64,000 nt of DNA, from the NCBI GenBank assembly GCA_963969595.1, contig OZ018415.1:21333782-21397781 (forward strand), given 5' to 3'. This document shows positions 1 through 64,000 of the stretch, piece after piece. The DNA comes from Neckera pumila (lineage: Eukaryota; Streptophyta; Bryopsida; Hypnales; Neckeraceae). The notes beneath the pieces were generated by a model that had not been told where the DNA came from, did not search any database, and saw only the letters and a program-made list of their open reading frames with translations. Every line of letters starts with the position of its first letter. The stretch's first letter is position 1. The position numbers were made by a program, and so were the translations under genes.

Positions 1-585
1 GTGAGCCTTAACTCTTAAACGTCACGGCTAGCTCCTCGGGTCATCTTTTCTGTGTCTTTCTCCACGAGGTAGCAGTGGTGTTTTAGGGTTAAACAAGGTG
101 CTTCACTGAATCTCATTAGAGGAATGGATGTGCTTGTTGCCGATATATGACGAAGCTAGAAACTTCACGATTTGAGCATCATCATTACAAGAATCTCGGG
201 GAGAGTTCTCTGGAATCGTTAGAGTCAATGTTGATTCCTGAGAGTTATAGTTCCTTGTATTCCCTATTATTTATGGACCCCAGTGAAGTTTGTGGAGAGC
301 AAGTCTTGGCAAGTTTGATGAGTTTTTGAACAAAATAACTATTGTGAGATTGTAGAGCCAATCTTGATCAGTCTTGATATGGCATTCTTTCAAGAAGTCG
401 ATATGGTCAAATTTGAGTATTACAATGTAAAGTTCAGCTCAATTTTGTAAGGTTTGGATTTATGTAGGGATTCTTAATCTACGACTTGCAGAGGTTGAGA
501 GAGGGTATGCAAGAATTGTAAGGCCAGTATGCCCAAAATCAACATACTAAGAAAATTGACACTATGTAGTAGTGGTCTACATTTA
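1..585. other. Unassigned flank, no clear gene
   Basis: I recognise no gene here. A 60-residue ORF at 147-329 (+) has no domain that I know and could be chance or the end of an exon. The sequence stops at the TTA target duplication (583-585) of the next element. Confidence 0.3.
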
Positions 586-1967
586 GGGCCGGTTTATACT
601 TGGCCTGGGGTCGGATGGAAGGTTGGCCGGATTTGCCCACAATCCGGCCCACAATCCGGCCCCAATTCTTCCATCCAGCCCCAACTAATGTAAAGCCCTT
701 TGGTCAGATTCTAGGGCCCAATTTCCAATTTATGTGCTCTTGGATTTTCTCAATGCTCAATTAAAAGAATATAAAAACAAGTATGTTTCCTTATTCTCTC
801 TATTTTTTATATATTTTGAAAATAAAAGAAAGGTGTTTTTTTGTTAACCTTTTACTTTTTCTTCCTATTTTTTCTATTTCTTTTAGCCCCATAATAGTCG
901 TCATTTATTTTCATGAGAATTTAAAGAATTTCAAGCAATAAATAATTTTGGTCTTGTCATTATAGGAATATAGGGGTTGGAAAATAATCACAAAACTAAA
1001 CACACAATTTCAGAAAACATCTTTTAAAAAAAAATTTTGAATCTATGTTTTTAGTTTTATTTTAAAGAAAAGCATGGGATTTTTTTATTACAATAACTTG
1101 AATGAATTCAATGATAGATGTAAATCAGGTTATACTCCCCAAACAATGAACCAGCACATTGCTCGCCAGAATATTTAAATGATAAAAAATTATTAAAAAA
1201 TAATATTCTTTTTTCAAGTATTTGTCATTGGAACAAGAAATAAATATTGAACCCTATAACCAAAACCCATTCAACTAGCTTTAAAAAACATAATGTGATT
1301 TAATTCATCAGACCAGAAAATCACACTAGACTGGCTTTGCAAAGAATCTCTTGTAACCAGAGAGTCTGTTAAAAATCTTATGTGTAACCAGAGTCTGTTA
1401 AAAACCTTATGTGTAACCAGAGAGTCTATTAAAAACCTTATGTACAAACATTGGACAGAGTCTAAATGGCAATATGATCCCAGTATAAATTATCCACTAA
1501 CTAAACAAAGATAATATGCATGAGAACAAATTACTCTTTTCATATAATTAAACAAGAAAGTGCCAATAGCAATGCTCCAAAAATTAAATAAGAAAGTACC
1601 AGTGCTCCAAGAATTCAGCAAAGGTCGACAGATGGGAGGAAATTAATAAGCATTTACCAAAAAAGAAAAGAAAAAAGACCTTGCATTGGTAGACGGTGGA
1701 GATTTGCACAATCCAACGGAGGGGCTCCATCCGGCCCAAGATGGGAGTTTGGGCCATCCAAAACCTCATTCCGATTGCTCCCTTGGGGCCGGATGGTTTG
1801 GCGCCAAAACCATGCCACCTAAGGCGACACGCAGGATGAGTGGTGGTTCCATCCGGCCCTAAGTATAAAGCCCTTGGGCTGGATTGAGAGAAATTGAGTG
1901 ATCCTATTCGTTCAAACTTGGAGAGTTCCGGCCGGCCTTTAGTCCGGCCCCAAGTATAAACCGGCCC
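586..1967. mobile_element. PIF/Harbinger-like TIR element, non-autonomous
   Basis: The ends are inverted copies of GGGCCGGTTTATACTTGG and are flanked by TTA on both sides (583-585 and 1968-1970). A 3-bp TTA target duplication with a GGGCC-type terminus fits PIF/Harbinger (Tourist-like) elements. The subterminal DNA on both sides is rich in GGCC/CCGG words, in contrast to the AT-rich middle. The 1.38-kb body has no transposase ORF. Superfamily assignment rests only on the target and termini. Confidence 0.75.
1331..1443. repeat. Short tandem repeat, about 38 bp x 3
   Basis: Three imperfect units share the words GTAACCAGAGAGTCTGTTA and AAAACCTTATGT. They lie inside the TIR element at 586-1967. 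Confidence 0.7.
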
Positions 1968-1970
1968 TTA

Positions 1971-3340
1971 GGTGCATCAAATGTACAACACCATTAACAA
2001 GATTCATTGACAGGATTGCTTTTGAATGTGTTTTTAGTTTTCGATGTATCTATTGAAAAGTTGGTGCAATATATTGTAGTCTCAAATTATTGAAATTATA
2101 CAAAATTATATATATAGAAGTTATTTGATAGTTTAATAGGGTCAATGTGGTTAGAATTATACATCTCTAGTTCATGTAAATAATGAACTTTTTCTGTCAT
2201 TGTTATTGAGATGACCATAGCTAGAGGCCTAGAACCCTCTATCATAACATTATTTAATATAGCTAGAAGTTTTTGACAATACTTGCTCAAATGTTGAGAA
2301 TCTAATTCTTAACAATTATGAAAGGATAAACTAAAATATTAAATTTTGTAAGTAGTAGAATACATTGAAAAGTGCAAATTAAGATTGTAGGCCACTCTAA
2401 CTAGTTTTAGAAAATTCTTTAAAAATAATTAATTTGTAGTTTTAAATTAATATTTTGTTTTTAATTAATTTTAGTATAACAAAAGAAGTTAGTACAAAGT
2501 GATGTATGATTTAGAAATTTGATGCAAGTAAGAATTTTGAAGATCCTTACAAATTAGACATTCAACTATAGAGTGGAGCAATGGAATTCTGTGATAAGAC
2601 AAATAATGTAATGCCTAAGATCAATTGAATTAGAAAGTCATCGCAATTGCTTTTTATGAATGAAAACCACCATTATGTTTTGCAATGCAATTTGGATGAT
2701 TTTGTAGGAATGTGGTGCATGTATAACCGTGCATTTAGTGCATTCCAAGGCATATGATTGGATATTTAATTTGTTTATTACAAAACTGACCTTATTTCAT
2801 TCACATTTCATATAAAGATTACATCAATTTGTTTTTTTAAGTGACAAAGAAGTAGAAGTGAACTTAGACATTCTAACCTTCTTTATGACACATTGTATAC
2901 AAGTATATCATTTTTTCTTAAATTTCCATTGAATTTCAAAAATAGAAAATGTGCTCCATATATAATTTAGGCTATATATTTATACATTCATGTAGCACTA
3001 ACTCATATATTTATTACAAGATTACAAGGTCAATCCTAATAGCTAAGTTTCAGCTTTATGATCTTCAAAAAAACAAAAATATACAAATTGCATTTGCATA
3101 TTCTATTAATACGCAATAGTATAGTGTCACATCATTAGCGTACAATGTTTTATATTAGTTAAATATTCAATGTTTGGCACCTCAGAAAAGAATTTTTTGA
3201 AATTCAACTTTTAGGATAAAAAAATAATTGTAGTTTCACCTTTCATCCAAGCTTTAACTTAGATTTTCTATCCTAACACAACTACTCGCTTCATGCATGA
3301 GTTTCTTGCATAGCTTCAAAAGCCACTTAATGTGTACAAT
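1971..3340. other. AT-rich DNA without a recognisable gene
   Basis: Nothing beyond short chance ORFs and A/T runs is visible. Confidence 0.4.
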
Positions 3341-3900
3341 GAAATAAAAAGACAAGCTATTTATACAAGTAGGGTAATAAGAGGTAAAACAATCCATATG
3401 GGATATGTAAATTAGGATTAGTACGAGGTCAACTATTCATAGTCAAGTCAAAAGTAGGAATTGTGTTCAAAGTAGAGTTTCAAAATTCATTTAGGCATGA
3501 TAGAATGACTTTTTTTTAAAACTTTGGACTAAGCCAATGTGGGAAATTAATCTAACTTTCATCTCCAAATCTTTGTTTGAGATTTTGATCCTCCAATCAA
3601 AGGTTATGGAAAATCATGGAAGGATTGGAAAGAACATTTTCTTTGACATTTTCAAACATCTCTCTAAATTTTGTCTAAATTTTTTTGGAAGAAAAAACCA
3701 TAAATGGATTTTAATAGATAAAATTTGTCTGGATTTTCTAACAATTTTTATTTCAAATTTTTTTGGAAAAAGTTATTCTACTACTAGTATGCCAAAATTA
3801 TTGAGATCTAAAATTCTATTTTGAACACCATTCCCTAAGTTTTGATTATGAGTGGTCAGCTTTTATCTTCAAATTATCCCATACCGTTTGAGGATTCATG
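3341..3900. mobile_element. Foldback element, copy 1
   Basis: The left arm begins near 3388 with AACAATCCATATGGGATATG, and the right arm carries the inverted words down to about 3890. The same arms occur at 50.75-51.42 kb, so this is a dispersed family. A 95-residue ORF at 3537-3824 lies across the arms and middle; I do not treat it as a gene. Confidence 0.55.
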
Positions 3901-4670
3901 ATGGACAATGGATTTCATTATAAAACTAACCTCTCTACCCTTCATTCTTACGGAATGTCAATGAAATAATTCCTTCTCTTTGTCATCAAAACCTTTTTTT
4001 GATGGTAGATGGTCAAATGATGGATTGGCATTTGATTCAATCAATTTTCTGGATTTTTGGCAAATCTTTTGTACCTTTATTTGAAGATTGGACTATTTTG
4101 CTTTTTAATTTGCCAAAAAATTTGACATTTGTATTTTAATGATAGTTTGACATTTGACATTTGACATTTGACATGTTTTTTAATTTAAGGTGAAGCTGCC
4201 TTGTACCTATGGTAGTTTATATTGTGGAATTGAGAGATCTTCTACATGTTAGAATGCAATAATTTTTATAATAATCACCCCCCTAAAGGACTAAAGAGAC
4301 TATTTTGAATTTTGTGGGGATTTGGACAATTAATACCAATATCAAATTTTCTGAGCAATTTTTTTGAAAACTATGTTATATAAAGACTTTCAATACCTTG
4401 AATTTATAAAAAATTCTATCATTTGAGTTATTCTTTAGCAAAATATGACATGTTCTGTAAATTCAAAGTGAACCAAGACATGGCTGCAAAATGAAATACA
4501 AAGGCTCTTTATTGCTGCATTGCATATGTATTGTCAGAGATGTTTGGTCCAATACGCATAGGAAGAAGAATGTCTGCCGAGATCCGGAATTAGTTTAATG
4601 ATAGTCAGTTGATCAAACCCTAAACCCTAGATCAAATGACCAAGTGAAGGATGTAAAATTGGTATATTAA

Positions 4671-5616
4671 CCCCTAAAGGACCAACATGCGTTTTTTGGC
4701 AACATAGAAATTTTGGGCAAGTATGTGTGAATGGAGATTTGCATATTTTGGACTGAAATTTTTATAGAAGGTGGGGTCAAGGAATATCTTTCATATGCAC
4801 CAAATTTCATGACATTGGAAATACAAGTCAAAAGTTATGGTCAAATATGTTGTTGTTTTTCAACTTGGGCAGTCCGGGCAAATTAGAAAAAATCACCTTT
4901 TTCAAAAATAAAAATTTGAAATTGGTTTATTTGATTTATATATATGTGAAAAGCTTTGAATCATTCCATTTTGATCAATGAGTCAAACGTTACAAGGATT
5001 TTTAGTTTGCGGGCAGTTATGGATTTTCTACTCTAAAATAAACTTTGAAGTCGTTTATTTCACTCAATTTTCAATATTCTTCAAAAAAAATAAAATTATA
5101 GGATGTAGGTCATTTATTACAACATTGCAACCATTGGGATTGGCATTTTCCAATTCCATTATTAACTTCTTAACAATTTAGTGTTTTGAACCATTCTCTA
5201 CTTCTTTCTATTTACTATTTTTTTCTTGTATGTTGTACAGTTTCAAATAAACTGAAAATTTTCAAGCATGTAGCCAATTTTCCATGAATAATGAATCCAA
5301 AGAAGCACAACCATCTCAAAAAAAAATTCATAATAATCTGACCTTGTGAAGTGCAGCTGCCCGATTTTTTGCAGGGCCAAAAAAAGGACTTTTGTAGGGC
5401 CAAAAGAAGGACTTTTGTCACTTCAAATGCTAATATCTTCCAATCTATACGGCGGAAACTTTTGAAATTTTTTCCACACATTTTCAAACTAGAGTACTAT
5501 AAGATCCTACAATTTTATGTATCCAAAAATGATATTTTTCAAAAATTTGGTATTTGTTCTAGAAATGGCAGTTTTGGAGCATTTTTGGTGGGAACATAGT
5601 CAAGGAACTTTAGGAG
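4671..5616 (+). mobile_element. TTAA-target (piggyBac-like) non-autonomous element
   Basis: The element is bounded by TTAA at 4667-4670 and 5617-5620. It starts CCCCTAAAGGACC and its other end, read inward, starts CTCCTAAAGTTCC. TTAA target duplication plus CCC-starting termini is the signature of piggyBac elements. There is no transposase ORF. Internal segments, such as the one around AGAAATGGCAGTTTTGG near 5560, recur in the other copies in this window. Confidence 0.65.
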
Positions 5617-5620
5617 TTAA

Positions 5621-7722
5621 TAAAAATTATGGAAATTGGCCAACAATCAAATTATTGAGGGGTTTAGGGCAAAATTAGCTAAAAGGAGTTGATACCCAAA
5701 GAAGTTTTCACTAGTTCTCTTGAGTGTATATAGGATTTAGTTAGGTGGGCCAATGGGTGGATATTAGACCAATATCTATTGCTAAATGGCAAGTATTGGT
5801 TCAAAGGTTTGAAGTTTCAAAGGCCATTGCTTCACTCTTCTCCAACCTCTATTCTATCCTCGTACTAGGCTACTAGCTTCACTTTGCCTTGACATCTTCT
5901 CTATAGTTGGTAGCCTAATATAATTGCCTTTGATCTGCTTCCATACCTGAAAATTATTCACGTGTTCTAACTAGTTTATATCCCCATGTCCCTCTTCTCA
6001 ATATGGCAAGCTTAATTGGCTCCCCCAATCACATCACTTGTATTTATAACTCTTTATCTATTAAAATTTGAAATTATTGTGGATCTTTCAAAAAGTGGAT
6101 ATAAAAATCCATATTACTTTTCAATAAACTTTTGATTCTTAAAATTTCAACAAAGATTTTCATTATGTTGTATAACATCCATTTGTACACCAAATTGAAG
6201 TGACATCTTTTAATTTAAAAACCAATAGATTTTATAATTATAGGTACAAAATTCATATTTCTATATCAAATTCCATATCAAAATTCTGCATACTATAATA
6301 TTAGACACAAAAGTACATTTAGAGCTTGTTTTTGTATTGGCTTGACCCTACCATTTCATTAGAGAAAATTTGGGGCCTCAAATAGGCTGTTTGATTCTAA
6401 ACTAGCACCTCCAAAGTGCAAATAAAAAAGTAATTTTGATTTTGAGGTGTCATGTCAGATTTCAATTTAATATATTTAAAACTCTCTTTTCTAAATTTTT
6501 TTTTTATTTGCAATTTTTTGGAATTTGGTCGAGAATCAAACGGCTCTTTTGAAGTTTCAAATTTTCTCTAATGTATTGGAGGTAGGACCACTCCACATTT
6601 GTTCTCGGAATTCCATCCTATCATTAATTGACGTGTATTTCATTATAAAAATGGCTTGCAAACCGTTCAAATTCTTTGGATTCCCAAATTCCTTTTTTTG
6701 TTCACTTTAACACAAGTCATTGTCCAAATATATGATTTAAAAATAAATTAAAGCTTCATGAATTGTGCTGCATCACAAGATAGAGAACTAATTATGATTT
6801 AATTAGAATAGAGACTTTCTTATGCAAGTGGATGTTTTTTTCATTTTTCAACATATAACTTGATTTTTTCTGCAAGGAAGATACAAGGAAGCAAGTTGGG
6901 TTGGATATATGTGGCTATGCTATTAGTAAACTTCATATCATGATTTAATTGAATTAAAAAATAACCATGTTCCATGACAAAAGTACATATCTGCAACATC
7001 AGGGTTGCAATTTTGTAAGCGTGCGAGCGTGAGCTTATGAACATACAGTTTTTTAGAGAAAATTCTATGGTGGAACCTATGACCGTGGACATTATATCAT
7101 TCAAGATTAAGGATTGAAAGACTGAAATAATCTACTCATTTTGTCAATAAATGGAAAGTATAGATGTCTTCCATTAACGACATTCTTCCAAACCATGCTA
7201 GATGCTTCTAGAACCAACATCTATAGTTAGGAGCCTTCATCCACCATAGAAGAGACCGCAACAAATTGTTTAGAAGACTAGAGATAGAAGCCACAAGCGA
7301 ATTTGTTTTGCAATCTCTATAGGATATTTTCAATGGCGTAGTTGTTGATTGTCTCATCAGCATTGTCCTTTGAAACATTTCATTTCTACCATACAACAGT
7401 TGTTTAGTGGCATGGGACTTAAGTTTCACAAATTTTTCTGTAGAAAATTTGGTTTAGATCAAATTTGAAAAAGGAAAAAAAATAATTAAGGTCCAAGTGG
7501 TTGATGCATTTAATAACATTTATTTACTACATAACATGCAAATATATGATTGTCAATAAGATTAGAAAATTTAAAGCCAGTTCCCCGCTAGATTGTAATT
7601 ATAGGCCTTATTGCACAAAAATAGCTAGAATACAATCAAGTTGCAAGTCTAAACTTTTAATAGAAAATCTTGAATACACAAATAAGTCTTCAAAATCATC
7701 ATGATTAAAATAAATTATAAAT
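5621..7722. other. AT-rich DNA without a recognisable gene
   Basis: Only short ORFs of 61-87 residues occur, without domains or promoter context. I see no clear repeat boundary. Confidence 0.35.
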
Positions 7723-10145
7723 TTATTCTTTTTTGATCCTAGTTATTGGAATGTGGGCTCCCATTGGTGCCAAGAGCTCTTCTAAATAATCTAATATGTG
7801 ACCAAAAGAAACAATCGACTCTTGCACAAATACAATTTGATCAAACCCAAGCTTCAAGCCAATCTTATTATTCAAAAATCTTATATATATGAACAAGTCC
7901 TTCATAGCTAAATGAATGAGCTAGAATATAAGTTTTTTTTTTTTTCTGAATCACTTGTTAGGATGTGAGGAATATCTCTTGACACCGTTGGTAGCTCTTT
8001 GGTGGCGGAATCAAAAGACAATAATAACAATTATTTTTTGTTTGCAATGAAAGGCCTCTTGTAGGTGCCAAAAGTCTTGCTAACATCTTAGCAAGTGATC
8101 AAGAAAAAAAACCAATCCTTACAGATGTGCAAATCCTATAGATCATTTTATTCAAGCTAGAAAAAAATTTATTTTTTCTTTGTCATTGGCTTTTGAGCTG
8201 AGGACTTCCATTGGCGCCAAGAATTCCTCTAAACACTCCAATACGTGATGTAAAGATAAAACCAACGTTTGCAAAAGCAAAAGCACATTGAGCACAAGCT
8301 TAAGGCCAATTTTTGATTTAAGAATCTTGTATAAATGAAGAGATCTTCAACATCTAGCTGAAATAGATTGCATACAAATTTTATTTTCTCTTGATCATTT
8401 GCTAGGGTGTGAGGAGTACTTCTCAGCAAGGAGAAAAAAAAATAAAAAAATAAAAAAAAAAATAAAAAAATAAAAAAATAGTGTCGAAGGGTCTCCCTTT
8501 GGCGCCCAAAGGAACCCCTAGAAATCTCCTTTTGGTGTCAAGAGGTACCCCTCACATCCTAGCAAGTGCTCAAAGATAAACACACCACCTTTGTACAAGC
8601 TCAATTCCTACAATCATAATGGCTAAGTTAGAGTACAATTTTTTTTTCCATGATCATTGCCTAGTGACTGCAGAGCTAGGTGCTTCCATTGGCATTGCAA
8701 GGTCCTCTTCAAATCCTAGTAAGTAATCAAGAAAAGACACTTGACACTTGCAGAATGGTTTTGAGCTAGCTATGCTTATGCATGGGTCGGGTTATATTTC
8801 TTGACCACTTGCTAGCTTGTAAGGGGAACTTCTCGGCGCCAATAGGAGTCTCTAGCCCTACAACCAATGATTGTGGAAAACAAATTGTATTCTAATTCAA
8901 TCATGACAATCTACAAACCCTATTCCATTTTTAAAAATTTGAAAAAATAAGAAATTAACCTTGTATTTAAAATGTGCTCTAGCTATGCTTGTGTAAGGGT
9001 CAAGTGTTTTTTTTGGATCACTTGCTAGGGTGTGAGGGGGATCCCTTGGCGCTAAAGGAAGCCCCCTAACCTTCCACCTAGTGATCAAGATTCAAGACAT
9101 AATAAATTTGTACTCTAGTTCAATTAAGATGATAGGTAGGATTTATTTGGTGAAGGCCAGATTTTAGGGTTCTTGATCACTTACTAAGGTGTGAGGGGTT
9201 CTCCTCAGAGCCAAGGGGAGGCCCCATGTCACGGGGGAAAAAAATAAAAAAAATTTACTTATTTATTTATTATTATTTTTCGCGACGTAGGGCCTCCCCT
9301 CAGCTCCGAGGAGAACCCCTCACATCCTAGTAAGTGATCAAGAAAAAAAATATTATTTTAGTTTTTTCTTTTTAAGAAATTTGAGAATAAGCTTAGTCTT
9401 ACATCTAAATGTGCTCAAATTGTGCTTGTACAAGGGTCAAAGTGTTTTTTTGGATCACTTGCTAGGGTATGAGTGAGACCTCTCGACGCCAAAGGGAATC
9501 CCAATTTCCTAGCCAATGATCAAGACAGAATAAGTTTGTACTCTATAATACAAATTTTGTTTTTTCTTGATCGCTTACTAGGATGTGATAGATTCCCCTC
9601 AGCACTGAGGGGAGCCCTGCATCATGGAGGAATAAGAAACAAAAAAGAAACAAAAGCTTTTATTTTTATTTTTTAAGGATAAGGTAGCTCCCCTCAGTGC
9701 CAAAGAACCCCATAAACCGTAGCAAGTGATCATGAATCCTGAAATCTGGCCTTTACAAAAGCACAAATCTAATACATCATCTTAATTGAGCTAGAGTACA
9801 AATTTATCATGTCTTGAATTTTGATCACTAGCTGGGAGGTTGGGGGCTCCCTTCGGCGCCAAGGGGTCCCCCTCACACCCTAGCAAGTGATCCAATTAAA
9901 CACTTGACCCTTGCACATGCATAGCTAAAACACATTTTAAATACAAGGTTATTTCTTATCTTTTCAAATTTTTAAAAATAAAATAGGGTTTGTAAAATGT
10001 CATGATTGAATTAGAATACAATTTTTTTCCTCAATTATTGGTTGCGGGGCTAGAGACTCCTATTGGTGCCAAAAAATCCCCCTCACAAGCTAATAAGTGA
10101 CCAAAAAATATAATCCAACCCATGTATAAGCTTAGCTGATTCAAG
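7723..10145. repeat. Cluster of mutually inverted repeats around GATCACTTGCTAGGGTGTGAG
   Basis: About ten copies of a GATCACTTGCTAGG-type module, or its reverse, are packed into 2.4 kb. Most modules contain a GGCGCC-centred GC-rich palindrome. Copies at 8799-8879 and 9018-9095 reappear inverted at 10023-10090 and 9823-9895. Another pair forms a stem at about 9172-9335 around an A/T-rich loop. Direct copies also exist (8.93-9.12 kb against 9.37-9.55 kb). It looks like repeated nesting of a foldback miniature element. No ORF here deserves annotation. Confidence 0.6.
8434..8482. repeat. A-rich low-complexity run
   Basis: Runs of A interrupted by single T, inside the inverted-repeat cluster. Confidence 0.8.
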
Positions 10146-11936
10146 ACCTTTCTTAATCATTTTATCTTTCCTCCCATTTTTTTGGATTTATTTATTTTAT
10201 TTTGATTGCCTTTCAATTTGAAATGGCTTTTTTTATCAAGCAAATATTTCTACAAAGTAACTGCGAGATCAAACCAAGAGTGGGGTGATTTATCTTTTAA
10301 GGTCGAGAGGTAACTTGACTGCCTGTTGACAAGATCCATAATTGCAGTACTATGTGAAGTCTATTGACATTTTTGAATCAAATTGGGGAGGAGGTAACTT
10401 GTTTTTTGGGGCCAAAAGGTGCCTTCTTAGCCTGTTAAAGGGATCAAACTTTGTAGCACCATGCAATATCCAAAAAAATGTCACTCTTAGGATTTTTAGA
10501 AATTTTGTTGTAGGCCTCATCACATTATTTCTCTTGTAAGGATTGAATGCTGAAGAAATGGCAGACATGCCTTCATGAAACCTATTCAAAATCGGACCTA
10601 CAATGGTTTGTAGCAATTGGGTATTTGACTTATTGATTTCTTTGCCGCCACTTGTGATGACTGCATTTGAGCCTTCATATATATAACAAATTATTGAACA
10701 TTCTTCAATGGCAAAACATCAAGATCAGATCCATCTAAGGAAGAGTTGAAGTTAAGAGGCGCTAGATGCAATGGTAATTTGAAGAAGATTGTAAAGGCAT
10801 TGAATGTCTTTTTTGGAGCATCTAATGTTGCAACGTGTATTCCACACTTGCAAGATGAAGAGGTATTTGGCAGTAATAAGCTCAACTTGACCTCCCTATT
10901 TGTTTGGGTGGTGACTCCCATCGACTGAATAAAATGAATTTTTCTTCGCCAAGAGTATTGACTTGGTCCACACGCACACCTACAAAGTTCTATGAGGAAG
11001 CATAGAAGGTGGCTAACTTTGAACAAGTTTTACATGTCACTACCACATTGGAGAGCAATGGTGAAACCTTACAATAGCATACTGCGAGATTGCCCCACAT
11101 TTTGAATTGCAAATGTCAAGCCCAATAGCAAGGATCAAACATCACAAAAGGATGAAAAGATTCTCTAACTCCAATATACTATGGTAGAAAGAAATAGTAT
11201 AACAAAAATAAGGAAATTTTTGGTTCTGCTCAAATAATATTAATCATTGTATTCAAGGCTCTAAATGCGCTTGGATAATTGACTAGCCTAAAGTACTAGA
11301 CATTTGGCCTATACAAATGGACATTAATGAGGGTCTCCTAATGAAGGTCTTTGATATACGCAGAAGTCTAAAAATCTATGAATGCTTGTGATGTAAGTTT
11401 GAAATAATTTTGACTAAAGTTACACATGTAGTTGCAAAAATGTCAATTTCTATTTGAACAAATATTGTAATTATTTGATGGAATGTGCTATACAACCTTC
11501 TTTCCATCCTTATTCATTTTTCACATCTAAATCGTTTTTCATCTTCACAGTATATTTCCAATATCATAGGCAATATAAAAAATAACAACTCCAATACAAA
11601 TAGTATATATCCACGGTAATAGGTCCATGGTAATAGGTCCACAATAATATAGGTCCTAAAATTACAAGAAACCAAAGATGTTGACAGTTTTTTTTGGTGA
11701 CTACCCTCTTTTTTGATATTATTGAATTTTTTATTTTATTTTATTTAATTTGGAGCTCACTACTCATATAATCCCCACTCACTGCTCACAGGCTCACAAA
11801 CTAGCACCGCTATCTACAACATGCATGTAGTAATTCTTTGCCAAAACAATAGAAAGGCTTTTTTTTGTAATCCATGGATAATTTAGCAAAGAGAAATTTT
11901 TATTTAAAGAGAAATTTTTTAGTTCTTCAACGAAAA
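10146..11936. other. Unassigned DNA, possible decayed coding remnant
   Basis: ORFs of 60-111 residues overlap on both strands between 10342 and 11026. The longest (10691-11026, minus) has no domain I recognise. Base composition is slightly richer than the surroundings, so a decayed gene or retroelement piece is possible, but I cannot name one. Confidence 0.25.
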
Positions 11937-12106
11937 CACTACAAGGGAGCAGTGTCAATTTGGACATTTTTTGTCAATTTTTTGTCAATTTGGACATTAT
12001 TTTGTCAATTTTCTGTCAATTCGGACATTTTTTTGACAGGATTCTGTCAATTCGGACATTTTAGTCAATTAGGACGTGTCAATTTGGACACTCTTTTCTT
12101 GTAGTG
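11937..12106 (+). mobile_element. Miniature CACTA element, copy 1
   Basis: The element starts CACTACAAG and ends CTTGTAGTG, flanked on both sides by AAA. This matches CACTA (En/Spm) termini and their 3-bp target duplication. The 170-bp body is almost entirely repeated words of the type GTCAATTTGGACA, in the place where CACTA elements carry subterminal transposase-binding repeats. No coding capacity. Confidence 0.8.
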
Positions 12107-12212
12107 AAAACTTTCCACTACTAGAATTGTAAACTTAGATGTCTTTTGAAGAAATTGCATCCAATAGACATTTTTCCAGATGTAATGGATGCACCTAACT
12201 ACCATACACAAG

Positions 12213-12363
12213 CACTACAAGGGAAGAGTATCAATTCGGACATTTTTTTGTCAATTTTTTGTCAATTTTTTGTCAGTTCAGATTTTTTTTGATAGGATTT
12301 TTGTCAATTTGGACATATTATTCAATTAGGACATGTCAATTTGGACACTATTTTCTTGTAGTG
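12213..12363 (+). mobile_element. Miniature CACTA element, copy 2
   Basis: It runs from CACTACAAG to CTTGTAGTG and is flanked by AAG on both sides. The body has the same GTCAATTTGGACA-type repeats as the copy at 11937-12106. Confidence 0.82.
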
Positions 12364-12623
12364 AAGGAATTTATTGTAGGTGATAGACAACTTTTGGCGG
12401 ATTGAAACTACCTTAGCAAACGGGTAGATGATCATTGGTGGATGGAAATAACCTTTGATGGATGGAGAAGACAAATTTGGCAACGGACGGATGGCTTGTG
12501 ATTTTTGGTAGGCAGGATGGATTGATTTTGGTGGATACGCGAACATGATGTAACTTTGGGCGGACAGGGCAAATGGATTTTGGCAAACAAGTTGACCAAA
12601 GGATGGTATGTGTTAGTTCATAA

Positions 12624-12700
12624 TTAACCCCTAAATGCCCAAGGCCTGTTTTGAGTTTCTTGGAATTTGCTCTAACTTGAACAAAATGCCAACATTTTGA
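12624..12700 (+). mobile_element. Orphan end of a TTAA-target element
   Basis: TTAA followed by CCCCTAAATGCCCAAGGCC matches the left end of the piggyBac-like family. It runs into the next repeat at 12701, and no matching right end is visible nearby. Confidence 0.5.
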
Positions 12701-13023
12701 CATTAGAGGAAATTTCAGGCCTCATGAGGGTTGCTCCACAGCCCTTCGAGGTACCTTGAAATTTGCTTTTATTTTGTTCAAAAAAACGTCAGCAGTAGTG
12801 GTGCAGGAATCCAAAATTCCGAATTAAAAATTATTAATAATAATAATAACAATAATAATTTATTTATTTTTAAATTAAAAAATTAAATAAATAAATAAAT
12901 AAATAAATTCTGCGGGACTTGACTGCTCACCAAGAGCAATTTCAAAGTTGACATGCCATGAAAAGAATAGCATGGCATGTCAACTTTGGATAGCCCTGTA
13001 AAGGGCTGCATTTTTCTCTAATG
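12701..13023. mobile_element. Miniature element with CATTAGAG termini, copy 1
   Basis: The ends are inverted: CATTAGAGGAAAT at the left and TTTTCTCTAATG at the right. Inside is a long A/T simple-sequence stretch (12833-12908, TAA and AAAT units). The same termini and an internal (TTA)n stretch occur at 56.83-57.31 kb. Target duplication is not resolved. Confidence 0.55.
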
Positions 13024-14269
13024 TAAGTTGTATCAATTTTTTTTTAATTGTAATCGTACAAATTCAAGCTAGACATGTTGAAGATCTCATAGGAAAAGAA
13101 AATACAAGAATATCACTAAAGAAAACACAACAATATCGTCTTATGGAGCGGAAGATTACAATATTTGATCATGAGGGTGCTAAAATAGCAAAAGTGATGC
13201 GAAGTCTTTCAATTTGCTTTTCAAAAGTTAATTCTAAAAATTTGGTGACCAAAAAAACATGAGGTTAAAGAGCCTAACATCTATAACCCCAATCAATTTA
13301 CGGCTTCTTAAAATCTACTCTATAATTTTTTTAAATGAAATATGAATGTGAATTTCTTCCAAGATCTAGTATATTTGAGGCTCATCTCCAAGAGCTTTCA
13401 ACACTATAGGAAGTCAAGATTGCACTTGGTATCCTTGCACAAAATCATGAATAGAAAAATCCCTATCATTTATTTTCAAAATCATATTTTTGATGCTAAA
13501 ATTAGACTTCAAGAAGAACTTTCTAAAAATATACACTACTAAAAGTAGCAACTTGGTTAGGTTTTATTTAACCTCAAAGTTTTGCAAACACCAGATCTGG
13601 GTGCCTCGAACATTTAGGGATTAAAGGTGGATAGATGGATAATAAAATTTGGCTATTGGTAATTTTTACCACCTACTCAAATATACCATTGCCGCTTGTC
13701 AAAAGAAGTCCAAGGTGGTCACGTCTTTGTCCCTGTACATTGTACCTCTAACGTCTTAGGAAATGCCCACGACCAAGCACTATATAACCCACTCAACAAA
13801 CCCTCCTAAAATATTGAATGAAAATCACCCAATTTTCAGGTTGAACTTAGAACATGCTTTATTTTAGCATTCACCATATATATTTTGGTTCCCAAAGTGT
13901 TTAAGCTAATACTTTTCATTCAAAAAATATTAAACATTCCACGTCAAAGAATGGGGTTTTACTTAATTGAATTCTAGACTTCTAAAAATGGATGTACTTT
14001 TGTCCATTTGCACATGAAATAATGTTCTTTTAGACATCCAATTTGAAGGTAGTTCCATCAATACTACGTCTTCATTTAGAGTATATGTCATATTGCCATG
14101 GTCTTTAAATTCAATGGTTCAATTCAACCGAGATCAAGTTCCTTCTCTTAGCATGATTAAAAAACAAATTAAAAATAACATTAAATAATTTGCCATCAAA
14201 CAAAATATTTGACACTAAAATTTAATTACAACTAAGACTTTAAAAAGGAACACAAAACCATCCAGTACA
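13024..14269. other. AT-rich DNA without a recognisable gene
   Basis: One 66-residue ORF (13342-13542, +) has no recognisable feature. Confidence 0.35.
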
Positions 14270-14273
14270 TTAA

Positions 14274-14849
14274 CTTCTAAAGTTCCAAGGCCATTTTTTT
14301 GTCAAAAATCACTCAAAAGTGCTACTTTTGTTGCATTCATTTGAGGAATAAAAAAAAATACTTTTTTTAGAATCTAACCGCAAGATCTTGTACTACACTT
14401 TTTTCATATCCTGTGGTAAAAATTTTGTGATGTTTGATCGTATGGATTGAAAGATATCAACATTCAAAGTGAAAGAAAAAGTTTTTTTCAATAAGATGCT
14501 TTGATTGCCCAAAAAACAAGAAACTCTATAACTTTCACATCACTAATCCAAATGGAATGAATCAAAACTTCCTATTTAGACAAAAATATAATCTATTAGA
14601 AAAAATAATTAAAAAATTTATTTCAACTTTTTATGGATTTTTTTTGTTGCCCGGTCTCCCCTGTTTTGAGGTTATTGTAGCATAACTTTTGCTTTCGGGC
14701 ACCAATTGAAATAAAAATTATATTCCCAGAAAGCTAATAATTTTTTCTATCTTATGGGAAAGTTTCAGAAAGTTCCACCAAAAATTGAGCTCATAGGAAC
14801 CTGCCCAAAATCTATTATGTCCCCCATAGGGACAATGAGACTTTAGGGG
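14274..14849 (+). mobile_element. TTAA-target element, short form
   Basis: TTAA at 14270-14273 and 14850-14853 flanks a 576-bp body. It starts CTTCTAAAGTTCCAAGG and ends GACTTTAGGGG. It shares the interior (CTCTATAACTTTCACATC and GCATAACTTTTGCT) with the copy at 54964-55522 but lacks the middle third of the long copies. Confidence 0.65.
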
Positions 14850-14853
14850 TTAA

Positions 14854-16400
14854 AAGAATACACCTCAATAAGGACCCATATTATCTTGTACTTTAGGTCA
14901 CTCACAGGTCACTCACACTCACTGATCCGAAGTCTTCAAATCAACAAACAAGCTCACCAAGATTAGAAACATCTACATCATATTCACACTTGAAATAACA
15001 TTCAATATACATTAGAATATCTTGCATGATTGCTTCACAGTGCACTTCTTTCCCATAAACCACTCTATAAGTTTTCACAATCTTTGCCAAAAAATATATT
15101 AAGATTTCTTAGAATGCAAATACATCAAAATACTTTTAAATGCAAATCTATTAATATTTCTTAGAATGCAAATACATCAAAATACTTTTAAATGCAACTC
15201 TATTAATATTTCTTAGAATGAGACTAAAAATGGATATATTCACAACAATCACTTCTAAATGAAGATCAACAGTCTCACCCACTTTTGTGTTGTTGAACTG
15301 CTCTAGTTTCCATACTTTCCAACACCAGGCCCAACACATATGTACTACTTATAATTCCTCCAAAATTGCTTGACACTAAACATCCATTGTCAAATGATTA
15401 TACAATTCATGAGTGATTACATAAAACACTTGCACTATTTGTTGCGTTTTGCAATAGTCCTCATGATTTTTTCTGGAGTATTCTAAAATTAGAAAAATAA
15501 TTTTTAAATTTTTTAAAAATATGGCTAATGTATAGACCTTTAAGATGAAGGTAACCACTAAAGGAAAAGCCTAGGAAATTTTTTGATGGAAGTAGGAGAA
15601 CTTGAAAAGTGCCAAAACTCAAGTTTAGGGTTAATTTGATGTTTAAATTAGTTAAAAATAAGAAAAAAATTCAATGTATAAAATAAAAATTGGCCATTTC
15701 TAACAACTCTACGGAGATGGTCACTCACTAAAGGAACCACTAAAAATATGTTTTCTATGTTTCAAAATGCAAGCTGAATGAAGCTCACTTTGTGGACTTC
15801 TACACCAAATTAAATTTAGTGTTTTTACAACTACTTTGGACCTTAGCTTTAAGTTGATTAGAAGATCATCTCCTCCAAATTTTCAGCTTCGAATTCATAT
15901 TTTTGGGTACTAAATAGTACTAAACCCTCCAAAGTTGGCAAGTGTGGTATAATATTATAGTAAAACATTTTTTAAAATTTCCAAAAATTTTAGACAAGGT
16001 GTATAATAGTCATAAATACCTTGACTATGAATTTCAAGTCATTTGAAGTCAAAATACAAAAGTTATAGCCAAAAAACTAATCAACATGCAATGTGTGACA
16101 AAAAATAGTACAAGTGTTTCGTGCAATCACCCTTATCATGGTAAGATATATCCATACCCATCCATTAGAGAAAAACATAAGACAATTGTTACAGTACCTC
16201 AAGTCCAACAATTGGGTTGCAAGTTCAATGAGGGATTCCAAACCAAATAAGATTTTTCCATCCTCTTTGCAACACTATGCTGGGTCGGTGACTTCACTTA
16301 GGTGAGAAACCACTGATCGAATCACTCACTGACTGACACTCAGACAAACCATCGATGGCAAGTGCCTTCTGCTGGCGTTTGGCCAAATCTAGATCCTGCT
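14854..16400. other. AT-rich DNA with one tandem repeat
   Basis: No gene is recognised. Short ORFs at 15151-15558 overlap or adjoin the 52-bp tandem repeat annotated separately. Confidence 0.35.
15104..15225. repeat. 52-bp tandem repeat, about 2.3 copies
   Basis: The phrase ATTTCTTAGAATGCAAATAC recurs at 15104 and 15156, and its start recurs at 15208, giving a period of 52 bp. Confidence 0.85.
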
Positions 16401-16409
16401 CGGGCCGCG

Positions 16410-16751
16410 TTAACAGACCCATGGAGTACTGTCACATGCACTACCGGCGGGCTCATCGATCCTTGATAACAACTGGGCAATTCTCACAGACCTTCTTTCT
16501 GCAAGAATACACTTGATCGATATCCTAAACTTGTCTTCCGTGCACTGTAGTTTGCAGTCCCAATGAGTTTCACTGCGTTGGACTTGGACATGATGCTCGC
16601 TCTCAAACAATGCCATGACTGGACTCTAAGTGGAGTTGCGCTACACACTCATTTCAAACGTGAGATAACACAACAAATAACACATAAAACACTTAAGTTA
16701 CTAGCTAACTACAGTAGGTGATACGATTTCTCAACGTGCTCTGATACCATT
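16410..16751 (-). mobile_element. LTR-retrotransposon remnant: primer site and ORF start
   Basis: On the minus strand TGGTATCAGAGC (16738-16749) is the complement of the initiator tRNA-Met 3' end, the usual primer-binding site of plant LTR elements. An ORF follows downstream on the same strand, starting at 16616 and stopping at 16410 (68 residues). This is where gag would begin, but I see no zinc knuckle or other gag motif. No second LTR is visible on the left, so this is a truncated copy. LTR-derived DNA should lie to the right of 16750. Confidence 0.5.
16738..16749 (-). other. Primer-binding site (initiator tRNA-Met)
   Basis: TGGTATCAGAGC read on the minus strand is the canonical plant LTR-retrotransposon primer-binding sequence. 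Confidence 0.6.
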
Positions 16752-16763
16752 TAAAGCAACGTA

Positions 16764-16922
16764 CACTACAAGAAAACAATGTCCAAATTGACACGTCCTA
16801 ATTGACAAAAATGTCCGAATTGATAGAATTCTGTCAAAAAAATGTCCAAATTGACAAAAATTGACAAAATAATGTCCAAATTGACAAAAAAATGTCCAAA
16901 TTGAAATTGCTCTCTTGTAGTT
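16764..16922 (-). mobile_element. Miniature CACTA element, copy 3
   Basis: It begins CACTACAAGAAAA and ends TCTTGTAGT, with the same GTCCAAATTGACA words as copies 1 and 2 but in opposite orientation. It sits 14 bp from the retroelement primer site, so it probably inserted into the LTR. The last base of the right terminus is altered and the target duplication is not exact. Confidence 0.7.
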
Positions 16923-17032
16923 AACAGTGATGTGGGATTGCTAAATCAGAGACAACAAAAATCCGCTTCTAGCTATACAGCTGAAGGATTATAGGTGACT
17001 AATCACCTCTTTTTAAAAAACAACAGCCACTT

Positions 17033-17189
17033 CATAACATTCAGTAGTTCTACAGTGATGGTGTGGTATACTCCACACCCCAATAGTGCTTTATCAGTAG
17101 TTACTGATGAATTAGAGAGGTGGAGGATATAGAGGCACACTATCACTGTAGAACCAAAGCAACATCAATACAAGCTATTGAATGTTATG
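17033..17189. mobile_element. Small foldback element
   Basis: CATAACATTCAGTAG at the left is mirrored by CTATTGAATGTTATG at the right. TTCTACAGTGATGGTGTG also has an inverted partner. The length of 157 bp suggests a miniature inverted-repeat element. It lies in what should be LTR-derived DNA. Confidence 0.5.
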
Positions 17190-17384
17190 TTTTTCATACT
17201 AGGACGCTTGTGCATTGACAATTCAAGTCATCACTACTTAATATGTTAAAATTTCAATGCAAAGGGGGATTTACGACTTGACTAATTGATTTCCACAATT
17301 CAACTCTTGAACATACGACTACACTCATTACTCATATGGCCTATTCTCTTGGCCATTTTAGTGACAATTTATCTCCTTGGTTAA

Positions 17385-18273
17385 TCCCTAAAGAACCAAC
17401 GTGTTTAGAGGCCTATAACTGCTTCAAAATACTTGTCTCCAAAGCAAGGTCAAAAACTTCATCAATATTTGTTTTTCTCCAAATTCAACCGTAGGATCCT
17501 TTGGTTAACTTGTTCAAGTACAATGTCCTAAAATTTTAGAATGAACATCTACACCGATTGCAAGTTCAATGTGCCTAAACTTGAAAATATAGGCTTTTCT
17601 AGCCTTTCTAAGAGATGAGGTTTTGTCTTTCAACAATGTTCTATAACTTATGCATTTTAGTCAATATTTTGGAAAATAGGTTGAAAACATATGAAAAAAA
17701 TTACACCAAAAGAAAATTCATATTCATTTAAAAAAAAAAAATTACACCAAAAGGTCTTATTGAATGAAAGATAAAATTAATACACTAAAATTGAGAGTAA
17801 AGCTTTTGGAAGAATTTGAGAATTGTTAATTGCCATAATGACAATGTTCTAATAAACAATTAATATCCTTTATTATCATTTTTATTTGAAATTTTTTAAA
17901 ACTGAGAGCAAAAGACAATTTTCATATGTTTTTTCTACCTTTGTAAAATGAAACTCCTCATAACTTTTACCTCATTATTTAGAATTGAATGGTTCAATTT
18001 TTTTGGATAAGTATCAATTTATAAAATTCACAAAAAAACATTTTTTATTTTTTTAGAATATACTTTTTATTGCCTAGTTTGACATTCAAATTGAAAAATC
18101 CCTTTTGAACTTTGCATTATTTATTGGAATGAAATGCAACAAAACTTCACAAGCAGATTATGACAAGTAGCATCCATCCTTAAAAAATTCATAGAAAATA
18201 TCAAATCATGAAGTCAATAGAGCTTTTTCGAGTGCTCAAAAAGTCCAAAGTGGGTTCTTTAGTCCTCGAGGGG
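17385..18273 (+). mobile_element. TTAA-target element
   Basis: TTAA at 17381-17384 and 18274-18277. The left end is TCCCTAAAGAACC and the right end, read inward, is CCCCTCGAGGACT. The interior is more diverged than in the other copies. Confidence 0.5.
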
Positions 18274-18319
18274 TTAACATGAGGCATCTCACATCTTGTT
18301 GGCGGGCAGTAAGGAAAAC

Positions 18320-18990
18320 GAGTTTTATTAAACCTAGCTCTAATAATTTAAAAGACTTTGAGTCTTCTTTACTTAAAACTTTTGCACTACAAAATTTGAA
18401 TTAAATTTTTTGAATGTTCAAGAATTGAGTTGAAAATTTGGAAAAAAATTCTAAAAAAAACCTTGATTTTCATTCTTTGAAAAATTGTCAAGTTGGAGAG
18501 GGTATCAAGTAGAAGGAAAAACTAAATCATTAATAGCTTTAAGATGGAATTGAAACACATTATTCTAAATGGTGAGATTGTTCTACCAAGCAAATTAAAT
18601 TCAATAGATTTGATTCTTTTAGAATGTGAAAATTGAGTTCAAAAATGGATTAAATTCAATAGATTTTTTGTAAGAAGATACTATGATTGCCCACAAAACA
18701 AGATTCTCCATAACTTTCACATCACTAATCTAACTTATGGAATGAGTCAAAATCTTTCCATACAGATAAAAATAAAATTTATAAGAATTTAATTTTTAAT
18801 GATTTTATTTTGACTATTTTTAATTTGAATAGCATAACTTTTATTCATATGCACCAACTGAAATAATAATTATACTATTACAAAGCTAATTTATTATTCT
18901 ATCTTAAAAAAAAAATTCAAAAGTCATGCCAAAAATTGAGATCAGAAGAACTTGCCTAAGCCTTCAAGTAACCCCTGAGGAGACACTTCA
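18320..18990 (+). mobile_element. 5'-truncated TTAA-family copy
   Basis: The interior matches the last two thirds of the long copies (for example GGTGAGATTGTTCTA near 18570 and TCTCCATAACTTTCACATC near 18711). The right end is a degraded TTAGGGG near 18985. No left terminus is present. Confidence 0.5.
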
Positions 18991-20129
18991 AACGTTAGGG
19001 GATAACCTCTAAAGTCCAATTGTCTACCAAGTGGACAATTGGAAATTTGAGTAGATTACTATGAAGTCAATTTTGAGTGGATGAAAGTGAAATTCTTATC
19101 AAAGATGCACACTTCTATATGCTTTCCAAAAATGTAAATCTTTTTCCAATTCAATGTCTGAGCCAGATTTATGAAGTCCAAAAATTTAGTGACAACTTAG
19201 GTAGTATGTAAATAAAGACAGCAAGCAGTTGCCGGGCAAGCAATCACACCAATTATAAAGTTTTTTCCATAAACTTTGAATGCTTCTATTTTCCAATCTA
19301 TAAAGCTATATTTGCTGAAATTTTTTCCACAGGTTCTAATAGTAAAATAGAAAAATGATAATTGGTTGAAAATGAAAAATATATTTTTTTCCAAACTTCA
19401 CTCAATGTATTAAAAATGGCAGTTTTAGAACAATTTTTGAACCATTAGCACAATTTTTAGTATAAATTCATGAGATTTAATTTTCATTTATTTTTATTTT
19501 TATAATAATCTATTAATAAAAATAAATATTTTTGTTGACTTTGGAAATTTTGATTCTTCAAAAAATGGATTTTCTTGAAAAATTTGAAATCTTACTATCA
19601 ATAGTTGTTGTTTTTTGGACACCCTCTTAGTCCAAGATGTTCTTGGTTATATGGTTAGACACCTTCATTATCTTTGAAATTGGTATGCAAATAACTAACA
19701 TAACTCCTACTCAATGGTCCCACTTCTTGAAGTTGGATAGTGCCTAATTCTGCACAAAGTTGAGTCAAATTGTGATGATCTTGTTAGACAGGGCCTAAAA
19801 TTTATTTTCTTTGATCAAATGGTATAATCTTGCAATCTGTGTGGTCAAAATGGTCTAAAACTTTTTCCATAAATTTATATAGTAGTTTCATACAAATTTG
19901 TATGGTTGAAAGTTTTAAAAAGTGTTCTTATATTTCAATGATTTTCAATGCACTAGAAATTTTCAATGCACTAGAAATTTTCAATGCACTAGAAATTTTC
20001 AATGCACTAGATTTTCAATGCACTAGACAATTATGGTCTTTTGGATACATTTTGTGAAAATAGTCAAAGAGCTTTTGGCATTAAGGGTATTTGTAGGAAA
20101 CACTTATACTTTATTACATCACATAGAGA
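18991..20129. other. AT-rich DNA with a faint TTAA-family fragment
   Basis: About 19.2-19.5 kb resembles the terminal part of the TTAA family in reverse (AAAAATGGCAGTTTTAGAAC). No gene is recognised. Confidence 0.3.
19942..20026. repeat. 18-bp tandem repeat
   Basis: Five near-identical units containing TTTTCAATGCACTAGAAA. The 75-residue ORF across it simply translates the repeat. Confidence 0.85.
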
Positions 20130-20530
20130 TTGATGGAGCTATCTTTTGTGATAACTTTTGAAGTGTGACTTGGATGAACTTGAATTTTGTATTGGAGATC
20201 TTGAGTGTAATCACATTCCATATTTTTCAAAATTTTAAAAACAATTTAACATGAATTTTGCTAATTTGTCATACTTTCAACTTTAGTCTTTTTTAGTCCA
20301 ATCAGATACAATGATCTAGAATTGACTTTTCTATGGTCTATTTCCACAGTAGGCCAACATGTTTCTACCAAGGGACATCTAAGAATACAATATTTTATGT
20401 CCTCTTTGTTTGTGCAAAGAAGATTCCCTTGCACGTGCATTTGTGAATATTGAAGATGGTTTCAAGCTCATTCTTTTGGTGAAATCTCTTTACCATGAAG
20501 TCCTTAAGAATGGCCAATTTTTAGCTTTTT
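20130..20530 (+). repeat. Direct repeat, copy 1
   Basis: About 400 bp match 21640-22045 in order and orientation. Shared words include TTTTGCTAATTTG, TTTATGTCCTC and TTACCAT near the right edge. Divergence is substantial. The family is unknown. Confidence 0.5.
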
Positions 20531-21639
20531 TTTTCTGACAATAGACCTATAGTATGATCTATGGCCCAAATTGACCATTCATCTTTTCCTTCTAATACAA
20601 CTAAGTATTCATAGTACTTAGGGCACAAACCCTAGTTTTATTTAAATTGAACAAAATCAACTACTCATTCTTGCAACAACCCGTAAATCCCAAATTCAAA
20701 TAATTATATATCTCAATATCTAAAATATAAGTATTCAAAACACTTATATTTTCTGGAATGTCAAGAAATGTAACTTGAAAATATAATAAATAAATTCAAA
20801 GAATTTGAACTACAATGTTGGAAAGTTGATCTCCTACTTCACAATGTAAAATCTTGATTGCGTTTCAAACATGCCTAAGGGGCTAAGGGAAAAAGAATTA
20901 TTCACTTTCCAGAGAATTGTTCACCTTTCTATAGAATTCTCTAAAAAGCATTTATGCACTTTGTTGAATCAATTGGGCCTTTACACAGTCATGTAAAGAT
21001 GAATAAGTATTTTCCAAGAATAATCATTTTCATCCTAAAAGAACCCTTCACATTGCTTCTTTGTGGCTAATTCATATAAATGTCAATTTTGTTAAATTGG
21101 TGACTTCCAATACTTTGAAACCTTTTGGAACGTGCGTCTTAAAATATAAAATTCATAGTTGTATTAGATTTAGATCTTTATGTTTATATATGTCACATTA
21201 ATTTTTTAGCGCAAAAATCATTCCACTATAATAAAATTGATGTTTATGGAAATGCATCCAAAAGCCAAAAGTCAAACCTTAGCCCTCATTTTACTAATTC
21301 ATTATGGATGGGAGGGTTAGTATGGTTTTCCATGATAAAACTTTATTTGTTTTTTTGATTGACAATCTATTTAAACATTTGAAAATTTGAAATGTTGAAA
21401 TTTTAATTTGTGAATAAATTTAAAAATTTAGATTGTAGAAACTTTATACTTGAGAATTTGGAAATTTGGAATTTGATTATTATATTTGAAATTTCCAAAT
21501 CCTTCAACTTATAATTTTTCTAATTTCTGAATTTTTGTTTAGAAATTTGTGAATTGTTAAATTTGTTAAATTTTGATAAATTTGAATGTTATAATAGGTG
21601 ATTACAAGAATTGGTGGTTGATTTTGGTGTCACATGTAG

Positions 21640-22045
21640 CATGGCTTGATGATGGTCTTGTCTTTCATTATAACTTTTGAAGCGTAAAACTAATAAACTT
21701 AAGAATTTTTTCTTAAAAATACATATTTTGGTAGTTATCAAATCCCTTATGAGTTAGAAATTAAAAAAATCATTTTATGTTTAAAAGTCAATTTTGCTAA
21801 TTTGCCATACTTTGAGTTTTGAGCATGGAGAATATCCAAATTAATGATCTTGAGCTCAAATTTTTGTGATCTATATCTACAATGGGTGGGCATGTCCATA
21901 CCAAAAAGCATCTAAAAATATATCGTTTTATGTCCTCCACATTCATCCTTGCATGCACACTTTTGAACATTGAAAATGGTTTGAAGATTATTGTTTTGGT
22001 TAAATTTCATTACCATCAAGTTCTCATGAATGGAAAAAAAATTAG
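21640..22045 (+). repeat. Direct repeat, copy 2
   Basis: Partner of 20130-20530. The 66-residue ORF 21882-22082 lies within it and has no equivalent open frame in the other copy, so I do not call it a gene. Confidence 0.5.
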
Positions 22046-24160
22046 TTTCTTTGAATGTTTTTTCTTATTCTATACAAATTAAAACATTGCAATACCCATT
22101 CTCATGTAATTCTATAATTTTCTAGTTTTCCTATTAAGAAAAATTTTCTATGCTTTCCATTCCTAGAGTACCTCTTCTTACAAATGCATACATTGGCTGT
22201 ATTTTTTATTTTTCTAATTTTTTTGTCTAATTTTGTAATATCTTCTAAAAAAATGAAAACTATCAAAATGCTACAAAATCAGCCACCTTTTCTTGCAACT
22301 ATTCTAATCTATTAAACTTGAAGTATATTTAAGTGAACTGAGATAGTCATTAGTATTTAATTTTTACACATTTACCAAATTTTAAGCAATATTAATCATT
22401 TCTAAGAGGTTAACCAAATTGAATTTCAATTTTATCCTATTAGAAGAGATATGGGCTTGTATAAAAAGGTTGCCTCCTTGTGCATTCATTCTTTATGTTC
22501 CTAATTTTTTCCACGTTCTCTCATAGAAGGCAATTTGTACAAAATTTGAAAAATCATTTCAGTACAAACTAAGATAGGGATAATTTTGTTCAGTGATGTA
22601 TAAGAATCAACCCCTCAGAAAGATAAATAATTGAATAGTGCCAAAATAGCTTGTTCAAATATTTTTTAGTGAATATGATAAGTATATTAACAAAATATTC
22701 TTTGAATATTCTATAAATTTTTAAAATTTATAGAATGTTCTTAGAACATTTGTATCATTTCATAATCCCTCTCTAAATACATTTCAAAATGTGGGGTCAT
22801 ATTATTCAATAGATAGTGCATCCCCTAAGCATATTCTCCATGTTGTTTTCATCATTTAAAAAACCATAGCTGCAAACCGTAGAGACATTGTGTGTTCCTT
22901 TTTACTTATAAAGAACACATACAATTAACCAAAATAAGTTCATTATAAAGGATGTTTCAACAATATATTATATGTTGGATTTGAGAAAAATTGTTTTTAT
23001 AATTGTCCTTCAAAATTTTCTTGTAGAATTCTTAGTGATAAACATTTAGGCCTTTGAGTGTTTGAAATTAGGAGGTACTTTCATACCATTTTAAAGTATA
23101 TTTTGAAGACTTTTCCAACAATATATTTCAAAATGGATTTGAAGGGAAATTGCTTCCACAATTTGCATTAAAAATTTTAGTGCAAATGTTGAATGTAGGT
23201 AGGCATCTAACATACCAGTCTCTTGGGCAAGTCATCATGTCATGTGAACGTCATAACATCCTTTGTTAGAACTATGAGAATTATATGACTAACAATTCAA
23301 GATAATTGTGAGGTACTTTTTCACTAACTTTTACTTTTTGTCAAGTACCAATAGTATAGGAGTTCATCTGTGGATAAGCCAACGTAGTCTCTTGTTGGTG
23401 CGTCTAATGTCACTTTTAAAGTAAATTTAGGTTATGTGTAAACTAACTTTGTGGAACATACCTGGAAACTTTATTCTTATATTTCTATTCTTTTTCTCTT
23501 GCTTTCTTTTTTTCCCTTTTCTTATTCTCAAGTTCTCTCAATTTGGTGGACAGTCCATTACCACTAATGCAGACATAATGCTCTATGAGTCCCGGTCCTA
23601 TATAGTATTTTAGGGTGGGCAACACATCTTTGGCAATACGTCATATACATGGATGCAGCCTATGACCTAATCATATATATACAAGATAATGCTTTTAAAA
23701 TATACAAATAATTCGTTAATTAATATCTTTTTATGTGTTGAGCAATAGGACCAATAATTGCTCTTTAAGAGCTTTTTGAATCTATGTGCAGAATGACTAC
23801 ACGTGGCATCTCAGTAGGCAATACGTCCAGTATGTAAGGTATAAAATGTTTAGGACAAAATACCAGGTTCTTGGTCTTTGAGCTTTCTCCTACTTCTAGG
23901 ATAGGGCAACAAGTCCAAAACCACAAGGTAAGTCGTTCCTAAAACACGCACAAATATACATTCAAACACCAATCCATACATACAAATTTGAAATCCAAAA
24001 TTTCAGTTTAATTTATGAACTGTAGGATCTATGATCACTCACAGTCTCGTAACTTGGCTCAAACTAGGGTCATGGCCCAAGGGCCGTTTGAAAAATTTAG
24101 ACCTATATTTTATTTTGTTTTAATCAAGGACAAATAGACTCAAGTCCGTGATCTCTTATC
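22046..24160. other. AT-rich DNA without a recognisable gene
   Basis: No ORF above 60 residues with any feature, no clear terminal repeats. Confidence 0.35.
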
Positions 24161-26039
24161 TTATGACCGTGCCGAAGGACCTAAGGCCGTGGGCTAGTCC
24201 TATGACCGTGGCCGTACCCTATAATCGTGGGTTGTGACCTAAGACTGTGACAACACGTCTGAATGGGTCCGAAGGCAACAGGCCTGGGATTTTTGCAAAT
24301 CCCTAATTCGATTGTCGGGGAAGTCTGCCGCGAGTTGTGTCGCCAAACCTGCGCCGAGACTGCGACACCCAGGTTGCTTCAAAATTCTTATCGATTGGTT
24401 TTCAATTTGCTATCTTCGTCACTTCAATTCCGTTTCAAGCTTTGCTCTCTCTCTCTCTAAACAATTGACAGATGGATACAATGACAAGAATGCCGATTCC
24501 CAGACCTAGTCACAACTGCAACTCAAGCGGAATCTCTTCGAATTCTTCCCAAATTTTCACCAAATTCTTCCAAATTAATGTTGGATTTGTATCTTCTCTT
24601 CCTTCGCTTTAAGCAGGTTCCCTTCCAATTAAGCACAAGCAATCAAATAAAAGTTTCACAGAAAGAGAAGAGGAAAAATTGTATCTGGCGACGGAGTTTC
24701 CACCCACCTCCGTTGCGCTGCGACAAGTCTTCACGGCTCCTTCGAATCAAAATTGTTTCAATCAGCCCAATTTCTGGTTCTTATCGTCTTCCAATGCTTA
24801 CAAGAAATCTTCGAATCAAGTCCCAATTGAGTAATACCACGCAAATTTTGAACGATTGATTTGCACCAGTCTTGAATGGAATCTCGCAATTTAAAAAAAA
24901 ATATTTGCACGCCTGCTGCCTGCACCGTGGACTTACTCTCTTTCAGTTTCTACGTCTGATTCGGAATTCAGATTCCAGTTCTTCCCTGTTGCTCAACTCC
25001 TCCGCCTCTCCGATCTGCCTGATCCGCCAAACCAATTCGCCGCCTTACAGTACTTCCGCCCATTTCAATTTTTGACTTAATTTTACAACTTACGAATTCC
25101 AACGCAACAAAATATGCAATTTGCAACAATTACGCACAGACTGCTGAATTTAAACAATCGAAATTACACAATTCAAAGCGCACATATAACAAACAGATTT
25201 GCACAAAAATAAGCTTGAATTATATTTGCAAAGAATTACAAACGACAAGTGATTCCTCCCGAATACACTACTCTTTTATTTTTCAATTTTTTAGTTTTAA
25301 GAAAAAAAAAAAGAGAAAGATGGTGGTGGTGCCCCATTCATCCCTTTTTGGCACCCATTCATCCCTTTTTGGCACCCCATTCATCCACTTCCTAATTTTT
25401 CATCCAAAACTAATGTCCCATTCATCCCCTATGCAACCCATTCATCTATTTTCAGTTTTTCATCCAATTTTCACATTTCATCCATCCACATTGCCCTATT
25501 CACATTGCATAAAGTTTGAATACTGCTTTTTGGATTACTTTTAGCTGCGTTCTACTTTTTAGTGTTTTTAGCCTACTTTTAAGCTATTTTTCCTACTTTT
25601 TAGACTACTTTCTACATACTTTTTCAATAAAAACTAAAAAGTAACGTAAAAATCAAAATCTTTATTCTACAATAATCCATGTATTAAGGACATAATAAAT
25701 TGGATGGGCAAAGTTATATAGCTTATAAAAATCAAGGGATAATTCCTTTCTATCATCCAATATTTTTAGGGGGCTACAATAGTGTTTTAGGAGCCATCAT
25801 CATGAACAATTTAGAATGTTATATTATAGGAATACACATCTATTTCAAAACCTCACATCCTTTCTATTTTCACTTTTTTTTATAAATGGTGCGCATCCCT
25901 TTTTTAATTTTCCCTATCCAAGCTCCAAAAGCTAAACAAGCCCTTCTTTTATGGAGTTTCTTTGGGGGGAAGGAACAAATGCATGGGCCTACTACATTAG
26001 AAGTGTTGAAATGTCAACTCAATTTCCTCATTCTTCTTC
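24161..26039. other. Slightly GC-richer block, unassigned
   Basis: Overlapping ORFs of 61-109 residues (24263-25544, +) lack recognisable domains. CCGTG words recur at 24165-24255. A short tandem repeat of CCATTCATCCCTTTTTGGCA sits near 25336-25388. This could be a decayed LTR element or gene remnant, but nothing decides it. Confidence 0.25.
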
Positions 26040-26043
26040 TTAA

Positions 26044-27017
26044 CCCCTTGAAAGACCAATTGTCCCCTTAGGGTATAAAATTGATTTCAAACAAGCTCAT
26101 AAGGTCTCAATATTTGTTGTGATTTTTTGAATTTTTTTGTGAAGATAGAAAATCACATTAGATTTTTATAAATATAATCTTTATTCTAATTAATGCCCAT
26201 GAACAAAAGTTATGGTACAAAAATCCCAGTTTTTAGTTCAATAGGCAGAAAAAAATTCTCAAAAAAACGTAAAATAAAAAAATAAAAAAATTTACTTCAC
26301 CAAAAAATTTAGAAAATCATGCCTTCACAAAAATAGCCTTTTTGTACCAAAAAATCATAGACTATATTTTAATCTACATAAAAAGCTTTGATTTATTTTA
26401 TTTGAATTTGTTATTGAGAAAGTTACAGACAATATTATTTTTCTGGCAATCAAAGCATTTGAAAAATAACTTGTAGGATTCATATCTGAACTCAATTTTG
26501 ACAATTTAAAAAAAAAAATTTCACAAGGTTAAAGTCTCTTGTTAGAACAATCTCACCTTTGAGATTAGTGTGTTTCAATTCCATTCTAGAGCTAATAATA
26601 GTTTAGTGTTTCTTTCAATCTTGAACTTACTTGTACTTAACAATTTTTTAATGAGTGAAATTAAGTGTTTTAAAATAAAAAATAAAAAATTCCTAGATTT
26701 TCCATTCAATTATTCATCATACAAAATTAAAAATTAAAAATCAATAGAACAAAGTTTTTAAGTTAAAAGGTTCAAAGCCAAAAGCATGTAGTCAAGGTGC
26801 AAAAAATTCATTTCTTTCACTTTAAATGCAAATATCCTACAATCTACATGGGTAAAGTTTTTGAAATTTCTTCCACACATTCTTACTCTAGTGTGGTACA
26901 AGATCCTAGGGTTAGATATGCAAAAAAAAAAATATTTTTTTAATTTTGTTGCTCTTTGCTATAGAAATGGCAGTTTTGAGTGATTTTGATGAAAAGAAGG
27001 CCTTGGAACTTTAGGGG
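26044..27017 (-). mobile_element. TTAA-target element, long form, reversed
   Basis: TTAA at 26040-26043 precedes CCCCTTGAAAGACCAATTG. The far end, read inward, is CCCCTAAAGTTCCAAGGCC, followed outside by TTAG, a one-base change of TTAA. The interior matches the long copies at 46463-47395 and 55593-56513 in reverse. Confidence 0.6.
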
Positions 27018-27101
27018 TTAGAGAGTATGATGGATGACTTCATTGATCATTGTAGAAACAAAGAATGCACCTATCAATCCAATACCCAGAGCATTTTGGT
27101 A

Positions 27102-27584
27102 TGGTAGAACCTCTCTTAGTGCATAATGTGGGGACTATGTACTAAGAGAGGTTGTTGCAGTTGGAGATGTTAATATGTACTGAACTCTAGCTAACGTGGC
27201 CACTCACTATGAGGCTTCCAACCACTGTTCACAAATAAATGCTTCAAAATACGACCTCTCTTACTGCATATTATGTAAGGTGGGTACACCCAAATGCGTC
27301 ACTGACCTTAAACCGCCATCTATACTCTCTGTACATCTCCAAAATCAGTTCTGTACCTATGTGGAAGAAACACTTTTAGAACCAAACTTTGTTCCTTAAT
27401 AATTTTTGCATACAGTATCCAAATGCTACGTTCTTTGGTGCGTTGGAACCTCCTTTCACTTGCCAATAAGACTATATGAAAATCTGACCAGCCTAGTAAC
27501 ATTAACTAGGCACAGTACCAATTTGTGGCGGTTTTGGGTGTACCCACCTTACTAAGAGAGTATGCACTAAGAGAGGTTCTATTG
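27102..27584. mobile_element. TA-target miniature element, copy 1
   Basis: The inverted ends share AGAACCTCTCTTAGTGCATA and are flanked by TA (27100-27101 and 27585-27586). TA duplication is typical of Tc1/mariner (Stowaway-like) elements. A smaller relative is nested at 30221-30405. The ORFs inside (27196-27502) have no recognisable domain. Confidence 0.7.
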
Positions 27585-27589
27585 TATCT

Positions 27590-28114
27590 ACTTTTTTTGT
27601 GGGGTAAAATCTATCCCCAGGTTCCACATTGAGATTGAAAGATGGTCATGAAGGCTACGGGGGCACTGGGCCGATGGCACAACGGAGCTCCTCCATTTCT
27701 GCACTCAAAGCCTGGCACGTGGTTCCCAAGTCCACCGCCGCTTTTTTTTTTTTTTTTTTTCTTTCAGTTTTGTTTGTTTCTTTGTTCGCACCCTCCGTGG
27801 TCCTCATTTCGTGCATTCATCCGTGTTGCCGCTTCTTAGAATTGCTGCTGTCGAGAAGACCATGGTAGCTCATGCGGGTCCCAATAGAGGTGGTCCAGGC
27901 CTCCGTAGAACAGAACCAGGAGCTTTTGGCGAAGTAAGGCACCAGGCAGTTCGTTCGCTCGTTCTCATCCAAGGGCGCTCTTTTCTCATCCATCCTCTTC
28001 CCAATGCGTGTTCCTGGTCTTATCAACGCGGGTCAGCAACTTTGACCAGCCGTTCAGCACTCCAGTCTACGGCGCGAGACTGCCTGCATAGTGGAACGCA
28101 AGCTCTTAACCCCA
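27590..28114. promoter_or_regulatory. GC-richer upstream region of the first GDGGSSKWRP locus
   Basis: This block is clearly richer in G+C than its surroundings and leads to the TATA box at 28115. A poly-T run sits near 27744-27761. ORFs on both strands (27629-28119) have no domains and overlap one another, so I treat them as chance. It may hold upstream control sites or an unrecognised upstream exon. Confidence 0.3.
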
Positions 28115-28120
28115 TATAAG
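28115..28120 (+). promoter_or_regulatory. TATA box of the 28421 locus
   Basis: TATAAG in the context CCCATATAAGGACC lies 306 bp upstream of the ATG at 28421. The second repeat-peptide locus has a similar spacing. Confidence 0.5.
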
Positions 28121-28420
28121 GACCCGCACTGGCCTGCGTTCCTCATTCACAATATATTCATCAGTCGACCTCTCTTCCTCGCATTCGATTCTAGCTACCA
28201 GACAATTCAAAGATCAATCTCCAGTCACTGAAGGGTTTCCAAAGGGAGAAGCTTGATCGAGTCCCGGCTTGAGTATTCATTCTTGCAAAAGGCCAGTGCA
28301 AGTTTTGATCCGTTCAGAGATCATCCCAGTTTCTATCTAAGTAAGTGAGTACATAAATTCGTAGTAAGACTTGACAGCAAAGTTAGGTTCTTCGAATTCC
28401 TGTGCCAGCAAGGCATTACA

Positions 28421-28606
28421 ATGGGTGCGCAAGGTGATGGAGGTGGTTCGAAATGGAACCCGTCATCCTACTCTGGGGACTACGAAGACTGCGAAGGTGA
28501 TGGCGGATCCTCCAGATGGAGGCCGCCCTCACACTGCTGCGGCTGCGACGACGGCTGTGAAGGGGACGGAGGATCCTCCAAGTGGAGACCCGGAAACGCG
28601 TTCTGA
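28421..28606 (+). CDS. Small GDGGSSKWRP-repeat protein, locus A (unknown function)
   Basis: The 61-residue ORF starts at an ATG in the context ACAATGG and holds three diverged copies of one motif: GDGGGSKWNPSS, GDGGSSRWRPPS and GDGGSSKWRP. Between the copies lie short acidic and cysteine-containing linkers (DYEDCE and CCGCDDGC). No signal peptide or membrane segment is visible in this exon. A GTAAGT-like donor near 28341 leaves room for an intron in the leader, so an upstream exon is possible. The same repeat, in purer form, is encoded at 34072-34233 on the same strand, 5.5 kb away. An overlapping ORF in another frame (28371-28700) is longer but lacks the conserved motif. I do not recognise the family. 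Possible roles such as peptide precursor or metal or nucleic-acid binding are guesses. Confidence 0.6.
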   Translation: MGAQGDGGGSKWNPSSYSGDYEDCEGDGGSSRWRPPSHCCGCDDGCEGDGGSSKWRPGNAF

Positions 28607-28743
28607 AAGAGTCCGATTTGAGCAAGTGGAGATCAAGCGCCAACTGAAATTCAACAATTTTGTACATACTGCGATCAATACAAACACCGAGCAATGGTAG
28701 TCACCCAGAGTGACCAGTTGCCCAAGCTAGAAATGCGGAGGCG

Positions 28744-29106
28744 ATGGTTCAGAATCTCGAGAGAGAATATTTTTCTCCGAGGCTTCATCCTTTCGGCAGA
28801 TCTGCCAAAAGCATTGGTGTCAAATTAGTTGACCCGTTCGTTCCGACATTCGGAATCATTCATACAAACATTCTTCCGGACCCCGTTTTAATTTGTAGAG
28901 CAGAGGCCCGACGTAGAGTAGCTGCCATTCATCGGTCTGAGCCAATTCCTGGTTGGCAATGTTTAAATAAAAGACCTCAAAGTGAAAAGAATTTTATCTT
29001 AATTAAGCATCCCCTTCCGATCAAACGTGTCTATCTTGTACGTGTATCAAGCGACGATATTGTCATGCCATGTGCGTCCGGGACCATTTGCATTTGCGCT
29101 CTATGA
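28744..29106 (+). CDS. Hypothetical ORF downstream of locus A
   Basis: A 120-residue ORF starting 138 bp after the locus A stop, in the same GC-richer island. I recognise no domain, signal or repeat. Being on the same strand and in the same island, it could be a further exon or a separate small gene. It could also be chance, since the island has few stop codons. Confidence 0.2.
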   Translation: MVQNLEREYFSPRLHPFGRSAKSIGVKLVDPFVPTFGIIHTNILPDPVLICRAEARRRVAAIHRSEPIPGWQCLNKRPQSEKNFILIKHPLPIKRVYLVRVSSDDIVMPCASGTICICAL

Positions 29107-29688
29107 AGCTGGTCTGAATATGGTGAATGACGCCACTGGGCGGCACTGCTGATTGGTTGAAGTGTCGGTAGCAGTAGCTTATACTCCGTATATAACTGCT
29201 ACAGTAGCTTGACACGGCACGGTGCACCTGCATTGTTTTGTTGATTCACTACTTCGGTTCAACTGCGCGCACTGGTGACATACTAACAGGCACGTACAGA
29301 CAAGTGTGTAGCGATGTCGTGTCCATACGAATTTCGGAGGAGAATGCAGACGCACTCGTCCGCTTGCAATCTGAGGTTGATCGTTGCTTCCAACTCCTAA
29401 TGGGTTAGCCATTAATTATGCCCTGGCTTCAATTCAACCCCTGGCATACATTCAGTTTCAGTACCTTATAAATAGCTGCCTCCAATTAATTATGATCGGT
29501 TGCTAGACAATCCGAAGAAGCAACAAGTGATTTCACAAATTTTATGCAACATGCAGACAATCTGCTTTCTGAAGATAGGACGATAGGAGTGTCTAATATT
29601 CCAATTATGTGCAAAATTACTTGGTGAAATCTTCAATTTCGTTAATTTAGTTGGTGCGATTCTAGTCACACTTCCACCCTCTCACTTA
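29107..29688. other. Rest of the GC-richer island, with a further TATA-like site
   Basis: TATAAAT at 29467-29473 in the context CCTTATAAATAGC looks like a core promoter, but no convincing ORF follows before the TTAA element at 29693. If a gene starts here, that insertion probably broke or displaced it. Confidence 0.25.
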
Positions 29689-30220
29689 TTAACCCCTAAA
29701 AGCCCATTGTCCTTTGGGGAACAAAAGCGTTTTCAGACACATACCTATAGGCTGAAATTTTCTTCTGAATTTTTGAAACTTTTTTTGGAGGTAGAAAAAA
29801 TGATTAGCTGTGTGGTAATATAATTTTTTTCACAATCCGTGCCTAGGAACAAAAGTTATGACCAAATAAGCTCAAAACAAGGAATGGGGGGCAGAGCGGG
29901 TAGCAAAAGAAATTTGTACTTTTTATTTTTATTTTTTAGTATTTTATTTCTTATAGATTTTATTTTTGTCTATCTTAAAAGCTTTGATTCATTTCATTTG
30001 GATATGTTATGAGAAAGTTATGGACATTCTTGTTTTTTGGGCAGTTAGAGCATTTTTTTGAAAAAAATAACTTGTAGAACTCATTTTTGAATGAAGTTTT
30101 TCATATTCTTGAAATATTTTCTTAGGCATGGTTTAGTTTACTTGCTAGAACAATCTCACCATTGGGATTAGTGCATTTTAATTCCATCTAAAGTATATGA
30201 ATATTTTAGATTTCCTTCAA

Positions 30221-30405
30221 CAATAGAACCTCCCAAAGTTAATCTTCTCTAAACTAATAAAGTATTGTCAAGAAGTATTGATTACTGGTCCCAACTTAAC
30301 AATATGAACCACATACAAACATCATGACCCTCCCTAATGTAATAACCTCTCTAACTTGATGTGTCAGACCGGTCCCAACTCTATTACTTTAGAGAGGTTC
30401 TATTG
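30221..30405. mobile_element. TA-target miniature element, copy 2 (nested)
   Basis: It starts CAATAGAACCTC and ends GAGGTTCTATTG. In uninterrupted copies of the host family this site reads CCTTCTATCTTG. Here it reads CCTTCAA, then the element, then TATCTTG, which shows insertion at TA with one flank later mutated. Confidence 0.75.
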
Positions 30406-30809
30406 TATCTTGTACCTACTTCTACTTAATTATTTTTTTATTAATGAAAATTAAGTTTTTTTTAATCCTTTTTTTTTTGGTAGATTGTCAACTCAATTCT
30501 CTACTATAAACATTTAAAGCTCAAAACTCTGTAGTGCAAAAATTTTAAGTTAAAAATGTTCAAAGTCAAAAAATCCAATCCCACAATGTGTTGAAAAACT
30601 TGTTTTTTTACTTTAAACAAAGATATCTTGCAATTAGTGCGGTCAAAAATTCTGAAAAGTTTTCCACACATTCTTATACTAGTTAGGTATAAGATCCTAT
30701 GGTTAGATGTGCAAGAAAAACATTTTTAATTTTTTTTACTCTTTGCTAAAAAATGGCAGTTTTGGGTGTTTTTTGGCAGAAAAAAGGCCTTGGGCCCAGA
30801 GTGGCAGAG

Positions 30810-31092
30810 TTGTCATATTAGACGGAATATCACTGTTCACGGACAGAATCGGATCGATTAGGGTTGACCGGCTGCGAACTTCAGAGCCTTGTAACTTTTG
30901 CAAAAAATTCTTCAAATCGAGCAAATGAGATGTTTTTCAGCATCTACAGTTTTTGTAGATGCCAAAAAACATCTCATTTGCCCAATTTGAAGAACTTTTG
31001 CAAAAGTTACAAGGCTCTGAAGTTTGCAGCCGGTCAGCCCTAATCGGTCCGATTTTGTCCATGAACAGTGATATTTTCTCTTGATATGACAA
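30810..31092. repeat. Near-perfect 283-bp hairpin
   Basis: Two arms of about 138 nt pair almost throughout, closing on a loop near 30949-30953 between AGCATCTACA and TGTAGATGCC. The outer ends begin TTGTCATAT, resembling the terminus of the 15-kb hAT element. It interrupts the right end of the TTAA element at 29693-31113. It may be a foldback transposon; if transcribed it would give double-stranded RNA. Confidence 0.75.
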
Positions 31093-31261
31093 CCAGGCTC
31101 AGGTCTTTAGGGGTTAAGTGAGCAAATTTTCATTACCCCCATGTCTATATTTTTTTTTGAACATTTTACACTACAATCAATACGGGATTAAAAAAATATA
31201 TATGTATCTACATTAATTATACATCCATATTTTGTATAACACCATATATTATATTTCATAC

Positions 31262-31455
31262 ATGAGGAATTTTGTTAAAATGGCGGTATTTCGTGTGCCA
31301 TTTTGACTGCATGCCATTTTGACCATCTAAGATAGGCATAGATTTCAAAACGGACATATAAACCATCTAAGATAGATATAGATTTTAGAACAACTGTTTT
31401 GAACTGCAAAAGTGCTAAAGTTCTGGAATGCCGCCATTTTAATAAAATTTGCCAT
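31262..31455. mobile_element. ATGGCGAATTTCG-family miniature element, copy 2
   Basis: The ends are inverted versions of ATGGCGAATTTCGTTAAAAT. They are flanked by ATAC on both sides (31258-31261 and 31456-31459), a 4-bp target duplication. The inside contains TCTAAGATAGATATAGATTT words shared with the other copies. No coding capacity. Confidence 0.75.
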
Positions 31456-31459
31456 ATAC

Positions 31460-32118
31460 CTAAACCTATACCCCACATGTCACATTGTATCAATATACTA
31501 TATTAGAGACCATATCCATATCAAAGGTTTTTTGGTTTTGGTTTTAGAAATGGATGAGCAAATTAGGTGTTTTATTTTTTATTTTCTTAATTCAATTAGG
31601 ATACAAGGAAGAGATGTATCTTTTCAAGGGATAGTAACAAATGTCTTCACACCATGTCTAGGTCTTCAATTTAAAATCTATGAAAATATAATAGCAACAA
31701 TCAATTAAATTTGAAAGTCAATTCAGCATTACAAAAAATGTGAACCCTGTGGAGGGCCATGAAGGATTTGTTTTTTGGCACCCCATGGTGCAAGTACAAA
31801 AAAAATAAAAAGTATAATTTTTTTTTTTAAATTGAAAAAAATAAAAATATGAAAAAAATAGTAAAAGCTGACATGGCAATGATGTGGCACCAATAGTGCC
31901 ACATTAGCTACTTTCATTAAGAAGAAAAAAAGTTTAATAAAAATTTTAACTCCTTTTTTATTGCATTAGGGTAGTTTAGAATTTGCGGACCTCCCTAAGA
32001 CTAAAATTTTTGGTTATGTTAAGTTGACAATACTTCAATACTTTGGACACCTTTCAAACTGCACGTTCTAAAACATATATCTATACATGTTCTTGATTTG
32101 AGACAATCATAAACACAT

Positions 32119-32151
<33 letters not shown>

Positions 32152-32515
32152 CACCTATACTATATCATGTCTATATCTATGTCTATGCATGTGTACATGT
32201 ATCATAAGTTTTGGTGAGTCACACCACTTTCACCCTCGAACACCAAACTTATTACCACGGAAATAACTCTTTTGATACCCTGTGAATCATTATTTTGCTT
32301 CAAAACAAACAAACATACATTGGACATTGGAGGTCAAACTATTGTGCAAGACGTCCCCTTTTTACACAAACTTCCAAGGATGAACATCTGCACTTCTACA
32401 CTTAAATGAATCAAAAGGATTCATTGTCATTCATTGGACTCCTTTAGTGTCGGCAACGGCAACGACGTTACAGGGTTCACAAATTGACGTTATTTGCTGT
32501 GCTCTTTTTGTACGG
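31460..32515. other. AT-rich DNA, simple repeats only
   Basis: (CA)n followed by (TA)n at about 32112-32152. No gene is recognised. Confidence 0.4.
32112..32152. repeat. CA/TA microsatellite
   Basis: Uninterrupted CA units pass into TA units. Confidence 0.9.
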
Positions 32516-32518
32516 TTA

Positions 32519-32923
32519 GAGCATCCCCACTCCAACTCAACAAGTGGCTCAAACTAGGCAAATGGCCGTGCCCAGCCATAATGAGTGCCCCACGGCACGC
32601 ACGGCGAGGGCCAAAAAATGGCCGGGCATGGCCAAATTTGAAGAGCACCCGGCCAAATGAAGAGTCTTGCTTGTGGCTTGGTATGAGTTATTTTATCTTT
32701 ATTTCCAAGTTTCGAGAGACCTTTTCATTTATTCCCCAAGTTTCGAGAGACCTTTTCATTAATGAATGTCTTTCCCCGAGTAGGCATTCATGAGGTAGCA
32801 CTTGGGGGCCGTGTAAACCCGGTTTCCCGTGTTCGTAACCCGTGTTGCCGTGGGGCACATGGGCCGGGCTTGGTCAAATGACACTCCATGTGCTCCCTGG
32901 CCATGCCTGGAGTGGGGATGCTC
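32519..32923. mobile_element. PIF/Harbinger (Tourist-like) miniature element
   Basis: Ends are GAGCATCCCCACTCCA and its inverse, flanked by TTA on both sides (32516-32518 and 32924-32926). The terminus resembles known GAGCATC-type Tourist elements and the target duplication fits. The interior is GC-rich, with repeated CGGCCA/TGGCCG words. Diverged relatives lie at 52535-52955 and 56522-57402. Confidence 0.85.
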
Positions 32924-32926
32924 TTA

Positions 32927-33239
32927 CAACGCAAAGGTGATCAGTTCCAGAGGCAAAAGTCTTCGACAGCTGCGCACGCTGACGCACGTGATGCTCGCAG
33001 TGGTACCGGTACCCCGCCGAGGAATTTTACTTCATCATGCAATGCGGCAGCATTACCTAGCTAGTACGGGTAAATGACGGAAGTGGGATACATTCCCCGG
33101 CGGCAGATTACTTAGCAAGTCAAAAACATCTCTGACCAATATGACCAACCAGTAGTAACTGTCGAAGTTTCATCGCACTTTCCTATGAAACAGTGCTGCA
33201 CTGCTGCTCCTCTTCCAAGAGTGAAAAAGGTAACTTCTG
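32927..33239. other. Moderately GC-rich DNA, unassigned
   Basis: No domain-bearing ORF. It may belong to the island that continues at 33.58 kb. Confidence 0.3.
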
Positions 33240-33243
33240 CTGT

Positions 33244-33573
33244 ATGGTGAATTTCGTTAAAATGGCGGCATTCCATTACAATGGCACGTTATTTCAGTTC
33301 AGAACGGCCGTTCTGAAATCTACACCAGTGACACATTCTGAAAATCTACGCTTTTCCTAGATATCTAAAATCTATATCAGTCCTAGACTTTTTAGAACGG
33401 TCGGTCTAAAATCTATATAGTTCCTAGATGCTTGATCTACAACAGTCTTAGATTTCTGGAATCTATACCAGTTCTAGATGTTCAGAGCAGACAGTCTGAA
33501 AAAATGGCATAAGGAATATGGCACAAGGAAAATATGGCACTGGGAATACCGCCATTTTAACGAAATTCGCCAT
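33244..33573. mobile_element. ATGGCGAATTTCG-family miniature element, copy 1
   Basis: The inverted ends match over about 30 bp, starting ATGGTGAATTTCGTTAAAAT. They are flanked by CTGT on both sides (33240-33243 and 33574-33577). Internal TCTAGA/ATCTATACCAG words are repeated several times. No ORF. Confidence 0.8.
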
Positions 33574-33577
33574 CTGT

Positions 33578-33805
33578 CAACGAGTACGGCTTGGCGCTTG
33601 CAGCTTTGGGTCTTCGATCAGTTGAGGATATATCGCGTTGCCGGCGCCGGTCTACACGAATACCAAATCTACCACTGTTAGACTACGCACATCCTTTGAA
33701 CGCCATCTCAAGCTGCATGCGTTTGATCGACTTTTGGTCCTTCAAGACGGCCGCTGACGAAGTCCGTGGAATTTGAACAGTCTAGATCTGATGATAATCG
33801 GGACA
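33578..33805. promoter_or_regulatory. GC-richer upstream region of the second GDGGSSKWRP locus
   Basis: A short GC-richer block between the miniature element and the TATA box at 33806. The ORFs in it (33478-33776) start inside the element or lack domains. Confidence 0.3.
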
Positions 33806-33812
33806 TATAAAA
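33806..33812 (+). promoter_or_regulatory. TATA box of the 34072 locus
   Basis: TATAAAA in the context GGACATATAAAAGAGC, 266 bp upstream of the ATG at 34072. The leader shares the stretch TTTCTTTCTAAG (33972-33983) with TTTCTATCTAAG in the leader of locus A, a weak hint of common ancestry outside the repeats. Confidence 0.6.
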
Positions 33813-34071
33813 GAGCAGCACAGCTAGAGAATGAACCAAACATTCATTCTTCCTGAACAATCTCATCTGGGTGACCTATCCTCACAATCTGAAGACGCTT
33901 TAGCAATTGATATATAGGACTTGCATCCGAGTCTCCAATTCGACACATGCACACAGTCAGAGACGCATTGATTTCTTTCTAAGAACTGAAATATTTAACT
34001 GATCCAGCGTGAACAGCACTTCCCGAGAGCTTCAGAAGTCCACTAAGTCCTCAGAGAGCGAGCAAATTGCC

Positions 34072-34233
34072 ATGGCAGTGATGGGTGATGGGGGATCATC
34101 GAAGTGGAGGCCCCCGTCGAAGGCTTCCCCCATGGGCGACGGAGGATCGTCCAAGTGGAGGCCTCCGTCCAAGTCTAGTCCCATGGGGGATGGGGGCTCC
34201 TCCAAGTGGAGACCTCCGTCCAAGCATCAATGA
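34072..34233 (+). CDS. Small GDGGSSKWRPPSK-repeat protein, locus B (unknown function)
   Basis: The 53-residue ORF begins at a strong start context (GCCATGG). It reads MAV followed by three 16- to 17-residue units MGDGGSSKWRPPSK with linkers ASP and SSP and the tail HQ. The 14-residue core is identical in all three units. Yet 9 of its 14 codons vary between units, always at the third base and always synonymously. That pattern shows which frame is read and that the peptide sequence is under constraint. The frame stays open upstream to 34009 without an ATG, so a spliced upstream exon is possible. No signal peptide or membrane segment is visible. The units are basic and contain one Trp each. I know no family with this motif. 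A repeated-core peptide precursor is one idea, but no processing enzyme is seen nearby. Confidence 0.7.
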   Translation: MAVMGDGGSSKWRPPSKASPMGDGGSSKWRPPSKSSPMGDGGSSKWRPPSKHQ

Positions 34234-35376
34234 AACTCACTCGTTGTCGATATCCTCCTCGACTGTCGGCAAACGCAGCTAACGTCAATTTCTTTAAATT
34301 TCTCTAAATTAGCAGTTTTGCAGCCAAAAACTGTGACGTAAATCTTCCCAAAGATCTACTTAGATTTCAGGCCACACTTGGACTGGTATAGATTTTGGGT
34401 TCAGGATGCTCGGCCCAAACCGCACCAAAGTAATGGAATATCGATCGCCAATTTAACGAATTCGACGTTACCTAGCTGCGGCAAGAATTCCAGATTCAGT
34501 TGAAAACCCAGCCAATTCAATCCTGCAAAGTCTGCAATCAGCGAGTGAATTGCTATTGAATTCCATAGCTAGCTAGCTCGATCATCTGGCACAATATATA
34601 TACATGGAGGTCCCATAGATCGAGAGATCTCGATTGTTCCATTAGTTTCAATTCTGGAATTCCTAACTCAGAGTTCCTCTGTACAGATTCATTTTAGATG
34701 ACTAGAGACTAGAGTAGTTCGATTCTTGATTCTTTGTTCACACATTGTGGCAATGATTTGACAATAATACCTCTGACAGTTTTCAAAAAGCTCACTCGTT
34801 ATATAATACATTGATCGGCTATATACATAAACTCATGAAATTAAGGCTTCAGTTGGTTGAATTTGCATTTCATGGGTTCTTCCGTCAAATTCGGTATTCG
34901 TAATCTTCCGTGACCATTTTTGACGTGAACCATTTTTTCCCTCCCGACTCCATTGTCACCTTCCTTGGAATCTTGGATGAGATCCACAAGGCCATTTTGA
35001 TTACATTGTGCGTGCCATTTTAATTTTTTATGTATTGAAAGTGATGTTCGATGTTCATGCTTACTTCTGAGCTGAATCTGAGTGTGATCAATCTGGCACA
35101 GCAAGCTTTTTTGGAATTCCCTCTGACTAGTTTCGGGATTTTGTAGTTTTTTTCTACTAGTTTTTAGCATTCCCGATTTTCTAATGTCACCATGGAGGGA
35201 TCTTCAAAGAATTCCTATATAAGAGAAAATTGTGGATTTTCTTTGTAGGGATTTTCATAAATTCTCTTCAAATCCCTGTGTACAATTCAAATTGGTAGAC
35301 TTTGTTATACATCTTACATTTCAATGTCGTTTCCACCTAATATTTGGTAGATTTTACAAGATGTAATTGTCCTATA
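34234..35376. other. Downstream flank of locus B, unassigned
   Basis: No domain-bearing ORF. A 109-residue minus-strand ORF (34841-35170) has no recognisable feature. Words around TCTGAGCTGAATCTGAG (35065) recur near 53165, so a dispersed repeat is present. Confidence 0.3.
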
Positions 35377-35487
35377 CATTAGAGAAAATCTTAGGCCTTT
35401 GGAAGGTTGCTCCGCAAGCCTCCAAGAATCCCAAAGTTTAGTTTTTTTTTAGCTTAGGATTTTTTCTTTCCCAATTTCTCATATACC
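35377..35487. mobile_element. Left end of a CATTAGAG-family element
   Basis: CATTAGAGAAAAT followed by GGCCTTTGGAAGGTTGCTCC matches the ends of the copies at 12701 and 57309 (reversed). It runs up to the insertion site of the 15-kb hAT element. No right end is recognised on the far side. Confidence 0.4.
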
Positions 35488-35495
35488 CAGTCAAC
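35488..35495. repeat. Left 8-bp target duplication of the giant hAT element
   Basis: CAGTCAAC, identical to 50518-50525. Confidence 0.9.
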
Positions 35496-35616
35496 CATGG
35501 TTGTCATAACAAACGAAACAGGGTCATCGGACCGGATGTCCGGATGGTCTGGATGTCTTTAATTTTGTAACTTGTGGAATTTTTTGGAATGACACGTCAC
35601 TTTGTAATGCTAAAAT

Positions 35617-35865
35617 CGGGGCGCAGATGTCAAGGGAGGGCGGAAATGCTATTGTATGGGCGCGGACGTCATTGCGCCACCGTTAGGGCGTGGACGCGTA
35701 AGGGGCGCGGACTTGACTGCTATGGCACGGACGTGAACGGCGGACGCGGACGGGCGCGGACTTCAGGCAAGGCACGGACTTTAGAGACAGGGCGCGGACT
35801 TTAGAGACAGGGCGCGGATGCGTAAGGTCAGGGCGCGGACGTTACCATCAGGGCCAGGGCACTTT
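35617..35865 (+). repeat. Left subterminal GC-rich array
   Basis: About ten units of the type GGGCGCGGACGT, some as GGGCGTGGACG or GGGCGCGGACTTTAGAGACA. No gene starts here, so this array marks the transposon end. In hAT elements such subterminal repeats bind transposase; that role is inferred. Confidence 0.85.
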
Positions 35866-36179
35866 TTTTTTTATATGCTCTATAGGGGGGATTTAGGGTG
35901 CAAACATACAAGATTGATATAATTTGATTAAAAAAAGGGCCAATTCTTCATTCTGCTCATTGTGGCTCTCATATAAAATAGGGTTAGTGTATAATATTTT
36001 CTAAATCATTGCACTCACCAATGTTTCCAACATGCATGACAAATACAAAAAGATTACAAACATAGTAATAGACTTCAATGTTTGTGATAACCAGAAATGT
36101 TTATAAACTTCATGCATTGCAAAGTACAATAACAACACAATAAATCTATACTTCCGAAATATGCCCACTTTTTCACAGG
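35866..36179. other. Region between left array and transposase end
   Basis: AT-rich; would contain the transposase 3' untranslated region on the minus strand. I cannot assign a poly-A signal. Confidence 0.3.
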
Positions 36180-39100
36180 TTATCTAATGAATTCCTTCTT
36201 CTTGTCGTCGATCTTTTTCCAATTGCTACAACTGTCTTCAACTGTTGAAGACCAAAGATCTACCATTGGTGCACCTCAATTATTGAAATGATTTGATCTA
36301 CGGACTTCTTGGGTATGTGGATCCGCTAAATTAGCATCTTGAATGACAACGTCATCATCCTCCGGTGCCTCATCACAATTTGAATCATCCTCATCACTGG
36401 CGCCTTCATTGCTGTCATATTCATCTTCTCCATCTCCATCGTTTGTATTCCAATGTCCCTCGACTTCTGGGTTTTCATTTTAAAGCTCTAGAATTGTTTG
36501 ACCATGCCTACGCTTGCGCTTAAACCTCTTGTGTCATTATGCGGCGGGATCCTCTGCATTAGAATTTATAATTGGTCCGCTTTGAACTCAAGGAACAACA
36601 AATGCTGGGGTTGACCTACTAGGTCCTGGTACGTATGTGTTCAGGAACGGTTGTATCACTACATTTGGGTCCCTTGCCCCTATTCCAAGGAGTGGACACT
36701 TAGAATGCCTTGACGATGACGCTTCTCCAATATGACGGTCTCCAGTCCCTCCACGGCCTCCATTTATTCCACGGCCTTCTCGATATTGACCTATTGGATG
36801 ATGAACAGGAGGTCGAGAGGCTGTAGCTGGGCGACTACCAGTACCACCATGTGAAACGCTTTGAAGTGTCACGGCAACATTCCCCACGGAGCCTAACCCT
36901 TCTTGAGAAGGTCTATAGTTGGCATTTGAAGTTGCGGGAGAAGATGGATTAAGAGAACGTGGCAATAGTGTACTCTGGTTAGGACCAATACTATGCCCCG
37001 CAATCAGGGCTGGTACACAGACAAGGTCTTCTTGTGGTTCAATAAATGCAAAAATGTCATTGGGATCTACATGTTGTGGGTCAAAATGCCTTGCCACATT
37101 ACCAACCGTTTGATTTCTTGTAATCGGGCGTGCCATTCTTGTATTTCCAATGTTTGTGCCGTGGTGTCCTTGGACAACTCTATTGCTACCAATTGATGCA
37201 CGCCCTCCCGTAGGCCTTCTATTGCCATCTCGATTGTTAGAAGATCCTCCACAATTCGGATTTGCATTGTTCCCCATGTTTCCTCCGCCATTTCCATTTC
37301 CACCGCCATTTCTTGGAGGTGGGTTGTCGTCAGGTGGGAGATCATCATCATTGTTAGCATTGTTTGGATTGTTGCTCTTTGAAGAAGATGACAAAGGCTG
37401 GACTTCAGCGGTGCCTTCAGTTTGAAGAAGAGAAGGCGAAGGACTGCGACGAGGATTCGGTCTCCAAGGACCCCAATAGCCATCAAGGAGTTCCTCATCT
37501 ACATCGTCACCATCTGAGCCGTAGTACTCTCTGGCTTCCTCTAGGTGATCGGCACCCTGCCTCCAAAGATCTGGGTTTGGTGGATACTCTTCAGGTGCTC
37601 GGTTGCCTTCCATATCAAGCTCCTCCTCTTCCTCTGCTTGCATCACGTCAAATTCCCAATTGCGTTTATTCACCGGAATGGGGCCAAGTCCATCTGAATT
37701 GGAATCTTCCGAGTAGATATTTGCATCATACCAACGAACTGGATTGGCTCCTGGTCTTTCTTGAAGTACACGGCTATTGGTATAAATATATACCAGTGAC
37801 TCTGCCTTTGCAGGGGCTAATCAATTTTGGACCTTATTGAACATTCCCAATTCCCAATTGCAGTATGTCAAATTGCGTCAAATTCCCAATTGCAGTATGC
37901 TCTTATGTAACAATTTCGTTCATAAGAGCATGCCGAACATGTGAGGGATAGAATATGCACAACAATTTTAGAAAGAGCTTGATCTCCAACCCTGTGCCAC
38001 CATTGGTAGAGAAGCATCTGTGTCACGCGGATGTTGGGTGTCTCAGCCGCACTATATGGTCCAGTGCCCTCCTCAAATTGTGTTAATTCCGCCAACACGT
38101 CATCAAACCTCACACCTACTACATGTTCCAATTTGTGGATGATTTGATACAATGCACAAAGGGCAACTCCATCTTCCCTGAGTGCCACATTATCCAAAAG
38201 ATATGGATTCAAAACGGCTACAACATAATGAACATCAGTAAAAACCATGTCCCATCTTGTTTGGAAAGACTTCTCCAACACGTCTGCTATGTCAGCTCGT
38301 AAGCAAAAAGGTGGTTCTCTTAAAGAATGCATGTGCCCTCGCAAATTGTGCATTACGAGCCACACCCGACCCATGGCTGGTTCTCGGCCATCAAACACAC
38401 GCAACGCCTTCAACACGTCTTCAGTCATGTGCACGTAGTTCACGCATCGTTGCCAGAAAGACATATCTGAATTGGTTTGCTTCACATTACATGAAGTGGT
38501 AGCTGGTCGCAGTCCATTTTGTACGTCTCGTAGGGTATCAAAGTAATTTAAAACACGTGGATGGTTTTCAATCGCTCCAATACTCCTCTGAGTTTCACCA
38601 GTTGACTCATCATGAGGAAATGACAAGCAAAGCGGGTGTCGTTGGGCACTATAAGTTGCAGGTTTGGACTCAACTCGCAAAAAATAGACATGGTCGCATG
38701 ATGGTTCCAAATGTATTGGCACAATCCTTTCACCTTCTCAATTAAATCTTTAAAATCAGGGATTTTGTCCCAATCTTCCAACAGGAGATCCAATGCATGT
38801 GCCATGCAGCCTTGCTTGAAAATGTGTGGATATGTTAGAACAATATCGTCCATTGCTCCAAGCATGTTTGTTGCATTATCCGTACAAACTTGCGTCACAT
38901 ATTTGGGACCCACCTTCTCAATGTAAATTTTCATTTGGTCCGCTATACAACGCATGTTTTTTTTTTGTGCAGTAGTGTCAATGAACCCCAAAAATACATC
39001 ACCTGTGGGGCATGACATCATTACATTCATGAGGGGCCTCCGATTGACATCATCCCAACCATCGGTACATATTGACACCCCGTAATGCTTCACTACAAAA

Positions 39101-39879
39101 CCAACCTTGACTTGAATCTGCTTCTTGATTTGCATCCTCTTCGGTTCAATCAAATTAGTCTTGAATTGATGATAAGAAGGTGGATTGTATTCAAACTTTG
39201 CCACGGAGGTTGCCTTGACCGCCTCAATGCAGGTTGCATTCCTTGCCACATTGAAGGGCACATTTGCCTCATAGAAAAAACTTGCCCACTTCTCATCCAA
39301 CTCCTTCCTCTTTGCAATATTGAATGCGTCTAACACGCGTTGCTGACGTAATGGCCCAGATCTCATAGAATTTGATGTAGCAAGGCTACTGGACGTGCGT
39401 AAAGGATCATTTCCTCCGGAGAGGTTTGGCCCTTCTTCTGATCCCCCACCCGTCACCCCACCCGTCACTTCATTTTGGACGGATTGACTTGAAGTTGCAA
39501 CTGCTGGTGCTCTAGATGGACCACTTGGAACTGATTCTCCTTCATACATGTCCTTAGGATTCATTCGTTACGGGACAAAATTTGCACAATTGGCAAATTT
39601 ATGTCGCATCGGTCAGGGCATACTATGGCAAATTGACCTCTTTGTCTTGGTGCCATACCCAAAATGTGCAAAAGCACGTTCACGTTTGTAACTGAATGTC
39701 CCATTGCAAAAAACACAAGTCACTTTAGTCCATTCTCTGTAAAATTGTACCACAGTTCCCATTCTTTTGTTTGCTTCCGTTGACTTTCCATTACGTTCAC
39801 GAATAATTTCAAACTCCTTCCTCCTTCTTCGTGTTGAATATAAAAAATGATAATCCACATCACAAAATACCAGTAACAA
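36180..39879 (-). pseudogene. hAT transposase (BED finger, DUF659, hATC), broken
   Basis: Read right to left, a BED-type zinc finger comes first (39879-39613), with CVFC and H-x-C spacing. The DUF659 region (39564-38548) has the motifs TDGWDD, CTDNATN and HALDLLLEDW, which include catalytic acidic residues of the hAT RNase-H fold. The hATC part (38722-37868) ends WWHRVG and ILSLTCSACSYERN, then KAESLVYIY after a break. A long tail follows, with acidic stretches, NG-rich low complexity (37673-36588) and a basic patch KRFKRKRRHG. Damage: in-frame stops at 39613 and near 39570, a frameshift near 38550, a small duplication plus stop near 37820-37870, a stop at 36588 and three more before 36180. 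A TATA box at 40044 and the GC-rich array at 40059 lie upstream. An intron upstream of the finger is possible. Confidence 0.88.
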
Positions 39880-40043
39880 TAGTTAGCGCTAGTCTATTGC
39901 TTGAATTGATTTTGACAACACCTCAGCAGCTAACCAGGGTCATTGCCACCCAACTAGACTCACAAGGAGCTCAAAATGAATTGAGGTCCAAGAAAAAGAG
40001 GCCAAGGTGACAAATGTGGGGAATGCTGGGCCTACTTCGAAGG

Positions 40044-40050
40044 TTATATA
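40044..40050 (-). promoter_or_regulatory. TATA box of the transposase gene
   Basis: Minus-strand TATATAA lies between the GC-rich array (40059-40255) and the first transposase codons (39879). It has the same array-then-TATA order as the other two genes of the element. Confidence 0.6.
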
Positions 40051-40058
40051 CTTAGAGC

Positions 40059-40255
40059 ATGCAGGGGCGGGAACCGTTTAGGTATGGGCGTGGACGTCAA
40101 CGGGGGGCGCGGACGCAGAGAGTGAGAATGCACCAAGGAGCTTCAGATTGTGCAGCTAAAGCAGGTATGTCAGGGCGCGGACTCCAGGGCGAGGACGGGA
40201 GGGCAGGGCGCGAACTTCAAGGCGAGGACGGGAGGGCAGGGCAAAGAAGGCGGGC
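40059..40255 (+). repeat. Internal GC-rich array upstream of the transposase
   Basis: Units such as GGGCGTGGACGTC, GGGCGCGGACGCAG and GGGCGAGGACGGGAGGGCA. They are of the same type as those at the transposon ends and sit directly upstream of the transposase TATA box. The 87-residue ORF 40059-40322 merely reads through the array. Confidence 0.8.
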
Positions 40256-40752
40256 CTTTCAAATGCTCTTGGGGCTTTGGGCATGGGATCCTTCCTTTTC
40301 ATGGATAGGGGGGAACTATTAAAAGTAGCCAGGTCTTTACATGAAAGTCAAATGCCTTAATAAAGAGTTCAACCGACAAAGATTTGCAAGGGACTTCATG
40401 GAAGAACACGTCCTCTTTCTTGTGGCGGAACTTCTTGTTGTTTATCTCCTCAAAGGCTCAAACCCTTGAGAACTAGTCCAAACCAAAATATATTGAATGA
40501 TGGAAACTTAAGAGTTAAGACCCAAAATTCTTTGATGTTCATATTTTTCCTTTGCTAGAGCGAATGGTTATTTTTCGTAAAGGCTTTCTTTCATTCTTTG
40601 TAGAATTTTGCTTATCTTGGATCTAAGTTTAAATGATTTGTTTTTTGGGAATAATTGTCACAAAGGATTCTTTTCTTAAATAATCTACAACTTGTATTTT
40701 TTTGGATTCATCATTCATGCATGTAAAGGAATCCATTTTTTATTTTTTGGAT
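40256..40752. repeat. Duplicated segment following an array, copy 1
   Basis: After the array come GGCATGGGATCCTTCC and GGGGGGAACTATTAA. The same order, array then these words, recurs at 41676-41910 (GGCATAGGATCCTCCC and GGGGGAACCCATTAA). A later shared phrase is GAGAACTAGTCC. No domain-bearing ORF is present. Confidence 0.5.
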
Positions 40753-41215
40753 ACAAGGGGTTCTTCTTGAATTCAACCTACAAGTTATATTTTTTTGGTT
40801 TGAAAAGAAGGGATCCAATTTTAATTTTTTGGGTACAAGGGGTTCTTCTTGAATTCAACCTACAAGTTATATTTTTTTGGTTTGAAAAGAAGGGATCCAA
40901 TTTTAGTTTTTTGGGTACAAGGGGTTCTTCTTGAATTCAACCTACAAGTTATATTTTTTGGTTTGAAAAGAGGGGATCCATTTTTTATTTTTTGGATACA
41001 AGGGGTTCTTCTTGAATTCAACCTACAAGTTAAATTTTTTTGGTTTGAAAAAAAGGGATCCATTTTTAGTTTTTTGGGTACAAGGGGTTCTTCTTGAATT
41101 CAACCTACAAGTTATATTTTTTTGGTTTGAAAAGAAGGGATCCATTTTTAGTCTTTTGGGTACAAGGGTTTCTTCTTGAATTTGAGTATTCAACCTACAA
41201 GTTATATTTATATGT
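40753..41215. repeat. 82-bp tandem repeat, about 6 copies
   Basis: The phrase ACAAGGGGTTCTTCTTGAAT starts at 40753, 40835, 40917, 40998 and 41080, and a variant starts at 41162, so the period is 81-82 bp. Each unit has GGATCC and a T-run. Several open frames across it translate the repeat on both strands and are not genes. Confidence 0.92.
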
Positions 41216-41434
41216 AGTTGAACAAGGTGCACCAAAACTTGTTTTCTTCACTTTAAAGATCGTAGAAGGATTTGGAATTGAGATGAACTACTTTTAAAGA
41301 TTTTTTTGGAATTCACCTTCAACAGATTCTTTTATTCTTTTTGTAATGGGCTATTAGAGGATTTGGGATTGAAATGAAGTACTAATTAAGATATTTCTGT
41401 ATTCAAGTTTGTGAGTTCACGTGTTCAAGTTTGG

Positions 41435-41544
41435 CTTGGAGGGAGTTCAAATTTGACTTGGAGGGAGTTCAAATTTGGCTTGGAGGAAGTTCGAATTTGA
41501 CTTGGAGGGAGTTCAAATTTGGCTTAGAGGGAGTTTGAATCTGT
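41435..41544. repeat. 22-bp tandem repeat, 5 copies
   Basis: Units of CTTGGAGGGAGTTCAAATTT plus two variable bases (GA or GG). Confidence 0.88.
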
Positions 41545-41579
41545 CATTTGGATAAGTTTCCCCACTTGCTACGCCTAGG

Positions 41580-41675
41580 TCAGGGCGCGGACGTCTTGTC
41601 AGGGCGTGGACATCTGGTCAGGGCGTGGACGTTAGGGCGTGGACGTTTGGGCGCGGATGTCTGGTCAGGACAACG
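41580..41675 (+). repeat. Internal GC-rich array without an adjacent gene
   Basis: Five units of GGGCGCGGACGT / GGGCGTGGACG type. With the following words it duplicates the array-plus-flank at 40059-40500. No gene starts on its left within the 82-bp repeat block. Confidence 0.75.
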
Positions 41676-42411
41676 ATAAGGGGAGAGGAATTCGGCTTCT
41701 ACACTTGAAATTGGCATAGGATCCTCCCTTCTTAGGGAGAGGGGGAACCCATTAATGCAGTCGGCCCTTAATTTCAGTTCTGGGAATATTAGCAAGTCAA
41801 TGGCTCATTGAAGAAGTCCAACTACTTTTTGATTCATGGTAGGATGTGGCTCCTTCCTTGTGTTGAACTTGTCTTTCTTGGTTTCCCGAAGGAGTTGAGA
41901 ACTAGTCCCTACCTCCAAAAAACGAGATTTCAGAAAATGAAAATTAACTTGCATACTTCAAGAAATTTTTTAGGAAATTACACGCTAGAAGTTTTTGGAT
42001 TTATAACAAAAGATAAGGTATACATTTTTTCCAATTCAAGTTGGAGGATGCATTTTTGAATTCTCCAAATAGACACTAAAAGGGTTGGGAGCTCAAAAAA
42101 CAAATGTACTTTTGGGGATTGATGTTCAACGGGTTTTTTTGGGGAAGATCATTGCTATAAGGGATTCTTTTTTAATTGGAGTTACAAATTGTATTTTTTG
42201 GGGATTCATGATTTCATGTTCAAGGGGGTATTTTGGAAGATCATCGCTACAAGGGATTCTTTTATTATTGGAGTTAGAAGTTGTATTTTTTGTAATAGGG
42301 ATACTAATTCGGTTTTGGATTGAAATTAAATATTAGCTAAGTTTTGCCATTGAAAATTTCAAGATGACACACAACACATTGTGTCTTCTTAGAGTCTTAG
42401 TCCTTAAGGGG
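41676..42411. other. Duplicated segment copy 2 and unassigned DNA
   Basis: The first part matches 40256-40500. The rest contains two related stretches near 42110-42170 and 42225-42260 (GGGATTCTTTT and TGGAGTTA). A TTAA-family right end (CCTTAAGGGG then TTAA) closes it at 42412-42415, with no visible left end. Confidence 0.4.
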
Positions 42412-42415
42412 TTAA

Positions 42416-43357
42416 AGTGAAAAAAAATTGTTTTTTGTACTTTGCATGATTACAATTGCTGTCTTTGAACCTTCATAACTTATGGTTTCTTCTCTATAGA
42501 TTTAAAATTTAAAATGATAAATGATAAATCATTCAGTTGAAAGCTTAAAAAAAGGTTCAATGCTTCGATTTTGCTCGTAAAAGAATTGTTAAATAGAACT
42601 AGGTTCGAGATGCGGGACAAATTTTAATTGTTAGTATTTTGAAGATGGACTCAAAATATGTTAATTGCAACGGTGAGATTGTTCTAGCAGGAGATGTTCA
42701 TCTCGTGAAATTTTCTTTTAATTTTTTTGAAAAATGAGGTTACAAATGAATCTTGTAAGTCATATTTTCAAGAACATGTTGTAATTATTGCCCAAAAAAC
42801 AAGATTGTCCATAACTTTCATATAACAAGTCCACATGGAATAATTCAAAAATTCCCGTGTACACAAAAACATAATCTATTCTAATTTATAAGCATTATGA
42901 AAAGAAAATTATTTTAAGTACTTTTGAAGAGTATTGCATAGAAGGATTACTTTGGTTTAGATTACATAAAAGGAATAACTTAGGATTAGTTTGGTTTGAT
43001 GGTGGAGTTTGAATTCAAGTTGTTTGATGTGTCTATTTTGGATGTAAAAAATAAAACAAGAAATTGGAAATTTGTTTTGCTTACCTCCATTAGTATTTCT
43101 ACCTCTCCCCAAAATTTCAAATTATTTGAATTGTTTTTCTATTTTTGCTCATTTATTTTCATTTTTTGCAAATAAAATGATAATAATTAGAGATGTTTGC
43201 GAAAGAAATTGCAATTTCTCTAAGTGATAATATAATATAGAATTCAAAGTTCCAAGTAATAAAAATACTACATAGTTGTTTGAACACCATTGAAAAGGCT
43301 GGAATTAGCTAAAATAAGAAGTTTGACCATTTCTTGATGGATCAAGTCCTTAAAGGG
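42416..43357 (+). mobile_element. Partial TTAA-family copy inside the hAT element
   Basis: The right end is AAAGGG followed by TTAA at 43358-43361. The interior words GGTGAGATTGTTCTAGCA and TTGTCCATAACTTTCATA match the long copies. The left part of the family is missing. Confidence 0.5.
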
Positions 43358-43361
43358 TTAA

Positions 43362-43803
43362 TATATACCTTCATACATTAACATGAATATATATATATGT
43401 ATAGAAACATATATTATTGTTAATACCTATTTATACACATACATTAATATTAACACATATACATTAACATGAATATATACCTTCATACATTCAAACACAA
43501 TTATTTTTAGGCCATGAGTACAATCATTACATCACTATATCCACATGTTGTACACGTTATATCATGCAAAGGAATTCAACAATTGAATATATATATTTCA
43601 TATGCATCATGTCGTACAAAATTGAAAAAGTATATAGCGCGTTTTCCAAAATAGAATATGCGTATCCACAAGTCTTTGTCTAATATTGTTTGTAGTACAA
43701 ACTACTGAAGTAGCAATTCTATAAGCCTCGGTAATAATAAGTGCCTAAATCTATACGCAAAATATGCTTTGCTAATTAGTAATTATTACACTAAAAAATG
43801 CAC
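43362..43803. other. AT-rich DNA downstream of the RING-type gene
   Basis: Low-complexity ATATAT and ACATTAA words. No gene. Confidence 0.4.
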
Positions 43804-46161
43804 TCAGTCAATGTTCATTGGACTGTTTGCAGTGCCACTGGGTCCAGCCTTGTCGTTGTGTATGCCATGCTGCATTGGAAAATCTTCGCCGGAGCCTAGT
43901 TGAAGTCTACGAACCGCAGATCGAGTTTTCCTTGCTGGTCCGTCTTCTTCCAAAATGGCCCTCATAATTTGCAATTGCTTGAGTTTCTCCAGAGCTCGGC
44001 GTGTATCCGGGCTATGCTGTTCAAGCAGAAAATCGAATCCTTCGTTTTTTGAAAGTTTCCTTCCACTCAGATTCCGATAATTGAGCAAGCTCTGCGGGGT
44101 TGGGCATGTTAGGGTCCTCCCCAATACAAACCCCGTTGTCATCGGCAACATGAACTCCATCAATGCCCCAAAAGCATTGTCTTGGGTGAGGTCCAAATTG
44201 AAACTTCTTTCCAACCTCGTCCCAATGTCCATTGAAGCATTGGAAGAAAAAATTCCGTCGTCCTTGGCTATGCTTGTCTTTCATCGGAATCAAGTGGTGG
44301 CAGACTTGGACAATTTGATCTGGATCAGTTTCCCAACCAAATTCAGCAGCGACCTGTGTCTTGTCCAACGACATCATTTGCAATTTCCAGCTCCACACCA
44401 AGTCTGTTTCCCACATCTTAGAATGATCAAGGGCATTTGTGGCATTGAATTCCCAATGTGGTGGCATGTGTGGGACCAAGCCAAACAACTCGTATAAGCG
44501 CTCATGGAAAGGAGCCTTGCACAATGCGCACCGACGACGGACAATCATAGAACTGATGAGGCAAAATGGGTGGTACAAGTGGTTGCACGTGCCCAAGTGT
44601 ATTCCACCTTTGGGGCCAAATGGATTCATACAAATGGGGCTTGTAGTCCCACCGTGCACAAAATTTGAAGGATTTGGCCACTCCAACAACGACTTCCCTT
44701 TGTAGTCAACCTTCGATCCAAGTTGATTTTTGTAATCCCAGTCGTGTTGAGACCAATCAATGATTGTTTTTCCACCATCAAACTCGATGGTTGCCATGTT
44801 GGGATGGAAAAGATCATCCACAATGGCCCAAGAAGTCAAGCCAAACACCTTTTTTTGATTGTGCTAACTGTAGCAGTGGTCCATTTTCTTGAACTCTGCT
44901 ACTAGTTGTCGGGTTTTGTCAACGGTGAACACGCATGCCAACTTCCATTGGTAGTACTGCTCCACCAAGGCGTGCAAACGACTTTGTAATTTCTGATTCT
45001 CGGCTTGCAAGTCGTTGAGCTCAGAGTTGTTGTCCATAACCATGCCCGCAACTTCAGTTTGCATTGGTACGTTGGCGGTGGTGGGTAATTTGTCAAAGGA
45101 CAATGAATCTCTTCTGTAGACATGGTAGTAGCACCGTGTACATCTTGCACTGGAATTTGAGAATCGCAAGAAGGTCCTTGTGTGTGTCCTTGTGGATCCT
45201 GACTTTCGTTTATCATCTGTGCTGCTTGTAGAGTTTGTCAAAGCTCCTCTATTTCACGTGCTTGCTGAGCAATTACTTTGTCCTTACTCGTGATTTCTTG
45301 CCGTAAGGTGCCCACATCTTCATACAGAGAATGCAGTTCATCACCTCTCTCTTGTAATTGCACCTTCAAGCTCTGTATGGTGTTTGTAGCAGCTACAACA
45401 TCAACAACTCCAATAGTTGGTTCATCAGGTGCTTGGAACTGTGCCCCAACAATTCCAATAGCTGGTTCCTCGGTGCCATGGAACTGCACATGAGCATCCT
45501 GCTCTGGAAGTTCTTCCAAAATTGCTCGTTGAGCCCTCCTCTTTCGTGCACGTTGTTGTCCTCTGTGGTTTAATACCACTGGTGTATGACTCCCATCTGA
45601 GTTGTCGTTTGTAGAAGAATCCGGTGTCTCATACGTGTTGGGCGGTTTAATACGCGTGTTGATCCTGCCCAGCCCTCCTTTGGGATACCTTATAACTCCC
45701 CTTGCAATTATTCCATTTGCTGGTGTTGGTATTTTAATACCCCCTGGCGTGCCCTTCAAGGTGGACCAATTCACTCGCTTGTTCAATCTCACCTCCGCAT
45801 GTACACCTCATGCAATGAAAATGTGGACTTCATTCCTTTTCATGGTGGGCACGTCGTACAACACTTGATATACTTCAATGCATTGTTGTTTGAAGGCCCC
45901 ATCGATGCAGTATTTCAAGTTGGCTTTATGGAACCGGCGGTGGTAGTTGTGCCGCTCTTCTGTGAAGGCCTTGTCAATGTGGCACCATTCAATGTAATTG
46001 GCACAAGTCTCAAAACTCCATGGATCAGGCACTTCATTCCAGCCCCTAAATGCAACTTTGTGGGGGTTTCAAAGTACGTGTAAGCGCTTTCAATGTTTGT
46101 TTCCCGACCTTAGTCGGGTCCTGTCTCGTTCTTCTTTGTTAGTTCTCTGTGGTGTCGCCAT
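43804..46161 (-). pseudogene. RING-type zinc-binding protein gene, cargo of the hAT element, broken
   Basis: About 786 codons run right to left. An ATG at 46161 (context ACGATGG) opens a basic stretch. A cysteine- and tryptophan-containing region follows (46032-45808), then a hydrophilic part with an ARKRRAQR patch and coiled-coil-like QERGDELHSLYEDVGTLRQE (45792-45238), then a second coiled coil (LNDLQAENQKLQSRLHALVE). The RING-like part at 44848-44021 has PICMNPFG, CNHLYHPFC and RRCALCKAPF, which is C3HC4-type spacing; such proteins are often E3 ubiquitin ligases. The tail ends at 43804. Breaks: a frameshift near 46090; in-frame stops at 45808, 45238 and about 44864; frameshifts near 45100 and 44050. 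The same frame resumes after each stop, so this is one decayed gene. Its function in the element is unknown. Confidence 0.75.
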
Positions 46162-46259
46162 CGTGGAAAAATCGGGCAAAAAATCAATGTAAAGTGTAAA
46201 CGACCCTGCACGTTGCTAACGACCAACTCAATGAAGAAGTGGAGGGTTTGGAATATGCA

Positions 46260-46440
46260 AGGCGGGGACAAATGAGGCGGGGACGACCTTATATGGGGTC
46301 TGAGTGCCCCTGTCAGGGCGGGGACGTGAGCGGGCCAAGGTGGGGACATGGTTAGTTAGGGTGGGGACGCGGGCAGGTAGGGCGGGGACGTGAGCGGGCC
46401 AGGGCAGGGACGTGTGCCCCAAGTCACTGCCGCAAATGGT
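46260..46440 (+). repeat. Internal GC-rich array upstream of the RING-type gene
   Basis: Units such as GGGCGGGGACGTGAGCGGGCC and GGTGGGGACGCGGGCAGGTA. They are of the same type as at the transposon ends but richer in GGGG. They lie on both sides of the minus-strand TATA box at 46288. Confidence 0.8.
46288..46293 (-). promoter_or_regulatory. TATA box of the RING-type gene
   Basis: Minus-strand TATAAG in the context CCCATATAAGGTC, 127 bp upstream of the ATG at 46161. Confidence 0.6.
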
Positions 46441-46462
46441 AGGGGCACGGACAATTTTTTAA

Positions 46463-47395
46463 CCCCGAAAGGACCAAGGTCATTTTTTGTCAAAAAACAC
46501 CCAAAACTGTCCTTTCTGCTGTATTCATCTAAACAAACAAACAAACACACAAAAATTAGAATCTAACCGTAGGATCTTATACTTTACTTGTTTGAGATCA
46601 TATGGTAAAATTTCATGAAGTTTGACTATGTGGATTGAAAGTTATTAGCATTCAAAGTTGAAGAATTTCTTTTTAGAACACTGGATTGCGGCTTTAGATA
46701 ACATCGACCGCTATTTGTGGAAATTTTTTGTAGTGCTGATGTTGATTTTAAAATTCTTTATGTTTAGGAATTGAGTTGACAGTCTATGAAAAAAATAGAA
46801 GCCCCTAAACTTGATTTTCAGTCTTTAAAAAATTGTTAAGTACATGTAGTTCCAAAATTGAGAAAAAAACTAAATCACTAATAACTCAAAGATGGGATTC
46901 AAGCACAATAATCCCAACAGTGAGATTGTTCTAGAAAGCAAACTTAACCTTGTCCAACAATTTTTGTTGGAAAGTTGTTAAAAATACTAAAATTGCATTA
47001 AAAAATGAATTCCACAAGTTATTTTTGTAGAAAGATGTTGAAATTGCCCGCAAAACATGATCATCCATAACTTTCTCATAACATATCCAAATGGAATGAA
47101 TCAAAGGTTCACATGTAGAAAAAATAACAGTCTTTGAGAAAAAAAATCCAAAAAAATTTATTTTATTTTTTGTGAATTTTTTTTTCTGCCCGGAATTGTT
47201 TGTCTACGATTATTGTGGCATAACTTTTGCTTTGGGGCTCTAATTGAAATAAAAATTATATATCCACAAAGCTCTTACAGAAGTGCACGACCTTAAAAAA
47301 TCCAACAAAATTCAGTAGAAAGTGAAACAATAGGAACCTGCCCGGACCCAGTTGGTGATTTTGGTCCCTTGAGGGGACAAACGGTCGTTTGGGGG
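46463..47395 (+). mobile_element. TTAA-target element, long form, inserted in the hAT element
   Basis: TTAA at 46459-46462 and 47396-47399. Ends CCCCGAAAGGACCAAGG and, inward from the other side, CCCCCAAACGACC. At 933 bp it is a good full-length representative with no ORF. It must be younger than the hAT element. Confidence 0.7.
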
Positions 47396-47399
47396 TTAA

Positions 47400-48439
47400 A
47401 ATTGGAGCCAAATTGAATTGATTTATTTTGGAATGAAAGGGGTCCTTGTACAACCAAACCATATTTTTTTCATTGGGGTCAAGTGGAACTAATTCCTTGT
47501 GAATTTAAAAGTAAAGGAAGAGGAACCTTGCTTCGTAGACCTATATTTTTTTCCCTTGTAGGCAAATGAATTTAATTCATTCTCCATTAAGAAGCAATAA
47601 AAGGGCCCTTGTTCAGTTGAACTATATTTTTTTGCATTGTAGGCAAAAAAAAGTACTAATTCCTTTTGAATTGATAAGCAATAAGGGGACCCTTGTTCAC
47701 GTGGACCACATTTTTTTAACTGGAGCCAAATTCAAGTAATTTATTTGGAATGAAAGGGGGCCCTTGTTCAATCAAACCGTATTTCTTTCTGTTGTTAATT
47801 TCAAAGTAAATGAAGGGGGGCCCTTATTGGCTTGCTCATTGCCTCATTTAGTCTTGTTTTTCTTTTAGAAAGACGGGAACTTGGTGAATTAAAACAATTC
47901 GGAATTCACTTGATAAAGAATTCATATTCTCCGAATCAATTACTACAATAGAGTACAATGTTCTAATATACAAGCCAGATGTATTGTTTAGAACATTGAA
48001 ATCCTCTGTTCAGACAATGACACAAAATCTTTACATTTTTCAGGATCAACTTTTATTTGGTAATTACAATATGATTTCTTTCCAATTCATTTTTATATTG
48101 AAGAGTATTATGTTCTTCAAAGTCATTCCTTTCTGCAACCTATAGTCAACGGTTCTTTCAAAATTTTAAGGTGCGTAAAGCACTACGGTATGGCCATGCT
48201 CTTTTGCATTCAAAGTTGTTTGCTACTACACATTCATAATTTCACAAAAGTCATACAATTGTCATGATGGAAGAAAGACTAAATTGCATATTATAAGATT
48301 TTTACCATACGTCCTTGTATTTATGTTTGAAATGTGTAGCAAGTGCAAAATACATATGATTGATGCTCTCCAAAGCACAAAAGTGTGGTCTTCCTATAAA
48401 ACTATCACATACTAAACCTCAAAAAGTACAAACAATATA
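47400..48439. repeat. Degenerate minisatellite and AT-rich DNA
   Basis: From 47415 to about 47830, words of the type GGGGCCCTTGTTCA, ATATTTTTTT and GCAATAA recur every 85-105 bp, four to five times. The rest to 48439 holds no recognisable gene and lies downstream of the kinase-like gene. Confidence 0.5.
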
Positions 48440-50017
48440 CTATATACGATAACAACAATCGGGCATGGTCCAATAGTGAGGTGCCTTCTTCAAAGTGTCT
48501 AGAACGTCAGGCACAGACGCCCTCTTGTCTACATCTTCTTTCATGAGGCTCACCAGCTTAGTCTTCAAATTCTGATACTGCTCTGGATTTTTGGTCGTAA
48601 AATATTTGGGATCCCATTCTTCTTTCCAAATTTGAAATGCTTCCATTCCGTTGCATATGCATTAGCAGCCATGGAGTACAAGTATTTTTTCTGCATCACT
48701 TCAAACGAGGTCTCCGACCCCTTCTCTCCGTACACGTAGAACAATTTAGGGGCTATATATTTTTGTTGTTTTTTCTCCCGTTCGAGCTCCTGCACAATTC
48801 AATAACCATACTTTGATGGCTCCCTCTCTACAACTTGGCCAGAGAGCCCCCAATTGCAAATCCCTATGTACACTGTGTTCTCTTTCCATTCATCAAAATG
48901 GAGCAAAAAGTTGGATGGAGTAATGTCATTGTGTAAATATTGTGCTTTATGGCATTTTCCCACTGTGACAAGCAATGATAGAGCCAAATGCACGCAGTTT
49001 TCGCGATAAATAGCAACCCAACCGAGTTCTTCCTGTGTCAACCCTGTATCATATTGTCTCATGATGTCATCCACATCCAATGTTTTGCTCACTTTTGAGT
49101 TGTACTTGGCCAAGAAAGAAATTAAAGACCCTCCATTCCACCATAGCATGTAGCCTTCCATTGTTTTGGGATGGATGCATGCAAGTCTTATGATACCAGG
49201 ATGTATCATTGGACACCCTCCCGCCTCACTCACAATAGCTTGGCGCTTCTCCTTCTCATTTGAGGTCTTCAAACTCTTCCCGACGAAGCAAATCCAACTG
49301 GGAATGCTTTGCAGTCTCGTGAGCACCACCTTCCTCACGGTCCCATATGATCCAGTCGTGGTCTGATTCGGCATGGGAATCACTTTCATGCAACTTTTCA
49401 GCCACTTAAATGTTCCGCTCATGCAATGAGCTTGTATTTGGTCTTTAAGAGTCGCTTTCCATGGTGCTTGTTTCTTTCTACGCAAAGAAGAATACTGTTG
49501 GGAGAACTTCTGGATCTGGGTCAATTTCGAAGCGAATTCCTTGTCATGCGTGTCCCAATCACTACCATCCTCCTTCTTCTTCATGTGGTAACACCATTTT
49601 GCCACAATATTGGTGGTCAACTGCAACACTTGTTAATCCAACCACTCAGAGTGCAACTAGTAATCCTGATAATTGTTGAATCGCTCGGATGCTCCCAATC
49701 TGGTCTCCAACTCTCGCCGCACTTTGGCAGTCAACTTGTGGTATCCTTCTTCGTTGTAGTTCACATACTCTCTGGACAACATTCCGGAGCTTCGTCGTGT
49801 GTAAAAAAGTACTATATTGCTCTAGCTTCAAGAACATATTCATGGGGGGGCATGTCAGGATTGGGTTGATTTTTGCGCTTCGACCTGCTGGATGATGAGG
49901 GATTGGATGACTCTGAAGCCACTGACATGTTTGTGGCTGGCAGTACCACCTCTGAAACTGCATCCAAGTCTACAAACACCGGGTGGTGACTCGATGACCA
50001 CTCCCTTCTCTTGCCAT
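48440..50017 (-). pseudogene. Protein-kinase-like gene, cargo of the hAT element, broken
   Basis: It runs right to left from ATG 50017. The N-terminal part has Ser-rich SESSNPSSSSRSKRK. The kinase core lies in 49629-48799: GSYGTVRKVVL is the glycine loop, FVGKSLK carries the ATP-binding Lys, and a Glu precedes HPGIIRL. YLHNDITPSNFLLH is the catalytic loop, with HND in place of HRD but Asp and Asn kept. The DFG position reads NWG, so the metal-binding Asp is replaced by Asn. The C-lobe follows (48795-48440). Breaks: frameshifts near 49980, at a run of seven C near 49845, near 49635 and near 48640, and an in-frame stop at 48799. The exact kinase family is unclear. Confidence 0.75.
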
Positions 50018-50149
50018 TGTCACAAATGTTGCGGAGACACCGAAGCTTAGGAAAAAATCAAAAAAACTGGGTGCTATATGTGGGCCAAGCCCAATCACCC
50101 ACCAAACTCACTTCCAAAGGTCGCTTGAGCAAACAAAAGTGTGAGGCAT

Positions 50150-50350
50150 AGGGCGTGGACTTGGCAAGCACAAATGAGGGACCGGGCGGTTTTTATAGTC
50201 CCCGCCCCTCCCACGTCCTTGCCTTGGCCTGCCCACGTCCTCACCTTCGGACACACGTCCCTGCCCTGACTCCCCGCGTCCCCGCCCTGGGGCACGCGTC
50301 TTTGTCCAGGGGCACGCGTCTCCGCCCTACCTGACCACGTCCCCGAGTTT
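50150..50350 (-). repeat. Right subterminal GC-rich array, also kinase promoter
   Basis: Read on the minus strand: GGGCGGGGACGCGGGG, GGGCAGGGACGTGTG, GAGGACGTGGGCAGG, GGACGTGGGAGGGGCGGGGA. It is inverted relative to the left array. It sits just inside the right end and immediately upstream of the kinase TATA box, so it may serve both transposition and transcription. Confidence 0.8.
50191..50197 (-). promoter_or_regulatory. TATA box of the kinase-like gene
   Basis: Minus-strand TATAAAA in the context GGGACTATAAAAACC, 174 bp upstream of the ATG at 50017. Confidence 0.65.
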
Positions 50351-50517
50351 GTTTTCCGTCCACGCCTCTGCCGATTCCGTCCTCCTGCCTATGCCATGTA
50401 GCAACCGCGTGGCCTATTTTTTCCTTGTTGGAAAGTCAACTATGTGTTGACCCTATCGGACAGGCGGGACCTCTACCGAACGGGCAAATCGGACATCCGT
50501 CCACTATGACAACCCTG

Positions 50518-50525
50518 CAGTCAAC
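50518..50525. repeat. Right 8-bp target duplication of the giant hAT element
   Basis: CAGTCAAC, identical to 35488-35495. Confidence 0.9.
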
Positions 50526-50749
50526 TTCCCTCTATTTGTGAGATGACTATCACCAATTCAAAATTCAAGCACTAGTGTTTAGTAATCAACGTTAAGGTAT
50601 TTTAATTCACCTTAACTCTGATTTTTAAATAACTAAAATTTGGATGCACCTTGCACACTAAATAAGTTGTACAAAAACAAGCAAATGTCCAAAATATTCC
50701 AATGACCATCTTCCTTCAAAACAATTTTTTGATGCTAATGTGAAACAAT

Positions 50750-51420
50750 TATTTCATACATTTGGTGAGATTGAAGATGTAAAGAGAAGCGCTTTATACA
50801 AATTGGGTGGTAGTAGTTAACACAATCCATGTGGGATTTGTAAATTAGGCTATGTTAATAGGAGCTCAACTACTCATAGTTAAGTTCAAATAAGAATTGT
50901 GCTCAAAGTCAAACTTCAAACCTCATTAGGTATAGTAGAATAATTTTTTTCAAAAAAACTTGAACTATGAAAAATTGAGGAATTAAACTAAATTTTATTT
51001 CCAAAAATCGGTTTGGGGTTTAGAGTCTCCAACTAAAAGTTATGGCCAAAATTTAGAGAGGGGGTTTGAAAATGTCCCAAAAAATGTCATTTCCAACCCC
51101 TCTCTGAAATTTGGCCATAACTTTTAATGGGAGTCTCCAAATCTCAAATGTTTTTTTGTAGAGGAAAACTTATTTGATTCCAGGCTACATTAACTTAGTT
51201 CAATTTTTTTTGAAAAAAGTTATTCTACTATGCTTAAATGAGGTCTAAAATTCAACTTTAAACACAATTCCTACATTTGATTTAACTATGAGCGGTTGAG
51301 CTCCTATGAATCCTAATTTACATATCCTACATGGATTGTTTGACCTACCACTAATCTACTTGCAGAAAGAGCTTTCTTTCTCTTCTTCTAACTCACAAAA
51401 TTAGCTAAGTGGCTATTGCT
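50750..51420. mobile_element. Foldback element, copy 2
   Basis: Arms of roughly 300 nt mirror each other around a centre near 51075. The left arm has ACACAATCCATGTGGGATTT and the right arm AAATTAGG reversed, then ACATGGATTGT. The outer arms also share GTGAG-TTGAAGA-type words. The same arms occur at 3341-3900. Confidence 0.7.
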
Positions 51421-52534
51421 TCAAAAAAAGTGTAGACCTATTTAAGCCAAAATAAGAGGCTAAGTGGCTTAATTGAACATAATTGAAACAATTAACATTG
51501 AATTGCCAATTAAGCACCTTGTTGCCTTGTTCTATACTATGCTCTCTACTGTAATTATTATAGTGATAACTTTTGCAAAAGTTAGACAGTTTTTGCAAAA
51601 TTAGCTTATATGACAATGCACTTCTTGATACTTCAGATAGGCTCCCTAGTGAACTTTAAGATGCAATAAAGTACCTTAACCTTGATTTTTTAATACTTTG
51701 TATTCAAATTTTAAACCATTGCTGACCATCTGACATTACCATTTTAGATGAGTGGATATAGGAGAAAAACTAATTTGTAAACAAAAAAAAAAACTAATTT
51801 GCAAAGTTCTTGGAGTGCTGTGGAGTAATCCTCTAGAGGCCCCATTTTACCTCTAATGATAAGGTGGTATAAATTTTGTTCTTGGACACTAATAGAAATA
51901 TAAAATAGAATCTGTAGAAAGCTATTGATTGTGCTTTTCACTTTTCTTATGTTAAAAAAGAAGTCAAAAAATCATACTAGTATTTGAGAATATAAGAACT
52001 TACTTGCACCTTCAAGTATTCCATAATTTGAAGATTAACTTATAAGTGTGACATATTGATACAAATATACAACTTTTTTTTACTAATTTTGCAACACAGG
52101 ATTTGTAATTATTTAGAACTTCCTTATATAGGAAAAATGCACAAAATTTACCTTCATTTTGGTCGCACATGATTTACAATATTGCTCATGATCCTTGGTT
52201 TTCATTAGATGGGTGTTGGTACGTCTTCCAAGCCTCATGGTTTTTCTGGAAACACATCCCATCGTAGAAAGTTACTCTTTGACAATTATTTAGGGCCTAT
52301 TTGTATGCAGGGACCAGATTGAAGGTGGAGCTCCAAGCGCCAAGTTTAAAGTCGGGTCAATACCATATTGTGCTTGCAAGTCCTCCGAATAAAAAGTCCA
52401 CTTTTCTATTAATATTTGGATTTATGTGACATGTCGCAACCAGGTCGCAACTAATGAATGAGTTGAGACAACAAGACAAGTGGAGGATTCTTTTAGAAAA
52501 ATGATAAGTCAAGTTGATGGAAGGAGAACAAGTT
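51421..52534. other. AT-rich DNA without a recognisable gene
   Basis: Short ORFs only, no domain. Confidence 0.35.
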
Positions 52535-52955
52535 TGTAAGAACATTGCCACTGCAGCTCTTCAAGTGGGGCAAACCCAAGGAGTGGCCGTGCCCGGCCAA
52601 ATTAATTGCCCCTCTCACATACAGCAAGTTGGCAAGGGCCCAAAATTGGCCGGGCACGATCAAATTCAATGAACACACAGCCAAATGATAAACCTTGCCC
52701 ACAGCTTGCTATTGACTACTTTTGTCCTTGTTTACAATTAAAGAGGTACTTTTTGAATGTTCTAAGGCTCTTTTGTCTCGACATTGATGATGGGATGCAC
52801 GGTGACACTATGGGACTTGTGTAAATGCAATTCCCCGTGTTGTAGCCCATGTTGCAGTGGCACAGAGGCGGGACACATGGACCAGGCTTGTTGAATGGGC
52901 TCGCCAAGGCCATCCTTGGCACCCTTATTTGAGAAGTCTGTGGTGACGATGCCCT
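52535..52955 (+). mobile_element. Diverged Harbinger-like copy
   Basis: The interior follows the copy at 32519-32923 in order: GTGGCCGTGCCCGGCCA, ATTGGCCGGGCA, CCCCGTGTTGTAGCCC, CATGGACCAGGCTTG. The ends are degraded and TTA targets cannot be seen. Confidence 0.55.
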
Positions 52956-54959
52956 AAGTCCTATAATAAGGAGGGTACAAGTGAAGGACCGGAGATCCAC
53001 ATTGGAAATAGGGTTGACAATTTTGGCATGCGAACCCCCCGGGCCCGGTTCGAGATCCGGTCCGGTCCAGCATGCGAATAGCCCCTAATAGTGTTGACGC
53101 CCGTGCTGCGAGGTTTCGACGGAGGTCTTCAATTGGTTTTTGGCTGTTAATGCTGAGGCTCGTGTCTGAGCTGAGTCTGAGTGGGATCAATCGGGGGATC
53201 AATCTGGTGCAAATAGGATCTGTGAACACCTTCAGGAGTAACTGGAATTACCCCCTACAGCAATGTTTGGAGAAACTTTCAAACGTTTCTGATTACAAAA
53301 AACATGATTCCAATATAGACATTCAAGTGAACGTTGCTACTAAAGCTTGTTCAAAGTGTTTGCTGAAAACGTTGCATATATGTTTCGTGAAGCATGTTCC
53401 AAAGTTTGCATATTTGGTAAAAAAAGTTGCTCAAGTGTGATCCCAATGTTGCATGTAGACAAAACTATTGTTGAATAACGTTGCTAAACCTTCCGTATTC
53501 TAATACCGCCGGACTAGTGGTTTAATTGAAGAATCAGTACCGACCTTCAAATATGCTACTGCATGGGCAATTTGGCATAAACTGATTGTCTGATTCAGAA
53601 TATTCGTTTTCCTTATTAACGTTTTGGTGACACAAGTCAATGTACGTTCAAAGGATGATCCATACTGATTGGTTCCTAAGATTGAACCCTAATTGATCGA
53701 TCAGCACGAGATTGACTTCCAGGAGAAACTGAAGACTAATTTCATTTATATTCATAGGCAAGTTTTGTATTGCAAAAAAGAGATGCACAAACTGTATAGA
53801 TTTAGTTCACAATCGTACAATTTTTGTGCCAATTTAACCCCTGAAGGATCATTTGTCTCCTTGATGGTCATTAATGTCAAAACGGCAAATGCAATACGGC
53901 TTGTTTAAGCCTTCAAGGGAAAGGCGTTCCATTCTGCTTTACATACTACTAATTAAATAGCTCGTTGAGAAGCTGAAAAGCCCTGGAACTGAACTTCGCT
54001 GGTCTAAACGATCAACCTCAGATTGCAATTGGACGTATGCGTCTGAATTACTTCTACTCCGAAAAACCGATATGGACACGGCAGTCCGTTTTGAGTGAAG
54101 CTGCAAGGAGCTCTAGAGCTCTTGGCAATTGCTCACTCATCAAAGTCTCGAGAGACCCAAGTGAGAACAACCTTGGTGTGATTCGGAGAAGCACTTTCTC
54201 AAGAGGGAAACTCACTGGTTCCCATTCTAAACGCGTTACCTTGGCCCTAACGGCCGCCTGGCGGTACTCACCATGCACTCGTTCACTGCCCTGGTGTCCT
54301 TCAGTTGACTGCAATCGAATTTCTTCATTCTTGCACTACAATTCATCTTATCCCCGTAAATGCTTCCAAATAATTTCTGGAAACGGAAAACAGAATTGAA
54401 AGAATTCGTTCACGAGTAGTCATTCTTGTTGAGCAAGGAACTGACCACAGACTTTGCAGCAGAACTAGCCCTTCAGCTGCGCCATAACTTACGAGGAAAA
54501 TTCATTAATTCTAGCTGTCGGGTACTCGCTCCTGGTGATGAATAATGTTGACTGCTATCAGCGAGTGTAATTTGTTGTGCCATTCACGGTGTGCAGGGTC
54601 ATTAACTTGCTCAACGGGAACCAGGGACCGGATCAGACGAAAAGCGAATTTTTGTATGGTGACTCACAATCCCGCAACCACAAAAAGCTGGTTGCCATCC
54701 TCTTGAAATCTGGCCATGGAACTGCTCCGAAACAGCCTTCAATCCCATCATCCTCACTTACGTGCCTTAGAATATTAAAATAAAATTCATATACAGTATC
54801 ACGACTGAAGTATGAGAGGCTTGTGCCACTGAGCACAAATATGGAAGAATTACACCTACGAAAGGTCATTTCACCCTTTCACTCGGCTGCTTGGCCTCTG
54901 GCCCTTGGTTTGTGGTGTTGTATCTTTTTCCTTTTACGCATTGGGCTTACCCATATCAT
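52956..54959. other. GC-richer block, unassigned
   Basis: TAGGGTTGACAATTTTGG near 53007 looks like a hAT-type end without a partner. ORFs 53072-53440, 54037-54399 and 54577-54783 (+) and 54054-54314 (minus) lack recognisable domains. 54037-54399 (120 residues) is the best candidate for a real coding piece, but the opposite strand is also partly open there. A solo TTAA-CCCCTGAAGG end lies at 53834. Confidence 0.25.
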
Positions 54960-54963
54960 TTAA

Positions 54964-55522
54964 CCCTTGAAGTCCCAAGGCCATTTTTCTATCAAAAATC
55001 ACTCAAAACTGCTACTTTTGTTGCGTTCATCCAAGAAATCAAAAATCCAAAAAATATTTTTTAAGAATCTAACCGCAAGAACTTGTACTATACTTTTCTT
55101 AGATCATGTAGTAAAAATTTCGTGATGTTTGATTGTACAGATTGGAAGATATTAGCATTCAAAGTGAAAGAAAAAGATTTTCTTAAGAAGATGCTTTGAA
55201 TTGCCCACAAAACAAGAAACTCTATAACTTTCACATCACTAATCCAAATGGAATGAATCAAAGCGTTCTATTTAGACAAAATATAATCTATTAGAAAAAA
55301 ATAATTTTAATTTTTTATGGATTTTTTTGCTGCTCAGTCTCCCCCATTTTGAAGTTCTTGTAGCATAACTTTTGCTCCCGGACACCGATTGAAATAAAAA
55401 TTACATCCCTAGAAAGCTAATAAGTTATTCTATCTTATTGGAAAGTTTCACCAAAAATTGAGCTCATAGGAACTTGCCTGAAATCTATTTTGTCCTCCAC
55501 AGGGACAATGGGACTTTAGAGG
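54964..55522 (+). mobile_element. TTAA-target element, short form
   Basis: TTAA at 54960-54963 and 55523-55526. Ends CCCTTGAAGTCCCAAGG and, inward, CCTCTAAAGTCCCATTG. Closely similar to 14274-14849 and with the same internal deletion, so the short form is itself a replicating subfamily. Confidence 0.72.
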
Positions 55523-55592
55523 TTAAAAAACAATACTAGCCTACTTCATTAGCCTACTTCAAAATTCAACAAATCTCTGATTCATGAGTTAA

Positions 55593-56513
55593 CTCCTAGA
55601 GGCCCAAGGCCTTTTTTCTACCCAAAAAAACTCAAAACTGTCGTTTTTGTAGCAAAGAGTAACAAAAATTGAAAATTGTTTTGTTTGCACATCTAACCGT
55701 AGGGTCTTACACCTAACTAGTATGAAAATGTGTGGAAAAAATTTCAGAATCTTTGACTACATAGATTGCAAGATATATGCGTTTAAATTGAAAAAAACAA
55801 GTTTTTCAGCACATTGTGGAACTAGATTATTTGACTTCAAACCTTCTTAACTTTAATTTTTTGCACTAGAGTTTTGAGCTTTAAATCTTTATAGTGGAGA
55901 ATTGAGTTGAGAATTTAAGAAAAAAAATACTATTAAAAAAATTGATTTTCATTCTTTAAGAATTGTTAAACAAAAGTAGGTACAAGATAGAAGGAAAATC
56001 TAAATTATTAATATCTCTAAGATGGAATTAAAATTCACTCATCCCAATGGTGAGATTGTTCTAGCAAGAAAACTAAACCATGTTGATTTTTTTTTTAAAT
56101 TTGTAAAACTTGCATTTAGGAATGAACCCTATAAGTTATTTTTTCAAGAAGACGCTCTAATTGCCCTAAAAACAAGATTGTCCATAACTTCCTCATATCA
56201 AATCCAAATGGAATGAATAAAAACTTTCCAAATAGACAAAAATATAATCTATGACTATGAGAGAGAAAAAAAATCAGAATTTCAAATTTTCAATTTTTTT
56301 TGCTGCGACCTCTTCCTCGCCCTCCAAATTCAGAGTTGTTTGAGGCATAATTTTTGTTCCTGAGCACTGATTGAAGAAAAAATTATATTCCCACCAAGTT
56401 AATCAATTTTTCTATATTAAAAAAAAATTCAAAGAATCAGCACAAATTTCAACCTATAGGTATCTACCCAAAATTCCTATTTGTCTCTCAAAGGGGCAAT
56501 GGTCGTTTAGGAA
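55593..56513 (+). mobile_element. TTAA-target element, long form
   Basis: TTAA at 55589-55592 and 56514-56517. Ends CTCCTAGAGGCCCAAGG and, inward, TCCTAAACGACCATTG. It contains the full-length interior. It lies 66 bp from the short copy on its left. Confidence 0.7.
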
Positions 56514-56829
56514 TTAAGTGAGAGCATCTTTACAACTACTTGGCTAGTGGCGTAGACCCAGCCAATCACCATGCCAGGCCAATTTAATTATTCCACGGCA
56601 CACACGGCAAGGCTCAAAATATGGCCAGCCATAGCCACATTTCATGAATACATGGGCAAATGGAGAGCCTTGTCCAAGGCTCGGTATGGGCTATTTTTGT
56701 TTCTTTTTTGCAAGTTTTGAGATATCTTTTTATTAATGAATGTCTTTTTTTTGTCATCATTTGTAAGGTGGCGCTGGGGGGTCGTGTAGACCCAATTTTC
56801 CATGTTCCTAGTCCGTATTGCCGTGGGGC

Positions 56830-57072
56830 ATTACAAAAATTTTCAGCCCTCTAGAGACTAGAGGGCTGCTCTAGATTGATAAACCAAGCTATTTCAAAGC
56901 TTGGTCAGTCAATCTGGAAAAGTGCCATAGTGAGCAATCAGATAAGCTGACTGCTCGCCAAAATAGTCAGATTTCACATTTTTTAAAATTTAAAATTTTA
57001 ATTTTTAAGATGATTATTATTATTATTATTGTTATTGTTATTTTTGTTGTTGTTGATATTATTATAATTATA

Positions 57073-57141
<69 letters not shown>

Positions 57142-57309
57142 TTTATCTAAAATTTTAAATTCTTAAAACTCGGTTCATGTTCCACCGCCATTGCAATTTA
57201 AACTAAGCGGGAATAGGGAAAAAATGATTTTTTCAGTCCCCCAAAACCAAATTTCAAGGTATTCAGGAAGGCTATAGAGCAACCTATGGAGGCATGAAAT
57301 TTTCTCTAA
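56830..57309. mobile_element. CATTAGAG-family element, copy 2 (nested)
   Basis: It starts CATTACAAAAATTTTCAG and ends ATGAAATTTTCTCTAATG. Inside is a long (TTA)n tract at about 57056-57140. It interrupts the Harbinger-like copy, which proves it is an insertion. Confidence 0.65.
57056..57140. repeat. (TTA)n microsatellite
   Basis: Near-perfect TTA units, continuing in degraded form from about 57015. Confidence 0.92.
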
Positions 57310-57402
57310 TGCACACGGAAGATACACGCGCCGGGCTTACTCAACCAATATGCCAAGCACCCCTTGGCTGCGCCTCAGAAATGAACCAGCCGTAGGGCTT
57401 CT

Positions 57403-58512
57403 CTAAGTATTGTCACCTTTTGCACTATTTGCCACTAGTTAGAATAAAGGTGGAGTTCTATATAGTCTCTCACTGATTCAAATATGGTAAAGTACTCAAA
57501 CTCAATATTAGTTTTCAAAAAAGAACCAATGGAAGCTACAGAGTTATTTGAAGCAACCAATGAGAGTTGAAACATTTTGTACTTCAAAGATATTTCACTA
57601 AAGGTAGTCTTGTGTCAATAGTAGGTATTCCGATGACTACAACTTTGAAATTTCTTAATATATTTGCACAAATAGTAAAAATTCTCAAACCAATAGCATT
57701 CACTTTGGCTTTCATTTCCTTACATTGTAATATGATATTTTTCACAAATTGTGTTTAAAATTACTTGTCTTAAAAAAGTGTCTATTTTAGATGTGGATAT
57801 CTTTGTGCTTATTTATAAAATCCTTTACAATAGAGAGCCAGTTTTTCATGATACCTCAGGTGTTCTATACATAAACCACACAATGTGGCAAGAAAATTAA
57901 TGAACCTATTATAAATAGAAAAATATATTGGTATCCACAAAATATTAAATAGACTAACTCTTCTAGTCTTATAACACAACCTTATTAATGGAAACCTAAT
58001 GGAGCAACATTCAGCTATACAAGTAAGACCTCATTCATTCATTAGAAAAAATTCCAAGCTATGGGAGGGCCATTTACTTGCATGAAAATGTGCATTTAGA
58101 GTAAATATCAATCCAAATTGGTTGTCAAAGAATTTATAAGATGATCAGTCAACTGGTGTACCTTGTCGGATTTTTGAATAAAAATTATTATTTTTTAATT
58201 ATTATTTTTAAATAATAACTTTTTGTTTATTGTATTTGCACATCCGCCAAAATTGGAACAGCCCTCTACAAGCCTAGATTTTTAATAATGTATAAAAAAA
58301 ATTAAATCTCTACTTCTTTAATCTAAAAGTGCAATTCTTATATAATAGTTAAGGGAAAGTGTTTTGAAAAGAGCAAAAAAAGCTAAAAATTTCAAATTTG
58401 AAAACTTCTTATAATGTTAAAAAGAACTTTTACTAAAACGTTTATAATAAGGAATGAGGGCCAAGATTTCTAATAAAATCCAATACGTGGGATTGCAAGA
58501 AACACTTGTCCT
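57403..58512. other. AT-rich DNA without a recognisable gene
   Basis: Only one short ORF (57567-57758, +), no domain. Confidence 0.35.
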
Positions 58513-58667
58513 ATGTGGCAATTTTCATTAAAATGGCATCATTCCGGAGTTTTGGCACTTTTACCTTTCATATTGACTGTCCTGAAATCTATACTTGTCT
58601 AAGATGGTTTAGACTGGCCGTTCTAAAAGTCGCGTATTTCATAGACCATTTTAATGAAATTCGCCAT
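58513..58667. mobile_element. ATGGCGAATTTCG-family miniature element, copy 3
   Basis: The left end ATGTGGCAATTTTCATTAA and the right end TTAATGAAATTCGCCAT are inverted. TCTAAGATGGTTTAGA and GGCCGTTCTAAAA match the interior of copies 1 and 2. Target duplication is not clear. Confidence 0.65.
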
Positions 58668-61254
58668 CTACTTTCTGTTACACATTCAATGCAAAAGCTG
58701 TTTTGTGCCATAAGTATTGCAAATATGATTAAATGAACAAAAATTTGAGAACTAAACTTCCTATAGCAATTGAAAATGTATTAGAATTGTTTCAATTTTT
58801 CAAAATAATTCAATAGGTGAGATTGAATTCAAATATATGTCACACACCCGGGGGTTATCACTTAGTGTATCTGTAACTAACCACGTGTGTTCAAGTGATT
58901 TTTTGTCCCCCTATTTACATTTTAATGAACTATGATTTTGGCCTATAATTTTGAGCATTGTTTAACAATGGCTTTAGGTTTCTATTGCCAAAAATTCCCC
59001 AATTCAAATACTATATTAAATGATTTCTAGAGAAGGTTGAAAAATGAACTAAAATGGCATGTTTTTCAACTCAAATAATTATAGAGAATACATTTAGATG
59101 ACCTTTGCATCAATATTCAATGAATATAACTTTCAATAGAGATTTATTTTTGTGAATTTTTTGTATATTTTTTATACAATTTTTTCTTATATAAAATGGG
59201 GGGGTGAAAGTTATTTTCAGCTTTGCAGTATATCTTTTTACTTCAAAATTAGTAACTAATCAAAATTAACAAATACAAAAACCAATAATTCAAAACACAA
59301 AATGCCACATTTAACTACTTTTGGACTTTAGCAGGGATTCTGGACTTTGTGAAGGTTTATTCCATCGAAGGATATCTTGATCTTATATAAACTAAAGGTG
59401 CAATGCCTTTCTATGGAGGCTTATACCACCTTAGGATGCTGAGTCATCGGGAGATTCTTGATGCAATGGAATTGTATCCCTTTTGGATTTAAATTGTTGG
59501 AACAAATTGATGCATTTGAGATGATGTCAACTCCCATATTTATTGTAAGGAGTGCCTTCGGATTTAGGGTTGGCTTTAAATATGTGACATTACAGATCGG
59601 GAGATGTCACGACATATTTTGCAGAGCATTATCCAAGAAGAAAGAAGTGATGAGGCAAAACAATCATGCAATTACGGACATTTGGTAAGTTGTAATAACA
59701 GTGAAATACAGAAGGTGGATTCACCAGTTCATAATCATTTTTTTCTTTTTGGTGAAACGAATAGGGCAAACCCACTACATGGTAATACAATACAAAATAG
59801 CCAAGCGACGAGTTTGCACAACCGAAGAGATAACAAGCAAAAAGGACTTTATAATCATTTGGATGCAACAAATACGTGCAATTCAAATCGAATGGGTGCC
59901 AATCAAATAAGTACCACTAGTTCCATGTGAACCTATGTTTATTTCTGGGCCCACGACCAATCAAACCGCAGTCCTATAATGTGCGCACATTGCCAATCTG
60001 AAGTATTTACGTCATCCCACACATGCAACGTTGGTTGAAGTAAATGCAGACGTGCCCAATTTGGAGGATCGAGAACAAGCATTACAACAGTGTCATTGAA
60101 GAGTACCCTATGCGTCCGAGGATTACTTGAAAGAGTCCTCAGTAGTGCATGAGATGCGGATACAGTTGATTCTTGCATGGATTGTCGGATCCAGAAAAGA
60201 AAAAAAACCTTGAAAGAATCTCCAGCAATAGAATACGTCGAAGGAGAACGGCCAGTGTCAAAGGTTGCACTGTTGCCCACAAGCCACAATGAGTTTCTTC
60301 AACGAGATATCGCAGAAGACCATGGAAGCCAACCCGTATTTGTATATTTTGTGGAAGATCATCCACACCGCCCTTAACACAGAGATCCCCAGTCAGTACA
60401 AGGAGCATCGCCTTTTGCAAAGACCAAGTACATCTCAGCATACAAAAATGATGTAAAGGTAGAAGAGGACGTTGAATGATCGTGAGATATTACGATCACT
60501 ATGCATTACTATAGAACCGCATACCAAATAGAGTTGGTGGATTAGAAAAGAAAACATCAAGTGAAAATCTCATTTGCAGATGAGTTTAAGAAAGTTAACA
60601 ATACATGTAGAATGTGAGTGTAGTCCAAAAATGCATGCCTCTTTACTTTGCTCTAATTTCTTAATGTCATATGTCATGGCTGCATTCTTGCTTACCTTTC
60701 TTAGTGCAATGACTCGTCAGTTTTTTCGAAAAAACAAATATAAAATACTTCAGAGTTAAAAACAATTTCATTTTGCCCAATAACATGATATGCAACTTGG
60801 AAAAAAAAATACGAGATTGACGCTGTGAACCATGAGTACGACAATACTTGTCAGTTAAAAGCGGCCCTATAGTCCATTGTGAGATCTCATGATAGGAATG
60901 AACTTGCATATTATACAAACACATCTTAGTATATTTACACTCGAGGATAATTATGGAGGTCAAAGATATCCGATTGAAATCATAACACTAACTTACAAAT
61001 GGATTTCGCATATAACCTTACTATAACATTTACAATGTGGCTTACAAAATGACTAAAATTTAAAATGACTCTTAAGAAATGGGAATGTCAAGTATTTAGA
61101 AAATGCATTTACAATATTTATAGTGAGTTCAAGAGTATTAAACAATAAGTAATGAAGTGTACCAGAATGAGATTGTGACATCTCCGGATTGAGTTCCACA
61201 CAAAAGAATAACTAGATCTAAGTTACACCCTTCAATATGTCACACCCCGGTCTA
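58668..61254. other. Unassigned DNA with scattered ORFs
   Basis: ORFs of 61-116 residues on both strands (59458-60963) overlap one another and show no domain I recognise. A decayed gene between 59.5 and 60.5 kb is possible because composition is more even there. Confidence 0.25.
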
Positions 61255-61882
61255 GTCAACGGGATCGCCGGATGCTGACCTCGAGGAAGTGGGTGGTCTT
61301 TAACATATGCTGGGATAGCTTCCTATGACTTGAAAAGTTTGTCGAGCCAAAGAAATAGCTTTTCGTACAAGTAATCATCTCTCATATCACCATCCCAAGT
61401 GTTTGGGAAAATGGCGCTATGACAGTTGTTCTAGAGGTTCTTTAATGGATTGTCATTGATGAGGAGAATATTTTCCTGTGTCTGCAAATTCAGCTTACGG
61501 GCAAAGTGTGACAGATCCTTTAGAAAGTAGGGCCTATCCAGACAATGCCAGTCTCTGTAAGACGAGAGTGTGCAGTCCTCCTGCGTGAGAACAGGCACAT
61601 CCTTTGGCTTCACAATTGCCGAGGACAATATCTGGTTGAAAGCAAAAGTCACATTTTGTTTTGTCATACTGCTCCAGAACGTGAGCTTAACAGTCCTATG
61701 CAGCCAGTCCAGGAAGTGTCCGCATTTTGGTCGCACGGCATAGCGACGTCTATTACGATCATCGACTGTCTTGTAAACTAGAACTCCATTCAAGTCAAAG
61801 ATCACAAAATACAACCGCGGTTCTATCTTTTTCAAAGACTTTGGCACATCTTCACGAGAGACTTTGGTGAGTCAGCAACTTG
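61255..61882 (-). pseudogene. FCP1/NIF-type phosphatase domain, broken
   Basis: The frame starting at 61847 (minus) reads into FVIFDLNGVLVY, the DxDx(T/V) motif of HAD-type FCP1/NIF (CTD small) phosphatases with the second Asp changed to Asn. It continues with RPKCGHFLDWL, WSSMTKQNV, RPYFLKDLSHFAR and LLINDNPLKNL, where I(D/N)D is motif III. An in-frame TAG at 61431 follows. The frame then resumes as NNCHSAIFPNTWDGD and LWLDKLFKS, stops at 61323, and again resumes as EAIPAYVKDHPL, a typical C-terminus of this family. The family dephosphorylates Ser/Thr; loss of the second Asp and the two stops argue that this copy is inactive. Upstream exons appear at 61969-62730. Confidence 0.65.
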
Positions 61883-61968
61883 CTGAAAATCCGAGAAACA
61901 GTGTGTTAGAGTCCAATTAAGTATCCGTTCTCAACTATAACCATTATAAAAAATGGTTGGCTTCTTAC
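61883..61968 (-). other. Probable 86-nt intron in the phosphatase-like gene
   Basis: On the minus strand the donor is CCAG/GTAAGAAG and the acceptor TCGGATTTTCAG/CA. Both fit plant GT-AG consensus and the length is typical. The exact frame across the join is uncertain because the gene is decayed. Confidence 0.5.
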
Positions 61969-62730
61969 CTGGAATCCGAGGTCGGAGGTATTTTTGGGAA
62001 GACCCTTCTCTGTTATTGTTGACGCTCTACAGTGCTTTCTTCCCTTCACCCCTATCCCGTTGCCGATTTCCTATCTCATCGTGAATCATTGGCCCTTTCC
62101 CCCTCTTGTCGCCACAATTTTGCTCTTCCTCAGTGTTGTCGCCGATAATTGGCCCCTTCTCCATTTCCTCGTCGTTTTTGCTCGTTTGCCCTTTCTCATT
62201 GCCAAGTTGATCCATTTGATCCCCTCCTTCCAATCCTGCATGCGGCCTATTTTGAAATGCCCAGTTAAAGAAGGGTTTGTACAAGAATCGATGCGTTGAC
62301 TGCGTTCGCCTTACGGCTTGCGTATGTTTTTTTTTTCCTTCAAATTTCAAGAGAATTTAGAGGATCAATGATTTCCAACACAATTACATTGTTACTCGGT
62401 GATTCAGCAATTGATTTGATTGCATCCACAACACAAAATTTCAATATGTCTGTGGCCTCATAGGATAAGGCCTCCAGCATTTCTTCATTAATTTACTCAC
62501 CGTTTCTAGGAGCCACATCCTTTGATACTTCCACTGCAACACCGGAGGCTCTAGAAGCAATATCCACAACCCTCTTCCCTCTCAATCTTGGACTCATGGG
62601 CAACAAGTCAACGAGGGTGTCATCCTATTCGTCCATCGTAATGCCCATTGGCAAGAGCCCTCGCAAAAGGACTGTTGTGATATCCCCCGATGCAGAAATT
62701 ACTATCCTTACAACATGTACGTCAATTACT
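61969..62730 (-). pseudogene. Upstream part of the phosphatase-like gene, broken
   Basis: The minus-strand frame 62350-62027 is strongly charged (KNDEEMEKGPIIGDNTEEE, KRGKGPMIHDEIGNRQRDRG). Further upstream, one frame continues through two stops: DDTLVDLLPMSPRLRGKRVV, then VAVEVSKDVAPRNGE, a stop, and INEEMLEALSYEATDILKF. This looks like a disordered N-terminal part ahead of the FCP1-type domain. I cannot name it further. Confidence 0.4.
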
Positions 62731-64000
62731 TTGTTTGCTGTGTGATCAACCTGGGCCATAACAATTTCCTTTTTACTGGACGATCAGGGGATCCCTTGAT
62801 GCTTCTGTGTTCGCCCTACTCCCCTGATCACGGTCTGCGCAGACTGGTGTCGGGGGATCTTTCAAGTGAAACCCTGATTCAAGTCTGTCAGCATCCCTCT
62901 CCGTGAGGTCTCCACCAAGGGATCACTTAGGCCTGCAAGAATTACAATCGCAAGATGGACACCTAGGAGGAATCTAGGGACGCAGTATATTGTTTTTGGG
63001 TGGGAAGCATATTTGGAGGCCAACGGCAAAATTGGTTTGCTAAGATTTTTCCATACACAGAAAATTCCCTAGTCACTGATTTCACAAGGAGAAGAGAAGT
63101 TTTGATTCTCCTATGACCTTTGTGCAAAGTAAGAATATGAGTTTGCACATATTTTGTGGAATTTCATGAGAGGTTCCACAAAAAGATTTGGAATTTTCTG
63201 ACTTATAGAAAATGCCTTTCCGAATGGTCAACCACCAAACGTTGGACGGGAAATTCTTGTAAATCACCCAGGTTGCGGTTACATCTCATTAAAAATTAGA
63301 GTACCTTGTTTTATGCTAATAAGATGCCCCAACAATTTTTAAGACTTTTTGATAGCCAGAAGTGCCCAAACCAGCAAGATTTTCCTACAATTGCAAAATT
63401 TAAAGAATCCGGTGGAGTTGACCAATGCCCCGGGAGCACACGGAATCAGAATGAGGTCCAAGTTGGGTCTTTTCTTGCTCTCTTAGACCTTCTGAAGAAC
63501 TTAGGCTAATTACTTTTCTTAGAAAAGTCAAATTCCAAGATTTGAATTTTTACCTCTTTTTGGTGTTCAGTTAGTACTAAGTATTATTGCTCTTTTGAGG
63601 TCTAATTAAGAGTGTAGAGGATCATTGGACTAAAAATGGCCTTTTGAAGCCAGTGGCGCAATCCGTTTGTGATTTGGAGTTATTCTCCAAAAGTTAAAAA
63701 TTTGGTCCAGTGTAGAAAGTCAAAAATTAGAAGATTAGGATGAAAATCTCAAGTGATAAGATTACTAGTAGAAAAATAGAGGAGGTGAGCACCCTTGAAA
63801 ATCTATATAAAGGGCTTATTTTCCTCTCACAAACACCCCTTGGACCATTATTTTGGCTTTTAAAATACGTTGGTCCATTTGTTTGGATTTTTTTGGCCAT
63901 ATTTGGCCATTTTTGAGCCAAAAGTTGTAAAGGTGTGTTTTTGGAGCATTTTAAGCTCCATTGTTGTTAATTTTCAAGCTTTCTTTGAAGGACATTGAGG
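62731..64000. other. Right flank, unassigned, with a TATA-like site
   Basis: No ORF with a recognisable domain. TATATAAA at 63803-63810 followed by GGGC looks like a core promoter or an LTR start, but the window ends before a gene can be seen. Confidence 0.3.

Follow-up and report, generated by a model that had tools for sequence, protein, structure and literature searches.

Two loci of a moss contig encode small GDGGSSKWRP-repeat proteins of a likely undescribed gene family

The 64,000-nucleotide stretch of the Neckera pumila genome analyzed here (the window) contains two short open reading frames with a repeated GDGG-x-S-(K/R)-W-x-P motif, which raises the question of whether they are genes and, if so, what such small proteins might do. 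Both ORFs had been reported in a preliminary description, and we recovered them on the + strand at 28421-28606 and 34072-34233, each with three motif copies (starting at 28433, 28496, and 28562 in locus 1 and at 34084, 34135, and 34186 in locus 2). The loci, their units, and the probable promoter elements are as follows:

28109..28135, + strand: probable core promoter of locus 1, with the TATA-like box ATATAAG at 28114; a 27-nt block identical to paralogue T1c.
28421..28606, + strand: locus 1 (W1), an acidic type-1 member; 61 aa, coordinates with the stop codon included; net charge -5; five Cys; paralogues T1b, T1c, and T1d.
28433..28465, + strand: locus 1 unit 1, GDGGGSKWNPS, from the motif scan.
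28496..28528, + strand: locus 1 unit 2, GDGGSSRWRPP, from the motif scan.
28562..28594, + strand: locus 1 unit 3, GDGGSSKWRPG, from the motif scan.
33806..33811, + strand: TATAAA at -266, probably the TATA box of locus 2.
34072..34233, + strand: locus 2 (W2), a basic type-2 member; 53 aa, coordinates with the stop codon included; net charge +6; no Cys.
34084..34116, + strand: locus 2 unit 1, GDGGSSKWRPP, from the motif scan.
34135..34167, + strand: locus 2 unit 2, GDGGSSKWRPP, from the motif scan.
34186..34218, + strand: locus 2 unit 3, GDGGSSKWRPP, from the motif scan.

A degenerate DNA pattern applied across the window retrieved exactly these six copies and one site with three mismatches at 62846, while shuffled sequences gave a mean of 0.01 matches and a maximum of 1 (100 shuffles). 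The site at 62846 was rejected as a seventh copy, since its translation is not the motif, and a scan of the window with the unit profile revealed nothing further of note beyond the six copies. The 14-residue repeat proposed earlier as the common unit was not borne out: the two loci share 11 residues, GDGG-x-S-K/R-W-x-P-P, the eleventh of which varies in locus 1, whereas the 14-residue identity and the 17-residue period belong to locus 2 only. At the DNA level, locus 2 is a 51-bp tandem repeat. The GC-richer islands attributed to both loci were found in part; GC content peaks locally at locus 1 (0.48), whereas locus 2 is hardly an island and lies inside a broad 0.40–0.46 stretch spanning about 32 to 41 kb. 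The surroundings of the loci are rich in transposon-like sequence.

Upstream of the ATG, TATA-like sites are located at -307 (locus 1) and -266 (locus 2), in agreement with the TATA boxes previously placed about 270–310 bp upstream, and the good start context was likewise seen at both loci (a purine at -3 and G at +4). In the comparison of locus 2 with L004 and L009, the 50-base bin holding the TATA box was 75% identical, and the next bin (-250 to -201) was 88% identical. We considered whether the 5' UTR of locus 1 contains an intron beginning with GTAAGT at 28339, but a deletion has removed this site from paralogue T1c, and it is therefore not conserved.

The genome contains at least 14 paralogues, both loci included, and this count is a lower bound. 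Thirteen of them are located on contig C8 within 287 kb, in an array that extends far past the window, and one sits apart, on C2. The idea of a tandemly duplicated, repeat-defined family holds for the array (at least 13 members on C8), but not for loci 1 and 2 as a recent pair. They are array neighbors that fall into two subfamilies, and pairwise comparison found no clear DNA similarity between them outside the motif. The subfamily of locus 1 is acidic and cysteine-bearing, whereas that of locus 2 is basic and cysteine-free, and only the unit is common to both.

A protein was counted in the family if it had one or more units of the form [GD]DGG-x-S-[KRNQ]-W. The paralogues carry from one to four units, spaced by 16–25 residues in 39 of 42 intervals, and the first unit starts at residue 5 (Met at -4) in 13 of the 14, W1 and W2 included. 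Linkers vary and net charge ranges from -7 to +8, while the unit is constant. L007 and L008 encode the same protein, T4 is a single-unit ORF of 18 aa unless it is a truncated copy, and in T2_L04 the Trp is gone from the middle unit. The proteins are small and hydrophilic, with hydrophobic residues (AVILMF) contributing only 5–20% of the composition, and a crude test detected no hydrophobic N-terminal signal in the 14 paralogues (maximum 10-residue Kyte-Doolittle mean of 0.35 in the first 35 residues). The AlphaFold2 model of W2 lacked secondary structure (mean pLDDT 59, pTM 0.13), although a low pLDDT says little about disorder when the input is 13 short sequences; the family proteins are predicted to be intrinsically disordered. 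As judged from the sequences, both ORFs belong to a family that has not been described before and that comprises at least 14 likely genes.

The pattern of substitutions indicates that selection against amino-acid change acts on the family proteins. All 11 changes among the copies of locus 2 are silent (P 9.6e-8 to 3.4e-7 without selection), and the minimal numbers of changes at codon positions 1, 2, and 3 across the six copies of both loci are 1, 3, and 16. Pairwise dN/dS, which was calculated between non-independent paralogues with gene conversion disregarded, was 0.09–0.26 in all six type-1 pairs, and the highest ratio, 0.64, was observed in the pair L006-L009. The tables of dN/dS leave out L008 (as the same protein as L007), T4, and C2. 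Summed pN/pS was 0.21 for type 1 and 0.25 for type 2 plus T3. The binomial test took 10 of the 27 pairs, T1c-T1d and L006-L009 being outside those 10.

Similar ORFs in relatives, a check suggested in the preliminary description, were found: the databases yielded 21 matches, some of them weak, with the species given for two, both Sphagnum. In 45 [GD]DGG.S units, Trp occupies position 8 in 43 and is preceded by Lys/Arg in 42; these units, from 17 database proteins together with W1 and W2 and with four Sphagnum-type proteins left out, were chosen without regard to Trp, although their proteins had been found by whole-motif likeness. Met is present at -4 in 12 of the 21 database proteins, and the other nine comprise the four Sphagnum-type proteins, three whose first unit has decayed (P0011, P0013, and P0014), P0004, and P0019. 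One unit only is carried by P0007.

The family also proved to be unrecognized, as had been claimed: neither Pfam nor NCBIfam contained a match, PDB offered no credible one, and the searches did not tie the repeat to a known transposon or protein. W1 and W2 hit no Pfam family at E up to 10; when 10 relatives were searched with a limit of E 1, the sole below-cut-off match was that of P0001 to PDE6_gamma, with no LEA or dehydrin. NCBIfam gave no match to the family, PDB gave nothing with W2 and only JetA (E 2.9) with the profile, the best E in PHROGs was 0.31, and Rfam gave nothing. The motif strings did not occur in the open-access literature searched, where nothing else on the family was found and WG-repeat strings also returned nothing. 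A viral relative was rejected, as the match of IMG/VR locus L001 to A1 lies antisense to a phage gene that encodes DQPPPGGTTVAMPGA repeats, and none of 42 prokaryote genome stretches that fit short patterns was confirmed.

The two Sphagnum matches, the hypothetical proteins BDL97_07G095400 (Sphagnum fallax) and CY35_07G103200 (Sphagnum magellanicum), carry three units in order, as here: GDGGSSNYKPP, GDGKGSSWRPP (GDGKGSPWNPP in S. magellanicum), and GDGGGSKIKPG. Their database E-values are weak (6.3e-3 and 0.11); the profile comparison of A4 with A5 gave a probability of 96.6 and an E of 4.8e-10 for that single comparison. They differ in being longer (128 aa, 56 of them ahead of the first unit, in S. 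fallax; 121 aa, 49 of them ahead of it, in S. magellanicum), and Sphagnum-type proteins have Trp only in the middle unit, having lost it from two of three.

We propose, with a probability of about 0.5, that these small predicted-disordered proteins of one to four tryptophan motifs are multivalent docking peptides on a folded intracellular partner. Each Trp, with its basic neighbor and the Gly-Asp-Gly-Gly lead, would form one contact, and copies mostly 16–25 residues apart would increase avidity or hold partners together. The docking head would be common to both types, and its secondary properties may differ with the linkers, which are acidic and Cys-bearing in type 1 and basic in type 2. This reading is favored by the silent-only change in locus 2, the low dN/dS between paralogues, and the near-invariant Trp with its preceding Lys/Arg, as well as by the fixed start before the first unit, the variable linkers and charge around a constant unit, and the absence of structure in the AlphaFold2 model. 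The loss of Trp in Sphagnum-type units and the dN/dS of 0.64 in L006-L009 speak against it, and multivalency is not universal, given the single-unit T4 and P0007 and the Trp lost from the middle unit of T2_L04. Replication slippage alone could set the repeat number. Given the range of net charge among the paralogues, we discarded antimicrobial activity and general nucleic-acid binding as explanations.

A precursor cut into peptides would leave the same sequence pattern as docking. Such proteins would be non-secretory, cytosolic, and damage-released, and would be cut into near-identical GDGGSSKWxPP peptides for a surface receptor, like PEP, systemin, and ZIP1; we regard this as possible, but clearly less probable than docking. 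It agrees with the lack of a hydrophobic N-terminus in all 14 paralogues, with tandem copies whose linkers contain Lys/Arg (type 2, P0002, and P0009), and with the variation in gene and unit number across the array, and passages of PMC11756074 describe non-secretory SYS, PEP, ZIP1, and GRI peptides in plants. However, the type-1 linkers are acidic, the four type-1 proteins contain no dibasic site, no conserved cleavage site was seen in the family sequences, and nearly the whole protein consists of units and short linkers without a long pro-region. Mosses dry out frequently, and small, hydrophilic proteins that are unfolded by prediction could serve in drying as LEA-like, Gly-rich bulk protectants with little sequence-specific binding. 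This is improbable, since a near-invariant Trp and opposite subfamily charges are ill-suited to a bulk role, and none of 12 proteins had a Pfam LEA or dehydrin match.

It is still less probable that the spaced tryptophans act as Argonaute-hook-like decoys, filling the Trp pockets of Argonaute and limiting small-RNA silencing. The predicted-disordered repeats, the conserved Trp in a Gly/Ser/Asp/Lys/Pro context, and the unit spacing resemble such hooks; according to passages of PMC10991848, two or three Trp are enough to bind one AGO, and the Wsearch plant matrix calls Argonaute-hook proteins at three or more scoring Trp motifs. However, the usual GW/WG context occurs in only 1 of 45 units, W1 and W2 have no Pfam match, and in Arabidopsis AGO10 a plant-specific Trp likely blocks one of the three pockets (passages of PMC12477606). 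A broader version, in which acidic and basic moss decoys would fill pockets of Argonaute or another hub and set pathway strength, with the dose tuned by the expanding array, is a similarly long shot. A minisatellite that looks coding, or a transposon fragment, is the least credible explanation: locus 2 is indeed also a tandem repeat in a region rich in transposon-like sequence, but the change is silent only, the paralogues keep frame and start, matches occur in other genomes, and the two ORFs lack any family match.

The family was new to every library searched, and strong selection on a short motif, together with a large array, may offer access to a binding partner in (probably) mosses. It provides an example of how a lineage can use a single linear motif to build and multiply very small proteins, and of why these may escape gene annotation and domain libraries.

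The family is not known to share a sequence motif with the systemin, PEP, ZIP1, and GRI precursors. Those precursors lack a signal peptide (passages of PMC11756074), as does the family studied here by the crude hydropathy test, but the latter contains several equal units. The GW/WG proteins NRPE1, SPT5L, and SPT6L have disordered variable repeats with conserved tryptophans (passages of PMC10991848), as this family has by prediction; unlike in them, the neighbors of Trp are mostly K/R on one side and R/K/N on the other, and the proteins are stand-alone microproteins, whereas Argonaute-hooks are domains of large proteins. The lncRNA/smORF-encoded peptides of Physcomitrium patens are small proteins, four of which are reported to affect growth (passages of PMC8658490); the likeness is one of small size, by description only and with no relation claimed, whereas the family described here comprises many genes that share a conserved repeat unit and, in some pairs, a conserved promoter.

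Two short open reading frames on the forward strand of the window contain copies of the core of an 11-residue tryptophan unit, GDGG-x-S-(K/R)-W-x-P-P:

28421-28606, + strand: W1, 61 aa, three copies of GDGG-x-S-(K/R)-W-x-P
34072-34233, + strand: W2, 53 aa, three copies of GDGG-x-S-(K/R)-W-x-P

In a scan of the window, a degenerate DNA pattern matched all six motif copies exactly; in 100 shuffles of the window the same pattern gave a mean of 0.01 matches with up to three mismatches allowed. A six-frame scan of the window with a unit profile, built from units including these six, gave weight to the W1 and W2 frames only (E 6.7e-14 and 9.4e-12; next segment 0.77). The three 14-codon copies of W2 differ at nine sites, every one a third position, which requires a minimum of 11 changes, and all three copies encode an identical peptide. 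The probability of 11 silent changes without selection was 9.6e-8 to 3.4e-7 (transition weights 1 to 4), and the remaining five frames of the same DNA showed 4 to 9 of 13 residues altered. Across the six cores of W1 and W2, the minimal changes at codon positions 1, 2 and 3 were 1, 3 and 16, and pairwise comparison over 11 codons gave pS 0.60-0.98 and pN 0.00-0.24.

The genome of the species (339.5 Mb, 18 contigs; window at C8:21333782-21397781) was searched with three queries: W2 matched 13 places (E up to 0.001), W1 matched 15 (E up to 10), and the third query was the database protein P0015. On the left side of the window 154 kb, and on contig C2 10 kb, were then scanned, and the right-hand part of the array was covered as 3.1-kb loci. 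The last W1 match, on contig C6 at E 9.2, is probably due to chance. At least 13 paralogues were found on C8 between 21,196,253 and about 21,482,974, in the left-to-right order T3, T4, T1b, T1c, T1d, W1, W2, L007, L006, L008, L003, L004, L009, and one further paralogue on C2 (40,549,922-40,550,267). T4, an 18-aa frame with a single unit, was detected by the scan only, and T1c has four units. Among the copies found on C8, types 1, 3 and 4 lie on the left and type 2 from W2 rightward; thus, W1 and W2 form the border of two sub-arrays. No clear similarity was found between W1 and W2 DNA outside the units (best match E 0.13). The alignments of W1 with T1c (more than 1 kb) and of W2 with L004 (about 650 bp) both include the promoter, and L007 and L008 are identical in protein sequence, with 97% DNA identity across 2.3 kb. 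The array has at its left end an integrase core (rve, L010:4411-5124, - strand, E 3e-16) that looks like part of a Copia-type element, and a clathrin adaptor small-chain domain (L025:4993-5511, + strand, C8 about 21.332 Mb, E 1.2e-9) lies immediately beyond the left edge of the window.

Type 1 paralogues gave dN/dS of 0.09-0.26 in 6/6 pairs (summed pN/pS 0.21), and type 2 together with T3 gave 0.05-0.64 over 21 pairs (summed pN/pS 0.25). Binomial tests of silent-change excess on 10 of the 27 pairs, which are not independent, gave P from 7.0e-3 to 1.6e-6; L006-L009, the pair with the highest ratio, is outside these ten. The first unit starts at residue 5 in 13 of 14 paralogues, with G at +4 in 14/14 and a purine at -3 in 13/14. 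In L004 and L009, an in-frame upstream stop follows just 4 and 3 open codons, respectively, which leaves little space for an earlier start in these two. In 10/14 paralogues (a raw count), a TATA-like site is present 252-346 bp upstream of the start, and W1 and T1c share an identical 27-nt block around it, ACCCCATATAAGGACCCGCACTGGCCT. Within 280 bp ahead of the start there is no ATG in W1, T1b, T1c and T4, and there are 1-5 in the other ten.

Other elements were also recorded. Between W1 and W2, the stretch 32516-32927 has 20-nt arms at 95% (GAGCATCCCCACTCCA...TGGAGTGGGGATGCTC) with TTA flanking either side, and we take it to be a likely Tourist/PIF-Harbinger-type MITE. A fold-back element with GGAATACCGCCATTTTAACGAAAT-type ends is present there in two copies (33243-33574 and 31255-31458); such an end also occurs about 200 bp before the start codon of L006, a paralogue without the usual TATA-like box. 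A near-perfect palindrome (30826-31075) has 80-nt arms at 94% and inner 46-nt arms at 89%. The window further contains a tandem array (40726-41182; 82-bp unit, 5.6 copies, 94% matches) and, on the - strand, a DUF659 frame (38551-39567, E 1.5e-33), a domain linked to hAT-type transposases, a protein-kinase-like stretch under the Pfam cut-off (48802-49632, E 1.3e-6) and an NLI-interacting-factor-like phosphatase domain (61434-61871, E 1.2e-7).

Pfam contained no family for W1 or W2 at E up to 10 and nothing above cut-off for ten relatives; NCBIfam gave no family match for five proteins tested, no credible match was found in PHROG, PDB or Rfam, and the GTDB contig scan confirmed no relative. The single match of the IMG/VR scan was judged false. 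The searched motif strings and Sphagnum gene names were absent from the 5.39 million open-access papers covered. Protein database searches yielded at least 21 matching proteins (P0001-P0021), some with weak E-values, such as P0021 (1.6, profile search). The query profile of the last search included P0001-P0008 themselves, and scoring was limited to the 7988 candidates sharing most words; P0008 passed from E 7.4 in an earlier search to 3.6e-25 with a query that already contained it. W1, W2 and the 17 database proteins outside the Sphagnum type together contain 45 [GD]DGG.S units; of these, 43 have Trp at position 8, 42 have Lys/Arg ahead of it and 23 have Pro at position 10. A Met lies exactly four residues ahead of the first unit in 12/21 database proteins. 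Species names stand only on P0016 and P0018 (Sphagnum fallax and S. magellanicum), which P0017 and P0020 resemble (profile-search E-values: P0016, 6.3e-3; P0017, 6.1e-2; P0018, 0.11; P0020, 1.0). Comparison of the Sphagnum-type and family profiles gave a probability of 96.6; the relationship of P0016 and P0018 to the W1/W2 family is graded only as probable, because Gly-rich composition may raise this score. Through this link the genome would be that of a moss.

The paralogue proteins have 18-77 aa and 1-4 units, spaced by 16-25 residues in 39/42 intervals (range 12-41, including non-Sphagnum-type database proteins). Type 1 has a net charge of -4 to -7 and five Cys, partly within a linker (C/S)C(G/V)CDD(G/D)C kept in four paralogues (W1 28529-28561, T1b, T1c and T1d), a possible metal site; type 2 is Cys-free with a charge of +4 to +8. 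The element that is conserved is a single short motif: an aromatic residue at its centre, a basic residue beside it and a flexible GDGG leading in. The linkers, the charge and the number of copies drift. This pattern would be expected of a linear binding motif present in several copies to raise avidity. We favour, at a probability of about one half, a multivalent docking microprotein as the putative nature of the family.

No N-terminal hydrophobic stretch was found among the paralogue proteins, and their AVILMF content is 5-20%. The AlphaFold2 model of W2 (13 sequences) had a mean pLDDT of 59, a pTM of 0.13 and no secondary structure. A non-secretory peptide precursor, of the kind exemplified by SYS, PEP, ZIP1 and GRI (PMC11756074), is a rather unlikely alternative; that the proteins are protective disordered proteins seems less likely still. 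An Argonaute-hook-like decoy is an appealing reading, since the Trp repeats of AGO-hooks are disordered and two or three of them are enough (PMC10991848); however, GW/WG context occurs in just 1/45 units and one pocket is likely blocked in a plant AGO (PMC12477606), and we regard this as the least probable of these four readings. Members of the W1/W2 family may have a working mode similar to that of Argonaute-hook proteins, but they are not classed among the AGO-hooks.
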